DNA of 55,565 nt from Oscillospiraceae bacterium (GTDB taxonomy: Bacteria; Bacillota; Clostridia; Oscillospirales; Acutalibacteraceae), in contig WRDW01000008.1 of the NCBI GenBank assembly GCA_009779995.1, positions 1 through 55,565 of the forward strand, read 5' to 3'. Below the pieces are notes generated by a model. The model was not told where the DNA came from, made no database searches, and saw only the letters and a list, made by a program, of their open reading frames with translations. A program made the position numbers and the translations under genes. Below, piece after piece: positions 1 to 55,565 of this stretch. The first letter of the stretch is position 1, and every line of letters begins with the position of its first letter.

Positions 1-21
1 TCAAGCGAGGTAGATCAGCAC

Positions 22-306
22 ATGTACGAAGACAAGACTCTCATCTGCAAGGAATGCGGCAACGAATTCATCTTCACCCAGGGTGAACAGGAATTCTACG
101 CGGAAAAAGGCTTCGAGAACGAGCCCGGGCGCTGCAAGGACTGCCGCGAGAACCGCAAGCGCGGCGGCCGCGGCGGCGAGCGCGAGATGTTCGAGGCCAC
201 CTGCGCCGCCTGCGGCGGCATCGCCCGCCTTCCTTTCCGCCCCCGCGAGGACGGGCGGCCCGTGTATTGCAGCGATTGCTTTGCGCGGCAGAAGGAGAAT
301 GGATAA
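22..306 (+). CDS. Small double zinc-ribbon protein
   Basis: A 94-residue protein with four CxxC pairs: C9/C12 and C38/C41 form a first ribbon like the 'probable zinc-ribbon' (zf-trcl) family, and CAAC near residue 61 with CSDC near residue 84 form a second. A basic, Gly/Arg-rich linker (KRGGRGGERE) joins them, which would suit nucleic-acid or ribosome binding, but no function is established. The start is supported by GAGGT about 10 nt upstream. A rho-independent terminator follows at 402-438, so it is probably the last gene of its transcript. Confidence 0.85.
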   Translation: MYEDKTLICKECGNEFIFTQGEQEFYAEKGFENEPGRCKDCRENRKRGGRGGEREMFEATCAACGGIARLPFRPREDGRPVYCSDCFARQKENG

Positions 307-401
307 ACTTTCCTGTTGAGGCGTGGAAGCTGTCCCTCCGAACAATTTAGGAACAGCACATTTAAAAACACCCTTTCCTGCGGAATGCTATCCAAAACAC
401 A

Positions 402-438
402 GCGCCTCCCGGTCAAACGGGGGGCGCGCGTTTTTTTG
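402..438 (+). terminator. Rho-independent terminator after the zinc-ribbon gene
   Basis: A GC-rich stem (402-410 pairs with 419-427 with one bulge) is followed within a few bases by a run of seven T at 431-437 on the plus strand. It ends transcription coming from the gene at 22-306. Confidence 0.75.
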
Positions 439-447
439 TGTTCAAGG

Positions 448-508
448 ACACCCCCCGGCCCTGCGGGGCCACCCCCCTCGCACGCGAAGGGGGTTGGGAC
501 GTCACGCA
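448..508. repeat. GC-rich palindromic intergenic repeat (family C)
   Basis: Imperfect nested palindrome with C-runs and G-runs (CCCCCCGG, CTGCGGGGCC, CCCCCCTCGC, GCGAAGGGGG). Related C/G-run hairpins occur at 11939-12036, 20087-20178, 25271-25445 and 51596-51653. It lies in the 260-bp gap between the zinc-ribbon gene and cysK; no gene was seen there. Confidence 0.6.
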
Positions 509-566
509 GGCTGTCCCTTGCCCCAGTTTCGGCCCATACCGCTTCGCGCCCCAGGCGGCGGCCCAA

Positions 567-1505
567 TCAATTGCACGGCCCTGCGGCGAACAGCTCCGTG
601 CTCAGGTAGCGCTCGCCGCTGTCCGGCAGGATGACGACGACGGTTTTCCCCCCGTTTTCCGGCCTGGCGGCGATTTTCGTGGCTGCCCATAGTGCCGCGC
701 CCGATGAGATGCCCGCCAACAGGCCCTGGGTGAGCGCCAGGCAGCGGCTGGCCTGGCAGGCGTCCTCGTGGCGCGCGCAAACGATCTCGTCGATGACGCC
801 GGCGTCCAGCGCGCCTGGGACGAAGCCCGCGCCTATGCCCTGTATCTTGTGCGGGCCGGGCGCGCCGCCGCCCAGCACCGGGCTGTCGGCGGGCTCCACG
901 GCGATGATTTGAATAGATGGGTTTTGCACCTTCAGATAGGCCCCCGTGCCCGTAATCGTTCCCCCCGTGCCCACGCCCGCCACCAGAATATCCACTTTGC
1001 CGCCGGTGCCCCGCCAAATCTCGGGGCCGGTGGTTTTTTTGTGGGTCAGGGGGTTGACGGGGTTGTCGAACTGGCGGGGGATCCAGCTGCCGGGGGTGCG
1101 CTCGTGGATCTCCTGCGCCCGGGCGATGGCCCCCCGCATCCCCCCGCTGCCCTCGGTGAGCACCAGCCTTGCCCCATAGGCCGCCAGGAGGTTGCGCCGC
1201 TCGATGCTCATGGTCTCGGGCATGGTGAGGATGACGCTGTAGCCCCGCGCCGCCGCCACCATGGCGAGGCCGATGCCCGTGTTGCCGCTGGTGGGCTCGA
1301 TGATCACGCCGCAGGGCCGCAGCAGGCCTTTTTCCTCGGCGTCGTCCACCATGGCCCGCGCGATGCGATCCTTTATGCTCCCCGCCGGGTTGAGGTATTC
1401 CAGCTTGGCGGCAATTTTCGCGTGCAAATTCATCCCCCGGCTGAAGTTTTCCAGGGCCAGCAGCGGGGTGTTGCCAACCAGCTCTGTGATGGTGTTGTGG
1501 ATCAA
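567..1505 (-). CDS. cysK: Cysteine synthase (O-acetylserine sulfhydrylase)
   Basis: 312-residue PLP enzyme making L-cysteine from O-acetylserine and sulfide in the cytoplasm. Visible family features: N-terminal [11 protein letters not shown], the PLP lysine K45 in NPAGSIKDR, the [11 protein letters not shown] asparagine loop, [10 protein letters not shown] phosphate-binding loop, and [25 protein letters not shown]-type region (partly quoted). I place the start at a TTG codon (1505) because AAGGAG lies 8 nt upstream and the family N terminus begins there; the longer ATG-initiated frame would translate a dispersed intergenic repeat. Length fits the family (about 300-310). No riboswitch or T-box is visible in the short upstream spacer. 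High confidence in family; the paralogue (CysK versus CysM) is less sure. Confidence 0.93.
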
Positions 1506-1530
1506 GATAAGTTCTCCTTGTGTACGAATG

Positions 1531-1557
1531 CGGGCGGCAAGAATGCCGCCCCTACAG
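1531..1557. repeat. Dispersed palindromic repeat, family A (half element)
   Basis: Short palindrome CGGGCGGCAAGAATGCCGCC followed by CCTACA. Same unit as in 4589-4650, 7187-7275 and 8843-8921, where it occurs as two inverted copies; here a single copy lies just upstream of cysK. Confidence 0.85.
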
Positions 1558-1560
1558 TCT

Positions 1561-1588
1561 ATCATTCAGCATTCAGCATTATGCATTA
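1561..1588. repeat. Short tandem repeat (CATTCAG/CATTATG heptamers) at the 3' end of the binding-protein gene
   Basis: Near-perfect heptamer repeats on the plus strand. The complement supplies the TAA stop (1586-1588) of the upstream minus-strand gene. Comparable arrays sit at 4957-4994, 6118-6147, 7397-7437 and 12039-12078. Confidence 0.75.
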
Positions 1589-3217
1589 TTTCTCCCACTT
1601 CCGCACTCCCTTGAAGTACACCATATCCCCCGCCGGGGATACCTCAAGGCCCTCCACGCCCTGCGCCACCAGCAGCAGGCCGGAGCGGGCCTCCAGGGGG
1701 TAGTACACGCCGTTTTGCAGCAGGTGCTCCTCCGCCTGGAGGCAGGCCCCGGCGGCGTCATCGGCCTGCGCCGCGGCGCGCAGCAAGGTCTCCAGGGCGG
1801 CGGACTGGTAGCGCGCGGGGCTTTTTCTGCCCTCTAAAGCCTGTAGAGCTTCCAGGGCAGAGGAGCTCTCCATGGTCAGCTGCGCCACGGCCGCGTCGAA
1901 ATCCCCGGCGGCCAGGCGCACCTGCAATTCCTCGGGTTCCAGGGCCTCGATGCGCGCCTCCATCCCCAGGCGGAAGGCCCGCTGCCAGGCCTGGAGGGCA
2001 CGGCGCAGCAGCGTCTCGTGCTCCGGCGCGCAGATGAGCCGCAGGGTGATTTTTTCATTGGCCGAAGCCGCCAGCGCGGACGCGCGCTCCATGTCATATT
2101 TTATGCCTGCCGGCGGGCCTGCCGCCTCCCGGTAATTTCTCTCCCCGGCCAGCGCGCCGCCGGGCAGCAGGCCGGGAAACGCGCTGTATCCCAGCGCCCC
2201 CGGCTCCAGGGCGGCGCACATGGCCGCGCGGATGCTCGCGTCGCCCAGAGCCGCGCAGTTGAACACCAGCGCCAGCACGGCGTTGTGCAGCTCGCGGATC
2301 GCCGCGCCCTCGGGTATTTCTGCCCTGAGCGCCTGCGGCGCCACGGCCGCGTCGTAGCTCGCGCCCAACAGGCGGGCGCGCTTGAGGGGATCGGGCTGCA
2401 CCCAGAGGTTCACCGTGGCGGGCAGGGCCAGATTTTCCGGCTTGCTGCTGTAGTTCGCGTTGGGCTTCAGGCGCGTGAGGCTGTCCTCCATGCGGTTGAG
2501 GTAAAACGGCCCGTTGCAGAGCATGGTGCGCGGCTCCAGGCCGTAGCGCCCGCCGCAGGCCTCGAAGAACGCCCGGTTGCAGGGCAGGGCCGCGCCGCGC
2601 GCCAGGGCGTGTAAAATCACCTCGCCGGCACGCTCTTCTGGATGCAGTGCATCCAGTGTGATTTCCAGCGTGAATGGATCGACGGCCCGCACGCCCAGGG
2701 CGCTTTCGGGCGCCGCGCCCGCGCGCACCTGTTCGGCGTTCAGGATGGGCAGCAATGCCGCCAGCCCCGGCGGCGCCGCGGCCCCCGGCGGGTTGACGGC
2801 GGGGCTCAGCGCCCTGCGCAGCCCGAAGGCGAAGTCCTCGGCGGTCACCTGTGTATCCGCCAAATCGATGATAGGGTTCTCGGGCAGCCGCCAGTGGTTG
2901 TCGTCGCGCAGATAAAAGGTCAGCACGCGCCCATCGGCGGAGACGTCCCACCTGGCCGCCACCCCCGGCAGGAGCCGCCCGCCCGCGTCCATCCGCAGCA
3001 GGCCCTCCATGCAATTGCCCAGCACCAGCAGTTCCGAGGCGCTTCTCGCGATGGCGGGGTCGAGCCGCTGCGGGGCTTCGTCGATGGGGTAATCGATGAT
3101 CTTGCCCGCGCCGTCGTCCCTGCCGCAGCCAGGGAGCAATAAAAGCCCAAAGCACAGCAGCGCCGCGAGGGTTAGGGACGCGGCGCGGGGGATTATGCTA
3201 TTGCTGCGCTTTGCCAT
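1586..3217 (-). CDS. ABC transporter substrate-binding lipoprotein (oligopeptide/SBP family 5)
   Basis: 543-residue lipoprotein: basic N terminus, hydrophobic segment and lipobox LLPGC with C31 as the lipidated cysteine. The mature part reads as a family 5 (OppA/DppA-like) binding protein: Asp/Glu-rich start, a DPAIARSASELLVLGNCMEG segment, then LPGVAARWDVSADG and ADTQVTAEDFAFGLRRAL, matching the usual 'W.vs.Dg..y.F.Lr....w.dG..vTA.Dv..s..r' signature. It would capture peptides outside the membrane for an ABC importer. No permease or ATPase gene is next to it, so it is an orphan or works with a distant transporter. Start chosen at 3217 (GGAGG 5 nt upstream); the upstream in-frame codons come from a family B repeat. 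Confidence 0.88.
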   Translation of the reverse strand: MAKRSNSIIPRAASLTLAALLCFGLLLLPGCGRDDGAGKIIDYPIDEAPQRLDPAIARSASELLVLGNCMEGLLRMDAGGRLLPGVAARWDVSADGRVLTFYLRDDNHWRLPENPIIDLADTQVTAEDFAFGLRRALSPAVNPPGAAAPPGLAALLPILNAEQVRAGAAPESALGVRAVDPFTLEITLDALHPEERAGEVILHALARGAALPCNRAFFEACGGRYGLEPRTMLCNGPFYLNRMEDSLTRLKPNANYSSKPENLALPATVNLWVQPDPLKRARLLGASYDAAVAPQALRAEIPEGAAIRELHNAVLALVFNCAALGDASIRAAMCAALEPGALGYSAFPGLLPGGALAGERNYREAAGPPAGIKYDMERASALAASANEKITLRLICAPEHETLLRRALQAWQRAFRLGMEARIEALEPEELQVRLAAGDFDAAVAQLTMESSSALEALQALEGRKSPARYQSAALETLLRAAAQADDAAGACLQAEEHLLQNGVYYPLEARSGLLLVAQGVEGLEVSPAGDMVYFKGVRKWEK

Positions 3218-3234
3218 TGGCCCTCCAGCGCGTT

Positions 3235-3313
3235 GTAGGGGGCGGCGTCCCCGACGCCCCAAGCACAGAGATTTGTTTTTGTGGCCCAGGGACGGCCGGA
3301 GGCCGTCCCCTAC
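3235..3313. repeat. Dispersed palindromic repeat, family B (paired arms)
   Basis: Left arm GTAGGGGGCGGCGTCC and right arm GGAGGCCGTCCCCTAC are inverted copies around a roughly 40-bp spacer. Members of the same family occur at 6029-6109, 19304-19368, 40517-40603 and, as a single arm, inside ligD at 39064-39092. Confidence 0.85.
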
Positions 3314-3326
3314 AGATTGCGCCCTG

Positions 3327-4562
<1,236 letters not shown>

Positions 4563-4588
4563 GGTTTGCTCCTTTTTCTCCTGTTATT

Positions 4589-4650
4589 GTAGGGGCGGCA
4601 TTCTTGCCGCCCGAAGATGAAAACCCGGGTGGCAAGAAGCCGCCTCTACA
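4589..4650. repeat. Dispersed palindromic repeat, family A (paired arms)
   Basis: GTAGGGGCGGCATTCTTGCC and, inverted, GGTGGCAAGAAGCCGCCTCT followed by ACA. The pair could form a long hairpin. It lies immediately upstream of argG and downstream of the 86-codon gene. Confidence 0.85.
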
Positions 4651-4658
4651 GGCTTCCT

Positions 4659-4919
4659 TTACCCTCTCGGCGGCTGCCCCGGCGGCGGCGCAATGGCGGG
4701 CCGAAGGGGCGGCTGCGCGGGCGGGCGGGCGTCGTAGCCGCCCAACTGCGGCGCGGCCTCCGTGAGGTACTTGATCACCTCGTTGGAAATCTCCAGGCGG
4801 CCCTTGGTTTCGGCGTCCCGCACCGCCTGCAGATAGCTCTGCGACATCGCCAGCAGGGGCCCGGCCTGCATCTCCGTAAGTACCGAAACCAGCTCGGTCA
4901 GTTTTTCTTTGTTGCCCAT
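4659..4919 (-). CDS. Small hypothetical protein with proline-rich tail
   Basis: 86 residues. Residues 1-55 look helical and amphipathic (LTELVSVLTEMQAGPLLAMS), followed by a Pro/Ala/Gly-rich tail from about residue 62 (PPAQPPLRP, APPPGQPP). No recognised family. A GGAG sits about 13 nt before the ATG. It lies between trpS and argG on the same strand and may be cotranscribed. The tail overlaps repeat-like GC-rich DNA, so its C terminus may be repeat-derived. Confidence 0.6.
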   Translation of the reverse strand: MGNKEKLTELVSVLTEMQAGPLLAMSQSYLQAVRDAETKGRLEISNEVIKYLTEAAPQLGGYDARPPAQPPLRPAIAPPPGQPPRG

Positions 4920-4956
4920 TTTTATGCGCTACTCCTATGATATGAATTGATGGATC

Positions 4957-4994
4957 GTCTAATATCTAATGACTAAAATCTAACGTCTAAAATC
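4957..4994. repeat. AT-rich short tandem repeat overlapping the trpS 3' end
   Basis: Loose tandem TCTAATA/TCTAATG/CTAAAATC/TCTAACG units. The complement encodes the last residues of trpS (DFRR) and its TAG stop, so the enzyme's C-terminal codons appear to come from the repeat. Confidence 0.6.
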
Positions 4995-5999
4995 CCAAAG
5001 CCCAACCTTCCTGTAGGCCTTCTCCACCGTGCGATTCGCAATCCGTGCCGCCGCCTCGGCTCCGTCCTGGGCCGCCTGCTTCAAGTAGGCCTTGTCGGCC
5101 AGCAGGCGCGCGTATTCCTCCCGGAAGGGCCGCAGCTCGGCGATCACGGCCTCGCCCACGGCCAATTTAAAGTCCCCGTAGCCCTTGCCCTCGAACTCGT
5201 GTTCGATCTCCTCAAATGCTTTGCCCGTGCAGGCTGCATAAATTGTCATTAAATTATTGACGCCGTCTTTGCCCTCGGCATAGCGAATGACCGCATCGCT
5301 GTCCGTGACGGCGCCCCTGCACTTTTTGATAATCACGTCCGGCGCGTCGGTGATGGCGATGGAGGCCCGTGGGTTGGGGTCGCTCTTGCTCATTTTTTTT
5401 GAGGGCTCCTGGAGGCTTGCGATTTTGCTGCCCAGCTTGCTTATGTAGGGCTCGGGCACCACGAATGTGGGCCCATACACCCCGTTGAAGCGCTCGGCCA
5501 CGTTGCGGGCCAGCTCCAGGTGCTGCTTCTGGTCGGCCCCCACGGGCACGTAGTGCGCCTGGTAGATCAGAATATCCGCCGCCTGCAGCGTGGGATAGGC
5601 GAAGAGCCCGACGTTCACGTTGTCCGCGTGGGAGGCCGATTTCTCCTTGAACTGCGTCATGCGGCTGGCCTCGCCGAACTGCGTGTAGCAGTTGAGGATC
5701 CACGCCAGCTGGCAGTGCCCCGCCACGTGGCTCTGGCAGAACACGACATTCCCGCCGCGCATCAATCCCAGCGCCAGCAGCATGGCATAGGCCTCCATGC
5801 TTTGGCGGCGCAGCGTCGCGGGGTCCTGGCGTATGGTCAGCGCGTGCAGGTCGGCCACGCCGAAGACGCAGTCGAAGTCGTCGGCCATCCCGGCCCAGTT
5901 GCGCATGGCCCCTATGTAGTTGCCGATGTGGGGCACGGCGGTGGGCTGGATGAGGCTCAACACTCGTTTTTTGGTTTTTTCTTTGATCTCTTCTGGCAT
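4980..5999 (-). CDS. trpS: Tryptophanyl-tRNA synthetase
   Basis: 339-residue class I synthetase charging tRNA-Trp. The HIGH signature is PHIGN at residues 23-27 and the KMSKS loop is exact at residues 202-206; the GVADLHALT and YQAHYVPVGADQKQHLELAR substrate-binding segments are also present. Start placed at 5999 (AAGGA about 11 nt upstream); the longer frame translates a family B repeat. No T-box leader is visible; the upstream spacer is filled by the repeat at 6029-6109. The last four residues lie in a short tandem repeat. Confidence 0.97.
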   Translation of the reverse strand: MPEEIKEKTKKRVLSLIQPTAVPHIGNYIGAMRNWAGMADDFDCVFGVADLHALTIRQDPATLRRQSMEAYAMLLALGLMRGGNVVFCQSHVAGHCQLAWILNCYTQFGEASRMTQFKEKSASHADNVNVGLFAYPTLQAADILIYQAHYVPVGADQKQHLELARNVAERFNGVYGPTFVVPEPYISKLGSKIASLQEPSKKMSKSDPNPRASIAITDAPDVIIKKCRGAVTDSDAVIRYAEGKDGVNNLMTIYAACTGKAFEEIEHEFEGKGYGDFKLAVGEAVIAELRPFREEYARLLADKAYLKQAAQDGAEAAARIANRTVEKAYRKVGLWDFRR

Positions 6000-6028
6000 G
6001 AGGGTGTATCCTTTGCTGTGTTGTGTTG

Positions 6029-6109
6029 GTAGGGGGCGGCCTCCCGGACGTCCCTGGTACATAACCTGCGTTCTTATGGGCCGGGGACGTCACGGAGGCC
6101 GTCCCCTAC
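6029..6109. repeat. Dispersed palindromic repeat, family B (paired arms)
   Basis: GTAGGGGGCGGCCTCCCGGA ... TCACGGAGGCCGTCCCCTAC in inverted orientation, about 81 bp. Lies directly upstream of trpS. Confidence 0.85.
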
Positions 6110-6117
6110 CATTATTT

Positions 6118-6147
6118 GCGCATTCTGCATTCTGCATTCTGCATTTT
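6118..6147. repeat. Heptamer array (GCATTCT)
   Basis: Three to four copies of GCATTCT directly downstream (minus-strand sense) of the stop codon of the gene at 6152-7171. Confidence 0.8.
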
Positions 6148-6151
6148 TAAT

Positions 6152-7171
6152 TCACCAAGCCCACTCCCTATACAGCCGCTCCACCGCCGCGACGTTCTCC
6201 ACCGCGCGCAGCTGCGCGTTCAGGGCCTTCAGGTCTTCGGCGTAGGCCTCGCCGCACAGGGCCCACAGGCAGTCCGCGCGGCAGCCGAGGTAATACTCCT
6301 CCTCGGCCTGGCTCATATCCACCCCCACGGCGACCAGCAGGAAGTCCTCCAGCTCCACCAGGGCGAGCTTCTCGCGGGACAGAGCGCGCACCTTCGCGAA
6401 GTCCGCGTCGCTGAGCTCCCCGCCGCCGCCCGCGGCGGCGCTGCCCTTTTGCGCCACGGTGACGAAGGGCATGTAGCTGAGCACCCCTTCGAAGCGCTCC
6501 TCCTGGGCTACGCCGTAGAAATCATCGGCCTCGTTCGCGGCCTCCACGAATTCCCGCAATGCGGCCTTCAGCTCGGCGAGCTCCCCGGGGGTCATCTCCC
6601 GCTCCGTGCCGTCCTCCTGCAGCGCCGTGCGGAACACCCGCACCCCGTCGTAGGCCGCGTAGTTCGCGTAGAAGTATTCCCGCAGCGCCTCCTCGCCGGC
6701 GGCGCGCGTGCCCCCGGCGTCGTAGAGAGCCCGGAAGAGCTGGTCCCGCGCGGCCTCTCCGGCCAAAATGGCGTTCAGGGTCTGCTTATCCACGCCAATG
6801 GAGCTGTAATATAGGCCGAAGGCCTGCCAGTAGAAGGCCGTGCGAGCGGCCACCTCCGCCTTGAGCCCCTGGTCCAGGGGGACCCCCCTGGCCCGCAGCT
6901 CGCTGTTCACGGCATAGTAGGCCACGCAGCGCGCGGCGACGTCTTTCCGCAGGGCGGCCGTGTCCTTCGGGGAGCCGTCCGCGTTGCGCTTCGCGCCCGG
7001 CAGCGCCTGGTCAAGGAAGAAGCTGTACACCGCGCGCGAAACCGGCACGCCCTCCACCTGCAGCAGCCAATCCTGCGCCCGTGCGGGCGTGAAGGCGCTC
7101 ACGCCCACCAGCGCCAAGCACAGGGCGGCCAGCAGGACGGTGAGTTTTTTGGTCCAGTGGGTGTTGTGCAT
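6152..7171 (-). CDS. Exported SurA/PrsA-like protein of unknown function
   Basis: 339 residues with a Sec signal peptide (KKLTVLLAALCLALVGVSAF, cleavage probably after ARA near residue 32). The mature part is helical, opening LQVEGVPVSRAVYSFFLDQA, which resembles the N-terminal chaperone arm of PrsA/SurA foldases (V-[ND]-G-x-x-[IV]-x-x-x-x[FY]). I cannot see a parvulin PPIase domain, and the protein ends LYREWAW. It may be a catalytically empty foldase or envelope chaperone; the assignment is an inference from the N-terminal pattern. GAGGT lies 8 nt upstream of the ATG, directly abutting a family A repeat. Confidence 0.7.
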   Translation of the reverse strand: MHNTHWTKKLTVLLAALCLALVGVSAFTPARAQDWLLQVEGVPVSRAVYSFFLDQALPGAKRNADGSPKDTAALRKDVAARCVAYYAVNSELRARGVPLDQGLKAEVAARTAFYWQAFGLYYSSIGVDKQTLNAILAGEAARDQLFRALYDAGGTRAAGEEALREYFYANYAAYDGVRVFRTALQEDGTEREMTPGELAELKAALREFVEAANEADDFYGVAQEERFEGVLSYMPFVTVAQKGSAAAGGGGELSDADFAKVRALSREKLALVELEDFLLVAVGVDMSQAEEEYYLGCRADCLWALCGEAYAEDLKALNAQLRAVENVAAVERLYREWAW

Positions 7172-7186
7172 GAATGATACCTCGCT

Positions 7187-7275
7187 GTAGGGGCGGCATT
7201 CTTGCCGCCCGAAAAAAATGAAGTGTGCGGAAAGAGCAAGTCGTGCGCGCGGGTGGCAAGAATGCCACCCCTACA
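7187..7275. repeat. Dispersed palindromic repeat, family A (paired arms)
   Basis: GTAGGGGCGGCATTCTTGCC and inverted GGGTGGCAAGAATGCCACCC, 89 bp in all. Lies between the exported protein gene and the radical SAM gene. Confidence 0.88.
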
Positions 7276-7396
7276 CCCCCGCAAGCCTGCACGCCTCTTC
7301 AAAACCAACAAGATCGTCTTTTTCGGGGTCGGTCAGGGCTTCCTCCGCCAAACGCCTGCAAAATTCCTCATCAAGAGCTTCTTCTGCGCTATTCAT

Positions 7397-7437
7397 TTCT
7401 GCATTCTGCATTCTCATTTCTCATTTCTCATTTATCC
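7397..7437. repeat. Heptamer array (GCATTCT / CTCATTT) at the radical SAM 3' end
   Basis: Tandem GCATTCT followed by CTCATTT units. The complement supplies the TGA stop (7428-7430) of the radical SAM gene. Confidence 0.75.
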
Positions 7438-8819
7438 CCATAATACTGCGTCTTCGGCGTGGGGTGTTTGTTCTCCGCCCAGGTCTTCTCCGCCACGGGC
7501 TGCCAGTTGGCGGCGTAGCGGTCGCACTTTGCGCACAGGGATTCGGCGTCCTCCGGGGCCGCGAGGTCGGTGGAGACCGCGCCGGTTTCCCCCACGATGC
7601 CCCGCAGGCGCTGCGGGTTCTCCAGCATGGGGCAGGGGCGCAGGTGGTTGCGGTTGAAAGGCTGGCCCTGATAGAACGCCTGGAACAGCGGCCGCCGCAG
7701 GGCCTCCAGCAGGGTGTGCTCGCGGATATTGGAATCGGAGTAGTGCACGAACACGCAGGGCTCCATATCCCCGGCGGAGTTGATGTGGAAGTAGTTCCTC
7801 CCCCCGCCGATGCAGCCGCCCACGTACTCCCCGTCGTTCTGGAAATCCATGATGAAAAACGGCTTGCCCGTTTTGGAATTGCGCAGTTCGCGCAGGCGGT
7901 GGTACATTCTTTCGCGCTGCGCCGCGCTGGGCATCAGTTCCGGCAGGGCGCGGGCCCCCAGGGGCATGTAATGAAAATAAAAGCCAAATTTGGCCCCCCT
8001 GGCAATCATCTCGTCCAGGAACTCGTCGCCCGCGACGGTCTCGATGTTTTCGCTGGTGTAGCAAACTGAAATGCCGAAGAGGCAGCGCTCTTTTTTCAGC
8101 AGGTCGATGGCCTGCAGGGAACGGGCGTAGGCCCCCTCGCCCCGGCGGGCGTCGTTGGTGGCCTCGGTGCCCTCCAGGGAAACGGCGAAGGCGATGTTGC
8201 CCACGCGCTTGACCTCCCGCACGAGGGCCTCGTCCAGCAGCGTGGCGTTGGTGTAGATCAAAAATGTGCACTCCCTGTGCGCCGCGGCTATTTTCAGAAT
8301 GTCATTTTTGCGGATCAGCGGCTCGCCGCCGGTGAGCATGAACACCCGCGTGCCCAGCTTCTTTGCCTGGCGCACGATGTTGTCCATCTCGGCCAGGGTG
8401 AGGTTCTCGCTCTTGTGGTACTCCCCCGCCCAGCAGCCCTTGCAGTGCAGGTTGCAGGCGCTGGTGGGGTCAAAGAGAATGATAAAGGGGATGTTGCAGC
8501 CGTATTTCTCCCGGCCCGCCCGCACCAGGCGCGTTCCCTTGGCGATGCCGAGACCCAGGCTCAGCAGCAGCTTGCGCAGGGCGTCCCTGTCCACGTCGCG
8601 CAAAACATTCCCGGCCATGCGCTTCCAGACATTTTCCTCGTCCAAAGCGCCTGCCCGGAAGGCCTCCATGGTTTTCCTGGGGAAAGTTCTGCGCGAAACC
8701 AGGTCCACGACTCCCACCAGCTTGGCAAGGTTGGGGCCGGGGTTTCTCTCGATGAAGCGCAGCAGGGGCCGCAGCGCCAGGTCAGCGGCGCCGCGCTGTA
8801 TGGTGTCGGTGAATGTCAT
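7428..8819 (-). CDS. Radical SAM protein with SPASM-like C-terminal cysteines
   Basis: 463 residues. The 4Fe-4S/SAM motif is CNLHCKGC (C122, C126, C129), followed by MLTGGEPLIRK, the SAM-binding GGE motif. C-terminal cysteines (GGCIGGG, MEPCVF, CPML, CAKC) fit an auxiliary-cluster SPASM/twitch region. An N-terminal 110-residue helical extension precedes the barrel. The architecture matches uncharacterised radical SAM proteins in gut clostridia; substrate unknown. Start chosen at 8819, with GAGGAG 7 nt upstream; the upstream in-frame codons are repeat sequence. It sits between serS and the exported protein, each separated by repeats. Confidence 0.9.
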   Translation of the reverse strand: MTFTDTIQRGAADLALRPLLRFIERNPGPNLAKLVGVVDLVSRRTFPRKTMEAFRAGALDEENVWKRMAGNVLRDVDRDALRKLLLSLGLGIAKGTRLVRAGREKYGCNIPFIILFDPTSACNLHCKGCWAGEYHKSENLTLAEMDNIVRQAKKLGTRVFMLTGGEPLIRKNDILKIAAAHRECTFLIYTNATLLDEALVREVKRVGNIAFAVSLEGTEATNDARRGEGAYARSLQAIDLLKKERCLFGISVCYTSENIETVAGDEFLDEMIARGAKFGFYFHYMPLGARALPELMPSAAQRERMYHRLRELRNSKTGKPFFIMDFQNDGEYVGGCIGGGRNYFHINSAGDMEPCVFVHYSDSNIREHTLLEALRRPLFQAFYQGQPFNRNHLRPCPMLENPQRLRGIVGETGAVSTDLAAPEDAESLCAKCDRYAANWQPVAEKTWAENKHPTPKTQYYGDK

Positions 8820-8842
8820 TGCGTTTCTCCTCAATATCTTGC

Positions 8843-8921
8843 TGTAGGGGCTGCATTCTTGCCGCCCGAAACCACCAAATCGTTTGGCTCCTGCCCGGGT
8901 GGCAAGAATGCCACCCCTACA
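8843..8921. repeat. Dispersed palindromic repeat, family A (paired arms)
   Basis: GTAGGGGCTGCATTCTTGCC and inverted GGTGGCAAGAATGCCACCCC, in the spacer between the radical SAM start and the serS stop. Confidence 0.88.
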
Positions 8922-8926
8922 TTCCA

Positions 8927-10210
8927 CTACGCTCTCAGCTCACTTTTTCCTCCCATATAGGGCCGCAATATTTCAGGTATACGCACGCTGCCGTCTTCGC
9001 GCAAATTATTTTCAAGAAACGCGATGAGCATCCGCGGCGGGGCGACCACTGTATTGTTCAGCGTGTGCGCGAAGTAGTTGCCGTTCGATCCTTTTATGCG
9101 TATGCCCAGCCGCCGGGCCTGGGCGTCCCCCAGGGTGGAGCAGCTGCCAAGCTCGAAGGCGTACTTGCGCTGCCGGGGCGACCAGCCCTCCACGTCGTAC
9201 TGCTTCACCTTCAGGTCGCCGAGATCGCCGGAGCAGCACTCGAATGTCCGCACCGGGATGTCCAGGCTCCGGAAAAACTCTACGGAGTTGCCCCAGAGCT
9301 TGTCGAACCAGGCCAGGCTGTCCTCCGGCTCGCAGACCACGATCATCTCCTGCTTCTCGAACTGGTGTACCCGGAACACGCCGCGTTCCTCGATCCCATG
9401 CGCCCCGACTTCTTTTCTAAAGCAGGGCGAGTAGCTCGTCAAACACTGGGGCAGGCTCTCTTTGGGATTGATAGAGTCGATGAATTTGCCTATCATGGAG
9501 TGCTCGCTGGTGCCTATCAAATACAAGTCTTCGTCCTGGATTTTATACACCATGTCCTGCAAATCGGCGAAGCTCATCACGCCCTCGATGACGTTCATGC
9601 GAATCATGAACGGCGGGATGCAATACGTGAAGCCCCGGTCTATCATGAAGTCCCGGGCATATGACAGCACGGCCGAGTGCAGCCGCGCGACGTCCCCCAT
9701 GAGAAAATAGAACCCGTTGCCGCTGGTCCTGCGGGCGCTGTCGAGGTCAAGCCCTGCGAAGCTTTCCATTATGTCTGTGTGATAGGGAATCTCGAAAGCC
9801 GGTACAACGGGCTCGCCGTAGCGCGCGATTTCGACGTTCTCGCTGTCGTCTTTGCCCAGGGGCACACTGGGGTCCATAATCTGGGGAATCCGCCGCATGA
9901 TGTCGCGCACTTTTGCCGCCAGCTCCTTCTCCTGCTCTCCCAGGGAGGCCAGCGCCTCGCCCATGGCGGCGATCTCGGCTTTTTTGGCCTCTGCCTCCTC
10001 GAGCTTCTTCTGCCCCATGAGCGCGCCAATCTCTTTGCTCCCGGCGTTGCGCTGCGCCCGCAGGGCCTCCGCCCGTGCAAGAACCGAACGATACTGCTCG
10101 TCCAGGGCGATCACTTCGTCCACCAGAGGCAGCCTGTCCTCCTGGTGCTTGCGCTTGATATTCTCTTTCACAACCTCCGGGTTGGCGCGCAGGAATTTGA
10201 TGTCCAGCAT
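8927..10210 (-). CDS. serS: Seryl-tRNA synthetase
   Basis: 427-residue class II synthetase. Residues 1-110 form the tRNA-binding coiled coil (LDEQYRSVLARAEALRAQRN..). Motif 2 is FRKEVGAHG...GVFRVHQFEKQE and motif 3 contains APPRMLIAFLENN. The serine-binding loop reads GTSEHSMIG where most bacterial enzymes have TAEVPLTN, and the pre-motif 3 segment is HTLNNT rather than HTLNGS, so this is a divergent SerRS subtype. GGAGG lies upstream of the ATG. Its position after parB is the usual origin-proximal clostridial order. Confidence 0.95.
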   Translation of the reverse strand: MLDIKFLRANPEVVKENIKRKHQEDRLPLVDEVIALDEQYRSVLARAEALRAQRNAGSKEIGALMGQKKLEEAEAKKAEIAAMGEALASLGEQEKELAAKVRDIMRRIPQIMDPSVPLGKDDSENVEIARYGEPVVPAFEIPYHTDIMESFAGLDLDSARRTSGNGFYFLMGDVARLHSAVLSYARDFMIDRGFTYCIPPFMIRMNVIEGVMSFADLQDMVYKIQDEDLYLIGTSEHSMIGKFIDSINPKESLPQCLTSYSPCFRKEVGAHGIEERGVFRVHQFEKQEMIVVCEPEDSLAWFDKLWGNSVEFFRSLDIPVRTFECCSGDLGDLKVKQYDVEGWSPRQRKYAFELGSCSTLGDAQARRLGIRIKGSNGNYFAHTLNNTVVAPPRMLIAFLENNLREDGSVRIPEILRPYMGGKSELRA

Positions 10211-10251
10211 AGATTTTCCTCCATGAGAAGCATTGGTTGATTGCGATGTTT

Positions 10252-11175
10252 TTATGCGCCCCCCAGCGCCCTTGCCATCTCCATCAAATCATCTTGGTTA
10301 TAAAACTCGATCACCAGCTGGCCGCCGCCGCCGGGGCCGGGGACGATCCTCACCTTGCGGCCCAGGGCCTCGCATAGGCAGAGGCGCACCTCCTCGAAGG
10401 GCTGGGCGCGGCGGGCCTCCGGCAGGGGAATCTGCGCAATGATCTCCCCGCGCTGCGTGCCGCTCACGGGCAATTTCCCTGCGGCGGCATTCGCGTTGGC
10501 CGCGAGGCTCACGGCCTCGTTGCGGCGCCTGACGAGCCTCTCGCTCTCGCGCACGTTGAGGCCCTTCTCGGCCACTTCAAGAGCAAGGGGGGCGATGGCG
10601 GCGCTCTCGTCCAAGCCCATGAGCGCCCGCGCGTGGCCCTCGGTGAGCTTTTTGTCCCGCACGAGCTCCTGCACAGTACCCGGCAAATTCAACAGCCGCA
10701 GGGCGTTTGCGACAGCGGAGCGCGATTTCCCCACGCGCCTTGCCGTCTCCTCCTGCGTGAGGCTGAACTCCTCCATCAAACTGCGGTAGCCGCGCGCCTC
10801 CTCCATGGGGTTGAGGTCTTCGCGCTGCAAATTCTCGATCAGCGCGGCGGCCATGCTCTCCGCGTCGGAGAGCTCTTTTATCACAACCGGGATTTCCGTC
10901 AGCCCCGCCGCCCGCGCCGCGCGCCACCTTCTCTCCCCCGCGATGATCCGATACGCCCCGCCGGGCACGGGCCGCACGAGGATGGGCTGCAGCACGCCGT
11001 GCTCGGCCACGCTGCGGCTGAGCTCCGCCATGGCCCCCTCGTCGAAGTCCTGCCGGGGCTGCTCGCGGTTGGGCTCCACCTCCAAAATGGGCAGCGTCAC
11101 GGCGCTCTCCGCCATGCCGTTGTCATCAAAGAGGCTGTCCAGCCCGCGCCCGAGGTTGAATTTTTTGGTTGGCAT
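10252..11175 (-). CDS. parB: Chromosome-partitioning protein ParB (Spo0J)
   Basis: 307 residues. ParB nuclease-like N domain with the CTP-binding GERRWRAARAAGL motif, then the HTH segment (TQEETARRVGKSRSAVANALRLL) that reads parS. The C terminus would dimerise. Loads on parS sites near the origin as a CTP-switched clamp, working with ParA. No parS consensus was found by eye in this window. AAGGAG lies upstream of the start. The gene is separated from parA by two zinc-ribbon reading frames, which is unusual. Confidence 0.95.
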   Translation of the reverse strand: MPTKKFNLGRGLDSLFDDNGMAESAVTLPILEVEPNREQPRQDFDEGAMAELSRSVAEHGVLQPILVRPVPGGAYRIIAGERRWRAARAAGLTEIPVVIKELSDAESMAAALIENLQREDLNPMEEARGYRSLMEEFSLTQEETARRVGKSRSAVANALRLLNLPGTVQELVRDKKLTEGHARALMGLDESAAIAPLALEVAEKGLNVRESERLVRRRNEAVSLAANANAAAGKLPVSGTQRGEIIAQIPLPEARRAQPFEEVRLCLCEALGRKVRIVPGPGGGGQLVIEFYNQDDLMEMARALGGA

Positions 11176-11204
11176 CGGGTGCTGCTCCTTATGCTTTTTT
11201 CAGA

Positions 11205-11231
11205 GCGGGCGGCAAATTGCCGCACCTACAT
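11205..11231. repeat. Family A repeat, degenerate half element
   Basis: GCGGGCGGCAAATTGCCGCA followed by CCTACAT: the family A palindrome with a shortened centre, just upstream of parB. Confidence 0.7.
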
Positions 11232-11243
11232 GAGGTTTATTCA

Positions 11244-11750
11244 TCAGTTTATAAAAGCTCTCCAACTCTCCACCAAAGCTATCACGGATACAAGAAAGCC
11301 AATCAAGGAGATTACTAGCCCAGGGATCGATTTCTTACTGCTTGCTTTGACAGCAAATACGAGGCCGATGACCGCCAGTATCGCAGGAATGATGCCAATA
11401 ACGCCTGGGGCTCCACTGTTATAAAAAGCGGCGGCGATAATAATGGAACATATGCCAAAAGCGACTGAAGCTATGGCGCGGCCAGTTTTGGATGAAGGTT
11501 TACTCGGTGCAACTGGAGGCGGCTGTGTTCCCATGGGTTGCAGCGCCTGTGGAGGTTGCACCAACACGGATGCCCCAGCCTGCGGCGGTTGCATAAAGAC
11601 GTTCTGTGCCTGAATGCTTACCTGGTAATTCTGCACGGCCTTCTCCACGATGAACGCCGCGCCGCAGAACTCGCAGTTGGCGGCATCCAGCGCGCCGTTG
11701 ACCTTCAGCGCCGCGCCGCAGCTTGTGCAGCGGGCATCGAGCAGTGCCAT
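11244..11750 (-). CDS. Zinc-ribbon membrane protein
   Basis: 168 residues. An N-terminal zinc ribbon (CTSC at residues 8-11, CEFC at 26-29) is followed by a Gln/Pro-rich linker (MQPPQAGASVLVQPPQALQP) and two or three hydrophobic segments in the C-terminal half (AIASVAFGICSIIIAAAF, IIPAILAVIGLVFAV, GLVISLIGFLVSVIAL). This is a common clostridial 'zinc-ribbon plus TM' layout of unknown function. Start at 11750 is set by GGAGGACAACCC; a longer ATG exists upstream but lacks support. Lower GC than its neighbours. It lies between parB and parA on the same strand. Confidence 0.8.
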   Translation of the reverse strand: MALLDARCTSCGAALKVNGALDAANCEFCGAAFIVEKAVQNYQVSIQAQNVFMQPPQAGASVLVQPPQALQPMGTQPPPVAPSKPSSKTGRAIASVAFGICSIIIAAAFYNSGAPGVIGIIPAILAVIGLVFAVKASSKKSIPGLVISLIGFLVSVIALVESWRAFIN

Positions 11751-11831
11751 GGGTTGTCCTCCATATTTCAAATTTTCTCTGAACGCACGAGGGAGTATCG
11801 CGCAGCGACGTTCCTTTTCGCGGAGCGACCC

Positions 11832-12068
11832 CTACCCCGCCCAAGTAAAACACCTATCATTCCCGCAGGTCTCGCAGCGCGGCGCATCGGCGGGCACCTT
11901 CTTGCCGCAATAGTAGCAGGTTTTCAGCGCATCCTTCCCCAGGCTCCCCCTTGGGGGAGCTGTCGCCTCGGGCGACTGAGGGGGTGTCGTGGGGGAGCTG
12001 CCGCCTCGGGCGGCTGAGGGGGTGTCTGCCGCGCCCCCAACTGTCAACTGTCCACTGTCAATTGTCAC
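11832..12068 (-). CDS. Short zinc-ribbon ORF built partly from repeats
   Basis: 78 codons. Only the C-terminal 30 residues look like a domain: CYYCGKKVPADAPRCETCGN, a rubredoxin-like CxxC-x9-CxxC ribbon. The N-terminal two-thirds is translated from a short tandem repeat (12039-12078) and two tandem family C units (11939-12036), so the gene's original 5' end may have been replaced. It overlaps the end of parA by 11 bp. Could be a real fused product or the remnant of a larger zinc-ribbon gene. Confidence 0.45.
   Translation of the reverse strand: MTIDSGQLTVGGAADTPSAARGGSSPTTPPQSPEATAPPRGSLGKDALKTCYYCGKKVPADAPRCETCGNDRCFTWAG
11939..12036. repeat. Two tandem family C repeats
   Basis: Two direct copies of a unit reading GGGGGAGCTGYCGCCTCGGG ... 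CTGAGGGGGTGTC, 48 bp apart; each contains the small palindrome GCCTCGGGCGGC or its variant. They lie inside the reading frame at 11832-12068. Confidence 0.85.
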
Positions 12069-12078
12069 TTGTCAATTC
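12039..12078. repeat. Short tandem repeat (CAACTGTC/CACTGTC/CAATTGTC) at the parA 3' end
   Basis: Degenerate 7-8-bp tandem units. The complement encodes the last residues of ParA (ELTSDN), its stop codon, and the first residues of the next ORF. Confidence 0.75.
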
Positions 12079-12852
12079 CCCCGCCCCCGCGCTGTTGTTG
12101 CTCAAAAACTCCTCCGCAAGCGCGTTGTACGCCACGCTGCCCTTGGAGTAATTGTCGTAGTACATCACCGGCTGGCCGAAGCTGGGGGCCTCGGAGAGGC
12201 GCACGTTGCGGGGGACGACCGTGGAGTACACCCGGCGCGGGAAGAAGCGCTTCACTTCGTCCACGACAGCCTGGGTGAGGTTCAGCCGGCCGTCGTACAT
12301 GGTGAGCACCACGCCCTCGATGTCGATGAGGGGGTTCCACAGGCGCTTGACCTGCCGCACGGTCTGCATCAGCTGCGAGAGGCCCTCCAGGGCGAAGTAC
12401 TCGCACTGGATGGGCACCATCACGGTGTCGGCGGCGCACAGGGCGTTGATGGTGATGAGCCCCAGGGCGGGCGGGCAGTCCATGAAGATGAAATCGAAGT
12501 CGTCGCGCACCATGGCCAGGGCGGTTTTCAGCTTGCTCTCGCGCTGGGGCAGCTCCACGAGCTCCAGCTCGGCCCCGGCGAGGTTCATGCTGCTGGGCAG
12601 CACCCACACGTTTTTGAACTGCGTGGCCGCCACGGCCTCGCTTGCCTTTTTGCCGCCGATGAGCACCTCGTAGCTGGAACAGGCGAGCTTCTTCTTGTTG
12701 ATGCCGAGGCCCGTGGTGGCGTTCCCCTGGGGGTCCACGTCCGCCAACAGAACTTTGTATCCCTGCGAGCCTATGGCGGCCGCCAAATTCACGGCGGTGG
12801 TGGTTTTGCCCACCCCGCCCTTCTGGTTTACGATAGCGATGACCTTCCCCAT
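12058..12852 (-). CDS. parA: Chromosome-partitioning ATPase ParA (Soj)
   Basis: 264-residue deviant Walker ATPase: KGGVGKTTTAVN at residues 11-22 with the signature lysine, switch I/II region DVDPQGNATTGLG and the DCPPALG motif. It forms nucleotide-dependent dimers on DNA and moves ParB-parS complexes or modulates DnaA. Start at 12852 (GGAGG about 10 nt upstream) matches the family N terminus MGKVIAIVNQKGG. Its last six residues come from a repeat. A near-consensus promoter lies at 12904-12932. High confidence. Confidence 0.96.
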   Translation of the reverse strand: MGKVIAIVNQKGGVGKTTTAVNLAAAIGSQGYKVLLADVDPQGNATTGLGINKKKLACSSYEVLIGGKKASEAVAATQFKNVWVLPSSMNLAGAELELVELPQRESKLKTALAMVRDDFDFIFMDCPPALGLITINALCAADTVMVPIQCEYFALEGLSQLMQTVRQVKRLWNPLIDIEGVVLTMYDGRLNLTQAVVDEVKRFFPRRVYSTVVPRNVRLSEAPSFGQPVMYYDNYSKGSVAYNALAEEFLSNNSAGAGELTSDN

Positions 12853-12903
12853 TGATCCCCATCCTCCGCGCAAAAAATACTTGTCCACAATATCCTATAT
12901 TCT

Positions 12904-12932
12904 ATTATATCATCGCTTGGGGGAAAGTGCAA
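12904..12932 (-). promoter_or_regulatory. parA promoter (TTGCAC-17-TATAAT)
   Basis: On the minus strand the -35 is TTGCAC (12927-12932) and the -10 is TATAAT (12904-12909) with a 17-bp spacer, about 50 bp before the parA start. Confidence 0.8.
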
Positions 12933-13007
12933 GGGTTTTTCATGTTCGTCCAAGGCATATTTCCGATTTCACTGGCTGACATTTTTGTTGAATTTTCGCG
13001 ATTGTTA

Positions 13008-13036
13008 TTGACAGCCCATTTATTCCCTGCTACAAT
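13008..13036 (+). promoter_or_regulatory. Promoter of the small hydrophobic peptide (TTGACA-17-TACAAT)
   Basis: -35 TTGACA at 13008-13013, -10 TACAAT at 13031-13036, 17-bp spacer; predicted start near 13043. The leader begins with a small hairpin (GCCTA/TAGGC around 13052-13066). Confidence 0.85.
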
Positions 13037-13113
13037 GGTCGTGGTAGCGTTGCCTATGCGGTAGGCGGTTAAATCCTGCCCCAACCCCGGCCAGGGGGAA
13101 GGGAGGTGTGTGG

Positions 13114-13185
13114 ATGGAATTTTTAGTGCTTTTGGTAGTAATGCTGATTGTTGCGACAGGTTACATTAACGCATCAAAGAAATAG
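13114..13185 (+). CDS. 23-residue hydrophobic peptide, candidate type I toxin
   Basis: Begins MEFLVLLVVMLIVATGY and ends with a short polar tail and KK: one membrane-spanning helix with a charged end, the pattern of Fst/TxpA/holin-like type I toxins. GGGAGG lies 7 nt before the ATG. The stop codon is inside the stem of a hairpin (13183-13190 with 13206-13213). A strong promoter precedes it, and a second strong promoter faces it from downstream, making an antisense RNA. The coding region was too short for routine gene finding. Toxicity is inferred from layout and composition only. Confidence 0.75.
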   Translation: MEFLVLLVVMLIVATGYINASKK

Positions 13186-13270
13186 CCGCCCCAGCGTCCA
13201 ACAGTGGCGGCTAATCCTATTAGCTAATACTCCAGGGGGCTAACCGTCTATACGGCAACGCTATCCCTGT
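13176..13270 (-). ncRNA. Candidate antitoxin antisense RNA
   Basis: Predicted transcript of about 95 nt from the promoter at 13277-13305, ending at the hairpin 13183-13213 followed by TTTCTTT on this strand. It overlaps the 3' end of the peptide mRNA. It also carries sequences complementary to the mRNA leader: the complement of GGCGGCTAATCCT (13206-13218) can pair with GGCGGTTAAATCCT (13064-13077), and the complement of CCAGGGGG (13232-13239) with the identical CCAGGGGG at 13091-13098 next to the Shine-Dalgarno. That is the par/Fst-type arrangement. Ends are predicted, not measured. Confidence 0.7.
13183..13213. terminator. Shared hairpin at the convergence of peptide mRNA and antisense RNA
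   Basis: Perfect 8-bp stem TAGCCGCC/GGCGGCTA with a 15-nt loop. On the minus strand it is followed by TTTCTTT, a reasonable intrinsic terminator; on the plus strand the T-run is weak. Confidence 0.7.
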
Positions 13271-13276
13271 ATCTGT

Positions 13277-13305
13277 ATTATATTTCATAATGCTCGCTTT
13301 GTCAA
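13277..13305 (-). promoter_or_regulatory. Antisense RNA promoter (TTGACA-17-TATAAT)
   Basis: Exact consensus on the minus strand: -35 TTGACA (13300-13305), -10 TATAAT (13277-13282), 17-bp spacer. No coding sequence follows it before the convergent hairpin, which argues for a small RNA. Confidence 0.88.
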
Positions 13306-13320
13306 GCGTTTTTTGCGCGC

Positions 13321-14517
13321 TCAATACACAAACTGGTCGTAAGTCACCGTCACGGTGCTCGAGCCGGTGTTGTTGCGGTAGGTGTCCGCGCCGTTGAGGA
13401 TGCGTATCTCGGTGAGGTTGATGGTCTGGTTGTAGGTCACCCGCAACTCGAGCAGCTTGCCCTCGCCGTCGATGCGCGCGGTGAACTTCACCCCCGTGGT
13501 GCTCTCCGAGATGTCGATGGGATCCACGTTGATGACGCTCAGGTTGCTGCTCTTCACCAGGGCGAAAACCCTGTCGGCGGACATGTGGTCGTAGAGGCCG
13601 CCGTCCCCGGTGGCCATGTGGATGGGCCCCTTGTCGATGGGGGAATTGCCCGAGATGCCGCTGCCCAGCAGGCGCTTCTCCTGGCGGGTCTGGCCGTCCT
13701 TCACAAACAGGGTGACGGTCCACTCGCCGCCCTGGCTGCCGCTGTAGGTGGCGTCCGTGAGATCCCCCATCGCGAACTGGCTGTTCTTCATCAGGTTGGA
13801 GCTCTGGCCCTTCGCGCACGTGGCGGTGTGTGCGCCGTTGGTGGCGCCCAGCGCCGTATTCAGCCAGCCCGAGATTTGCTCGCTCATATTGACCAGGCCG
13901 CCCAGGCCCGGGATGGTGACGTCGTCGATAAACGCCGGGTCGAACACCCAGGCTTTGGGATTGATCATGTGGCTCTTGTTGTAGCCCGCCTTGCTGTCCA
14001 GGGCGGTTTTCACCGCGGCGTTGAAGCGGCTGAGCGCCTCCGCCTGGCTGGCGATGCTGATGCCGCCGGGGTAGTGCTGCGTGCCGCCTGTGGTTGCGGC
14101 CCTGGTGGTGGTCGGCGCGGCCGTGGCCGGGGGCCTGGTGGTGGTGGCCGAGGGGATGGTGGTGTTGCCCGGCGCCTTCGTGGTTGCCGGGGGCTTGGTG
14201 GTTGTGGCGTTCCCGCTGAGCGTGGGGATCTTTGTGGTCGTCGCGCCGGGCGGCGTTGTAGCGCCGGGCACGGTCGTGGGCGCCTGGGTGTAGTACACGA
14301 TGCTGGAGTAGACGCCCTCCGGAAGGGTCTCGTCAATCTCTCCGGTGGCCTCCCCGGTTGTAGGCTCCGTCAGGAAATCGCTCAGCCAGGCGGTGTCGTC
14401 CACGGTGGTCAGCGCCGCGGGGGCGGGGTCTCTGCCGCAGCCGGCGGCCAGGGCCGCCAGCAGCAGCGCGGCGCAGGCGACCGCGGCGGCGCGGGTACAT
14501 ACATTGATTCGTTTCAT
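13321..14517 (-). CDS. Thr/Pro-rich lipoprotein of unknown function
   Basis: 398 residues. Lipobox LAAGC puts the lipidated cysteine near residue 27. Residues about 75-140 are a low-complexity Thr/Pro/Ala linker with TTTK, TTTRPP and TTKAP units, typical of a cell-wall-spanning or glycosylated stalk. The C-terminal 250 residues form a beta-rich domain that includes ILNGADTYRNNTG and many Asn/Thr/Gly residues; it resembles extracellular domains found in gut clostridia but I cannot name a family. The ATG has AAGGAG about 10 nt upstream, and a TATACT -10-like box lies near 14572. Surface-exposed anchor protein by inference. Confidence 0.75.
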   Translation of the reverse strand: MKRINVCTRAAAVACAALLLAALAAGCGRDPAPAALTTVDDTAWLSDFLTEPTTGEATGEIDETLPEGVYSSIVYYTQAPTTVPGATTPPGATTTKIPTLSGNATTTKPPATTKAPGNTTIPSATTTRPPATAAPTTTRAATTGGTQHYPGGISIASQAEALSRFNAAVKTALDSKAGYNKSHMINPKAWVFDPAFIDDVTIPGLGGLVNMSEQISGWLNTALGATNGAHTATCAKGQSSNLMKNSQFAMGDLTDATYSGSQGGEWTVTLFVKDGQTRQEKRLLGSGISGNSPIDKGPIHMATGDGGLYDHMSADRVFALVKSSNLSVINVDPIDISESTTGVKFTARIDGEGKLLELRVTYNQTINLTEIRILNGADTYRNNTGSSTVTVTYDQFVY

Positions 14518-14638
14518 ATCTTCGTCATCTCCTTCGTTTCGGCATAATCAATACGAATTTCCTAGTTTGAGTATAGCACAAGGGCCGGCGGAGATAATTC
14601 TGAAAAAGAATTTTGGCGGGAGAAATTTTTGGGGCGGC

Positions 14639-14667
14639 TTGACAGGCGCGCGGGGCGGCGGTATAAT
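14639..14667 (+). promoter_or_regulatory. SGNH hydrolase promoter (TTGACA-17-TATAAT)
   Basis: -35 TTGACA at 14639-14644 and -10 TATAAT at 14662-14667 separated by a very GC-rich 17-bp spacer; about 34 bp ahead of the start codon. Confidence 0.88.
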
Positions 14668-14701
14668 CAGATGAGAAAATAATGGGAAAGAGGCTTGTGT
14701 T

Positions 14702-15538
14702 ATGAAGAAAATTGCCGCCGAGCTGCTTGCCGCCTTCCTCCTGTGCGCCGCCATGGGCGTCTTCGCCCATGCCGCGCAGCCGCAGGCCCTGAAATTCGTC
14801 GTGCTGGGCGATTCCATCGCCGCGGGCGCCATGCTCCGCAGCAAATCCGACGCCTACGCATCGCTCGTCGCCGGGGCGAAGGGCTATGACCTGCGCAACC
14901 TCGCCGTGAACGGCTATACCTCCGCCGACCTGCGGGAGCGCGTAACGGGCGACAAGGCCTTCCGGGAGGAGATCGCGGGGGCGGACATCATCGCCCTGTC
15001 CATCGGCGGCAACGACATGCTGAAGACGGGGGACATCCTCGGCTCGCTGGCCATCGGGATGCTGGGCGACTACGAGGCGCTGGAGCCGATTATGGGCCCG
15101 GTGTTCGCCGGGAACCGGGAGAACCTCGCCGCCATCGCGGCGGAGCTGCGCGCGCTGAACCCGGACGCCAGGCTGATCGTGCAGACCCTCTACAATCCGG
15201 CGTTCCCGCTGCCCTCCCTGCGCGAGGCCTACGGGCGGGGCGTGGAGATCATCAACCAGAGCATCCATGACTATCTGGAACAGAACCCCGGCGCGTTCGA
15301 AATCGCGGACGTGTTCAGCGCGTTCGAGGGGCGCGGCGGCCTGATCTTCTTCGACATGACGCACCCCAGCCGGGCTGGGCACGCGGTGATCGCCGCCGTG
15401 CTCACCGCCGTGATCGACGGCGAGGAGCCGCCGCTGCCCGCCGTAAGGCCGCTGCGCGCCCGCCTGGACAGGCGCATGAACCCCGTCCTCGCGCTGGCGG
15501 ACAGGGTTGTGGTTTGGGTGCTGGGGCGGGTGTTATAA
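14702..15538 (+). CDS. Secreted SGNH/GDSL hydrolase
   Basis: 278 residues with a Sec signal peptide (KKIAAELLAAFLLCAAMGVF, cleavage probably after AHA). SGNH blocks: I VLGDSIAAG (catalytic Ser in GDS), II VNGYT, III SIGGNDML, V DMTHPSRAGH (Asp and His). A hydrophobic C-terminal stretch follows. Likely an extracellular esterase, for example deacetylating cell-wall or dietary glycans; substrate unknown. Its stop codon and that of the convergent GH18 gene both lie within TTATAA (15533-15538). Confidence 0.88.
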   Translation: MKKIAAELLAAFLLCAAMGVFAHAAQPQALKFVVLGDSIAAGAMLRSKSDAYASLVAGAKGYDLRNLAVNGYTSADLRERVTGDKAFREEIAGADIIALSIGGNDMLKTGDILGSLAIGMLGDYEALEPIMGPVFAGNRENLAAIAAELRALNPDARLIVQTLYNPAFPLPSLREAYGRGVEIINQSIHDYLEQNPGAFEIADVFSAFEGRGGLIFFDMTHPSRAGHAVIAAVLTAVIDGEEPPLPAVRPLRARLDRRMNPVLALADRVVVWVLGRVL

Positions 15539-16663
15539 TTTCCGCACCCGGAACATCCCCTCCACCAGCGTCCAGTTGGCCGCGAAGGGCAGGTTCACCG
15601 TCCAGTAGCTGATCCCGGCGATGCCGAGCTCCCGCGCGAGCAGGAGCTTGGCGCGTATGCTGCGGGCGTCCTCGAACCAGATTTCACGCGCCTGACCGTC
15701 TGCCTGCGTATAACGAAACCAGGGCGTCTGCGCGGCCTGGTCGAACTCGATATTCGCCCCCTGGCGCGCCGCGATGGCCACGGCCCCGGGGTTGTTTACC
15801 ACGGTTGCGCTCGTGCCCTGCTGCCAGGGGATTTTCCAGTCGTAGCCGTAGTTGGGGATGCCCATCAAAATCTTGGCCTTCGGCATACGGGACATCGCGA
15901 ATTCCGCCGCGCGCCGCACGCCCCCGATGGGCGCGACGGCCCCCGGCGCGCCGCCCTGGTGGCTGAAGTCGTAGGTCATCAGCGTTACATAGTCGTTGTA
16001 CTTCCCCTGGGCCCAGAAGTCGAAGCCCTCGTAGAGCAGGCCGGGCTGGTTGTCGGCCATTTTGGCGGGCACGGCGCTGGTGAGCAGGAAGCCCTCGTCG
16101 TGCATCCAGGCGCGGGCCTTGGCGAGGAAGCAATTCAAGTTTTCACGCACGGCGGCCGGCACATATTCAAAATCGACGTCCAGGCCCGTGTAGCCCTTCT
16201 CGTGCATGAGCCGCACGCAGCTCTCCAGCAGCCGCACCTGCGCGGCGGGGCTCTCCAGCAGGGCCCGCACTGTGTCCGGCTGGAAGCCCTTTCCCTCTTC
16301 AATATTCGCGATCACCATGTGTGGTTTTACATTCGCCGCCTTGGCGCGCTCTATCGCCCGCTCGTCGCCCCGCATGGGGGTGAGCGAGCCGTCGGCGGCG
16401 ACGTGGCAGGCGAACACGCTGAGAAACGTGAGATGCGGCAGGGCGTCTGTGAGTGCCTGCTCGCTGATGGTGGGATAGCAGTAGCCGTTGACGGTGAGCT
16501 CGCCCCGGTTTTTTTCAGCGCCGGGGATCACCAGCGCCTGCCCCACGATGATCCTGTCGGGGTCGGCCAGGCCGTTGGCCACCGCCAGGGCCTGCATGGG
16601 GACGCCGTATTGGTTCGCGATGCGGAAGACGGTGTCGCCGGAGCGCACGGTGTGGATGGTCAT
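15533..16663 (-). CDS. LysM + GH18 spore-cortex-lytic-type glycosidase (SleL/YaaH-like)
   Basis: 376 residues. One LysM domain (residues 3-48, HTVRSGDTVFRIANQYGVP ... GQALVIP) binds peptidoglycan. The GH18 barrel follows, with DVDFE at 162-166 (E166 as acid/base) and later MTYDFSHQGG and YGYDWKIPW. No signal peptide, as in SleL/YaaH, which is loaded onto the spore coat and cleaves cortex peptidoglycan (N-acetylglucosaminidase). Points to a spore-former. The 3' end overlaps the SGNH gene by 6 bp. Confidence 0.9.
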   Translation of the reverse strand: MTIHTVRSGDTVFRIANQYGVPMQALAVANGLADPDRIIVGQALVIPGAEKNRGELTVNGYCYPTISEQALTDALPHLTFLSVFACHVAADGSLTPMRGDERAIERAKAANVKPHMVIANIEEGKGFQPDTVRALLESPAAQVRLLESCVRLMHEKGYTGLDVDFEYVPAAVRENLNCFLAKARAWMHDEGFLLTSAVPAKMADNQPGLLYEGFDFWAQGKYNDYVTLMTYDFSHQGGAPGAVAPIGGVRRAAEFAMSRMPKAKILMGIPNYGYDWKIPWQQGTSATVVNNPGAVAIAARQGANIEFDQAAQTPWFRYTQADGQAREIWFEDARSIRAKLLLARELGIAGISYWTVNLPFAANWTLVEGMFRVRKL

Positions 16664-16703
16664 AAATATGCCTCTTTTCTAATTAAGCAATTGTCTATTT
16701 TTA

Positions 16704-16732
16704 TTGCAATGCCCCAAAGATTATGTTATACT
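16704..16732 (+). promoter_or_regulatory. Promoter giving a predicted leaderless mRNA (TTGCAA-17-TATACT)
   Basis: -35 TTGCAA at 16704-16709 and -10 TATACT at 16727-16732, 17-bp spacer. Seven bases past the -10 is 16739, the A of the GNAT start codon; no Shine-Dalgarno is present. Confidence 0.7.
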
Positions 16733-16738
16733 TTGCGT

Positions 16739-17251
16739 ATGAACAAAATTATCATCATCCGTCCCGCCACCATAGACGACGCCCCCGCCTGCGCGGAGAT
16801 CCACTGCCGGGGCTGGGAGGCCGCCTACGCGGGCCTCATCCCGGCGGAAACCATCGCGAAAAAGAACGCCGAGCGGCCCGCGGCCTGGCCCGGCTATCTC
16901 GCCAGCGGCAAATTTGACTACTACGTGGCCGCGCTGGAGGGCAACGTCGTGGGCTTTCTCTCCCTGCGGGAGCCGGAGGCCAGCGAGAACCTGCCCGGCT
17001 GTTACTTTGAAGTCGGGGGCATCTATCTGCACCCCTCTGTGTATCGGCAGGGCATAGGGCGGCAATTGATGGCCTTCGCCGAAACCAAAGCGCATGAAAA
17101 GAATAAAGCAGCCATGATGCTCTGGGTCTTCGAGGACAACGCATCCTCCCGGCGCTTCTACGAGGCCTGCGGCTATCGCCCCGACGGCGCGGTGCAGAAC
17201 CACGAATACGGCAAAACGCTGCGCTCTGTGCGGTATGTGAAGGAGATTTGA
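16739..17251 (+). CDS. GNAT family N-acetyltransferase
   Basis: 170 residues. Acetyl-CoA-binding motif A reads GIYLHPSVYRQGIGRQLM (the R/Q-x-x-G-x-G/A loop RQGIGRQ), followed by LWVFEDNASSRRFYEACGY, motif B. N-terminal IIIIRPATIDDAPACAEIH is typical of the RimI/YhhY-like group. Substrate unknown. The start is set by the promoter: transcription should begin on the ATG. First gene of a likely operon with PNP, a second GNAT and a methyltransferase (2 bp to the PNP start). Confidence 0.9.
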   Translation: MNKIIIIRPATIDDAPACAEIHCRGWEAAYAGLIPAETIAKKNAERPAAWPGYLASGKFDYYVAALEGNVVGFLSLREPEASENLPGCYFEVGGIYLHPSVYRQGIGRQLMAFAETKAHEKNKAAMMLWVFEDNASSRRFYEACGYRPDGAVQNHEYGKTLRSVRYVKEI

Positions 17252-17253
17252 TC

Positions 17254-18072
17254 ATGCAATACACCGATTACACCCGCGCCGCCGAGCACCTGCGGCCCCT
17301 CCTCCCGCTGGACGCCTACCCCGTGGCCATCGTCCTCGGCTCCGGGCTGGGGGAACTGGGCGACAAGCTGGGCATACGCATAGCCATCCCCTATGCCGAC
17401 ATCCCGGGCTTCGCGCAGTCGGGCGCGCCGGGGCATAAGGGGATGCTCCTCGCGGGGACGCTCGGGGGCCGCCCCGTGCTGTGTATGCAGGGCCGCCTGC
17501 ACCGCTACGAGGGCCACGAATTCGCGCAGGTCACCTTCCCGGTGCGGGTGCTGCGCCTGCTGGGCGTGCAGACTTTGATCGTCACCAACGCCGCCGGGGG
17601 GATCAACACGGGCTATGCCATAGGCGACATAATGATCATCAATGACCACATCAACCTCATGGGCGGCAACCCCCTCGTGGGCCTGCACGAGCCCGCCTTC
17701 GGCGAGCGCTTCTTCGACATGGGCACGGCATACACCCCCGCCCTGCGCAGGCTCGCCCATGACCGGGCGGCGGCGCTGGGCATGTCCCTGCGCGAGGGCG
17801 TGTACGTCGCCGTGACGGGCCCGAGCTACGAGACCCCCGCGGAGATCCGCGCGTTCCGCGCCCTCGGGGCCGACGCCGTGGGCATGTCCACCGTGCCGGA
17901 GGTCATCACGGCCCGCCACTGCGGCATGGATGTGCTGGGCCTGTCCCTCATCACGAACATGGCAGCGGGCGTCACCGACGCCGTGCTCACCTGCGAGGAG
18001 GTCATCGACATAGGCCGCGCCAGGGCCCGCGAGATGGAGGCCCTGGTGACGGAGATTGTGAAGGAGTTGTAG
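17254..18072 (+). CDS. Purine-nucleoside phosphorylase (trimeric type)
   Basis: 272 residues. Phosphate-binding GSGLG (S30) and GAPGHKG (H61), GRLHRYEGH (80-88), TNAAGGIN, and the purine-site segment SYETPAEIRAFRALGADAVGMSTVPE are all present, defining the PNP/MTAP family (inosine/guanosine phosphorylase, PunA/DeoD-like). Releases purine base and ribose-1-phosphate for salvage. ATG at 17254 has AAGGAG 8 nt upstream; a TTG two codons earlier is less likely. Stop and the next start are 3 bp apart. Confidence 0.95.
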   Translation: MQYTDYTRAAEHLRPLLPLDAYPVAIVLGSGLGELGDKLGIRIAIPYADIPGFAQSGAPGHKGMLLAGTLGGRPVLCMQGRLHRYEGHEFAQVTFPVRVLRLLGVQTLIVTNAAGGINTGYAIGDIMIINDHINLMGGNPLVGLHEPAFGERFFDMGTAYTPALRRLAHDRAAALGMSLREGVYVAVTGPSYETPAEIRAFRALGADAVGMSTVPEVITARHCGMDVLGLSLITNMAAGVTDAVLTCEEVIDIGRARAREMEALVTEIVKEL

Positions 18073-18075
18073 CAC

Positions 18076-18675
18076 ATGGAAATCCGCCCCATCCGCGCCA
18101 GCGACGAGGAGGCCCTGCGCGCCCTGTGCCTGGGCACCACGCCCCTGCGCCGCCGCGAGCAGAGCGAGCGCTTCGTCATCTGGCAGTCCTTCGGGCAGTA
18201 TTATCTTGATTGTGAAGCAAGCCATTGCTTCTTAGCGCTGGAGGAGACCACCCCTGGCCCCTCCAAGGAGACCACCCCCGGCCCCTCCAAGGAGGGGAAT
18301 AGGGCGGTGGGGGCCATCCTCTGCGCGCCGGATTACGCCGACTACATGCGGCGCTTCACCGAGCGGGTGAGCCCCAAGGCCAAGCCCTACGGCTACCTGG
18401 CCATGGCCACGGCGCGCCAGACCTCGCTGCTGCACCAGAAATTCGCCGGGCGCTACCCCGGCCACATGCAGTGCCTGTGGCCCGCCAGCCGGCCCGATTT
18501 GGCTCGGCCCCTTTTTGAGGCCCTGGCCGCCCACCTGGAGGCCATCGAGTGCCGGGGCGTGTGCGCCTTCCCGGATAAAAAGCAGCGGGCCCTGTGGGAG
18601 TCCCTGCAGGGCCTGGGCTTCGCCGTGCTGGGCAAAAGCGGCAATTCGCTGATCATGGGGAAGGAGCTGTTTTAG
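18076..18675 (+). CDS. GNAT-like acetyltransferase carrying a repeat-derived insertion
   Basis: 199 residues. MEIRPIRASDEEALRALCLG is a GNAT N terminus; the C-terminal half (LFEALAAHLEAIECRGVCAF, LGFAVLGKSGNSLIMGKEL) fits the fold. Between them, residues about 56-75 contain two tandem ETTPGPSK units. These are encoded by two tandem copies of a C-rich repeat (18241-18300) that is not conserved GNAT sequence, so it looks like an in-frame insertion in a loop. Substrate unknown. Lies between PNP and the methyltransferase in one operon. Confidence 0.75.
   Translation: MEIRPIRASDEEALRALCLGTTPLRRREQSERFVIWQSFGQYYLDCEASHCFLALEETTPGPSKETTPGPSKEGNRAVGAILCAPDYADYMRRFTERVSPKAKPYGYLAMATARQTSLLHQKFAGRYPGHMQCLWPASRPDLARPLFEALAAHLEAIECRGVCAFPDKKQRALWESLQGLGFAVLGKSGNSLIMGKELF
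18241..18300. repeat. Tandem repeat inserted in the GNAT coding region
   Basis: Two direct copies of GAGACCACCCCYGGCCCCTC + CAAG, 24 bp each, then a partial copy ending GAGGGGAAT. The unit length is a multiple of three, so frame is kept. Confidence 0.85.
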
Positions 18676-18677
18676 CC

Positions 18678-19307
18678 ATGAAAAATAAAAACAAAAAGAA
18701 TGTGCAATCGAAGGATATGTCTTTCGCGAAGCAGGCCGATTCCTACGACGAAGGTTTCGCGGGCAGGGCCTCGCAAAAGTTCTACAACCTGCTGCTGCGC
18801 GAGGCCGCGCTGCCGCCGGGCGCGGCGGTGCTGGACGTCGGCTGCGGCACGGGCGCGCTGCTGCGGCGCTTCGACGAGGCCTTCGGGATCGACGGCTGCG
18901 GCGCGGACATAGAGGAGGCCATGCTCGCGCAGGCGCGGGCGCAGTGCCCGCACATGCGATTTGCCCTCGCGCCCTGCGGGGCACTGCCCTTTGAGGATCA
19001 AAGCTTTGACGCCGTGCTGGCCTGCATGGCCTACCACCACTTCGGCGACAAGGAGGGCTTCGCCCGGGAGGCCGCGCGCGTACTGAAGCCGGGCGGCGCG
19101 CTCCTCATCGCCGACCCGAATTTCCCACGGGCCGTGCGCAGGGCAATCAACGGGCTCGCGAAGGCCGCGCGCGTGACCGGCGAGTTCCTGTCCGCGCCGG
19201 AGCTGGAGGCCCGCTTCGCCGCGTATGGGTTTCAAGCGATAGCCGCGGCCACCGACGCCTATGCGCTGGTGATCAAGCTGGGGCTGGCGGAAAAGGACAA
19301 GGGGTAG
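18678..19307 (+). CDS. SAM-dependent methyltransferase (class I)
   Basis: 209 residues. Motif I is VLDVGCGTGALL; motif II/III regions are FDAVLACMAYHHF and VLKPGGALLIADP, typical of Methyltransf_11 (UbiE/COQ5-like). Small-molecule substrate unknown. AAGGAG lies inside the end of the upstream gene, 11 nt before the ATG. The TAG stop is the first bases of a family B repeat (19304-19368), so the repeat supplies the stop codon. Confidence 0.9.
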   Translation: MKNKNKKNVQSKDMSFAKQADSYDEGFAGRASQKFYNLLLREAALPPGAAVLDVGCGTGALLRRFDEAFGIDGCGADIEEAMLAQARAQCPHMRFALAPCGALPFEDQSFDAVLACMAYHHFGDKEGFAREAARVLKPGGALLIADPNFPRAVRRAINGLAKAARVTGEFLSAPELEARFAAYGFQAIAAATDAYALVIKLGLAEKDKG

Positions 19308-19368
19308 GGGACGGCCTCCCGGACGTCCCGGTACCATCGCTTGGGGCGTCGGGGACGCCGCCCCCTGC
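19304..19368. repeat. Dispersed palindromic repeat, family B (paired arms)
   Basis: GTAGGGGACGGCCTCCCGGA and inverted GCGTCGGGGACGCCGCCCCC; the right arm is the variant also seen at 3235. Starts within the methyltransferase stop codon. Confidence 0.85.
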
Positions 19369-19400
19369 AATACACATTCGTATCACGAGGAGGAGTCCCT

Positions 19401-20060
19401 ATGGCTCTGGAGGTCTTCCGTTCCTTCGGCGGCGAGGCCTGCGCGGTGACGGTGCGCGAGCGCGTGGGCGGCGAGAGCGTGGAGTGGCAGTTCCAGCTGG
19501 AGCGGCCGCTGCAGCTGGTGATGGCCTTCCTCAACGGGGAGCCGGAGGCCCTCGGCGAGCTCACCGAAGTACAGCAGCGCTGGCTGCGGGAGGGCTTCTC
19601 CGGCGGCGGCGGCGACCTGCTGCGGGATATGGCCGTGCACGTGCTCGTTTGCGCCGAGGAGCGCGGCCACGACCCCATCGCCCGCCTGGCGGCCTACTCC
19701 TTCTCCCATGAGATGTTCGACCTCAGCCGCGTGGCCAGCTACGCCGCGCGCTTCACCCTGGAGACTTCTGTCGTCGGCACCCGGGAGATGGGGCGCATGT
19801 CCGCCGGGTGGAGCACCCTGCTGGAGGAATACAAGGCCCAGCCCCTGCCCCGCCGCGAGGCCCTGTTCGAGGCCCTGGCGGAGGACGCGCGCCAAAAAGG
19901 CCACCCCTTCGAGCTGAGCATGGCCGCGGAATACGCCACGCTCTCCCAGCTGCTCAAGTCCCTGGTGATCGAGATGATCCAGACCAGGGCGCTGCTGAAG
20001 CGCTGCTTGGGCTGCGGGCGGCATTATCCGGCGAACGAGGCGTGCGTGTGCGGGCGGTGA
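19401..20060 (+). CDS. Hypothetical protein with C-terminal zinc ribbon
   Basis: 219 residues, mostly helical, ending in a compact Cys motif CLGCGRHYPANEACVCG, probably a zinc knuckle. The middle (MAVHVLVCAEERGHDPIARL, FSHEMFDLSRVASYAARF) is not a family I can name. GAGGAGG lies 7 nt before the ATG, supporting this start rather than the longer frame that runs through a repeat. Stands alone between a family B repeat and a family C repeat. Confidence 0.75.
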   Translation: MALEVFRSFGGEACAVTVRERVGGESVEWQFQLERPLQLVMAFLNGEPEALGELTEVQQRWLREGFSGGGGDLLRDMAVHVLVCAEERGHDPIARLAAYSFSHEMFDLSRVASYAARFTLETSVVGTREMGRMSAGWSTLLEEYKAQPLPRREALFEALAEDARQKGHPFELSMAAEYATLSQLLKSLVIEMIQTRALLKRCLGCGRHYPANEACVCGR

Positions 20061-20086
20061 TGCCCGGCGCTGCGCGCCATCCCCGT

Positions 20087-20178
20087 GGACCCCCCCCTGC
20101 TTTGGCGCTTCTGCGAAGCACCAAAGCTGTCCCCCCTCGCAGGCGAGGGGGGTGGCGCGTCAGCGCCGGGGGGTGTCC
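20087..20178. repeat. GC-rich palindromic repeat (family C)
   Basis: Two nested palindromes (TTTGGCGCTTCTGCGAAGCA...AAAGC and CCCCCCTCGCAGGCGAGGGG) plus GCGTCAGCGCC. Fills the convergent gap between the zinc-ribbon gene and the hydrolase gene. Confidence 0.65.
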
Positions 20179-20191
20179 TCGCGAGGGGGCG

Positions 20192-21229
20192 TCATACATA
20201 CCTCCCCACAAATCCCTTCACGGCCCCAAAATATCTCTCCCCCTGGCGCTCGGATTCTCCGTGGCCCGCGCCGGGGATGGTGAGGCGTTCCTTTTCGCAG
20301 GCGGCGGCCGCGTAGACCTTCTCGAACATCCACAGCGGCACCACGGGGTCTGCCTCCCCATGGATAAACAGGGTGGGCGTCGCCGATTTTTTTACTTGTT
20401 CCACGCAGGAGGCGTCCCTCATGGAGAAGCCCTGCAACACGCGCACGTAAAAATCCATGGCGTGGAGGGCGGGGAAGACCGGGATGTGCAGCAGCGCCTT
20501 CGCCTGGTGGGCGTATTCGTCCCAGAAGGAGCTGTAGCCGCAGTCCTCCACGGCGCACACGACATTGGCGGGCAGGGGCTCGCCGGTGGCCATCATCACC
20601 GCCGCGCCGCCCATGGAGCCCCCGTAGAGCACGATCTTCGCGTTCGCGTTCTCTTTGACGATATAGGCTATCCAGGCGAGCACGTCGAAGCGGTCCAGCC
20701 AGCCCATGGAGACATGCCTGCCCTCGCTGCGCCCGTGGCCGCCGAGATGGGGCAGCAGCACGTTCCAGCCCCAGTCATAGAACACCCTCGTCGTGCTGCC
20801 GCAGTGGCGCGGGCCGCTGGTGTAGCCGTGCAGGCTGACCACCCACACGCCGCTCGGGACTTCGTTCCGGAACACATCCGCGTGGATGCGCCCGCGCCCG
20901 TTGGGCGAGGCGATGGAGGCCTGTTCGGGGTTTTTCTCGAGATGCCAGCGCAGGCTCTCCTGTATTTCCGGGAACGAGTCCCCGCCGAACATCTCCTCCA
21001 TCCCGGCGTTCTTGTAGATGAATTGTTCCATGAGGCCGCGCCTGACCTCCCCCGAGGCCCCGGCCCTCCCCGCCAGGATGTCGCCGTCCGGCACGGCGTT
21101 CATGCCCCGCGCGGCGGCCTTCCGCGATAAAAACAGGCTGTAGGCGGCGCCCCCGGCCGCGAGGAACGCGCCCCCCGAGAGCACAGCCGCCCCGGCGGCG
21201 GCTTTTAAAATCTTGTTTGGCTTTGGCAT
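20192..21229 (-). CDS. Membrane-anchored alpha/beta hydrolase
   Basis: 345 residues. An N-terminal hydrophobic segment (AAAGAAVLSGGAFLAAGGAA) probably anchors it outside. The hydrolase core has VVSLHGYTSGPRHCG (oxyanion region), nucleophile elbow YGGSMGGAAV, and late FIHGEADPVVPLWMFEKVY (acid) with GAGHGESE (His). This matches the BAAT/YqkD-like serine aminopeptidase_S33 group. Substrate unknown. Start at 21229 with GAGGG upstream; promoter at 21262-21290. Confidence 0.88.
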   Translation of the reverse strand: MPKPNKILKAAAGAAVLSGGAFLAAGGAAYSLFLSRKAAARGMNAVPDGDILAGRAGASGEVRRGLMEQFIYKNAGMEEMFGGDSFPEIQESLRWHLEKNPEQASIASPNGRGRIHADVFRNEVPSGVWVVSLHGYTSGPRHCGSTTRVFYDWGWNVLLPHLGGHGRSEGRHVSMGWLDRFDVLAWIAYIVKENANAKIVLYGGSMGGAAVMMATGEPLPANVVCAVEDCGYSSFWDEYAHQAKALLHIPVFPALHAMDFYVRVLQGFSMRDASCVEQVKKSATPTLFIHGEADPVVPLWMFEKVYAAAACEKERLTIPGAGHGESERQGERYFGAVKGFVGRYV

Positions 21230-21261
21230 GGAAATATCCCTCGTTCGCAATTTTTAGGTAT

Positions 21262-21290
21262 ATTGTAGCACGGATATGGGGGGAAAGCAA
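21262..21290 (-). promoter_or_regulatory. Hydrolase promoter (TTGCTT-17-TACAAT)
   Basis: Minus strand: -35 TTGCTT (21285-21290), -10 TACAAT (21262-21267), 17-bp spacer. Confidence 0.75.
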
Positions 21291-21398
21291 GAAAAACCGC
21301 ACGAGGGACGCCGCTGCGGCGGGGGGGTGCGGGGCACGCGCGCAAGCGCCGTGTTCACCTGCGGCTTTTCTCTTCATATGTAAAAGTTTCGCGCGCCC

Positions 21399-21427
21399 TG
21401 TAACCAACCGCCCCCCTCAAACGTATA
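21399..21427 (+). promoter_or_regulatory. Candidate ECF-type autoregulatory promoter
   Basis: TGTAACC (21399-21405) and CGTATA (21422-21427) are 16 bp apart. AAC in the -35 and CGT in the -10 are hallmarks of ECF sigma promoters, and the site lies directly upstream of an ECF sigma gene. Confidence 0.6.
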
Positions 21428-21473
21428 CAGGATGAACGTGTTCATCTTTCGCCGGCGAAAGGAGTGACCCCCT

Positions 21474-21950
21474 TTGACCGAAAACCAGCGCGGCGACTAC
21501 GCGCGGGCCGTGGAGCGCCACGGCGAGAGCGTCTACCGCCTGGCCATGCTCTACCTGCGCAGCCCGCAGGATGCCTCGGACTGCTGCCAGGACGTGTTCC
21601 TCAAGCTCATGGAGCGCGGGCGCGGCTTCGAGAGCGACGAGCACCGCAAGGCCTGGCTGCTGGCCGTGGCGAAAAACGCCTGCCGCGACAAACTGCGCCG
21701 CGAGGCGCGCAGGCGCACGGACTCCCTGGAAGCCCCGGAAAACCTGCCCGCGCCCGGCGGGGGCAGCGAGCTGCTGGCGCTGATCTTCACCCTGCCCGAG
21801 AGCGACCGCGAGATTCTCTGCCTGCACTACTACGAGGGCTACGCCGTGCGCGAGCTGTGCGCCCTGCTGCGCCTGCGGGAATCCGCCGCCAAGCAGCGCC
21901 TCGCGCGCGCCCGCGCCAGGCTGAAGGCGCTGCTGGGCGAAAATGAATGA
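21474..21950 (+). CDS. ECF-subfamily RNA polymerase sigma factor
   Basis: 158 residues. Region 2 (residues 10-75; YRLAMLYLRSPQDASDCCQDVFLKL and HRKAWLLAVAKNACRD) and region 4 (105-155; LPESDREILCLHYYEGYAVRELCALL) are both present with no other domains. Starts with TTG at 21474, AAAGGAG about 10 nt upstream. It overlaps nothing but is only 14 bp from the VWA gene, whose N terminus resembles an anti-sigma anchor. Likely autoregulated through the site at 21399-21427. Confidence 0.9.
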   Translation: MTENQRGDYARAVERHGESVYRLAMLYLRSPQDASDCCQDVFLKLMERGRGFESDEHRKAWLLAVAKNACRDKLRREARRRTDSLEAPENLPAPGGGSELLALIFTLPESDREILCLHYYEGYAVRELCALLRLRESAAKQRLARARARLKALLGENE

Positions 21951-21964
21951 AAGGAGACTGTACA

Positions 21965-23740
21965 ATGAACGATGAAATATTCGACGCGAAGATAAAGGCG
22001 GCCTTTGAGGCCCTGCCCCCCGCCGATATGGCCCTGATGAACCGGCTGCGCAACCTGCCGGAGGAGAAGCCAGCGCCCGCACGCCGCCGCTTCTTCGCCC
22101 CCGGGCGGCTGGTGCCCCTGGGGGCTGCGGCGCTGGCTTTGATTGTCGTGGTTGGGGTTGTCGCCACGCAGTTTGGCTTTCCGATGTTTAATATGAGCGA
22201 CCCTATGTACGCTATGCGAGAAGCCCCGACGATGCCGGGCCCGCCGGTGCAGTATGCCCCGACGCTGGAGGACGCCACGGAGCCAATGGATTCCACCATG
22301 GACTGCGACATGGAGGCGACGACGGGCGCGGAGCCGGGGGCTCCAAAGGACTTCAATACAGAGGAGTACAACAAAATTATCGAGCGGGGGTTTGTATCCC
22401 CGGCGGCGGAGCCGCTCTCTACCTTCGCGAGCAGCGTGGATACGGCGTCCTACAGCCTGGTGCGCGGGAAGCTCAGCCGGGGCGAGAGCGTCACGCCCGA
22501 CATGGTGCGCATCGAGGAGTTCGTCAATTACTTCCAGTACGACTACCCCGCGCCGAAGGGCGGCGCGCCCCTGGCCGTCAGCGCGGAGCTGGGCGCTTGC
22601 CCCTGGGCCCCGGGCCACCTGCTGCTGCAGGTCGGCGTGCAGGCGGAGAAGATCGATATGTCCAAGGCCCCGCCCGCCAACCTGGTGTTCCTGATTGACG
22701 TGTCGGGCTCCATGCAGATGCCCGGCAAGCTCGGCCTGGTGCGGCAGTCCTTCCTGTTGTTGGCGGAGAACCTGCGCCCGCAGGACCGCGTATCCGTGGT
22801 GACCTACGCCAACGGGCAGGACGTCCTGCTGGACGGGGAATCCGGCGCGAACAAGGCGAAGATCATGTCCGTGATCGAATCCCTGGAGGCCGGGGGCTAC
22901 ACGAACGGGGCCGGGGGCATAGAGGCGGCCTACAAATGCGCCGAGCGCAACTTTATCCAGGGCGGGATGAACAGAGTGATTCTCGCCACGGACGGCGACT
23001 TCAACGTGGGCGTCACCAGCGAGGGCGACCTCAGCCGCCTCATCGCCAAAAAGCGCGAGAGCGGCGTGTTCCTCTCCGTGCTGGGATACGGCTACGGCAA
23101 CTACAAGGACAACAAGATGGAGGCCCTGGCGAAGGACGGAAACGGCAACGCGTATTATATCGATTCCCTGCTGGAGGCGCGGCGCGTGCTGGTGGAGCAG
23201 CTGGGCGGCACGCTCAACACCGTGGCGAAAGACGTAAAGCTCCAGGTGGAGTTCAACCCCGCCGGGGTGAAGGCCTACCGCCTGCTGGGCTACGAGAGCC
23301 GCATGCTGCGCCCCGAGGACTTCGCCAACGACAAGATCGACGGCGGCGAGGTGGGCAGCGGCCACTGCGTCACGGCGCTGTACGAGATCATCCCCGCGGG
23401 CTCCGACGAGGCGGTGCCGGGCCTGGACCTGAAGTACCAGCAGCGCGTCCCCGTGCCCTCCAACGAGCTGCTGACCGTCGCCGTGCGCTATAAGCTCCCC
23501 GACGGCGACACGAGCCGCCTGATCGAGCGCCCCGTTACCCTCGAGGACAAAAAAGCCGCCCCCTCGGACAATATGCTTTGGGCGGGCGCGGTGGCCGAGT
23601 TCGCGCTGGTGCTGCGGCAATCGCAGTACGCCGGGCGTGCCAGCGCGGCCGGTGCGCTGGCGCAGGCCAGGAGGACAGACTACAGGGCTGACCCCTACCG
23701 GGCGGAATTTGTGCGGATACTGGAAAAGAGCGCGGGATAG
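21965..23740 (+). CDS. Membrane VWA-domain protein (YfbK-like), probable partner of the ECF sigma factor
   Basis: 591 residues. Residues 1-45 are cytoplasmic and charged, 50-70 a transmembrane helix (PLGAAALALIVVVGVVATQF), then a Met/Pro-rich linker. The extracellular part follows YfbK: a VWF_A N-terminal domain (about 128-200, STFASSVDTASYSLVRGKL), a VWA domain with an intact MIDAS DVSGS (245-249) and TDGDF, and a C-terminal DUF3520-like region. Paired with an ECF sigma gene, the short cytoplasmic end may act as an anti-sigma. Start at 21965 with AAAGGAGA upstream. Confidence 0.88.
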   Translation: MNDEIFDAKIKAAFEALPPADMALMNRLRNLPEEKPAPARRRFFAPGRLVPLGAAALALIVVVGVVATQFGFPMFNMSDPMYAMREAPTMPGPPVQYAPTLEDATEPMDSTMDCDMEATTGAEPGAPKDFNTEEYNKIIERGFVSPAAEPLSTFASSVDTASYSLVRGKLSRGESVTPDMVRIEEFVNYFQYDYPAPKGGAPLAVSAELGACPWAPGHLLLQVGVQAEKIDMSKAPPANLVFLIDVSGSMQMPGKLGLVRQSFLLLAENLRPQDRVSVVTYANGQDVLLDGESGANKAKIMSVIESLEAGGYTNGAGGIEAAYKCAERNFIQGGMNRVILATDGDFNVGVTSEGDLSRLIAKKRESGVFLSVLGYGYGNYKDNKMEALAKDGNGNAYYIDSLLEARRVLVEQLGGTLNTVAKDVKLQVEFNPAGVKAYRLLGYESRMLRPEDFANDKIDGGEVGSGHCVTALYEIIPAGSDEAVPGLDLKYQQRVPVPSNELLTVAVRYKLPDGDTSRLIERPVTLEDKKAAPSDNMLWAGAVAEFALVLRQSQYAGRASAAGALAQARRTDYRADPYRAEFVRILEKSAG

Positions 23741-23767
23741 GGGGGGGCCGCGACGGCGGAGCGGGCC

Positions 23768-25222
23768 TTACCCGCCCCCGCCCTCCCGGGCGGCCACCTT
23801 CTCGATCACGTCGGCCATGCTCCCGGCCTTATCCCACAGCCGCTGGGCCTTTGCCGCCCATGGCTCGAAGCCCGCCGGCGTGGCCGGGTATTTCTTGTAA
23901 TGCCCCTTCAGCGCCGCGCCGCAGAACACGCCTTTGAGCAGGCTGCGCAGGCTGGGCAGGCTGATGTTACCGCTGACAGTTCCCACGGCCATCTTCCCCA
24001 CCAGGGACAGCGTGTCGCCCAGGGGCATGTCGGCGTTGAAATTGCGGTTGGTGCGCGTGAGCTGCTTGTCGTTGAACACGATGCCCTTTTTGAACTCGTA
24101 CTCGTTCTCCCGCGCCGTGCAGTCCACCGCGTTGGTGAGCATGGCCAGCGTGTTGGCGAAGTCCGCGCCCTGGGTCTGCGCGTAGCGGCGGTTGTATTCC
24201 CACAGGGCCTCCTCGGTGGGGTAGGCCCCATCCCGCATGGCCTTGCACGCCACCTCGGCGGCCAGGGCGCAGCCCACCCAGCCGGAGGTGATGCCCTCGC
24301 CGCTGAAGGGCTTGGTCATGCAGGCGGCGTCGCCCATGCAGATAAAGCCGTCGTCCGCCATGGAGTAGGGCGGGCGGCGGTAGGGCGTGACGCCCCGCTC
24401 CCAGCGCGGGCCCTCCGGATACTCCCCGTGCGGCGGGGCCTTGACGCGCGCCCGGAACAGCTCGTGCATCCGCATGGTGTATTCAAAAGACAAATTCGCG
24501 CCCGTGCCGAACAGGAAGCCGTCCGGGTCCTCCGTCTGGCCGAACCAGCCCTTGTACTGGGCGTAGCCCGTGGGGTAGGTGACGCGCCCCTGCGGGTACT
24601 GCTCGCGTATGGGCACGTCCGCCGGGAAGGGCTGCCCGGGGTGTTTCAGCTTCACGTAGTGCAATATCACGTAGAACATGTCCCGCGGGCCGATCTCGAA
24701 GGTCTCCACGCGGCTGTTTGTCATTTTGCGCCGGGCCACGGAGGGGATGCCGGAGCAATCGGCCACCAGCCGCGCCGCGACCTCCCGCCGCTCGCCAGCG
24801 ATGTCTATCACCGCGCCGTGGATTTTCCCGCTGTCTGCGTATTTAAAATCCTCGAAGGCGGCATCGAAGGCGAATTCCACGCCCACTTCCGCCGCCCAGC
24901 CGCGCAGGCGCTTCAAAAATGGCTGGAAGCGCAGCACGAGGAAGGGGTAGTCGGTGCGCTTGGGGTAGTTGTCGAAGGCGGATTTGGTGATGCCGAAGTC
25001 GAAGCGGCCCACGTAGTCCTCGTCGCCCGGCCGGGGCTCCGGCGCGCCGTAGGGGGCGAAGCGCTCCAGGTCGGTGTGGAACACCCCCAGGCGCTCGCCC
25101 TGCCGCGCCTCGGGCAAGCAGTCGATCACCAGGGCGCTGTAGCCCTGCTCCGCCATTTTGCGCGCGAAAAGAATGCCCGCCGTCCCCGCGCCGACGACCA
25201 GGACGTCGTAGTTGTCGTTCAT
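23768..25222 (-). CDS. FAD-dependent oxidoreductase (geranylgeranyl reductase/FixC-like)
   Basis: 484 residues. N-terminal Rossmann motif VLVVGAGTAGILFARKMAEQ binds FAD. A central PYSMADDGFICMGDAACMTK segment is the second FAD motif (GDA) of the geranylgeranyl reductase/halogenase-like family, followed by SGEGITSGWVGCALAAE. It may reduce lipid or prenyl double bonds or oxidise a small substrate; substrate unknown. Start at 25222 with GGAGG upstream. Confidence 0.85.
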   Translation of the reverse strand: MNDNYDVLVVGAGTAGILFARKMAEQGYSALVIDCLPEARQGERLGVFHTDLERFAPYGAPEPRPGDEDYVGRFDFGITKSAFDNYPKRTDYPFLVLRFQPFLKRLRGWAAEVGVEFAFDAAFEDFKYADSGKIHGAVIDIAGERREVAARLVADCSGIPSVARRKMTNSRVETFEIGPRDMFYVILHYVKLKHPGQPFPADVPIREQYPQGRVTYPTGYAQYKGWFGQTEDPDGFLFGTGANLSFEYTMRMHELFRARVKAPPHGEYPEGPRWERGVTPYRRPPYSMADDGFICMGDAACMTKPFSGEGITSGWVGCALAAEVACKAMRDGAYPTEEALWEYNRRYAQTQGADFANTLAMLTNAVDCTARENEYEFKKGIVFNDKQLTRTNRNFNADMPLGDTLSLVGKMAVGTVSGNISLPSLRSLLKGVFCGAALKGHYKKYPATPAGFEPWAAKAQRLWDKAGSMADVIEKVAAREGGGG

Positions 25223-25270
25223 AAATGACACCTCCATATGGTTTTGATACTATTCCGTTCTAAAATGCAA

Positions 25271-25445
25271 AGCGGTCAGTCGCTCCGCGATACTCCCTCA
25301 CCGCTGCGGCGGAGCTCCCTCACGAGGGAGCCAGGGGTTTGTTACCGATAATTCACAGGAACTCGCGGAAACGATTCCCCGGCTCCCTCGTGAGGGAGCT
25401 CCGCCCGCAGGCGGTGAGGGAGCATCCGCGGAGCGGCTGACCGCT
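25271..25445. repeat. 175-bp MITE-like hairpin element
   Basis: Terminal inverted repeats start AGCGGTCAG and end CTGACCGCT. The arms are about 65 bp and nearly perfect complements, each containing the smaller palindrome CTCCCTCACGAGGGAG, with a central spacer of about 45 bp. No coding capacity. It lies in the divergent/tail gap between the FAD oxidoreductase and the isomerase operon. Confidence 0.85.
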
Positions 25446-25469
25446 ATGCTTTTTCAGAGCAGAATAGTC

Positions 25470-26222
25470 TCACAGCCCCAAAAACTTCAGGCTGTTCTCC
25501 AGGGATTTGTAGGGGTCGCGGGAGTAGTCCAGCTCGATTACGGCGTCTTCCACGCCTATGTCCTCGGCGCATTGGAGGATGGCCGTGAAATCCAGCGTCC
25601 CGGCGCCGATGGAGCGCATATTGAAGGGGGCTATGCCCTTCTTGTAGTCCTTCAGGTGCATCACTTTGCTGCGCCCGCGCAGCTTCTCCATCTCGCGCAC
25701 GGGGTCGTAGCCGCCGACTTTGATCCAGTAGACGTCCGGGGTGAAGTGCACGCCGGGGCCGGTGTTCTCCAGCAGGTAGTCGAAGTGCGTCTGGCCGTTG
25801 ACGCTCTTGAACTCGTAGGAGTGGTTGTGATAGGTGACGGTCATGTTGTATTTTTGCAGTTTTTCGGCGGTCTCGTTCAAAAACTGCGCGAAGGCCTTGG
25901 TTCCCTCCATGCCCTTTTTTCGCATGTAGCTGCCCGGCATCATGCCTATGCCGATGGCGGTGCACTCAAAAGTCAAAAACTCCTCGGCCAGGCGATCCAG
26001 GTCATTTTTGATGCGGTCCACCGGGGCGTGGACGGTGCACACGGGCAGCTCGTATTTTTTGGAAAGATCGCGGATAAATTCCGGCGGTGTGCTGGGGATG
26101 GGCAGGGCCTGGACGCACTGCGCGCCCATAGCGCGGCTGCGCCGGAAGGCCTCCTCCATGGCCTCGGGGGTTTTCACCAGGGAGCGCAGGGTATACATCT
26201 GTACGCCGATCCGTATGCTCAT
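25470..26222 (-). CDS. Sugar phosphate isomerase/epimerase (AP-endonuclease-2 TIM barrel)
   Basis: 250 residues, last gene of a three-gene operon. The barrel pattern of xylose isomerase-like/IolE/HPr-type proteins is clear: IGVQMYTLRSLV at the N terminus, then VTYHNHSYEF (metal His and Glu region), HFTPDVYWIKVGG, VMHLKDYKKG and AVIELDYSRDPYKSLENSL. These are metal-dependent keto/aldo interconversions of inositols or sugars. The start overlaps the upstream stop by 4 bp (ATGA), with AAGGAG upstream, so translation is coupled. Confidence 0.9.
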   Translation of the reverse strand: MSIRIGVQMYTLRSLVKTPEAMEEAFRRSRAMGAQCVQALPIPSTPPEFIRDLSKKYELPVCTVHAPVDRIKNDLDRLAEEFLTFECTAIGIGMMPGSYMRKKGMEGTKAFAQFLNETAEKLQKYNMTVTYHNHSYEFKSVNGQTHFDYLLENTGPGVHFTPDVYWIKVGGYDPVREMEKLRGRSKVMHLKDYKKGIAPFNMRSIGAGTLDFTAILQCAEDIGVEDAVIELDYSRDPYKSLENSLKFLGL

Positions 26223-27382
26223 ACTTGTATCTCCTTCTGTGTTTCATAGGCGATGCGCTTGTTCAATTCGTCCAAATAGAGGTTCTCGTCCACGGGCAGG
26301 GCGACCTCTCTATCCAGCCAGGCGGAGAGATACACCCCGTTGGAGAGCGTCAGGCCGCGTATGCCGTCGATGCCCGGCGCGATGAGGGTCTCTCCATGCA
26401 GCACGGCCCGGGAAAAGTTGCGGATGATCAGGGTGTGCTGGCCCACCAGCCCCAGCCGGTAGGCGGCGATGAAGGGGCCCGTGCTCTTTTTGCGCGTGCT
26501 CTTGGGGATGCGGGGCATGAACTTGGTGTTCACCTTGTTGAACTGCGTCTCGCTCGTCTGCAGCTTGTGGACTGTCATTTTTTCTGTCACGAAGCCCGCC
26601 TCAATGACGATCTGGCCGCCGTCGCAGGAGAGCTCCAGGCGGTTGGTGCCGGGGAAATCGTGGGTGGAGGTGACGAAGACCCCGCTGGCCCCGTTCTCGT
26701 ACTGCGTGTAGAAGGTGACGTCGTTCTCCACGGCGATGTCCCGGTTCACGCCCACCTTCGCCCAGCCGCGCACGGACTTGGGCATACCGCCCAGCCACTG
26801 GAAGAGGTCGAGCTGGTGCGGGCACTGGTTGGTGAGCACGCCGCCGCCCTCCCCCGCCCAGGTGCCGCGCCAGCCCCCCTGGTCGTAGTAGGCCTGGGGG
26901 CGGTACCAGTTGGTGATGACCCAGTTGATGCGCTTGAGAGCGCCCATCTCCCCGCTCTCGATGAGGCGCTTGGCCTCGATGTAGAGGGGATTGGTCCGCT
27001 GGTTGTACATGATGCCGAAGGTCAATTCCGGGTGGGCGGCGGCGCACTCGTTCATCTCCCGCACGGCCTTGGTGTAGACCCCCGCGGGCTTATCGATGAG
27101 CACGTGCTTGCCCTGCGCCATGGCCGCGATGGCTATTTCCGGGTGGAAGTAGTGCGGCGTGACCACCATCACCGCGTCTATGTCCCCGGAGGCGATGAGC
27201 TCTTTGTAGTTCTCGTAAATTTTGACATTCTTGAGGTTCTTCTTCGCCCAGGCGCGCCGCTCGGGGCTGATGTCGCACACGGCGGCTAGCGCGGCGTTTT
27301 TGTCCTGCCCCTTGCGCAGCCGCATGGCGTAGCCGGAACCCTGCTTGCCTATGCCGACGATGCCGTAACGTAGCTTAGCCAT
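26219..27382 (-). CDS. Gfo/Idh/MocA family NAD(P)-dependent dehydrogenase
   Basis: 387 residues. NAD-binding YGIVGIGKQGSGYAMRL at the N terminus, the conserved DKPAG (catalytic-site Lys of the EKP motif) near residue 98, and the C-terminal alpha/beta domain with QCPHQLDLFQWLGG (H-x-x-D/L substrate region). Oxidises a sugar or inositol hydroxyl. Overlaps the isomerase genes on both sides (8 bp upstream, 4 bp downstream), indicating a single operon for a cyclitol or sugar. GGAGG precedes the ATG at 27382. Confidence 0.93.
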   Translation of the reverse strand: MAKLRYGIVGIGKQGSGYAMRLRKGQDKNAALAAVCDISPERRAWAKKNLKNVKIYENYKELIASGDIDAVMVVTPHYFHPEIAIAAMAQGKHVLIDKPAGVYTKAVREMNECAAAHPELTFGIMYNQRTNPLYIEAKRLIESGEMGALKRINWVITNWYRPQAYYDQGGWRGTWAGEGGGVLTNQCPHQLDLFQWLGGMPKSVRGWAKVGVNRDIAVENDVTFYTQYENGASGVFVTSTHDFPGTNRLELSCDGGQIVIEAGFVTEKMTVHKLQTSETQFNKVNTKFMPRIPKSTRKKSTGPFIAAYRLGLVGQHTLIIRNFSRAVLHGETLIAPGIDGIRGLTLSNGVYLSAWLDREVALPVDENLYLDELNKRIAYETQKEIQV

Positions 27383-28319
27383 AGTGTCCTCCTTCATTGC
27401 TTCCCGAAGGGAAGGAATTTATTTCATCAAGCATCTTAATCAGGTTCTCGTGCTGCCAGCGCATGACGTCCTCCCGGGTGACATTGCTGAAGAACGAGAG
27501 GCCCCGGCTCTCGTCTACCTCCCGGCAGGCCCGGGCCGCCTTGGCATTTATGAAGGGGAGCAATCTTAGCGGCCTGCGCAGCAGGGCGTACTTCGCCGTG
27601 TGGGGCTCCAGGGCGAGGAAGCCGTCGTAGCCCCTCGCCTGCAAATCTGCCAGGATGTCGCGCACGCGGCCCTGCCCCTGCCCCAGGGGGACCTCAAAGC
27701 CGTCCTGGCAGTCCTTCATATGATAGTAAACTGTTGCGTCCCGGGTGAGCAGGTAGGCCTCCCAGGGGTCTTCGCCCACCTGCAGGTAGTTCGAGGCGTC
27801 GTGGCACAGGGCGAACTGGGGGCTCGCCAGGGCCTGGTGCAGCCGCAGGGCCCGCGCCGCCGTATCGCCGAAGATTTTCTTCTCGTTCTCGTGGATGAGC
27901 GTGACGTCATGCCCTTCCACTGCTTTGAGAAATCCCTGTAATTTTTCGATCACCCGGGGAAATACCCCTTTTTCGTCAAAGCCGGGGGGCATATAGAACG
28001 AGAACATGCGTATGAAACGGCAGCCCGCCGCCTCGGCGATTTCCGCCAGGTTCGCCAGCTTTTGCAGCTGCGACTGATAGGCCTCGTCATCCTCCAGGGG
28101 GATTTTGCCTATGCCGGAGCCGATGGACGAGAGCTTCACCCCGGCGGCCTCCAGCCTGGGCTTGAGAGTTTTGTTGAACTCTTCCAGCGTGAAGTCTGTT
28201 ATGTTCTTGCCGTCCACCAAGCGCGGGCAGAGAAAGCGCACGCCCAGGGCGTCCATCAGGGCCAGCTGCCCCGCCAGGCGCGTGGTGGCCTCGTCGAAGA
28301 AGCCGGAGATGTGAAACAT
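27375..28319 (-). CDS. Sugar phosphate isomerase/epimerase (IolE/IolI-like)
   Basis: 314 residues, first gene of the operon. AP-endonuclease-2-type barrel with LIHENEKKIFG (metal Glu region), CHDASNYLQVGEDPWEAY, YYHMKDCQ and DGFLALEPH. Likely acts on the same pathway as the dehydrogenase behind it. Promoter at 28344-28372; AGGTGAC precedes the ATG. Confidence 0.88.
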   Translation of the reverse strand: MFHISGFFDEATTRLAGQLALMDALGVRFLCPRLVDGKNITDFTLEEFNKTLKPRLEAAGVKLSSIGSGIGKIPLEDDEAYQSQLQKLANLAEIAEAAGCRFIRMFSFYMPPGFDEKGVFPRVIEKLQGFLKAVEGHDVTLIHENEKKIFGDTAARALRLHQALASPQFALCHDASNYLQVGEDPWEAYLLTRDATVYYHMKDCQDGFEVPLGQGQGRVRDILADLQARGYDGFLALEPHTAKYALLRRPLRLLPFINAKAARACREVDESRGLSFFSNVTREDVMRWQHENLIKMLDEINSFPSGSNEGGHYG

Positions 28320-28343
28320 GGTGTCACCTGCCTTTCTTTCTCA

Positions 28344-28372
28344 ATTATACAGCAGGGCGGGGGGAAATGCAA
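28344..28372 (-). promoter_or_regulatory. Promoter of the isomerase-dehydrogenase-isomerase operon (TTGCAT-17-TATAAT)
   Basis: Minus strand: -35 TTGCAT (28367-28372), -10 TATAAT (28344-28349), 17-bp spacer, about 25 bp before the first start codon. Confidence 0.85.
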
Positions 28373-28427
28373 GGGGGAAATCAGAAAATGCGCACCCGCA
28401 AAAGCAGGCGCGCATATCAACCAAGCC

Positions 28428-28595
28428 TCATAGTCTAGCCACAGTCATTGTGCTCACGCTGATAGGCGTGTCTTTTAGCAGCGAGAACATTTCATATGGT
28501 GCATCCAGATCGTATTCCATGTCGGCATCGGCTTCTTCTCGCGCTTCATCAATGGATATGAACCTGTAAAACTCAAGATACCTATGATCCTCCAT
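28428..28595 (-). CDS. Small acidic protein next to the SDH-type protease
   Basis: 55 residues, rich in Asp/Glu (IDEAREEADADMEYDLDAPY), begins MEDHRYLEFYRF. AAGGAGG lies 8 nt upstream, and the start is only 3 bp past the protease stop codon, so the two are cotranscribed. No recognised family. Lower GC than neighbours. It could be a regulator or substrate-like partner of the protease; that is a guess from linkage. Confidence 0.7.
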   Translation of the reverse strand: MEDHRYLEFYRFISIDEAREEADADMEYDLDAPYEMFSLLKDTPISVSTMTVARL

Positions 28596-28598
28596 GGG

Positions 28599-29582
28599 TC
28601 ATTCCTCCTTCGGCTCAAGATTCTGTGTTTGTTTTCGTACGGGGGACATTTGCGTAGGCGGGTTCGGTCTGTTAGCGTTAAATATGATTCGGGTATCGCT
28701 GTGGTTTTCGATAATTTTAACTGCCTGGCTATTCAAAAACGAAAGCATGAACGCATGATGAACACTCAAGACCGCGTCCTGAAAGTCATTGTCATCCTCC
28801 AATTTCTCGATACGAAGCCCAATTCTTTCGCACTCAGTAATTCCAATGTGCCTGGCATGTGCTTTTGTTTTGCTGTGATCTGAAAGATAATCTACTATGG
28901 CAGCTGCTGCTTTCGAGCAATCTGTACGCTCTGACAGCATATTGTTGGACAACCATTTTTGTGCAAGATCCCTAGACCAGTCAATGGCTTTTTCGCAACT
29001 ACCGAGAAAAGTCGGGTGATATTTTTCAAGTATCACTCTCCATACCGGCATACATTTGGGATTTTTTCCGACCTCCTCAACCGCTCTCTCAAATTCTTCG
29101 AGAACCCCTGACGCCGGAAGGCCGTTTAGCTGTGGATCAATCGGTCCCAGACTGGATTGCTTTCCCATCACAATGCTTTTGCACGCACAAGCAATCATAG
29201 TTCCTGCGGACATAGATATTTGGGGGATGATCGCTCTTATATCTTTCCCAAACATCATATGGAGATACTCTACCAAAGATTCCGTTGCCGCAAGATCGCC
29301 TCCCGGTGTATGCAGGATTAAATCAAGTCCTATGCTTCTGTCCATCTTGTTAATTACCGTCATAAAACCGTTTTTATCCATATCGGTAATGTTGGTCTCG
29401 CGTACTGCCGGTTGTGTAAGAAATCCAGAGTAATAAGCTATGATATTTCTCCCTGTAATATTATGCAAAAGGTTGATGTATTTTTGCCTCGTCACATCAT
29501 ACGCATCGCCCCTATTGTTGGCCACTAATGCGCGCGCCTCATTAAAAATCTCGTTGAAGTTTGGCAATAGAATGCACCTCAT
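28599..29582 (-). CDS. SDH (ClpP-fold) family serine protease
   Basis: 327 residues from an ATG at 29582. The core matches the SDH/SppA-like ClpP fold: LILHTPGGDLAATESLVEYL (oxyanion Gly-Gly at 94-95), then SMSAGTMIACACKSIVMG with the candidate nucleophile S125, and SSLGPIDPQLNG. The first 30 residues and a 100-residue C-terminal helical part are family extensions. Cytoplasmic, no signal peptide or TM. The window is AT-rich here, suggesting acquisition. Start set by the promoter at 29609-29637; a GTG 12 codons earlier lies upstream of the predicted transcription start. Confidence 0.82.
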   Translation of the reverse strand: MRCILLPNFNEIFNEARALVANNRGDAYDVTRQKYINLLHNITGRNIIAYYSGFLTQPAVRETNITDMDKNGFMTVINKMDRSIGLDLILHTPGGDLAATESLVEYLHMMFGKDIRAIIPQISMSAGTMIACACKSIVMGKQSSLGPIDPQLNGLPASGVLEEFERAVEEVGKNPKCMPVWRVILEKYHPTFLGSCEKAIDWSRDLAQKWLSNNMLSERTDCSKAAAAIVDYLSDHSKTKAHARHIGITECERIGLRIEKLEDDNDFQDAVLSVHHAFMLSFLNSQAVKIIENHSDTRIIFNANRPNPPTQMSPVRKQTQNLEPKEE

Positions 29583-29608
29583 ATTCCTAAATATCCAGTA
29601 CGATTTGT

Positions 29609-29637
29609 ATTGTACCACAAAACAAAATGAAAATCAA
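29609..29637 (-). promoter_or_regulatory. Protease gene promoter (TTGATT-17-TACAAT)
   Basis: Minus strand: -35 TTGATT (29632-29637), -10 TACAAT (29609-29614), 17-bp spacer; predicted start about 29602, 20 nt before the ATG. Confidence 0.7.
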
Positions 29638-29716
29638 GCGCTAGATTTGTTCTTTCTACAGGTAAAAAGACGTATATATTGTGTTTGATTCGCTTGCACT
29701 CTCTCTGTGGAACTCG

Positions 29717-30907
29717 TCACCCGAACACTCCACAGTCAATCGCCCCGGCGATGGCCCGGCCGCCCGCGCCGTTGGGGTGCAGCTTGTCCCCGCCCACGAA
29801 GGCGGGGGGGGGGCAGCCGGGGTTCTCGGGGGAGGCGAAGGGCGTGCTGATGTCGCATTTATGGTCAAACGCGCCGCTGCTTTCGAACAGCTCGTTGAGC
29901 TGCGTGCGCAGGGCATTCTTTTCCGGGGTGGCATCCGCCGCCAGTCCCACGGGGACGAAGTTCAGCCCGACGACGCGCAGCCCGCGTTCGCGCATCATCG
30001 CGGCGAGGGCCTCCGCGCCGCCCATAATCTCTTCCGCCGTGGCGAACTCGCTCTTGCAGGCGGAGATGGTCCCCGGCTGGAAGAGATCGTTGATGCCCAG
30101 GCTGAGGATCACGTGGGAGACGCCCTCGTAGGCGAAGACGTCGTCGTGCACGCGCTCCAGGCCCTTGACGCCGTAGTAGCCGCGCAGGGGGAAGCGCCCG
30201 CTGGTGCCGCGCAATATCCGGTTGCCGCCTATGGCCTTGTTGATCACAGAGTAGCGCCCCGGGTACAGCGCGCGGATTTTCTCCTCGAAAGGCTTTGTCC
30301 AGAAGCCCTGCTGCGTGAGGGAATCCCCGAAGCACTGTATGGAGGCGGCACCCTCCGTATTGAGCAGCTCCACGGCCTGGAACAGGGGGATGGGGAAGGG
30401 CTGCGTCAGCCCGAGCAGCTTGTTGACTTGGGGCAGGAGGAAATCCCGCACACGCCTTCGATGCCGTATGGCGGGCGCGCCGCAGACGTCGCCCCTCGCG
30501 CAGAGCAGCCTGGCGTTATCCAGGCAGTTGCCGCTTTGCAGCCTGCCCTTTTCGATATACAGGCTCACGCAGACATGCGCCCCCGCCGGGACGGCGAAGG
30601 CCGCCTCGTCTGAGATGGCCGACCCGCCGGGCGGCAGGGTCAGCCCTGGTTTGCCCTTGAAGGTGAGCGGCCGTATGCTGTGCGTATCGGCGATGACGCC
30701 GTTCGCGTCGCACAGCGCGATGTTCGCGCGGCCCACGGCGACGGCATACGCCGAGTGCCGGTTGCCGAGGCGTATCCTGGCCCCCTCGCCCGAAATGGCC
30801 GTGTTGAACACCAGCCGCAGCGTGCGCTTCGCCGAAAAAAACGACATCATGGAAAGGCGCGCGTGCGCCATGCCCCAGGCCTCGACCCAGGTTGGTTGTG
30901 TCTCCAT
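29717..30907 (-). CDS. SGNH/GDSL hydrolase with N-terminal beta domain
   Basis: 396 residues. Residues 1-170 look like a beta-sandwich (RLVFNTAISGEGARIRLGN; ISDEAAFAVPAGAHVCVSLY). The SGNH domain follows: CFGDSLTQQG (Ser), KAIGGNRIL, SLGINDLFQPG, and DKLHPNGAG (Asp/His). This two-domain layout is seen in clostridial carbohydrate or acyl esterases, probably intracellular as no signal peptide is visible. Start at 30907 with GAGGGAG upstream. Confidence 0.87.
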   Translation of the reverse strand: METQPTWVEAWGMAHARLSMMSFFSAKRTLRLVFNTAISGEGARIRLGNRHSAYAVAVGRANIALCDANGVIADTHSIRPLTFKGKPGLTLPPGGSAISDEAAFAVPAGAHVCVSLYIEKGRLQSGNCLDNARLLCARGDVCGAPAIRHRRRVRDFLLPQVNKLLGLTQPFPIPLFQAVELLNTEGAASIQCFGDSLTQQGFWTKPFEEKIRALYPGRYSVINKAIGGNRILRGTSGRFPLRGYYGVKGLERVHDDVFAYEGVSHVILSLGINDLFQPGTISACKSEFATAEEIMGGAEALAAMMRERGLRVVGLNFVPVGLAADATPEKNALRTQLNELFESSGAFDHKCDISTPFASPENPGCPPPAFVGGDKLHPNGAGGRAIAGAIDCGVFG

Positions 30908-31000
30908 GGCAGTCAACTCCCTCTTTGATAAATCGCCCACGGAGCGGCCAATCGACCGTGCCGCAAGCGATGGAAGCATTCATTCCTGTGGAAAATTTCA

Positions 31001-31285
31001 TCAGGCCGCACGTTTTGCCTGCTGCCGGTAAGCGCGCTGCAGAAAAGCTTCTCCCGCTTCTTTCCCCTTGTCTCCAATGGAGCCGGTCCTGGAATTCATA
31101 TATGACAGCAGAAGGCACTTCGTCTCCGCTTCTTTGTTTCTCTTGGCAAACGAAGTCGCGATATGAGTCAATTCATTGCTGGATAGACGGGCAGCCGCAA
31201 CGGATTCCTTGTTCCAGCAGGCCAGAATGCCATAGCATACCTCGAACAATTCCTTGAGGGTCAGCGCTTCGAAAACCTCGAACAT
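31001..31285 (-). CDS. Hypothetical protein
   Basis: 94 residues, helical, no TM. Begins MFEVFEALTLKELFEVCYG and has a Lys/Arg-rich C terminus. AAGGAG lies upstream. It follows the 154-residue gene by 10 bp on the same strand, so both form a small operon from the promoter at 31785-31813. Family not recognised. Confidence 0.65.
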   Translation of the reverse strand: MFEVFEALTLKELFEVCYGILACWNKESVAAARLSSNELTHIATSFAKRNKEAETKCLLLSYMNSRTGSIGDKGKEAGEAFLQRAYRQQAKRAA

Positions 31286-31295
31286 ACTTTTCTCC

Positions 31296-31760
31296 TTATA
31301 AAGCGATAATGTCGAACTGGGTTGTCTTCAATGCTTCAATGCGATATTCTTTGGCAAAGTAAGTTGCCTTTTTCATGGCCGGGACTGTAATTAGATTTTC
31401 AACAACGGTTTTGTCTATCACGTATATGACGGGGCGGAAAAAAGACAAAGCAGCGCTATTAATAATATATGTAAGTTCATTCCGTATATCGTCATTAATT
31501 TTTCCGGCGTCAAATTTTGTCTGAACGCCAAGCAGGAGGCCTGTTCTGTTCTGATCTATTCTTCCGCTGTGCAAGTCATTGCCCTCTACATCTTTTAATA
31601 AAGACGCGCATATTTCCTTTGGATTTGCCGAGGGGGGATTGTTGGGTTCGTCGTACCTTGGCGCGCACCACACAAAATGCGTGCCCGCATAATAATCTTC
31701 ATTGATCTTGTAGGCCAAAAATGTGTTCACAGAATATAAAAATTTTTCAGAATGCCCCAA
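31296..31760 (-). CDS. Hypothetical protein, AT-rich gene
   Basis: 154 residues starting at a TTG codon with GGAGGG about 9 nt upstream. Contains FLAYKINEDYYAGTHFVWCA near the N terminus and FRPVIYVIDK in the middle; no TM, no known motif. First gene of a two-gene operon. Lower GC and different codon use than the flanking SGNH hydrolase genes, which suggests recent gain. Function unknown. Confidence 0.65.
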   Translation of the reverse strand: MGHSEKFLYSVNTFLAYKINEDYYAGTHFVWCAPRYDEPNNPPSANPKEICASLLKDVEGNDLHSGRIDQNRTGLLLGVQTKFDAGKINDDIRNELTYIINSAALSFFRPVIYVIDKTVVENLITVPAMKKATYFAKEYRIEALKTTQFDIIAL

Positions 31761-31784
31761 TGTGCGATCCCTCCTCCCACTACT

Positions 31785-31813
31785 ATTCTAGCATATCGCT
31801 GAACAAATTGCAA
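31785..31813 (-). promoter_or_regulatory. Promoter of the two orphan genes (TTGCAA-17-TAGAAT)
   Basis: Minus strand: -35 TTGCAA (31808-31813), -10 TAGAAT (31785-31790), 17-bp spacer. Confidence 0.7.
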
Positions 31814-31838
31814 GCGTTTCATGGAAATTAATAGGAAT

Positions 31839-32543
31839 TTAGTGGATTTGTGTCGAAGTCAGCGCTTTGTATATCTCCTGCGCGATGACGCCGCAGCCCG
31901 CCTCGTCCGGGTGGACGCCGTCCGGGAAAAGCTCCGGGCGCGCCGCTGTGGCGGAATGGATGTCGATGACCCGCGCGCCAGTCTGCGCCGCGACACTGCG
32001 CACGAGAGGGCACACCTCGTCGCGGACAATCGCCGGGTTGATCTCAAACTTGTTCTCAAAGCACGCGGGGGGCTGCAGCAAATAGACCTCCGGTTCGTTG
32101 GGCAGCGCCATGTAGCCCTCCGCCAGGCGCGCCAGGTCGGCCTCATAGGCTATCGCATTCCAGTTGTAGGGCTTGGAGTCGTTCGTCCCCAGCATGATCA
32201 GCACGATGTCCGGCGCGGCCTGCATCGAATGCCTGTAGCGCCTGGTGTTCACGTAGGGCCTGTCCCCCGAGGAGAGCGCCGTGCGCCCGCTCACCCCGCA
32301 ATTGAGCACCTGGTACTCTTCCCCGAGCAGCGCCCGCAGCTGTGCCGGGTAGGCGTCCTGCTCTTTGTCCTTCACCCCGGAGCCGAAGGTGATGCTGTCC
32401 CCCACGCAGGCCACGAGTATGCCCCCCTCGGCCGCCTTCGGCGGCAGGGGGTCGGAGGCCAGCGAATAGGAAACAACGCCCGCGATGGCAAGGATTGCCA
32501 GGCCGCCGAGGACGATCAGCGCCGGTTTTAGATTCTTGTTCAT
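31839..32543 (-). CDS. Membrane-anchored SGNH/GDSL hydrolase
   Basis: 234 residues. N-terminal TM/signal anchor (ALIVLGGLAILAIAGVVSYS), then ACVGDSITFGSGV (Ser), GVSGRTAL, MLGTNDSKPYNWNA and FPDGVHPDEAG (Asp/His). TAP/lysophospholipase L1-like, probably acting outside the membrane. Lies 11 bp after a small gene that overlaps hisI, so it may be cotranscribed with hisG-hisI. Confidence 0.88.
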   Translation of the reverse strand: MNKNLKPALIVLGGLAILAIAGVVSYSLASDPLPPKAAEGGILVACVGDSITFGSGVKDKEQDAYPAQLRALLGEEYQVLNCGVSGRTALSSGDRPYVNTRRYRHSMQAAPDIVLIMLGTNDSKPYNWNAIAYEADLARLAEGYMALPNEPEVYLLQPPACFENKFEINPAIVRDEVCPLVRSVAAQTGARVIDIHSATAARPELFPDGVHPDEAGCGVIAQEIYKALTSTQIH

Positions 32544-32554
32544 GGACTGTGCTC

Positions 32555-32866
32555 CTACTCCACCTTCTCGGCGCCGCGGAAGCTGATCATGCCGAGGAAG
32601 GGCACATCCAGGGAGCCGCTGGCGCTGCCGTTTGCGAAGGTGGCGGTGAAGGGGATCAGGCTGCCCTGGAGCAGGCTGTGCTGGGCCACGCCCACGAGGG
32701 TGCCGCCCTCCGCCTTCAGCTGGCTGAAGCGGAAGTCGGGCTTTTTCCCGTTGGCCAGCTCGGCGGAAACCTCATAGGCCCCGTCCTTCTCGCCGACGAT
32801 GAGGTAGGCGATGCCGCTGTAAAAGCGGGTGTTCACGGTGAACTTCCATTTGCCGGGTTCTATCAT
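32555..32866 (-). CDS. Small conserved-looking beta-rich protein
   Basis: 103 residues, no TM or signal. Sequence alternates beta-strand patterns (KWKFTVNTRFYSGIAYLIVG; LVGVAQHSLLQGSLIPFTAT; SGSLDVPFLGMISFRG). Overlaps the hisI stop by 4 bp (ATGA), with GGAG upstream, so coupled to hisI. No family recognised; context suggests it belongs to the same transcript as hisG-hisI. Confidence 0.7.
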   Translation of the reverse strand: MIEPGKWKFTVNTRFYSGIAYLIVGEKDGAYEVSAELANGKKPDFRFSQLKAEGGTLVGVAQHSLLQGSLIPFTATFANGSASGSLDVPFLGMISFRGAEKVE

Positions 32867-33294
32867 GGTGCAAGCTCCAGTTCAAGCGTATCCAAATTCA
32901 GTTGCCTGTAATAGCAGTTGTTGGCTATGCCATTGATGCTCGTGTGGCATATCTTGCCCTTGTCCGGGGTCACTTGATAGACCAGGGAGTTCTGCTCGCA
33001 GTTGACATGGATCGAATGCAGCGAAAACGTGTTGCCGGATTCCTCGCCCTTGAACCACAGCTTGTTCCTGGAGGTGCTCCAGAGGATGAGCTTTCGCTTT
33101 TCGATTGTCGCGTTGAACGCCAGGGCGTTGGTATACGCGATGAGGATCACCTCGCCCGTGGCGGCGTCCTGCACCGCCACCGGGATGACCCCGCTGTCCG
33201 CCGGAAGGCGATCCAGCTTGGTGAAATCCAGCTTTAGAATATTTGTGCCCTCTATTGTACTGCTGTCGTAGGGCTTGTCCAGGTTGATGTCCAT
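32863..33294 (-). CDS. hisI: Phosphoribosyl-AMP cyclohydrolase-like protein with altered metal site
   Basis: 143 residues. Clear HisI layout: VIPVAVQDAATGEVILIAYT, WSTSRNKLWFKGEESG, then the metal/catalytic block and ICHT (C116, H117) plus a later Cys (C127). In the family the block is DCDxD; here it is NCEQN (N98-C99-E100-Q101-N102), so the three Asp ligands are Asn, Glu and Asn, while the Cys residues stay. Either a divergent active subgroup or a changed activity. Would open the purine ring of PR-AMP in histidine synthesis. Starts at 33294 with AAAGGAG, 11 bp after hisG. Confidence 0.82.
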   Translation of the reverse strand: MDINLDKPYDSSTIEGTNILKLDFTKLDRLPADSGVIPVAVQDAATGEVILIAYTNALAFNATIEKRKLILWSTSRNKLWFKGEESGNTFSLHSIHVNCEQNSLVYQVTPDKGKICHTSINGIANNCYYRQLNLDTLELELAP

Positions 33295-33305
33295 GGGTTT
33301 CTCCT

Positions 33306-34175
33306 TTATGGTATGACTTTCGAAAGCTGATACTCGATGATGTCCTGCGCGCCGGCGGATTTCAGCGCCGGGATCAGGTCGCGCACCTGGTTCTCCTCCA
33401 GCACGGTCTCGATCGCCACCCAGTCGCTGTCCCACAGCTTGGAGATCGACGGCTGCTTCATGGCCGGCAAAATGCCGAGGATCGCGCGCAGCGCGTCCTC
33501 CGGGGCGTTCATCTTCAGGCCCGCTTTGCTCCTGGCCCGCAGCGCCCCCTGCAATAGGAGAGAGACGCTTTCGAGCTTGGCTCTCTTCCAGGGGTCGTCC
33601 CAGGCGGCTTTATTCGCGTGCAGCCGTGTTGTCGATTCCAGAATCGTCGCGATGATGCGCAGCTTGTTGGCCCGCAGGGAGCTGCCGGTCTCGGTGAGCT
33701 CGGCGATGGCGTCCACCAGCTGGGGGACCTTCACCTCGGTGGCGCCCCAGGAATACTCCACCGTAGCCGTGACGCCGTGGGCGCACAGGTATTTCTTCGT
33801 CACGTTCACAAGCTCCGTGGCGATGCGCTTGCCGCCGAGATCGGCCACCTCGCGGATGCCGCTGTCCTCGGCCACGGCCAGCACCAGCCTGACCGGGTTG
33901 GAGGTGTTCTTCGAATACGGCAGGTCGGCCACCTCCACCACGTCGGCGTTGTTTTCCGTGATCCAGTCCAGGCCGCTGATACCCGCGTCCAGTATCCCCT
34001 CGTGGACATAGCGGGGAATCTCCTGGGCCCGCATGGCCAGGATTTCCAGCTCCGGGTCGTTCACCGCCGGGAAGTAGGAGCGGCTGTGCGCGGAGATGTG
34101 AAAGCCCGCCTGCTTAAACAGCTGAAAGGTGGCCTCCTGCAGGCTGCCGGTGGGTAGGCCAAGGCGCAGTTTCAT
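33306..34175 (-). CDS. hisG: ATP phosphoribosyltransferase (long form)
   Basis: 289 residues, the long, self-sufficient HisG with a C-terminal regulatory domain, so HisZ is not needed. [20 protein letters not shown] starts the fold; [17 protein letters not shown] and the PRPP-site-like [12 protein letters not shown] region fit the family. First committed step of histidine synthesis. Only hisG and hisI are here; the rest of the pathway is elsewhere. AGGAGG lies upstream of ATG 34175. Confidence 0.92.
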
Positions 34176-34250
34176 GGGGGTGTCCTCCTGGTTTGTTTTT
34201 GGGTGCATCGTTGAACTTAACAATTGCCGGGGCCTGTCATATTAGAACCT

Positions 34251-35870
34251 CTATAGCCAGCCCAGCGGCCACCGTACAATGATGACGAGCCGGTCGAATA
34301 CGACAAAGAGGATATACATCAGCGAGTCCCAAACTTCCCCGGCGGTGTCCAGCGGCGTGGGATCCTCCTGCGCCAAGGGGAGAAGCACGCTGGTTATGTT
34401 TACCTGTGCCTTGTCCTCAAGCCGCATAAACTGCGGGTATTCCGGGTTGTCGAATACGGTGTCCTCGCCGCGGGGCGCGGTTCTCCACCATTCATATAAA
34501 TTATGGAGATGATAAAAATCGCGGTGGACCATATCCTTTACGAACCATGTGTGCGCCGGCAGGGCGCAGGTGGAGGCGTCAATCTTCCGGTCCGGCGAAA
34601 GATGATTTTGCCCGCTGTCAGCCGCCTGCGCGCAGCCGGAGGGAAGCCGTTTCCCGAAAGGAGCCACGACAGCGCCCAGGGAGCCTTTCTCCGTTGCCAC
34701 CATGCCGTCGCTGGAATAGTTTTTATTCTTGCCGAGGGGCAGCAGCCCCATGTTGTAGCCCACCACAATGGCAACCTTGATTTTTTCGTTTGCCTCCCGC
34801 AGAACCTCTCCCGCGCGCAATTGCAGCGCATGATACCGGTCGATTTTTTCCAGGAAGCCCAGTTCCTCGTATTCCGGGTGGCCGTCAATCAGCCGCGCCC
34901 TGGCGGCGGGGTAGTCCTCCGGCGGGCACCAGGCCCACATGCCCGGCCAAACGGCGTAGGTCCTGCGGGTAATCTCTTCATAGATTCTGTCGAATGCGGC
35001 CCGGGGCAGGAAGGAAAGGCCGAGGGAGGCGGCGTTCAAAATGCCAATTCGATAAAGTGTCCGCATCAGGGGCAGCAGCACATTGTTTGCCCCGGGGGGC
35101 AGGTCCAGAGCGTAAATATAATCCAGCGAGCCCATATTCCTGGGGTTTAGGAAATAGTCGCCATTGAGGAAATTGCCGACCAGCTCCATGCCGAACGCGG
35201 TTGGCTGGTTATAGACGATGCTCAGGGCGTCCGGATTTTCCACGCCGAGGACGTATTTTTCGGTATAGGCCAAAAGCGGTGAGCTGGAGCCCGATATGCT
35301 GCTGATGTGCACATGCCGGTGCCCCGTGTGCGCCTTGACAAATTGGACATAGTCGTTGAGCTCGTCCGCGATTTGATAGGGGCTTTGCCGCCAGTCAAAG
35401 GGGAATCTGTAATACGCTTCGCCGGTCGGTTTCCAGTGGTAGGCCTGCCGATGGTCCATCGCCATGACCCATTCATGGCCCACGGTCACCCGCTCCAGCT
35501 GTTTGACACTGGTGCCGTCCGGCAACATCTCCAGCGGGCCGACCCATGCCCAGAACGCCGCGATGAATGCGTCCAGGAGCTTGCCCGGATGGAACGTCAG
35601 GAGCGAGGGAAGCACGTCGCTTTGCAGGAAGGGAACCAAATCGCGCACGAGGTTGTCCATCATATCGATGCCGTAATACCACATCTCATCCGGCTGGCCG
35701 TAATTCTCGACCAGGGCCCCGTGCCCGCCGGAGAGCAAAATAACCGGCACAGCCTCACATTCGCAATATTCCGGCGGAGTCTCGTTTTCTCCCGGCTCGG
35801 CGGATACGGTTGCGCCCGGCATGGCGGCAAGCATGGCCGCGCACAGCAGGACAGACAAAAGCCTCTTCAC
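34251..35870 (-). CDS. Secreted lipase/acyltransferase-like alpha/beta hydrolase
   Basis: 539 residues from a GTG at 35870, which directly precedes a Sec signal peptide (KRLLSVLLCAAMLAAMPGAT, cleavage after VSA). After a short spacer, VPVILLSGGHGALVENYG gives the oxyanion region, YRFPFDWRQSPYQIADELND matches the LCAT/PGAP1-like pattern, and HISSISGSSSPLLAYT contains a candidate nucleophile serine (the GxSxG elbow is degenerate, SGSSS). The C terminus has a hydrophobic helix (LMYILFVVFDRLVIIVRWPL), probably membrane-associated. Substrate unknown; lecithin:cholesterol acyltransferase-like enzymes act on lipids. Confidence 0.72.
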   Translation of the reverse strand: MKRLLSVLLCAAMLAAMPGATVSAEPGENETPPEYCECEAVPVILLSGGHGALVENYGQPDEMWYYGIDMMDNLVRDLVPFLQSDVLPSLLTFHPGKLLDAFIAAFWAWVGPLEMLPDGTSVKQLERVTVGHEWVMAMDHRQAYHWKPTGEAYYRFPFDWRQSPYQIADELNDYVQFVKAHTGHRHVHISSISGSSSPLLAYTEKYVLGVENPDALSIVYNQPTAFGMELVGNFLNGDYFLNPRNMGSLDYIYALDLPPGANNVLLPLMRTLYRIGILNAASLGLSFLPRAAFDRIYEEITRRTYAVWPGMWAWCPPEDYPAARARLIDGHPEYEELGFLEKIDRYHALQLRAGEVLREANEKIKVAIVVGYNMGLLPLGKNKNYSSDGMVATEKGSLGAVVAPFGKRLPSGCAQAADSGQNHLSPDRKIDASTCALPAHTWFVKDMVHRDFYHLHNLYEWWRTAPRGEDTVFDNPEYPQFMRLEDKAQVNITSVLLPLAQEDPTPLDTAGEVWDSLMYILFVVFDRLVIIVRWPLGWL

Positions 35871-35957
35871 AATGAATCCCCAATCGTATTTTATTAAAAT
35901 ACACCGCCCCCGCCACAAAACCAGTGTACCAAAAAACCCCGCCCCTGTCAAGGGCTA

Positions 35958-35986
35958 TTGCGCTTTTGCCGAAAATATGTTATGCT
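35958..35986 (+). promoter_or_regulatory. Promoter giving a predicted leaderless mRNA (TTGCGC-17-TATGCT)
   Basis: -35 TTGCGC at 35958-35963, -10 TATGCT at 35981-35986, 17-bp spacer. Seven bases on is 35993, the A of the ATG; there is no Shine-Dalgarno. Confidence 0.65.
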
Positions 35987-35992
35987 ATTCCC

Positions 35993-37165
35993 ATGGAAAA
36001 AAATTTACTGCAAAGCATTACGGATTACGCCGGGGAGGGCTGGATGCCCTTCCACATGCCGGGGCACAAGCGCGCGCCCCTGGGCGGCGGCCTGCCCTGG
36101 CAGCTGGACATCACCGAGACCGCGGGCTTCGACGACCTGAAGGACCCGCGGGGCATCCTGCGGGATCTGACCCGGCGCGCCGCCGCGCGCTGGAGCGCCG
36201 ACGAGGCCTGGATCGGCGTCAACGGGAGCACGGGGGCCATTCTGGCGGGGATACGGGCCATGACAAAGCGCGGCGACACCGTGCTGGCGGCCCGTAACTG
36301 CCATGTCTCTGTTTTCCATGCCATGGAGCTGTGCGCCCTGCGCCCGGTGTTCCTGGAGCCGGAATGGCTGCCCGCGTGGGGCGTCTACGGCGCGCTCTCT
36401 CAGCGCACCCTGGACAACGCCCTGCGCACGCACCCGGAAGCCGCGCTGTGTATCGTCACGAGCCCCACCTACGAGGGCATTCTCAGCCCCCTGGAGTGCC
36501 CCATCCCCCTGTTCGCGGACGCCGCGCACGGGGCCGCGATCGTCACCGGCAATCATGGCGCGCATCTCCCCCTGCCCCGGGCCGACCTCGCCGCCGTAAG
36601 CCTGCACAAAACCCTGCCCGCCCTCACGCAGACGGCCTTGCTGCTCTCTTGCGGCCCGCGTGTTGACCGGGAGAAGGTCTCCCGGGAGATGCGCGTGTTC
36701 CAGACCAGCAGCCCCTCCTATGTGCTGCTGGCCTCCGTGGCGCACTGCCTGGCACTGCTGGAGGAGCACCGGGAGGATTGGTTCGCCGCCTGGGAGCGGC
36801 GCCTGGACGCCTTCTATGCCCACGCCAGGCGCTGGCGCGGCCTGCGGCTGTTCAATGCTGAAAATCACGACAGGGGCAAGCTGCTTATTCATTGTGACGC
36901 CGAACACGCCGCCGCCCATCTGCGCCATTTGAAAATCGAGCCGGAATACGCACGGGGGAACCTGCTGCTGCTCATGACCTCCTGCTGCGACACCGACGAG
37001 GCCATGGCCCGCCTCACCGCCGCCCTGGACGCGCTGGACGCCCACTGCCCCCCCGCGCCGCCGCCCGCCCCGCGCCCCGCGCCGCTGCCGGAGGGCTTCC
37101 TGGATGACCCCTCGCGCTGGGCGGTGGAATATCCGCCGGGGGTGCCAACGCAAAATTTATCTTGA
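35993..37165 (+). CDS. Orn/Lys/Arg decarboxylase-family PLP protein, shortened C terminus
   Basis: 390 residues. Group III decarboxylase/YaaO-like: MPFHMPGHKRAPLG near the start, NGSTGAILA, a TSPTYEGILSPL segment, the DAAHGA aspartate site and the PLP lysine K206 in SLHKTLPALTQ. The family normally continues past the PPGIP motif; here translation ends six residues after YPPGV, so the small C-terminal domain is missing or cut. It may be a shorter subfamily or a 3' truncation. Cytoplasmic; would decarboxylate a basic amino acid. Start fits the leaderless promoter. Confidence 0.82.
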   Translation: MEKNLLQSITDYAGEGWMPFHMPGHKRAPLGGGLPWQLDITETAGFDDLKDPRGILRDLTRRAAARWSADEAWIGVNGSTGAILAGIRAMTKRGDTVLAARNCHVSVFHAMELCALRPVFLEPEWLPAWGVYGALSQRTLDNALRTHPEAALCIVTSPTYEGILSPLECPIPLFADAAHGAAIVTGNHGAHLPLPRADLAAVSLHKTLPALTQTALLLSCGPRVDREKVSREMRVFQTSSPSYVLLASVAHCLALLEEHREDWFAAWERRLDAFYAHARRWRGLRLFNAENHDRGKLLIHCDAEHAAAHLRHLKIEPEYARGNLLLLMTSCCDTDEAMARLTAALDALDAHCPPAPPPAPRPAPLPEGFLDDPSRWAVEYPPGVPTQNLS

Positions 37166-37245
37166 TCGAGTACGGGTTTCTTGACCGCACAGTGGACTGT
37201 TCGGAATATTGGGTAAATGGTACCGCGCCGCCTGAAGCGCCCGCA

Positions 37246-39552
37246 TTACGTGAAAAACCCCTCCCAGGGGTCTTTTCGCTTTAGTCTGCGCACGGCCTCG
37301 GCCATGTCAATCCCGTTCGGGGCGATTTTATCCAGCTCGCTCCACGCGATGGGCATGGAGACCGGCATCCCCGCCCGCCTGCGCACGCAGTAGGGCGCGG
37401 CGCTGGTGGCCCCCCGGGTGTTGCGCAGCCAATCCACGAAGATGCGGCCCCTGCGGCTGGCCTTGCGCACGTTGCCCGTATAGCGCTCCGGCCATTTTTC
37501 CGTCATGATGCCCACAATGCCCCTGGCATACTCACGGAAGGCCGCCCAATCCATGGCCGCTTTGAAGGGCACAACGACATGATAGCCTTTGCCGCCGCTG
37601 GTTTTGAGATAGGCCTTTAAATGCAGTCCGTCCAGGATGCTTTTTAGGTCCCGTACGCCCTGGCGTACCGCGTCCGGGCCCAGGCCCTCGTCGGGGTCCA
37701 GATCGAAGACCATCACGTCGGGACTCTCCGGGGCCTCGGCCCTGCTGCCCCACACATGGAACTCGACTGTATTCAGCTGCACCTCGCCAATCAGCCCGGC
37801 GACGTCATTTATACAATAATATCCCTCTTTCGAGCCCTCAGGGTGCTTTTTGAAGAAGCATTCGCCCTGCGCCCCCTGCGGGCATCGGATGGCGCTGAGA
37901 TATCGCCCCTCGACATGCGGCAGCATACGCGGGGCGACCTTTTGGTAGTACAGCGCCAGGTCTTTCTTCGTCACGCCGGGCGCTGCCAGCTTTTCCGGGT
38001 TGGTGATTTTTACGCCCTCGACGACGCAGCCGGCCGGGTCAGCGGGCGGCCTGCTCGCCGTAGGCGACACGACTGGAGGGAGGTCCGCCCCTACAGGTTC
38101 ATCCTCTCTCACCACCTGTTTCACGTCCTTATCCTCGCGCAGGCCCTTGAACTTCGCCTGGCGCAGCAGGCCCTCGCGCGTCCACTCGGCAAAGGCGACC
38201 TCTGCGGCGTAAGTTGGACGCAGCCAGAAGACGCTCTCCCCGGCCCTGGCCCTCGGCGCCTCCACGAACGGGGGCGTTTTTCGTATGATGGGCCTGAATT
38301 TCCCCTCAAGCATATCGATGTCGCGCTGGGAAAATCCCCCCGCGCGGCCGCAGTGGGCCAGCTTGCCCTCTTGATATACCCCCAGCAGCAGCGAGCTGAC
38401 GCCGCCCGTGCGCTTGCTTGAGATCGTGTAGCCCCCCACGACGAACTCCTGCCGCTCGCCGCACTTTAGCTTGATCCAATCGCCGTTTCGCGCGCCGGTG
38501 TAAGGTGCGTCCGCCCGCTTGCCCACGACGCCCTCCAGGCCCGCGCCCCGGGCCGCCTGTAACAGGGCCTCGCCCCGGCCCTCGATGTGCGCGCTGTAAT
38601 GCAGCGGCTCCGGCGCGCCGGCCAGCAGGTGCGCGAGAATTTCTTTGCGCCTAACCAGCGGCAATGGCCGCAGATCCTCGCCGTCCAGGGCGAGGATATC
38701 GAAGAGCATATACTGCAATTGTTTATCTTTCGGGCTTTTGATATAGCCCTGCAGGGCCTGGAAATCCGGGCGGCCCGCGCTGTCGGTCACCACCATCTCG
38801 CCGTCGAGCGCCATGGCCCGCCCGCCCGCGAACGCGACCAGGGCCTGCGCCGCGGTCTTGAATTTGTGCGCGTAGTCGCTGCCGTTTCTTGTCAGGAGCC
38901 GGGCCTTGCCGTCCTCCACAAAGCTGAGAATGCGATAGCCGTCGTATTTCAGCTCATACACCCAGCCCTCCTCCTCCGGCACGGCCTTCACGAGCTGGGC
39001 GAGCTGGGGGTCGGCGGCGGTGAAGGGGTTTTTGCTCCGCCCGGGATTGGAAGGCTTTGTTTGCCCCGGGACGTCCGGAGGCCGTCCCCTACTTTTTTCT
39101 CTCTCTTTTATCAGCAGCCAGTTCTTGCCCTTGCCGTCGTCCATGCGCACCAGCGCCCAGCGGCCCGTGAGCTTTTTGCCGAACAGCTCGATTTTGATGC
39201 TGCCGTCCTTCCATTCCAGGGCCTCATAGATACCCTCATCCCAGATGGACACCGTGCCCGCGCCGTACTGCCCCGCCGGGATGGTCCCCTCGAAGTGCCT
39301 GTACTCCAGGGGGTGGTCCTCCACCCGCACGGCCAGGCGTTTATCCGCCGGGTCGGTTGAAGGTCCCTTGGGCACGGCCCAGCTCGCCAGCGCGCCATTG
39401 TGTTCCAGGCGGAAGTCGTAATGCTCCCGCGACGCGAAATGGTGCTGGATAACAAAATGCAATTCCTTGCCGGGCTTGCCTGTTTTTCCGGCCGGCTCGC
39501 CGGTTTTGGTGAAATCGCGTTTTTCGTTGTATTGGGACAATTTGGTGGGCAT
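37246..39552 (-). CDS. ligD: ATP-dependent DNA ligase LigD (PE-LIG-POL)
   Basis: 768 residues, three domains in the order phosphoesterase (about 1-150; HHFASREHYDFRLEHNG, HFEGTIPAGQYGAG), ligase (about 175-475; adenylation K202 in ELKYDGYR, GVVGKRADAPY, WIKLKC) and polymerase/primase (about 512-768; FDLDPDEG with D617/D619, IFVDWLRN with D707). It repairs double-strand breaks with Ku. Both interdomain linkers (residues 153-173 and 484-508) are encoded by intergenic-type repeats. GAGGAG lies before the ATG; divergent from ku across 114 bp. Confidence 0.96.
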   Translation of the reverse strand: MPTKLSQYNEKRDFTKTGEPAGKTGKPGKELHFVIQHHFASREHYDFRLEHNGALASWAVPKGPSTDPADKRLAVRVEDHPLEYRHFEGTIPAGQYGAGTVSIWDEGIYEALEWKDGSIKIELFGKKLTGRWALVRMDDGKGKNWLLIKEREKSRGRPPDVPGQTKPSNPGRSKNPFTAADPQLAQLVKAVPEEEGWVYELKYDGYRILSFVEDGKARLLTRNGSDYAHKFKTAAQALVAFAGGRAMALDGEMVVTDSAGRPDFQALQGYIKSPKDKQLQYMLFDILALDGEDLRPLPLVRRKEILAHLLAGAPEPLHYSAHIEGRGEALLQAARGAGLEGVVGKRADAPYTGARNGDWIKLKCGERQEFVVGGYTISSKRTGGVSSLLLGVYQEGKLAHCGRAGGFSQRDIDMLEGKFRPIIRKTPPFVEAPRARAGESVFWLRPTYAAEVAFAEWTREGLLRQAKFKGLREDKDVKQVVREDEPVGADLPPVVSPTASRPPADPAGCVVEGVKITNPEKLAAPGVTKKDLALYYQKVAPRMLPHVEGRYLSAIRCPQGAQGECFFKKHPEGSKEGYYCINDVAGLIGEVQLNTVEFHVWGSRAEAPESPDVMVFDLDPDEGLGPDAVRQGVRDLKSILDGLHLKAYLKTSGGKGYHVVVPFKAAMDWAAFREYARGIVGIMTEKWPERYTGNVRKASRRGRIFVDWLRNTRGATSAAPYCVRRRAGMPVSMPIAWSELDKIAPNGIDMAEAVRRLKRKDPWEGFFT
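38029..38103. repeat. Repeat-derived linker in ligD (LIG-POL junction)
   Basis: Minus-strand sequence contains TGTAGGGGCGGACCTCCCTC and later GTCGCCTACGGCGAGCAGGC, like the dispersed families that otherwise lie between genes. Encodes Pro/Ala-rich residues 484-508. Confidence 0.65.
39064..39092. repeat. Family B repeat arm inside ligD (PE-LIG junction)
   Basis: Reads CCCCGGGACGTCCGGAGGCC then GTCCCCTAC, identical in core to the right arm of the intergenic element at 40517-40603. Encodes GRPPDVPG in the linker (residues 156-163). Confidence 0.85.
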
Positions 39553-39666
39553 AAATTTCTCCTCGCGGTACGGCGTGACATCGCAGCGCCGCTGAATAGA
39601 AAACAACAGCACTAGTTTCCCCGCCATTCCTCCGGGCATACTATCCCAGGAAAGGGAGGAAATATT

Positions 39667-40476
39667 ATGCCCGCGCAAAAAACCGTCCTGTCCTTCGGCC
39701 TGGTGGCCATTCCCGTCTCGCTGCACACGGCCGTGCAGGAGAACGACGTGGGCTTTCACCAATTGCACAAAGAAGATCAACAGCGCATTCGCTATAAAAA
39801 AGTCTGCGAGGGCTGCGGGAAAGAGATCCGGCAAAGCGACATCGTGAAGGGCTTCGAGTTCGAGAAGGACCGCCACGTGGTCGTAACAGATCAAGAGATG
39901 GAAGCTATCAAAACAGAAAAAGAAAAGGCAATTCAGATATTGCACTTCGTGCCGCCGGGAGAGATTTCGACGGTCAGCTGCGCCAGGGCCTGGTATGCCA
40001 TGCCCGAGCCCGGCGGCGAAAAGGCCTTCGAGCTGCTGCGCCGCGCCCTGTTGGACGAGGACAAGATCGCCATAGGCAAGACTGTGCTGGGCACGAAGGA
40101 GGCCCTCATGGCCGTGCTGGCCGGGGAGGACGGCCTTATCGTGCAGTCGCTCTACTTCGAGGACGAAATCAAAGACCCGCCCCGCGCCTACGCGCCGCCC
40201 AAGGTGGCCGCCCAGGAGATCGCCATGGCCCGCAGGCTCGTGCAGACCATGGACACCCCCTTCAATCCTGCCGATTACAAGGATGAATACCAGGCCAGGC
40301 TGAAAGCGCTGCTGGAGAGCAAAATCTCCGGCGAGGCCTTCGCGGCCCCGGCGAAATCCGGCCGCGTGAACGTGGCGGACCTGATGGAGGCCTTCCGCCA
40401 GAGCATAGAGCAGGCGGGGACGGCGGGGAAGAAGAAGCCTGCGAAAGAAACGGCGGGGAAGAAAAAGGGGAAGTAG
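39667..40476 (+). CDS. ku: Ku protein (bacterial NHEJ end-binding)
   Basis: 269 residues. The Ku core is clear: VLSFGLVAIPVSLHTAVQEN at the N terminus, then the zinc-like CEGCGKEI, VVVTDQEMEAIK and ISTVSCARAWYAMPE-type blocks. The C terminus is a Lys/Ala-rich tail (GKKKPAKETAGKKKGK) that binds DNA or LigD. Homodimeric ring loads on DNA ends and recruits LigD. GGGAGG upstream; a CATACTA box about 30 bp upstream of the ATG resembles a sporulation sigma -10, but no good -35 was found. Confidence 0.96.
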   Translation: MPAQKTVLSFGLVAIPVSLHTAVQENDVGFHQLHKEDQQRIRYKKVCEGCGKEIRQSDIVKGFEFEKDRHVVVTDQEMEAIKTEKEKAIQILHFVPPGEISTVSCARAWYAMPEPGGEKAFELLRRALLDEDKIAIGKTVLGTKEALMAVLAGEDGLIVQSLYFEDEIKDPPRAYAPPKVAAQEIAMARRLVQTMDTPFNPADYKDEYQARLKALLESKISGEAFAAPAKSGRVNVADLMEAFRQSIEQAGTAGKKKPAKETAGKKKGK

Positions 40477-40516
40477 GTGTAGAGACGCACGGCTGTACGT
40501 CTCGGCAAAGCAAAAT

Positions 40517-40603
40517 GTAGGGGACGGCCTCCGTGACGTCCCGGGCCACAAGATGACAAGCCTTGCTCTCTTCACCCAGGGACGTCCGGAGGCCGTCCCC
40601 TAC
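40517..40603. repeat. Dispersed palindromic repeat, family B (paired arms)
   Basis: GTAGGGGACGGCCTCCGTGA and inverted GGACGTCCGGAGGCCGTCCC, 87 bp. It fills much of the 310-bp gap between ku and the DivIVA-like gene; the rest of the gap holds the promoter at 40687-40715. Confidence 0.88.
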
Positions 40604-40686
40604 GGTGCGGGTGTTTCTCATCCGGCAATGCGTCTGCGCAAAAACGAGAATTTTCAATCCGGCGCGATGAAAATCGCGTTTACCTC

Positions 40687-40715
40687 TTGCATTCCCCCAC
40701 AACATGTAGTATAAT
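40687..40715 (+). promoter_or_regulatory. Promoter of the DivIVA-like operon (TTGCAT-17-TATAAT)
   Basis: -35 TTGCAT at 40687-40692, -10 TATAAT at 40710-40715, 17-bp spacer; about 70-nt leader. Confidence 0.85.
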
Positions 40716-40788
40716 ATACCCTGGATAAACGCAAGATTCTTCTTCTGCCAAAGCGCAGCGTGCTGTCGCGATGAAAAGAAAGGTGTGG

Positions 40789-41556
40789 ATGGCGCCAATG
40801 AAGGAAGAGTACGTCCCCAACGAAAAGTACAGGAACATGTTCGGCGTGGAGCGCAACGGCTACGGCTGCGAGCGCGTGGACCTGTACCTGGCCCAGCTGG
40901 AAGTCGCGTTCAAAAAAATCCGCGAGGACAACCGCAGCCTGAAGCGCGGCCTGAGCGACCAGCAGATGGCCGCCGCGCAGGCGGGGCAGCAGACGCAGCA
41001 GGGCTTCAGCCTCTATTCGCCCGAGAACAACGAGCTGGCCCTGCAGCTCGAGCAGCAGGGGCAGTACATCATGCAGCTGCAGGCCCAGCTGGCCGAGCAG
41101 CAGGACCGCAACCAGCGCATGGGCGCGCAAATGGCCCAGATGGTGCCCCCGCAGGGGCAGATGATGCAGGGCGACCCCCACGCCGCGGAGGCCCTCATGG
41201 CGCAGATCGCCGCCCTGCGCGGCGAGGCTGACGCCCTGCGCCGCCAGCTGCTCACGCAGCCTCCCGCCCCCACGGTTATGCCCGCCGCCGCGGCCTTCAG
41301 CGAGGAGGACCAGCAGGGGCTCATCGGCAAGGTGCTGGTGGAGGCGCGCGCCCAGGCAGAGGAGCTTGTACGCACGGCCAAACAGGAGGCCGACGCCATG
41401 ACCTACAAGGCCCGCCAGCGGGTGGACCAGCTGCGCGCCGAGCAGGAGCGCGTGCAGAGCCAGCTGCAGGGCATCTCCTATGGCCTGCGCAATATACTGC
41501 GCGAGAGCGCCGGCGCCGAGTATCAACAGCGGGGTGAGGAATTTGCCGCTTCTTAA
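40789..41556 (+). CDS. DivIVA-like coiled-coil protein
   Basis: 255 residues. The N terminus has FGVERNGYGCERVDLYLAQL, resembling the DivIVA/GpsB membrane-binding entry (F-x-V-x-x-x-G-Y-x-x-x-x-V-D), followed by heptad-rich, Gln-rich coiled coil (EQQGQYIMQLQAQLAEQQD) and a C-terminal helix with Ala/Glu/Lys heptads (ARAQAEELVRTAKQEADAMT). Likely a polar or septal scaffold, but shorter and more Gln-rich than classical DivIVA. Two ATGs (40771, 40789, 40798) compete; AAAGG 10 nt before 40789 favours it. First gene of an operon. Confidence 0.75.
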   Translation: MAPMKEEYVPNEKYRNMFGVERNGYGCERVDLYLAQLEVAFKKIREDNRSLKRGLSDQQMAAAQAGQQTQQGFSLYSPENNELALQLEQQGQYIMQLQAQLAEQQDRNQRMGAQMAQMVPPQGQMMQGDPHAAEALMAQIAALRGEADALRRQLLTQPPAPTVMPAAAAFSEEDQQGLIGKVLVEARAQAEELVRTAKQEADAMTYKARQRVDQLRAEQERVQSQLQGISYGLRNILRESAGAEYQQRGEEFAAS

Positions 41557-42292
41557 TGTATTGCCAAAAAGAAAGAACATAGCCCCGGAGGATGCGTCCC
41601 ATTCCCCCGAGGGCCGGGCCATGCTGGAGGAGATCGACAAGCTGGCCGGCGACGTGCTCTCGGCCGAGGCCGCCAAGCCTCCCCCCGAGCCCATGAGCGA
41701 GAAATACGCCCGGAACATGCGCAAGACGGCGGACGCATTCTACATCATCACTGTAATTTTCAGCATATTGCTGGGGATCGCGCTGTTGCTGAACACCTTC
41801 GCGGCAGACGGCGTGTTCGGGCTGCGCTTTTTTGTGGAGCCCACGAAGGTGATGCTGGGGCAGGTGCCCTACGGCTCGCTGCTGGTCACCGTTACCCGCC
41901 CCAGCAGCCGCATCGCCCCCGGGGACATCATCACCTACTACGCCCTGCCGGGCGACCCAGGCAGCCGCCTGACCCGCATCGTGGACGAGCGCCTGGAGAA
42001 CGGCGGCATCCCGCTGTTCCGCACCAAGCCCGCCGGGGACGCCGCGCCCGACAGCATGACCATCAATATGACGCACATCCTGGGGGTGAAGCTGCTCGTG
42101 ATCCCCTACGCGGGGCATGTGATCTCCTTCATGCAGACCTACGCCTGGGGCTTCGCCGTGCTGGCGGGGGCGCTGTGCGCGGCGGCGGCGGCGCTGCGCG
42201 CCTGGGCGGCCCGCGAGCGCCCCGGCCTGAAACACAAAAAAAGCAAGCGCGCGAAAAAGAGACGCAAGGGGCGTGTGCTTCATGCCTCTTAA
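41534..42292 (+). CDS. Signal-peptidase-like (SipW-type) membrane protein lacking the catalytic residues
   Basis: About 252 residues; the start is uncertain (GTG 41534 or later TTG/ATG). TM1 is AFYIITVIFSILLGIALLL, a second TM (WGFAVLAGALCAAAAAL) is near the end with a Lys/Arg tail (KHKKSKRAKKRRKGR). The middle aligns with ER-type signal peptidases: VMLGQVPYGSLLVTV matches the SMEP...GS loop, GDIITYY, LFRTK..GD and VIPYAGHVI. The Ser of SM is Val, and the TH-R catalytic His is missing (LTRIV). So probably a non-catalytic relative. Overlaps the DivIVA-like gene and the next gene. Confidence 0.7.
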   Translation: MRNLPLLNVLPKRKNIAPEDASHSPEGRAMLEEIDKLAGDVLSAEAAKPPPEPMSEKYARNMRKTADAFYIITVIFSILLGIALLLNTFAADGVFGLRFFVEPTKVMLGQVPYGSLLVTVTRPSSRIAPGDIITYYALPGDPGSRLTRIVDERLENGGIPLFRTKPAGDAAPDSMTINMTHILGVKLLVIPYAGHVISFMQTYAWGFAVLAGALCAAAAALRAWAARERPGLKHKKSKRAKKRRKGRVLHAS

Positions 42293-43574
42293 GCATAGGC
42301 TCCAGCTGCGCCTGGAGCTCGTCCGGCTGCGCCTGGGCAGCTGGTGGACCTCACAGCGCCTGCGCGTCATCCAAGCTGGGATGAACAGGGCCGCAGGCGG
42401 GGAAAGGCAACTGAGGCGCTGGCCCTATGCAGCGGTGCTGGTGCTGTGCCTGGCCGTGGCGGTTTCGGCCATTGTGGTCTCCGCGCTGGCCCAGGGCGCG
42501 CCCTTGCTGCGCACCCTGGACGGCAGCCCGCCCGGCGCGGACGAGGTGGTCATCCTGGACCCCTACCGCCGGGACGAGACGATGCTCGCCCCCGGCACGC
42601 TCTACGAGAGGCCCGTGGCCGCCGTGCAGACGGACGCCGCGCCCGTGCTGCTGCGTATGCGCCTGGAGGAGACGCTGCTCACCGCCGCCCGGGACGGCGA
42701 AGGGCGCGCGGTGGAGACAAGGCCTCTGCGCGCCCCCGGCGAAAACGATGAGCCCCGCACGGTCTCGCAGGAGGAGGCCTTCCGGCGCCTGGCAGACGCG
42801 GGCATCAAGGCCGGCAGCTGGGAGGACGCCCTCAAGCAGAAACTGCCCGCCCGCCGCCTGCCGGGCGGCGACAACGACGGCGGGCGCATCCTGGTGTTTG
42901 AAAAGAAGACCGTCATCGCCGACGCCGACGCCGACATCCCCGGCCTCGCCATGCTGCCGCCGGAGGTGATTGAGCAATACGACCTCGGCAGCGTGTTCTA
43001 TACGTACATAGGCTTCTATTATATCTATGAGGGCGGCGCGCACAGCTACCAGCCGCTGCACATCGCGGTGGACGACCCCGCCCCCCGCCGCGCCGCCGAG
43101 CGCCCCCCGGCGATCACGGAGCTCGCCGGCGAGTTCTACCCCTGGGACGTGACGCAGGAGCGGGTGTACAGCTTCAGCGAGGACCAGCCCGCCTCCGTCA
43201 ACCTGCAGCCGGGGGAGCTGCGGCCCGTGGAGGCCTGGACGGGCCCGGAGGACGCCTGGTTTTACGACGCCGACGGCTGGGTATACTACGGGCAGGCCCT
43301 GGCCCCCGGCGTGATGACGCCCCTGCTGCTGCGCAGCTTCACCGTGTGGCCCGAGAGCCCCCTGGTTCGGGAGGAGGAGACCCGCTACCGCCTGGTGGTG
43401 CGCGCGCAGAAGGCCCCGCTGGTACACAGGGCCATCCTCGAGATATGGAACAGCGGCGCGCCCCTGGGGGACCTGGGGAGCAGCCGGATGACGGGCGAGG
43501 CCGCCGACGCCCTGTTCGGGCGGGTATACCCGGACGGCACCGGGGTGATCAGCTATGTGTATGAAAATGAATAA
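42282..43574 (+). CDS. Large single-pass membrane protein of unknown function
   Basis: 430 residues. A charged N terminus (about 45 residues) is followed by one TM helix (PYAAVLVLCLAVAVSAIVVSAL); the rest is an extracellular acidic, beta-rich region (VFYTYIGFYYIYEGGAHSYQ; PASVNLQPGELRPVEAWTGP). No known domain. Starts inside the end of the signal-peptidase-like gene, with AAGGGG 10 nt upstream. Possibly a client or partner of that protein. Confidence 0.75.
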   Translation: MPLKHRLQLRLELVRLRLGSWWTSQRLRVIQAGMNRAAGGERQLRRWPYAAVLVLCLAVAVSAIVVSALAQGAPLLRTLDGSPPGADEVVILDPYRRDETMLAPGTLYERPVAAVQTDAAPVLLRMRLEETLLTAARDGEGRAVETRPLRAPGENDEPRTVSQEEAFRRLADAGIKAGSWEDALKQKLPARRLPGGDNDGGRILVFEKKTVIADADADIPGLAMLPPEVIEQYDLGSVFYTYIGFYYIYEGGAHSYQPLHIAVDDPAPRRAAERPPAITELAGEFYPWDVTQERVYSFSEDQPASVNLQPGELRPVEAWTGPEDAWFYDADGWVYYGQALAPGVMTPLLLRSFTVWPESPLVREEETRYRLVVRAQKAPLVHRAILEIWNSGAPLGDLGSSRMTGEAADALFGRVYPDGTGVISYVYENE

Positions 43575-44394
43575 AATGAAACGTGTCGCCGTCCTCCAGG
43601 ACATCTCCGGGCTGGGGCGCTGCTCCCTCGCGGCGGCGCTGCCGGTGCTCTGCGCCATGGGCGTGCAGTGCTGCCCCGTGCCCACCGCCGTCTACACCAA
43701 CCAGACGGGATTTCCCCGCTTCGCGTCTCTCGATTGCGGGGCGCTGCTGCGTGATTTTATTTCGCTGTGGAAGGAACACGGCGTGGCGCTCGACGGCGTC
43801 TACACGGGCTTCATGGCGAACGCGAGCCAGCTGGCAGCGGCCAATGAATTCATCGACGCCTTCCGCGCGCCGGATACCCTGCTGCTCATCGACCCCGTGA
43901 TGGGCGACGGCGGCAATATCTACCCCTGCTTTGACGAGGCCTTCTGCGAGGCCATGCGGGCCTTCGCCGCGCAGGCCGACATCATCACGCCCAACGTGAC
44001 GGAGGCCTGTATATTGACAGGCACGCCCTATGCGTTTTTCGCGGCGCGGAACGAGGCGGAGCAGCTTGCGCTCCTGGAATGCATGTGCGCCGCCCTGCCG
44101 CCCCGGCAGGTGGTGATCACCGGCTGGCACAGGGGGGATAAAATCCGCAACGCCGCCCGGGATAACGGCGCTTTCACCGTGTACGAGAGCCCCGCCGTGG
44201 GGGGCTCCTGGTCGGGCACGGGGGACCTGTTCGCCTCGGCGCTGTGCGGCGGCCTGGTGAAAGGGGAATCCCTCGACACAGCCGTGCGCCGGGCCATGCG
44301 CTTCCTGGAGCCCGCGTTGCAGGACGCGAAGCGCCTGGGCGCAGCGGGCGTGGAGGGCGTGCCCTTCGAGCTGCACCTGAAGGAACTGCTATGA
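43561..44394 (+). CDS. Pyridoxal/pyridoxamine kinase
   Basis: 277 residues (several start ATGs at 43555-43576; none has a clear Shine-Dalgarno, and the start overlaps the preceding stop, suggesting coupling). VLQDISGLGRCSLAAALPVL, NQTGFPRF, DGVYTGFMAN, LLIDPVMGDGG, ITPNVTEACILTG and WSGTGDLFASAL follow the PdxY/PdxK ribokinase-like family; DxxGxGD-type catalytic Asp is in GTGD. Makes PLP from B6 vitamers. The next gene overlaps by 4 bp and is an ECF S component. Confidence 0.9.
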   Translation: MKMNKMKRVAVLQDISGLGRCSLAAALPVLCAMGVQCCPVPTAVYTNQTGFPRFASLDCGALLRDFISLWKEHGVALDGVYTGFMANASQLAAANEFIDAFRAPDTLLLIDPVMGDGGNIYPCFDEAFCEAMRAFAAQADIITPNVTEACILTGTPYAFFAARNEAEQLALLECMCAALPPRQVVITGWHRGDKIRNAARDNGAFTVYESPAVGGSWSGTGDLFASALCGGLVKGESLDTAVRRAMRFLEPALQDAKRLGAAGVEGVPFELHLKELL

Positions 44395-44888
44395 ACAAAA
44401 AATCGCTGCGATATATGCTCGCGGCCGCGCTGTTCGCGGCGCTCATCACGGTGTTCACCGCGTATGTTTTGCACATCCCCATGCCCGGCACCGGCGGCTA
44501 CGTGCATTTCGGCGACGCCCTGGTCTTCCTGGCCGCCTGCCTGCTGCCCGGCCCCTGGGCCGCGCCGGCCGGGGCGCTGGGCGCGGGCCTGGCCGATTTG
44601 CTCACCGCACCGGCGTATTGTATCCCCACGGTGCTCATCAAGGCCTGCGTTGCCCTGTGCTTCAGCGCCAAGACAAAAAAAGTCCTCTGCCCGCGCAACG
44701 CCCTGGCCCTGCTGCCCGCGGGGATTTTCACCCTGGGGGGATACTATATCGCCGAGGGCATCCTGTTCGGCTGGGAGGCGGCCCTGCCGCACCTCCCGTT
44801 CAACCTGATCCAGTGGCTGGGCAGCGCGGCGGTCTTCGCGGCGCTGGGCTACGCGATGGACCGGGCAGAGCTGAAGGGGCGAATATAA
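44391..44888 (+). CDS. ECF transporter S component, probably for vitamin B6
   Basis: 165 residues, six hydrophobic segments typical of ECF S subunits (LAAALFAALITVFTAYVLHI; FGDALVFLAACLLPGPWAAP; GALGAGLADLL; LALLPAGIFTLGGYYIAEG; FNLIQWLGSAAVFAALGYAM). HFGDA and the GxGxxLxD/L-type turn fit the DUF1393/ThiT-like group. Translationally coupled to pyridoxal kinase (ATGA overlap, AAGGA upstream), so the substrate is likely pyridoxine or pyridoxal. It needs the shared EcfA/A'/T module, not present here. Confidence 0.85.
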   Translation: MNKKSLRYMLAAALFAALITVFTAYVLHIPMPGTGGYVHFGDALVFLAACLLPGPWAAPAGALGAGLADLLTAPAYCIPTVLIKACVALCFSAKTKKVLCPRNALALLPAGIFTLGGYYIAEGILFGWEAALPHLPFNLIQWLGSAAVFAALGYAMDRAELKGRI

Positions 44889-44905
44889 GAGACAGAAGAA
44901 TTATC

Positions 44906-44934
44906 TTGCATTCTTTCCCAAATTCTGTTATAAT
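44906..44934 (+). promoter_or_regulatory. Promoter (TTGCAT-17-TATAAT)
   Basis: -35 TTGCAT at 44906-44911, -10 TATAAT at 44929-44934, 17-bp spacer, about 39 bp ahead of the start at 44973. Confidence 0.85.
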
Positions 44935-44972
44935 CTCCATAGAAGAAATAAATCTGACAGGAGATGGCTGCA

Positions 44973-46064
44973 ATGAAAAAACTACTCGCAATCCTTGGGG
45001 CGCTCATCGTCGCGGCCGGGGCGGCGGCCGGCGGGTACTATCTGGGGGCACAGTCACAGCAGAAAGCGCCCGATGACAAAGACAGCGGAAACGCCTTTTT
45101 GGATTCGCTGCCCGTGCAGGGCGATTGGGGCGGCTATGAGTGGGTTGTCCTCAAAAAGGAGCCGGGCCGCTGGCTGTGTATGACGAAAGAGATCGTTGAA
45201 GTGCGCAAGTTCCACGAGGCCGAGACGCCCGTCTCCTGGGCGGACAGCGGCCTGCGCGCCTATCTCAACGGCGCGTTCCTGGAGGAAGCCTTCGGCACCT
45301 CCGGCGACCGGGATCGTGTGCTCCTCACCGAGAACAGCAACGGCAGCGTCACTTTTCCCAATGGAAACACAGGCGTCGACAGCGCGGACACGCAGGACTA
45401 TGTGTTCCTGCTGTCCTACGAGGAGGCCGAGGCGTATTTCCCGGATAGCGCCGCCCGCGTCGCCATGTACAACGGCCAGGCGCGGCACTGGTGGCTGCGC
45501 TCCCCCGGCGACTATGTAAACGAATTCGCCAATGTGGACGGCACGGGGCAGGTGAACTATTCCGCAAGCGATATACACACCGAAGGCCTCGGGGTGCGCC
45601 CCGCAATTTGGCGCTTCCACGCATCTTACGACGTCGACCTTCCCCCGGCCTTCGGGGAGATGCTGGTGGGCCTGTGGCAGAACGGCCCTTCGGTGGGCTC
45701 GGCCATCAGCGAGTGCTACCGCTTCTACGAGGACGGCAGCTACACCTTCACGCCCAGCCCGTTTGTGTTCGACCCGGAGGGCTGGCGGCCGCCGGCATCC
45801 GAGGGCCGGTACGTGATTGAGGACGGCAACGTGACCCTGCTGAAGGCCAAAAGCACGGTGATCGAGGGCGGCACGTGGGCGGAGGACGAGATCGCGGGCT
45901 ATGTCCTGGAGGGCGGCACGGAAAGGATCGTCGCCCACCCCGAGCCGAAGGAAATTTACACCGTATACTTGGGTGTATTCGCCGAGCTGAACCGGGAGAT
46001 GTTCTGCATCGACGGCAGAACCTACTGGAAGCTCAGCGCCGACCCGGACGCATATCTGGATTGA
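44973..46064 (+). CDS. Exported DUF6273-like protein
   Basis: 363 residues. Signal anchor KKLLAILGALIVAAGAAAGG then a short linker. Residues about 50-215 resemble DUF6273: WVVLKKEPGRWLCMTKEIV, LRAYLNGAFLEEAF, HWWLRSPGDYVNEFANVDGTG and LGVRPAIWRF. The C-terminal half (GLWQNGPSVGSAISECYRFY...) is a lipocalin-like or META-like beta fold by pattern. Extracellular; function unknown. Start at 44973 (AGGAG upstream) rather than 44964, where the Shine-Dalgarno would be too close. Confidence 0.82.
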   Translation: MKKLLAILGALIVAAGAAAGGYYLGAQSQQKAPDDKDSGNAFLDSLPVQGDWGGYEWVVLKKEPGRWLCMTKEIVEVRKFHEAETPVSWADSGLRAYLNGAFLEEAFGTSGDRDRVLLTENSNGSVTFPNGNTGVDSADTQDYVFLLSYEEAEAYFPDSAARVAMYNGQARHWWLRSPGDYVNEFANVDGTGQVNYSASDIHTEGLGVRPAIWRFHASYDVDLPPAFGEMLVGLWQNGPSVGSAISECYRFYEDGSYTFTPSPFVFDPEGWRPPASEGRYVIEDGNVTLLKAKSTVIEGGTWAEDEIAGYVLEGGTERIVAHPEPKEIYTVYLGVFAELNREMFCIDGRTYWKLSADPDAYLD

Positions 46065-46068
46065 GCAC

Positions 46069-46113
46069 ACGCCCCGAACCGCCAAACAGGCAGTTTCGGG
46101 GCGTTTTTGTTTT
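46069..46113 (+). terminator. Rho-independent terminator
   Basis: Ten-base-pair stem ACGCCCCGAA/TTCGGGGCGT (46069-46078 with 46095-46104) followed by a T-rich run on the plus strand. Ends the DUF6273-like gene; the GtrA gene ends convergently 11 bp further on. Confidence 0.85.
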
Positions 46114-46123
46114 GTTGCTTGCT

Positions 46124-46699
46124 TTACACCTGCGCCTCTTGCACCTCTTGCTCAGGCTCCGCTTCCGGCTTGGGCTTCTTCTTCCTGTGCACCACGAAGC
46201 GGTTGAGCGGGTAGAGCCAGATGGTGGCCGCGAAGGTCGAGATCGGCCTGGCGGCCAGCTCGCCGTAGTACGCCATGTCGCCGCCCATGCCCGCGCTGAT
46301 GCGCAGCACCTCCATGCCCACCCAGGTGGTGGCGAACAGGGAGAACGTGACCATGCACATGTGCAGGAAGATGCTCACCGCCGGGTTGGCGTCCGCCGCG
46401 AAGGTCAGCTTGCGGTTGAGCACGAAGCCCACCGCCTCGCCGAGGAAGGTGGAGAGCAGAAAGGCCCACATGAAGCCAAGGCCGTCATATTCCATATAGC
46501 CTTTGACGATGACCACGGAGCTCGCGTTCATGCTTTTGAAGAACACGTAGGCGAACAGGTAGTAGGAGCCTATTTCCACCGGCACGCCGATGGCGCCCAC
46601 CAGGTTCCACTTGATGAACTTGTAGAGCTCGGCGTGCTTTGCGGTGAAGGCCTTGAATTTCTCGTTTTTAAAGAAGTTCAGTTTGTTCAGTTTGTTCAT
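46124..46699 (-). CDS. GtrA-family membrane protein
   Basis: 191 residues, four TM segments (FIKWNLVGAIGVPVEIGSYY; MWAFLLSTFLGEAVGFVLNR; FLHMCMVTFSLFATTWVGM; ISTFAATIWLYPLNRFVVH) with the family's early F-x-x-W-N-x-V-G and late NRF. GtrA proteins flip or carry undecaprenyl-linked sugars for surface polysaccharides. A Pro/Glu-rich cytoplasmic tail follows. Starts 5 bp after the dehydrogenase stop, so the two are cotranscribed. Confidence 0.88.
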   Translation of the reverse strand: MNKLNKLNFFKNEKFKAFTAKHAELYKFIKWNLVGAIGVPVEIGSYYLFAYVFFKSMNASSVVIVKGYMEYDGLGFMWAFLLSTFLGEAVGFVLNRKLTFAADANPAVSIFLHMCMVTFSLFATTWVGMEVLRISAGMGGDMAYYGELAARPISTFAATIWLYPLNRFVVHRKKKPKPEAEPEQEVQEAQV

Positions 46700-46703
46700 G
46701 GCG

Positions 46704-47828
46704 TCAACCTGCGTGCTTCGTGGGGATTTTGCCCTTCACGCGGTCGTAGAGGCTCTTCGTCTCCGGCAGGGCCAGCAACTCCTCGCGCTTGATGGGGCGC
46801 TGCTCCAGGAAGGACAGGTAGCCCATCAGGGCGCACTCCACCGCGCTCATGGCATCCTCCAGGGTATACGCGAAGTCGCTGCCGTCCAGCAGGCACTGCG
46901 CGAAGTGGTCGTCCATCTTGCGGCCCGCGATGAAGTAGTAGCCCGGGAATTCGTCGTGCTCGATGTCGTCCGGCTCGGCCCAGTCGTACTGGTCGTCGCC
47001 CGCCTCGTCCGCCTCCGAGTAGACCTTGATCGCGGGCGTGGCGTTGTGGTTCTCCAGGATCGTGCCCATGTCCCCGAAGATCTCCATGCTGTTGCAGGCC
47101 GGGGAGACCTGGGTGGAGCTGACGGTGATCTCGGCGAGCGCGCCGTTTTTGAAGGTGGAGATGCTGATGGCGTTGTCGTCGCCCTTCATCGGCAGCGTGC
47201 CCACCTGCTTGCCCCAGAGCATCATCACGCTTTCAACCCGCTCGCCCAGGATGTACTCCAGCGCGCCGTACTTGTGCACGGCCATATCCAGCCAGGCGCC
47301 GCCGCAGCGGTCGATGTCGCCCTTCCAGCAGTCCGGGTCCTCGTTGCCCTCGATCTCGTTGCAGCCCTCGTAAGAGCGCACGAGGCACACGTCGCCCAGC
47401 ATCCCCTTCTCCACCAGGTCATGCATATAGACGTGCATCGGCAGGAACCTGTGGTTTTCCGCGATCATCAGGCGCACGTTGTTCTCCGCGGCGTCCGCGA
47501 TCATCTTGCGGCAGCCCTCCAGGGTCATCGCCATGGGCTTTTCGCACAGGATATGCTTGCCCGCCCTGGCGACCTTCTCACAGACCGCCTCGTGGACGTC
47601 GTGCGGGACGGAGACCAGCACGGCGTCGATGTCCGCGGCGAGCATCTCCTCCAGGGTCTTGTAGGGGGTCATCTCGCTGGCGGTGAACTCCTTCGCCACG
47701 TCGCAGGCCAGGTCCCAGTTGAGGTCGTGCACCGCGACATACTCGATGACCTCCGAGGTTTCGGCGTCGGCCGTGTGGAAATAGAACGGAAACCCGCAGC
47801 CGACGATGCCCATTTTAATGCGTTCCAT
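46704..47828 (-). CDS. Gfo/Idh/MocA family dehydrogenase
   Basis: 374 residues. KMGIVGCGFPFYFHTADAET is the NAD-binding start, CEKPMAMTLEG contains the conserved Lys of EKP, and GGAWLDMAVHKYGALEYILG carries the catalytic DxxxH. Oxidises a sugar, probably a hexose derivative or a sugar nucleotide given the GtrA neighbour. A GGAGG-like site precedes the ATG (CTCCTCC on the plus strand). Confidence 0.92.
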   Translation of the reverse strand: MERIKMGIVGCGFPFYFHTADAETSEVIEYVAVHDLNWDLACDVAKEFTASEMTPYKTLEEMLAADIDAVLVSVPHDVHEAVCEKVARAGKHILCEKPMAMTLEGCRKMIADAAENNVRLMIAENHRFLPMHVYMHDLVEKGMLGDVCLVRSYEGCNEIEGNEDPDCWKGDIDRCGGAWLDMAVHKYGALEYILGERVESVMMLWGKQVGTLPMKGDDNAISISTFKNGALAEITVSSTQVSPACNSMEIFGDMGTILENHNATPAIKVYSEADEAGDDQYDWAEPDDIEHDEFPGYYFIAGRKMDDHFAQCLLDGSDFAYTLEDAMSAVECALMGYLSFLEQRPIKREELLALPETKSLYDRVKGKIPTKHAG

Positions 47829-47866
47829 AATACTCCTCCTAAGTTATTCGTTTTGGTTGTTACAGT

Positions 47867-47899
47867 GCCCGGCGCGCAAGGTTTCGCTGCGCGCCGGGC
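47867..47899. other. Strong hairpin between two minus-strand genes
   Basis: GCCCGGCGCGCA (47867-47878) pairs perfectly with TGCGCGCCGGGC (47888-47899). It is not followed by a clear T-run on either strand. It may stabilise or attenuate the transcript from the small gene at 47922-48143 into the dehydrogenase gene. Confidence 0.6.
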
Positions 47900-47921
47900 G
47901 TGGTTGTCTTGGCTTCGGGTT

Positions 47922-48143
47922 TTAGCCCAGCGCCGCCCACTCCTCGAGGAGCTTCGCCAGAACTTCGTCGGAAAGGCCGAACTGCTTTGCCTGGGGGAAC
48001 TTGGAGATGGTCTTGAAGGTCATCCTGTAGCCGAGCTTGAGCTGGGGGTTCGATGAAAAGCCGGGGATGTACTTCTCCATGATCTCCACCGCCGCGGGGT
48101 TCGCCATGACGTCTTTGAGCTTGGAATCGATCGTGATTGCCAT
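47922..48143 (-). CDS. Small helical protein, unknown function
   Basis: 73 residues. TIDSKLKDVMANPAAVEIME followed by KYIPGFSSNPQLKLGYRMTF resembles short helical domains (DUF1858-like, 'x-DVMANPxAVEIMEKYIPG') that otherwise end clostridial glycosidases or ligand-binding proteins; here it stands alone. No catalytic residues seen. Its own promoter is at 48181-48209, divergent from the symporter. Confidence 0.7.
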   Translation of the reverse strand: MAITIDSKLKDVMANPAAVEIMEKYIPGFSSNPQLKLGYRMTFKTISKFPQAKQFGLSDEVLAKLLEEWAALG

Positions 48144-48180
48144 TTGCCTGTACCTCCTGTTGATAAAATTTGTTTAGCTT

Positions 48181-48209
48181 ATTGTATCACAGCCGACGGC
48201 GCGGGTCAA
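48181..48209 (-). promoter_or_regulatory. Promoter of the small helical protein (TTGACC-17-TACAAT)
   Basis: Minus strand: -35 TTGACC (48204-48209), -10 TACAAT (48181-48186), 17-bp spacer. Back to back with the symporter promoter. Confidence 0.8.
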
Positions 48210-48229
48210 GAAAAACTTGCAATTTTTCC

Positions 48230-48258
48230 TTGCTTTTTTCTCCGCCCTGCTCTATAAT
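48230..48258 (+). promoter_or_regulatory. Symporter promoter (TTGCTT-17-TATAAT)
   Basis: -35 TTGCTT at 48230-48235, -10 TATAAT at 48253-48258, 17-bp spacer. Confidence 0.8.
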
Positions 48259-48298
48259 TAAAAAGACGCAAATAAAACGCGCACAGGGAGGAAAATCT

Positions 48299-49789
48299 AT
48301 GGGCCAGAAGCTGCTGACCTACACCAAAAAAGAACAATGGCTTTTCCTGGTGGCCATCGTCGGCCAGAACGTGTTCTACGGCATATTTTCCAGCGCTTTC
48401 GATTACTTCATGCGTTTCACCCTGCTGATCCCCTCCATGGCCGTGGGCACCGCGATGCTCCTCGCCAGGGCCTTCGACGCATTCAATGACCCCGTGATGG
48501 GCGTCATTGTAGACCGGACCAACACGAAATGGGGGAAATGCCGCCCGTATCTCTTCGCGATCCCCACTTTTCTGCTGCTCACCACGGTGATGAGCTTCAT
48601 GTCCCCCTTCGGGACCTATACGCGCTCGCAGTGGCCCGCGCTTGTCGCGGCCTGGGCCTTCGCCGCGTATGTGCTGTTCAGCGTCGCGTACACCGTCAGC
48701 GACATCCCCCTTTGGGGCATCACTTCCCTGACCACGGAGGACCACAACGACCGCAACAGGCTGCTGGCCAACGCCCGCGTGGTCGCCGCGGCGGGCATGG
48801 CCCTGGGCTTCATCGTGATGCCCATCGCGGAAACGCTGGGGCTGCGGCTGGGCAGCGACCAGAGGGGCTTCCTGGTCACCGCGATTCTCTTCGCCGTCAT
48901 AGGCTTCGCCATGATGCAGCCCGTTCCCTTCGGCATGAAGGAGAGAATTAATCCGAAAAGGGAGAAAACCGGCTTGTTCCACGCCTTCAAGGTGATGTGG
49001 AGCAACAGGCCCTTCCGGCGCATCGTGATCTCCGGCGTGCTGGCGAGCCCGAAGATGCTCATCTCGCTGGTGGCGCTGCCCCTGATGACCTACTATTTCA
49101 GCGACGACAAGGAACACCCCATCCGGGGCGTGCTGCTGATGGGCCTGGTCCTTGCCGGGATGTTCGGCGGGCAGTTCATCGCGCAGGCCCTGCTGCCCAA
49201 GCTCCTGGCGCGCTTCTCGAAGAAGAAGCTGTTTATCTACTCCAATCTCTTCGCGGTGGGGCCCAGCCTGCTCGCCTTCCTGCTCTACAGGCTCAGCCCG
49301 ATGAACCTGATCCACCCCGTCAACATCACCCTGCTCGCGATCTGCTTCACCTTCGTCGGCATAGGCATAGGCGTGCCCGTGGTGCTGATGTCCATCATGA
49401 TCGCCGACTGCGTGGACTACCAGGAGTACCAGACGGGCGAGCGGCCGGACGGCATCTTCTTCTCCGGCCAGAGCTTCGTCGCCAAGCTCCAGACCGCGCT
49501 GGCGTCGTTCATCATGGGCATAGGCTACAACTATGTCGGCTTTTCCGACGTGGCGGTGGAAAAGGTGAAGGACTACATCGCGCAGGGCGGCGTGGCCCGC
49601 GCCAACCCCGATTTCCAGCCCTACATGATGATCATGTTCTTCCTGATCACGATCCCGGCGGCGATAGGGTTTATCCTGACCATCCTCCCCATGTGGAAAT
49701 ACGAGCTGGATACCGAGGAGCACGACAGGATTATGGCGGAGTTGAATGAGAGACGGCACGGGGTGGAGGCGGAGCAGGTACAGGAATAG
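48299..49789 (+). CDS. GPH-family (MFS) glycoside/pentoside/hexuronide:cation symporter
   Basis: 496 residues, about 12 TM helices. ARAFDAFNDPVMGVIVDRTN followed by TKWGKCRPYL is the GPH signature, and DCVDYQEYQTGERPDGIFFS is the conserved second-half motif of MelB/UidB-like carriers. Imports glycosides with a cation. A beta-glucuronidase/galactosidase-like GH2 gene lies 3 kb downstream, a plausible partner. GGGAGG lies 8 nt before the ATG. Confidence 0.93.
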   Translation: MGQKLLTYTKKEQWLFLVAIVGQNVFYGIFSSAFDYFMRFTLLIPSMAVGTAMLLARAFDAFNDPVMGVIVDRTNTKWGKCRPYLFAIPTFLLLTTVMSFMSPFGTYTRSQWPALVAAWAFAAYVLFSVAYTVSDIPLWGITSLTTEDHNDRNRLLANARVVAAAGMALGFIVMPIAETLGLRLGSDQRGFLVTAILFAVIGFAMMQPVPFGMKERINPKREKTGLFHAFKVMWSNRPFRRIVISGVLASPKMLISLVALPLMTYYFSDDKEHPIRGVLLMGLVLAGMFGGQFIAQALLPKLLARFSKKKLFIYSNLFAVGPSLLAFLLYRLSPMNLIHPVNITLLAICFTFVGIGIGVPVVLMSIMIADCVDYQEYQTGERPDGIFFSGQSFVAKLQTALASFIMGIGYNYVGFSDVAVEKVKDYIAQGGVARANPDFQPYMMIMFFLITIPAAIGFILTILPMWKYELDTEEHDRIMAELNERRHGVEAEQVQE

Positions 49790-49790
49790 C

Positions 49791-50660
49791 CTAACCTTGT
49801 AACAGAGGTTTGAGTTCGCGTCTGTACGCTTCCGTGATTTCGGTTTCCTCCCAAAACTGTGTGCGCTTCTTGCGGGAATAGCCGTATGTCATTAGTTTTG
49901 CTTCAGCCAAGTCTCTAGGTTCAGCAAGCCTGCTTGCTAGCATGTCAGTAGTCCAACTAGGCTGGCCCAAAATAATTTGAATCTTTTGCCTTTGGTTGCA
50001 AGGTACGCCTTTTCTTTCCGATTTAGTTTTTAGACGCTTCATCAGTTCCAGCACACCAACACCAAGGATCGTCGAAATACTGGCAGCAATGTCAAGCAGT
50101 TCATTCCAGCTGATTGTTTGTTCGGTAGATTCAATATCGTCCGTAATCATGGGCGGCTCGGTTGTGGTGTATTTGTATTTTGAAATAGGTGGAGGTGTTA
50201 TGTGAGGAAGAACAACGCCATTTTTGAAAGCAGCCTCAATAATAGCATCATTAGCCTTAACAACAGCATCGTACGTAGCATCGGGGTCAAGAGCAACTCT
50301 TTCTGCCTCGTATATAGCAGCATCCCACTCAGCCATTAGCTCGGCCGCTTCAACAGCGTCCCTTTCTGCCGCTTTTCTTAATGCTGAGAGCGTCACAGGA
50401 GCATCTGAGTTATATCTCCGCAAAGTAGTGGCTGTTGTTACGGCTACGGCTCTTGTTACCTCATACTCCTTAGTTTTCTTAGTTTTCGCCAAGAGTTGTG
50501 CCTGTAGTTCGGCGACTACATCTCTGCTTGCCTCCTGCTGGATATATGAACTATCCGCTTTTGCTGGTGGCATTGCAGCCGTAGCGGGCCCAGTCATAAT
50601 TATGCCAGCGCCCGTTGCGATTGCCCCTACCTTGGGTAATGGATTTTTCTTTGGCGGCAA
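49791..50660 (-). CDS. Hypothetical AT-rich gene product
   Basis: About 289 residues from a TTG at 50660 (GGAG 9 nt upstream); a TTG at 50681 overlapping the previous stop is the alternative. An early Ala/Pro/Gly-rich hydrophobic stretch (VGAIATGAGIIMTGPATAAM) is followed by helical, Ala/Glu-rich sequence (AAERDAVEAAELMAEWDAAI) and a hydrophobic segment (LLDIAASISTILGVGVLELM). The C terminus is basic (YSRKKRTQFWEETEITEAYR). No family recognised. Much lower GC than its neighbours, so probably recently acquired, perhaps phage- or plasmid-derived. Confidence 0.65.
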   Translation of the reverse strand: MPPKKNPLPKVGAIATGAGIIMTGPATAAMPPAKADSSYIQQEASRDVVAELQAQLLAKTKKTKEYEVTRAVAVTTATTLRRYNSDAPVTLSALRKAAERDAVEAAELMAEWDAAIYEAERVALDPDATYDAVVKANDAIIEAAFKNGVVLPHITPPPISKYKYTTTEPPMITDDIESTEQTISWNELLDIAASISTILGVGVLELMKRLKTKSERKGVPCNQRQKIQIILGQPSWTTDMLASRLAEPRDLAEAKLMTYGYSRKKRTQFWEETEITEAYRRELKPLLQG

Positions 50661-50677
50661 TTGAAGCAACTCCTTCC

Positions 50678-51484
50678 TCAATAATTCCCAAACAAAGTCC
50701 GCTCGCTGACCTCCGGGATCACATGCGTGTGGCTCATCGAGAGCACGCGGAAGGCCTCGGCCTGGAGGGCGCAGCGGCGCAGGCCGTAGCGCAGGTTGCG
50801 TATTTTCGTCATGAGCCGGAACATCTCGCCCATGGTCTTTTTCCCGCCGCCACGGGCCGGAATCTGGTCCACCTGGCTGCTGTGCAGCATCAGGGCCTCC
50901 ATCTGCTTGTTGAAATATTTCGTCGTGCGGATGTACTTATTGGGCCGGTTGGTGAAGAAATAGGCGATCCCCTGGAGGGGCCGCTCCGGCGCCGCGCCGC
51001 CGAGTTCCTTCATGTAGTGGTGGTTGTTGATGTGGATGTAGGCGTCCGAGACAGCCAGGCCCACCCGGTTGTGGTCCGGGTGGAGCTCCGTGGGCACCAG
51101 GTGGTCCACGGTGAAGATGAAGTCCGGCTGCGCCTTCGCGATGGCAAGGGCGACCTGCTTTTTCAGGTCGTTCTGGTCGTACCAGCCGCTCTCGCAGAAG
51201 CCCAGCATCGTCACGTCCTCCACGCCCAGATGCGCGGCGGCGGCCTTCGCCTCCCCCACGCGCTTGGCGATGACCTCCTCCACGGGCATGTCGGGGGTCT
51301 CCCCGCCGTAGCGGCCGTCCGTCGCGATGACGTAGCTCACCTGCTTGCCCATGGCCTTGAGCCGCGCCACGGTGCCCCCCGCGCCTATCTCGATGTCATC
51401 CGGGTGGGGCGCCACGAAGCAGTAGCGCTCGTAGCTGAGCAGCTTGGGCATGGGCATTCCGATGCGCCTCATGAATTTGTACAT
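50678..51484 (-). CDS. PIG-L/LmbE-family N-acetylglucosamine deacetylase-like protein
   Basis: 268 residues. The zinc site is intact: FVAPHPDDIEIGAGG (AHPDD motif variant, PHPDD) and LHPDHNRVG. Family members remove acetyl from GlcNAc-inositol or other amino-sugar conjugates (BshB, MshB, PIG-L). Substrate unknown. Start at 51484 with AAGGAG upstream and its own promoter at 51513-51541. Confidence 0.92.
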   Translation of the reverse strand: MYKFMRRIGMPMPKLLSYERYCFVAPHPDDIEIGAGGTVARLKAMGKQVSYVIATDGRYGGETPDMPVEEVIAKRVGEAKAAAAHLGVEDVTMLGFCESGWYDQNDLKKQVALAIAKAQPDFIFTVDHLVPTELHPDHNRVGLAVSDAYIHINNHHYMKELGGAAPERPLQGIAYFFTNRPNKYIRTTKYFNKQMEALMLHSSQVDQIPARGGGKKTMGEMFRLMTKIRNLRYGLRRCALQAEAFRVLSMSHTHVIPEVSERTLFGNY

Positions 51485-51512
51485 ACGCACTCTCCTTTTG
51501 TTTGATGCTTTA

Positions 51513-51541
51513 ATTTTAGCATATGGCAATTTGAAATGCAA
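51513..51541 (-). promoter_or_regulatory. Deacetylase promoter (TTGCAT-17-TAAAAT)
   Basis: Minus strand: -35 TTGCAT (51536-51541), -10 TAAAAT (51513-51518), 17-bp spacer. Confidence 0.78.
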
Positions 51542-51595
51542 TTTATTTTTTGTATTCGCTATTCAGCGTATTCAGCGAACGCGTTCACCGACGCG

Positions 51596-51653
51596 CCGCC
51601 GCCTTTTTCTCCCCCTCTTGGGGGCCAGTACCCAGCGCCGAGGGGGTGGCGCG
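51596..51653. repeat. GC-rich repeat (family C-like)
   Basis: Contains TCCCCCTCTTGGGGGCCAGT, CCCAGCGCC and GAGGGGGTGGCGCG, like the copies at 448 and 20087. It sits directly downstream of the GH2 stop codon. Confidence 0.6.
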
Positions 51654-51658
51654 GAACA

Positions 51659-53488
51659 CTATTCCGCCCCAAATATCTCCTTCATAACTTGATAGCTCAG
51701 CTTCTCGTTCATGTCCTTGTCGAAGAGCCCCTTGCAGTTGTAGTAGGGAATTATATTGTCCTCGCCGTATTCCGGGCAGGGGAAGTCCTTCAGAACCCAC
51801 ACGGTGAAGCCCGCGAAGTTCTTGATTTTGCGCATGATCGCATGGGTTTCACGCAGGAAATTCGCCTGGAATTCCTCGCAGTGTTTGCTGTTATCATGAA
51901 GGCCAAACTTGGTGTCGCTGCCGGTCTCGGTGATCACGAAGGGCTTGTCGCTGTATTTCTTGCTGATTTTTTCGGCGAGCTTTCTAAGATCAGAAATCTT
52001 GCCGAAGTACCAGCCGTAGTACTCGTTCAGGCACAGCCAGTCGGCGTATTTGAACGATTGCTCGAACAGGCCCGTCATCAGGGGCATGCACATGGCGGCG
52101 TAGTTCACCGCCCGGCTGGCGTCGTACTTTTTCACGTGCTCTATGAGGTATTGCAGCCCCAGGCCGTTGGCGCGGCTCACCGACCAGATCTCATTGCCCA
52201 CGCTCCAGGTGATGACCGAGGGGTGGTTGATATCTCTCATCACCAGCTTGGCAAGAGAGCGGGCCGCGGTCTTCAACAGCTCGGGTTCCTTTGCCTGGGA
52301 TGTGGCCGCGAGATTGCCGAAAAGCTCAGCCAACGCGCGCGGGCGCAGCCTGCTGCCGCCGAGCTGTTTGCCGAAGCTGGCGTGGGTGATCTTCTGCCCC
52401 GCCTGGTAGTAGGGAACCTCCTCCCAGAGGTATATGCCCAGGGCGTCGGCGTTGGCGAGGGTCTCCGCGCTGTGGGGATAGTGCGCCAGGCGGGCGAAAT
52501 TGCCGTTCATAGCTTTTATAAGCGCAAGCTCTCGTTTTGAGGTCTCGCTGTCGGTGGCGAGGCCCTTTTCGCCGTTTACCTCGTGGCGGCAGACGCCCTT
52601 GAGCATCACCTGCCTGCCGTTGATATATATCTTCCCGTCTCTCCAAGTGACCTCGCGCAGCCCGAAGGACACCTCGGCTGTCTCGTACCCGTTACTCATT
52701 TGGCAGGTGTAGAGGCAGGGCGTATCGATGTCCCACAGCCTGGGGTTTGCAATCGCGATTGCGTCACGGAACGCGGCGATGCCCTCGCTGTCGAAGCACA
52801 GCGCAAATTGGCTTTCATAGACAAGCTCATCGCCGACGATGCGAATTGTATTCGTGAGGCTCTCGTTGGCAGCGCCCTTAAACAGCGCGCTGATTGCCGC
52901 GCGCCACAGGCCGTTTTCGCGGCGCGGGATGCAGTCCAGCCTGAAGGCGTAGGCTTGCGGGCGGTACTCGATGTACACCGCCCTGTGCAGCCCGGCATAG
53001 TGATGCCAGCCGACTTTATGGCCCGGGAACAGGCTGAGGGGGATGGTCGCCGCATCGGTGCAATTGTTGATTTTCACCGTAAGCCGATGCCTGCCCATGG
53101 CAAACCCGGAAATATCAAAATAGAAGGGCAGGTAGCCCTCGTCGTTTTTTCCAATGCGTATGCCGTCGATGTAGACCTCGGTGAACAGGAAACTGCCGAG
53201 GAAGCACAGCACCGCGCCATCGCCCTCGATGGTGATTTCGCGCTCGTAGAACACGTCGCCCCGGTAATCACGAAGCGCGCCGTCGGCAGCGTTGAAGCAG
53301 TGGGGCACCTGTATATTTGTCCACTCTGTCTGGCTTGCTGTTCTGAATTTAAAGCCGGACAAATACACCCTGCGGGCGTCGCTGCGAATATCGCCCTTGT
53401 AGGGCAGGCCGTTCTCGAACAGGTAGGGAATGCCCTCCTTGCTCCTCTCGGCAAAAGAATATGTGCTGATGCCCAACTGTTTGCCCAT
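51659..53488 (-). CDS. Glycoside hydrolase family 2 (beta-glucuronidase/beta-galactosidase-like)
   Basis: 609 residues. Sugar-binding jelly roll (about 1-170), immunoglobulin-like domain, then the TIM barrel with acid/base E433 in WSVGNEIW and nucleophile E521 in VITETGSD. WHHYAGLHRAVYIEY is the usual N-domain signature. No signal peptide, so intracellular, consistent with import by the GPH carrier. The 5' end lies inside an older reading frame of a truncated ATPase gene (53491-53964), from which it may borrow its promoter. GGGGG lies ahead of ATG 53488. Confidence 0.92.
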   Translation of the reverse strand: MGKQLGISTYSFAERSKEGIPYLFENGLPYKGDIRSDARRVYLSGFKFRTASQTEWTNIQVPHCFNAADGALRDYRGDVFYEREITIEGDGAVLCFLGSFLFTEVYIDGIRIGKNDEGYLPFYFDISGFAMGRHRLTVKINNCTDAATIPLSLFPGHKVGWHHYAGLHRAVYIEYRPQAYAFRLDCIPRRENGLWRAAISALFKGAANESLTNTIRIVGDELVYESQFALCFDSEGIAAFRDAIAIANPRLWDIDTPCLYTCQMSNGYETAEVSFGLREVTWRDGKIYINGRQVMLKGVCRHEVNGEKGLATDSETSKRELALIKAMNGNFARLAHYPHSAETLANADALGIYLWEEVPYYQAGQKITHASFGKQLGGSRLRPRALAELFGNLAATSQAKEPELLKTAARSLAKLVMRDINHPSVITWSVGNEIWSVSRANGLGLQYLIEHVKKYDASRAVNYAAMCMPLMTGLFEQSFKYADWLCLNEYYGWYFGKISDLRKLAEKISKKYSDKPFVITETGSDTKFGLHDNSKHCEEFQANFLRETHAIMRKIKNFAGFTVWVLKDFPCPEYGEDNIIPYYNCKGLFDKDMNEKLSYQVMKEIFGAE

Positions 53489-53490
53489 GC

Positions 53491-53964
53491 GCACTTCCCC
53501 CTTTTCATATGTTCATTGTGCCCTAAAAAGACCAGCGTTTCCCGGACGCTCGCCAGCTTGTACATATTCATATAGGCCTGGATCGGGTCAATCGTGAATA
53601 GCTTCGCGTCATACTCCACGATGGCCTCCTCGATTTTCGGGGAGGTGAGCGAAAGCCGCCCGCCGTTCTCGTTGATGGATTTGATCCGGGAAAAATTCGC
53701 GCCCAGCGCTTCCAGGCGGGGCTTGATCACGTTGGAGAAGGAGTTCTCGGCGTTCTGGACAATCACATTGCACGGCGGCATAGGCTCGGCGTTGGGCAGC
53801 GCCCGCCCCGTGGTCAGCGCGGCGATGATCGCCTGGGACAAATACGATTTCCCGGCTGTAGAATCCCCTTGCAGCAGGTTTACAGTACCCGCCAAAATGT
53901 AGGGATGCCACAGGGCAATGACCCGCCCCATGGGAAGCTCGTCCCAGTGAATGATGCCGTTCAT
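53491..53964 (-). pseudogene. Truncated RecA-like AAA_25 ATPase (RepA-type) fragment
   Basis: Starts with ATG 53964 (AAGGAG upstream). Walker A GDSTAGKS (33-40), NAENSFSNVIKPRLE, and Walker B LFTIDP (122-127) followed by IQAYMN, as in the AAA_25/RepA helicase family of plasmids and integrative elements. After about residue 140 the family match stops, and the frame runs on into the GH2 gene out of phase until 53074. So only the N-terminal half survives. It is a mobile-element remnant. Confidence 0.8.
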
Positions 53965-54167
53965 AGATGTTCTCCTTCGGGTTGTCCGAAGGCATTATAT
54001 CACAGATTGTTAGAAAAAGCTAGTATTTTATCGAATCCACGCGCCACCATGTGGGCCTGCTGAACGTGAAGATTCAGCAGGCCCTATCTATTTACCGCTT
54101 CACTGCGCTGACAATATTTGCCGCACAATGACTAAAATCTTCTCTTCTCGCTTTACAGCGATACAAT

Positions 54168-54344
54168 ATGGATAATCCTGGGAATGCAGGAGCGGACCTT
54201 CACGCAAGGACAAAAAATATCATCGAGGACGAGGAAAACATGACCGGCTTCCTTTATGATCACGCCGATAATAGTTCCATTATCGGCAACGCGCAGGCGC
54301 TGCGCGGAATGCGGGCACAGTTCCAAAAAGAATTTGATACATAG
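54168..54344 (+). CDS. Short ORF in the inverted-repeat element
   Basis: 58 codons beginning MDNPGNAGADLHARTKNIIE and ending FQKEFDT, reading from the left arm into the centre. The equivalent ORF from the right arm is frameshifted after about 15 codons. No Shine-Dalgarno. Opposite-strand frames are also open here, so coding is uncertain. Confidence 0.25.
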   Translation: MDNPGNAGADLHARTKNIIEDEENMTGFLYDHADNSSIIGNAQALRGMRAQFQKEFDT

Positions 54345-54510
54345 TGCTTGCCGCGGCGGGGGATTGACAGCACTTGGGGCAGGTGGTGGAATCCGCCGTG
54401 GTGCAGAATTTGCACCGGCGCAGCAAGCCCGGCTCCGTGCAGCCCAGCAGGTGAATATCAATATCCGGCTTGCGGTCTTTGATGTAATTCGCCAGCCGGA
54501 AGCCGGTCAT
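54280..54510 (-). CDS. Zinc-ribbon-like ORF in the inverted-repeat element
   Basis: 76 codons starting MTGFRLANYIKDRKPDIDIH at the inner end of the right arm. Has CKFC...CPKCC, a four-cysteine zinc-ribbon pattern at residues 33-48, then a low-complexity tail. AAGGAAAAC lies about 10 nt upstream. Could be a cargo gene or a fragment of one; unsure. Confidence 0.4.
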   Translation of the reverse strand: MTGFRLANYIKDRKPDIDIHLLGCTEPGLLRRCKFCTTADSTTCPKCCQSPAAASTMYQILFGTVPAFRAAPARCR

Positions 54511-54976
54511 AACAATCTTGTTTTCCTTGTCCCTGATGATATTATTGTCCTTGCGTGAACGTCCGCTCCTGCATTCCCAGGATTATCCATATTGTATCAT
54601 TGTAAAGCGAGAAGAACAAGCACGATGGCAGATTTCTACGTTATGCCCAATTCAAGTTGGCAGAATCTTGGGAAAATTTTAGGCACAATGCGGTAAATAT
54701 TGGTAGAGCGGTGAAGCGATAAAGAGACAGGGCCTGCTGAATCTTCACGGTTCAGCAGGCCCACATGGTGGCGCTAGTATACTGTGGGGGCTGCCGTGTT
54801 TTTGTGTGCAAGGCGAGGAGAAACAGGAAGCGATGTGGTGGAGGCGCAGGCGCGTTTTTGTGGTGAGGGGCGCTTCGGCTGCGGTTCAGGCAAGGGCAGG
54901 AGGCGGGGTGCAGCATCACGCTGAAGCTTTTGCTGTCGTCTTCGACGATAATGAGAAGAAAGAGGAGGATTCGTCC

Positions 54977-55565
54977 ATGAAGAAGCTACTGAAAGTAACA
55001 GTCGTCATTCTCGCCCTCACGATGCTGGTGCAGACGATGCCCATGAGCCGCGCGGTGGAGCAGCCGTTGAACATACCCGAGCTCACCGCCGAGCAGGCCG
55101 CCCTGGCCGCCACCAGTTACGCAGATGTCGAGGAGAACAGGCTCGATGGGCCAGTCGCGCACCTCGCAGAGGACGAATCGCTGCGGACAGAGAACGCGAT
55201 GCACATGAAGAATGAAAACCGCAGCAATACGGTTCTCATGTACCCGTTCCATCGCGACGTACACGGCTACTACCACATGGCGGCGGGCTCTTATACGCTG
55301 GCGCAGGACGCGGCCTATCTGGACTTTTCCTTCGTCTATTACAACCAGCTCAACGAGGCGTACTTTGCCGACGCCTTCGTCTACGTGGGCAACTTCTCCT
55401 CGGATTATGACTACAACGGCAGCGGCCTGCTGACCAAGGTGAAAAGCGACGACGGAAAAGAAGTGAACATCACCTACAACGGCAACAACGACGTAACGGG
55501 TGTCACGCAGAAACAGGACGGCACGACGCTGAACAGCGCTAGCATCACCTACGACGGCCAGCGCA
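54977..55565 (+). CDS. RHS/YD-repeat protein, 5' part (runs off the window)
   Basis: At least 196 residues, incomplete. Sec signal peptide KKLLKVTVVILALTMLVQTM, cleavage probably after SRA. After about 145 residues YD-repeat-like units begin: YDYNGSGLLTKVKSDDGKEV and ITYNGNNDVTGVTQKQDGTT, the repeats that build RHS/wall-associated shells carrying C-terminal toxins or adhesins. GAGGAGG precedes the ATG. The C-terminal cargo lies outside the window. Confidence 0.85.
   Translation, partial: MKKLLKVTVVILALTMLVQTMPMSRAVEQPLNIPELTAEQAALAATSYADVEENRLDGPVAHLAEDESLRTENAMHMKNENRSNTVLMYPFHRDVHGYYHMAAGSYTLAQDAAYLDFSFVYYNQLNEAYFADAFVYVGNFSSDYDYNGSGLLTKVKSDDGKEVNITYNGNNDVTGVTQKQDGTTLNSASITYDGQR

Follow-up and report, generated by a model that had tools for sequence, protein, structure and literature searches.

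A candidate par-like type I toxin-antitoxin locus in an Oscillospiraceae genome and its relatives in Clostridia

Organisation of the locus

The window (the whole stretch of DNA analysed, 55,565 nucleotides of contig WRDW01000008.1 from an Oscillospiraceae bacterium) contains an unannotated intergenic stretch of about 300 bases (13008-13305), of a sort missed by gene finders. It is situated directly upstream of parA/parB-like genes (10252-12888; names taken from the ORF translations and from an earlier, sequence-only reading of this DNA). That reading had described two convergent promoters, and both were recovered by a promoter scan. The first, TTGACA-17-TACAAT on the plus strand (13008-13036; score 11/12), possesses a TG before its -10 box, has similar sites at the copies of the locus in the same genome, and is the putative promoter of a toxin mRNA. 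The second, TTGACA-17-TATAAT on the minus strand (13305-13277; score 12/12), is the putative promoter of an antisense RNA. Four promoter-like sites were found in the 2.5 kb around the locus, where 0.6 were expected.

Both transcripts are predicted to meet at a hairpin, which was located where the sequence-only reading had placed it, with arms at 13178-13190 and 13206-13218 and the stop codon of the peptide gene inside. This hairpin (13178-13218) is predicted to act as a bidirectional terminator. Based on promoter and hairpin, the toxin mRNA would be about 181 nt in its short form (13043-13223, plus strand), ending at the shared terminator, while a long, read-through form (13043-13270, plus strand) is predicted to fold its 5' end onto its 3' end. 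An earlier estimate of about 150 nt for this mRNA is thereby replaced by about 180 nt (end at the shared hairpin) or about 228 nt (read-through to the antisense start). Downstream of the predicted long mRNA lies a weak terminator-like site (13295-13308), one of three such sites found by a scan with 3.2 expected. The antisense RNA (13176-13270, minus strand) has a predicted size of about 95 nt, in agreement with the sequence-only reading. It is matched at 13170-13287 by R1, an antisense RNA covariance model (28 loci, four of them from the own genome; 115 positions, 12 pairs), with 94.2 bits, the R1 alignment itself including this copy. The antisense strand from 13270 to 13170 folds better than its own shuffles (z -3.08).

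The predicted mRNA leader carries arm X at its 5' end (TAGCGTTGCC; 13045-13054, plus strand). The same arm is found at the antisense 5' end (13254-13263, minus strand), the two being 100% complementary as had been claimed, and sequence comparison shows the same relation at other loci. The leader continues with a hairpin read from the sequence (GCCTA-TGCGG-TAGGC; 13052-13066, plus strand), a repeat complementary to the antisense terminator arm (GGCGGTTAAATCCT; 13064-13077, plus strand), of which the GGCGG is nearly invariant in 29 leaders, and a second repeat (CCAGGGGG; 13091-13098, plus strand). The latter is complementary to antisense CCCCCTGG (13232-13239, minus strand), a putative anti-Shine-Dalgarno block supported by predicted pairing across loci. 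The Shine-Dalgarno sequence itself (AAGGGAGGTG; 13099-13108, plus strand) has its GGAGG core 7 nt before the ATG. The direct repeat reported earlier is present, with CCAGGGGG occurring at 13091 and 13232. Short direct repeats alone could be due to chance; the locus stands above chance because the unit recurs.

Copies in the own genome and in other genomes

Blastn analysis of the own genome, whose assembly is 66% complete, gave four further copies with 74-84% identity and a leader remnant. Aligned in one orientation, the copies are similar from roughly one -35 box to the other. With the covariance model, at least 14 units were identified, namely 12 R1 matches of at least 45 bits and two weaker ones (L007 and L008) with ORF, Shine-Dalgarno sequence and stop in register. 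Twelve of the units possess an intact peptide frame that passes the ORF criteria; those lacking one are locus L003, in which the frame is ended early, and one unit that fails the Shine-Dalgarno criterion. In L003 (G000:C27:25805-26054), the frame is cut short near its end by a palindromic insertion of about 32 bp, with both promoters and the antisense region kept. The remnant, L006 (G000:C21, 1490-1550), consists of a leader without ORF or antisense part.

Relatives of the unit, often several per genome, are common in gut bacteria. R1 detected them in 150 of 394 genomes (76 of 169 genera) of the order, 107 of 341 genomes of the class (about a third) and 39 of 348 genomes of the phylum; these samples overlap, and the only negative set is formed by the 309 genomes of the phylum without an R1 match. 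Copy numbers from R1 are lower bounds, as no more than 9 to 11 candidates were scored in each genome. With a typed composite as query, blastn matched 15 of 148 genomes, among them the own genome. A scan of named genomes with a DNA pattern gave at least 116 stretches; the 80 loci used include ones from Roseburia inulinivorans, Butyrivibrio hungatei, Coprococcus comes, Anaerovibrio lipolyticus, Selenomonas and Phascolarctobacterium. Promoter scores of at least 9/12 were obtained at 85 pattern-scan R1 hits for the antisense promoter in 71, the mRNA promoter in 59 and both in 52, counts that have no control set and are not taken as evidence. Single occurrences in MAGs labelled Bacteroides and Phoenicibacter (L081 and L152) may be contamination or transfer. 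Within the genus of the window, genome G010 carries a copy, on a contig whose sequence is identical to WQTL01000106.1 (Bacillota bacterium isolate Co191P4bin15) over 2199 bases. In addition, three tandem arrays hold two, three and five units that share one orientation (L065, G195:C1, 820-2276; L033, G001:C23, 1555-2390; L196, 555-1023), that of L065 having a sixth, weak match without an ORF.

Seven viral contigs of IMG/VR (L069-L075) carry a related pattern and all seven are matched by R1, so that phages may carry or move these units. The peptides of L072, L074 and L075 resemble Hol_Tox by eye. In plasmid and phage records, blastn yielded two short matches to Proteus at E 1 and none to phages, and tblastn of one own-genome peptide yielded no match.

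For comparisons among loci, 80 of 118 R1 matches formed the ORF test set (reverse-strand shadows, the duplicate locus L026 and other weak matches were omitted). Together with the 85 pattern-scan hits these make 165 pooled hits, 127 of which passed the ORF filter. Once ORF and motif filters had been applied and duplicates removed, the pooled hits supplied 97 loci for the tests of arm X, 89 for arm pairing and 96 for fold z.

The encoded peptide

The 23-codon ORF proposed in the sequence-only reading (MEFLVLLVVMLIVATGYINASKK; 13114-13185, plus strand) extends from the ATG at 13114 to the TAG at 13183-13185 and encodes a toxin-like peptide with one hydrophobic stretch and a KK end. An in-frame GTG is present upstream at 13108. 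Five close copies (four from the own genome and one from G010) give a pN/pS of 0.15, which denotes purifying selection; over ten wider kin of the peptide the value is 0.33. The peptide had been said to be unlike recognised members of known systems, and indeed no match was found for it among the families of Pfam, NCBIfam, PHROGs or PADLOC.

In the family as a whole, the peptide opposite the antisense RNA usually consists of 19-37 codons, with one helix and a basic tail; at least two of the last four residues are basic in 116 of 122 distinct peptides. A hydrophobic ORF with a Shine-Dalgarno sequence was identified opposite 59 of the 85 pattern-scan R1 hits, against 37 of 4000 random positions. 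The distance from its stop codon to the model end is 13 nt for 58 of these 59, and likewise for 61 of the 68 hits that pass among the 80 others. An ORF was absent by the criteria applied in 26 of the 85 and 12 of the 80.

Several of these peptides resemble known toxins. Pfam Hol_Tox (PF16935) is matched by 15 of 80 peptides of the same RNA scaffold at E up to 0.01 (best 5.3e-10; one match was shown above Pfam's cut-off), and at the same E limit six match ComI and three PepG1; three match a PHROG named holin. Such matches in relatives tie the scaffold to known type I toxins. The Pfam search gave no Hol_Tox match for the peptide of the locus and none (0) in its own genome. A third peptide class (MLTI..LIAVL..LGY..KTQK or similar) was seen in the same scaffold at L078, L095, L102, L103 and others, mostly labelled Lachnospiraceae.

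Predicted shared terminator and predicted pairing at the Shine-Dalgarno sequence

The terminator stem is paired in 94.6% of cells of the 28-locus alignment, the same alignment from which the stem was derived. Changes on both sides occur in 7 of its 12 pairs, a number reached in 10 of 500 shuffles, and the covariation score is above all 500 shuffles (0/500 reach it). The count of pair types is not above shuffles, 395 of 500 reaching the observed number. No Rfam family matches the locus, also at E up to 5; the purpose-built model R1 finds many relatives.

The antisense RNA had been described as complementary to the mRNA leader next to the ribosome-binding site. Across loci, pairing is supported for the Shine-Dalgarno block and does not exceed shuffles for the leader as a whole. 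In 64 loci, the 16 nt that follow the conserved CGG of the antisense RNA are predicted to pair with the toxin Shine-Dalgarno region at a mean of -11.3 kcal/mol. Compared to single-base shuffles, the mean z is -1.53 and 26 of 64 loci are below -1.64, and permuted pairs reach the total of the true pairs in 57 of 5000 permutations (78 of 5000 with near-duplicates collapsed). Duplexes between whole leader and antisense 5' domain, calculated for 66 of the 80 loci of the ORF test set (the 64 above being among the 66), show no excess over dinucleotide shuffles (mean z -0.25; 4/66 below -2). For this reason extensive leader pairing is not claimed and the Shine-Dalgarno block alone is kept. RNAalifold analysis of the leader alignment did not find a consensus structure. 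Coevolution of the GCGGTTA repeat between leader and terminator was also considered; the repeat occurs widely, but no joint change of its variants was apparent by eye and it was not counted.

Arm X and the predicted fold-back of the long mRNA

The identical 5' ends, already remarked upon in the sequence-only reading, turned out to be what is most unusual about the family. Across 97 loci, toxin mRNA and antisense RNA tend to have the same sequence X at their predicted starts; X agrees within the locus and differs between lineages (for example, GGAGTTATCC in L023, AAGGGTACTG in L031 and AAGAGGTTACC in L028). In permutation tests, which are inflated by kinship among loci, X similarity was 9.16 for own pairs against 5.17 for permuted ones (0/5000 permutations reach it; z 23.4), while the promoter spacers gave no within-locus agreement (1742/5000; z 0.4) and the DNA upstream of the -35 box at most a weak one (255/5000; z 1.7). 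The agreement persists when up to 10 nt beside the local hairpin are removed (0/3000). The effect is weaker among the loci of one genome (8.90 against 8.33; 2/5000), as determined from 48 of 49 matches (one partial match omitted) and 13 own-genome units (the broken-frame one omitted), 11 of these 61 being without an ORF; own arms are no better than the arms of paralogs in three of nine genomes. X is thus mostly a feature of the lineage.

As X is inverted, read-through of the toxin mRNA to the antisense start would place the complement of its 5' end at its 3' end. Folding of the long forms gave, for 83 of 89 loci, a pairing probability above 0.5 between at least one base of the 5' arm and the last 32 nt. 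Fold z (25 shuffles each; three loci repeated with 100) is below -2 for the long form in 96 of 96 loci and for the short form in 87, the long form being the more negative in 93. At the locus itself it is -2.76 for the long form against -0.56 for a form spanning 13043-13230. Predicted exposure of the Shine-Dalgarno sequence is alike in short and long mRNA (0.26 and 0.30), and fold-back alone therefore need not block translation. A is enriched immediately ahead of X at the antisense start (0.52 against 0.33; Wilcoxon p 1.8e-9; 84 loci), which corresponds to a U-run in the long mRNA. Beside the shared stem, T content is 6.4 of 12 on the mRNA side against 8.7 on the antisense side. Together, the A-rich stretch and this T content suggest a leaky first terminator followed by a second one.

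The agreement of X may reflect a lock resembling that of hok and AapA, set on a par-like frame, in which the 5' and 3' ends of a slightly extended toxin mRNA would pair. It is tentatively proposed, at a little under even odds, that the variable arm X is common to both RNAs, that its pairing with the 3' end locks the read-through mRNA and that the antisense RNA, with the same X, competes for that end. X would then serve as a lock and as a tag of the lineage, next to an exchangeable peptide slot for peptides of the type found at the locus, Hol_Tox types or KTQK-ending types. For X only, it is possible, if rather doubtful, that the identical 5' ends arise from gene conversion between the arms or are sites of a DNA-binding regulator and have no part in RNA fold-back. 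Inverted repeats can recombine, paralogs in one genome often have the same X, and X follows closely on both promoters, a place that would suit an operator. However, the agreement ends at the predicted start sites, X varies between lineages and sometimes between loci of one genome, and the A-rich antisense start before X, read as a U-run for the long mRNA, is more in keeping with fold-back. Gene conversion or an operator would be compatible with a type I module and is weighed apart from the readings of the whole locus below.

Interpretation of the locus

The locus is most probably (probability about 0.82) a chromosomal type I toxin-antitoxin module of par-like layout. A small, hydrophobic peptide gene, conserved in the copies compared (23 codons, KK end, pN/pS 0.15), is present. 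At the sequence level, so is an antisense gene overlapping its mRNA, as indicated by promoter, terminator, covarying stem and recurrence. The type I interpretation of the sequence-only reading gains from the comparison: convergent promoters, a conserved peptide with a basic tail, a stop codon in a covarying terminator and an anti-Shine-Dalgarno block recur in many genomes, with Hol_Tox peptides in some. The suggested likeness to Fst/par extends to the layout (convergent promoters and bidirectional terminator) and not to the toxin sequence, from which the Fst signature is absent.

As a type I module, the locus would encode a 23-residue, single-helix membrane peptide, presumed to be the toxin, and the opposite strand would produce an antisense RNA of about 95 nt ending in the same hairpin as the toxin mRNA. 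The toxin mRNA would be made with its Shine-Dalgarno sequence partly paired. The antisense RNA would meet it at the shared terminator and cover the Shine-Dalgarno sequence, thereby blocking translation or exposing the duplex to RNase. Read-through mRNA would be closed additionally by pairing of its 5' arm X with the 3' arm, and toxin would appear only on loss of the antisense RNA or on processing of the mRNA.

A non-toxic, conserved membrane microprotein, with its synthesis tuned by a cis-antisense RNA, is an unlikely alternative that would account for purifying selection on the peptide and intact frames in 12 of the 14 own-genome units. The setting of these units suits it too, as none but the L006 remnant lies inside a long reading frame and their neighbours are ordinary chromosomal genes by eye. 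Against it are the Hol_Tox peptides within the same scaffold in relatives, and the broken frame of L003 with promoters and antisense kept, plus the leader remnant, which are the traces expected if a harmful product had been lost. A miniature inverted-repeat mobile element, to which promoters, peptide and RNAs would be incidental, is very improbable: the units are multi-copy and dispersed with imperfect inverted ends, form tandem arrays and have copies on seven viral contigs, but the ends that agree are the transcribed starts and not the spacers or the DNA upstream of -35 (z 23.4, 0.4 and 1.7, respectively), and neither codon-level selection nor a fixed stop position would be expected of such an element.

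Comparison with known type I systems

According to passages of a publication on par loci, their promoters converge on a bidirectional terminator, direct repeats are present, and both the Shine-Dalgarno sequence and the mRNA 5' end are sequestered (PMC7472228). The locus resembles par of pAD1 (Fst, RNA I/RNA II) and chromosomal par-like loci in its convergent promoters and bidirectional terminator; forms of the other par features, a second complementary region given by repeats at the translation start and sequestration of the Shine-Dalgarno sequence and the mRNA 5' end, are predicted. The signature of Fst toxins is given in the same source as a helix motif, P/D/S/T-XXX-G, together with a tryptophan ahead of the charged tail (PMC7472228). 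The peptide of the locus differs in having no PXXXG-type motif (isoleucine occupies the first motif position) and no tryptophan; it has no NCBIfam or Pfam match, and the locus has no Rfam match. Other differences to par are the location of the stop codon within the terminator stem, the start of both RNAs with the same arm X and the presence of at least 14 units in one genome.

TxpA and BsrG are members of Hol_Tox. The locus is akin to TxpA/RatA and BsrG/SR4 in that its scaffold relatives carry Pfam Hol_Tox peptides. Bacillus antitoxins are described, in the part of the source consulted, as pairing with toxin mRNA 3' ends over 100-140 bp, and ribosome-binding sites in these systems as sequestered by few GC pairs (PMC6562991). 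In contrast, the predicted overlap at the locus is about 48 nt (short mRNA) or 95 nt (long mRNA), its antisense RNA has an anti-Shine-Dalgarno block, and neither its peptide nor its own genome has a Hol_Tox match.

Convergent toxin and antisense genes in Clostridia are also described with the type I modules of Clostridioides difficile and the TxpA-like or Fst-like sequences reported in Clostridium bolteae; the toxins of C. difficile are of 50-53 residues, according to the portion of the review used here, unlike the peptide of the locus, and both systems were compared by description only (PMC6563280). The C. bolteae sequences could belong to the scaffold described here. In the open literature, as covered by titles and the beginnings of abstracts, no description of the family in Oscillospiraceae, Lachnospiraceae, Butyrivibrio or Roseburia was found, and the features of the locus were not found in combination in the papers searched. 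For Clostridia other than C. difficile, the same review, in that portion, reports few type I toxin homologues (PMC6563280), yet the unit is matched by about one in three of the class genomes sampled, in many of them by several copies. The unit is covered by no Rfam family and the peptide of the locus is in none of the protein libraries searched; the exchangeable peptide slot may also offer a route to unannotated membrane toxins.

IsoA overlaps the 5' part of the AapA toxin mRNA, while the antisense RNA of the locus overlaps the 3' end of its predicted mRNA. The AapA3 mRNA is described, in the excerpt relied on, as having an inert form of 225 nt closed by a 5'-3' interaction and an active form that lacks the last 35 nt (PMC6733600). 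The locus resembles AapA/IsoA of Helicobacter pylori and hok/Sok in that the longer mRNA is predicted to be closed 5'-3' and the shorter one is without the 3' arm, the sizes being similar. It differs from AapA and hok in that its two forms would come from two terminators and not from trimming, and in that its antisense RNA, which has this 5' arm as well, would be a competitor for the 3' arm. The shared arm X offers a testable hypothesis for the silencing of many similar toxin genes per cell and for cross-talk between paralogous antitoxins.
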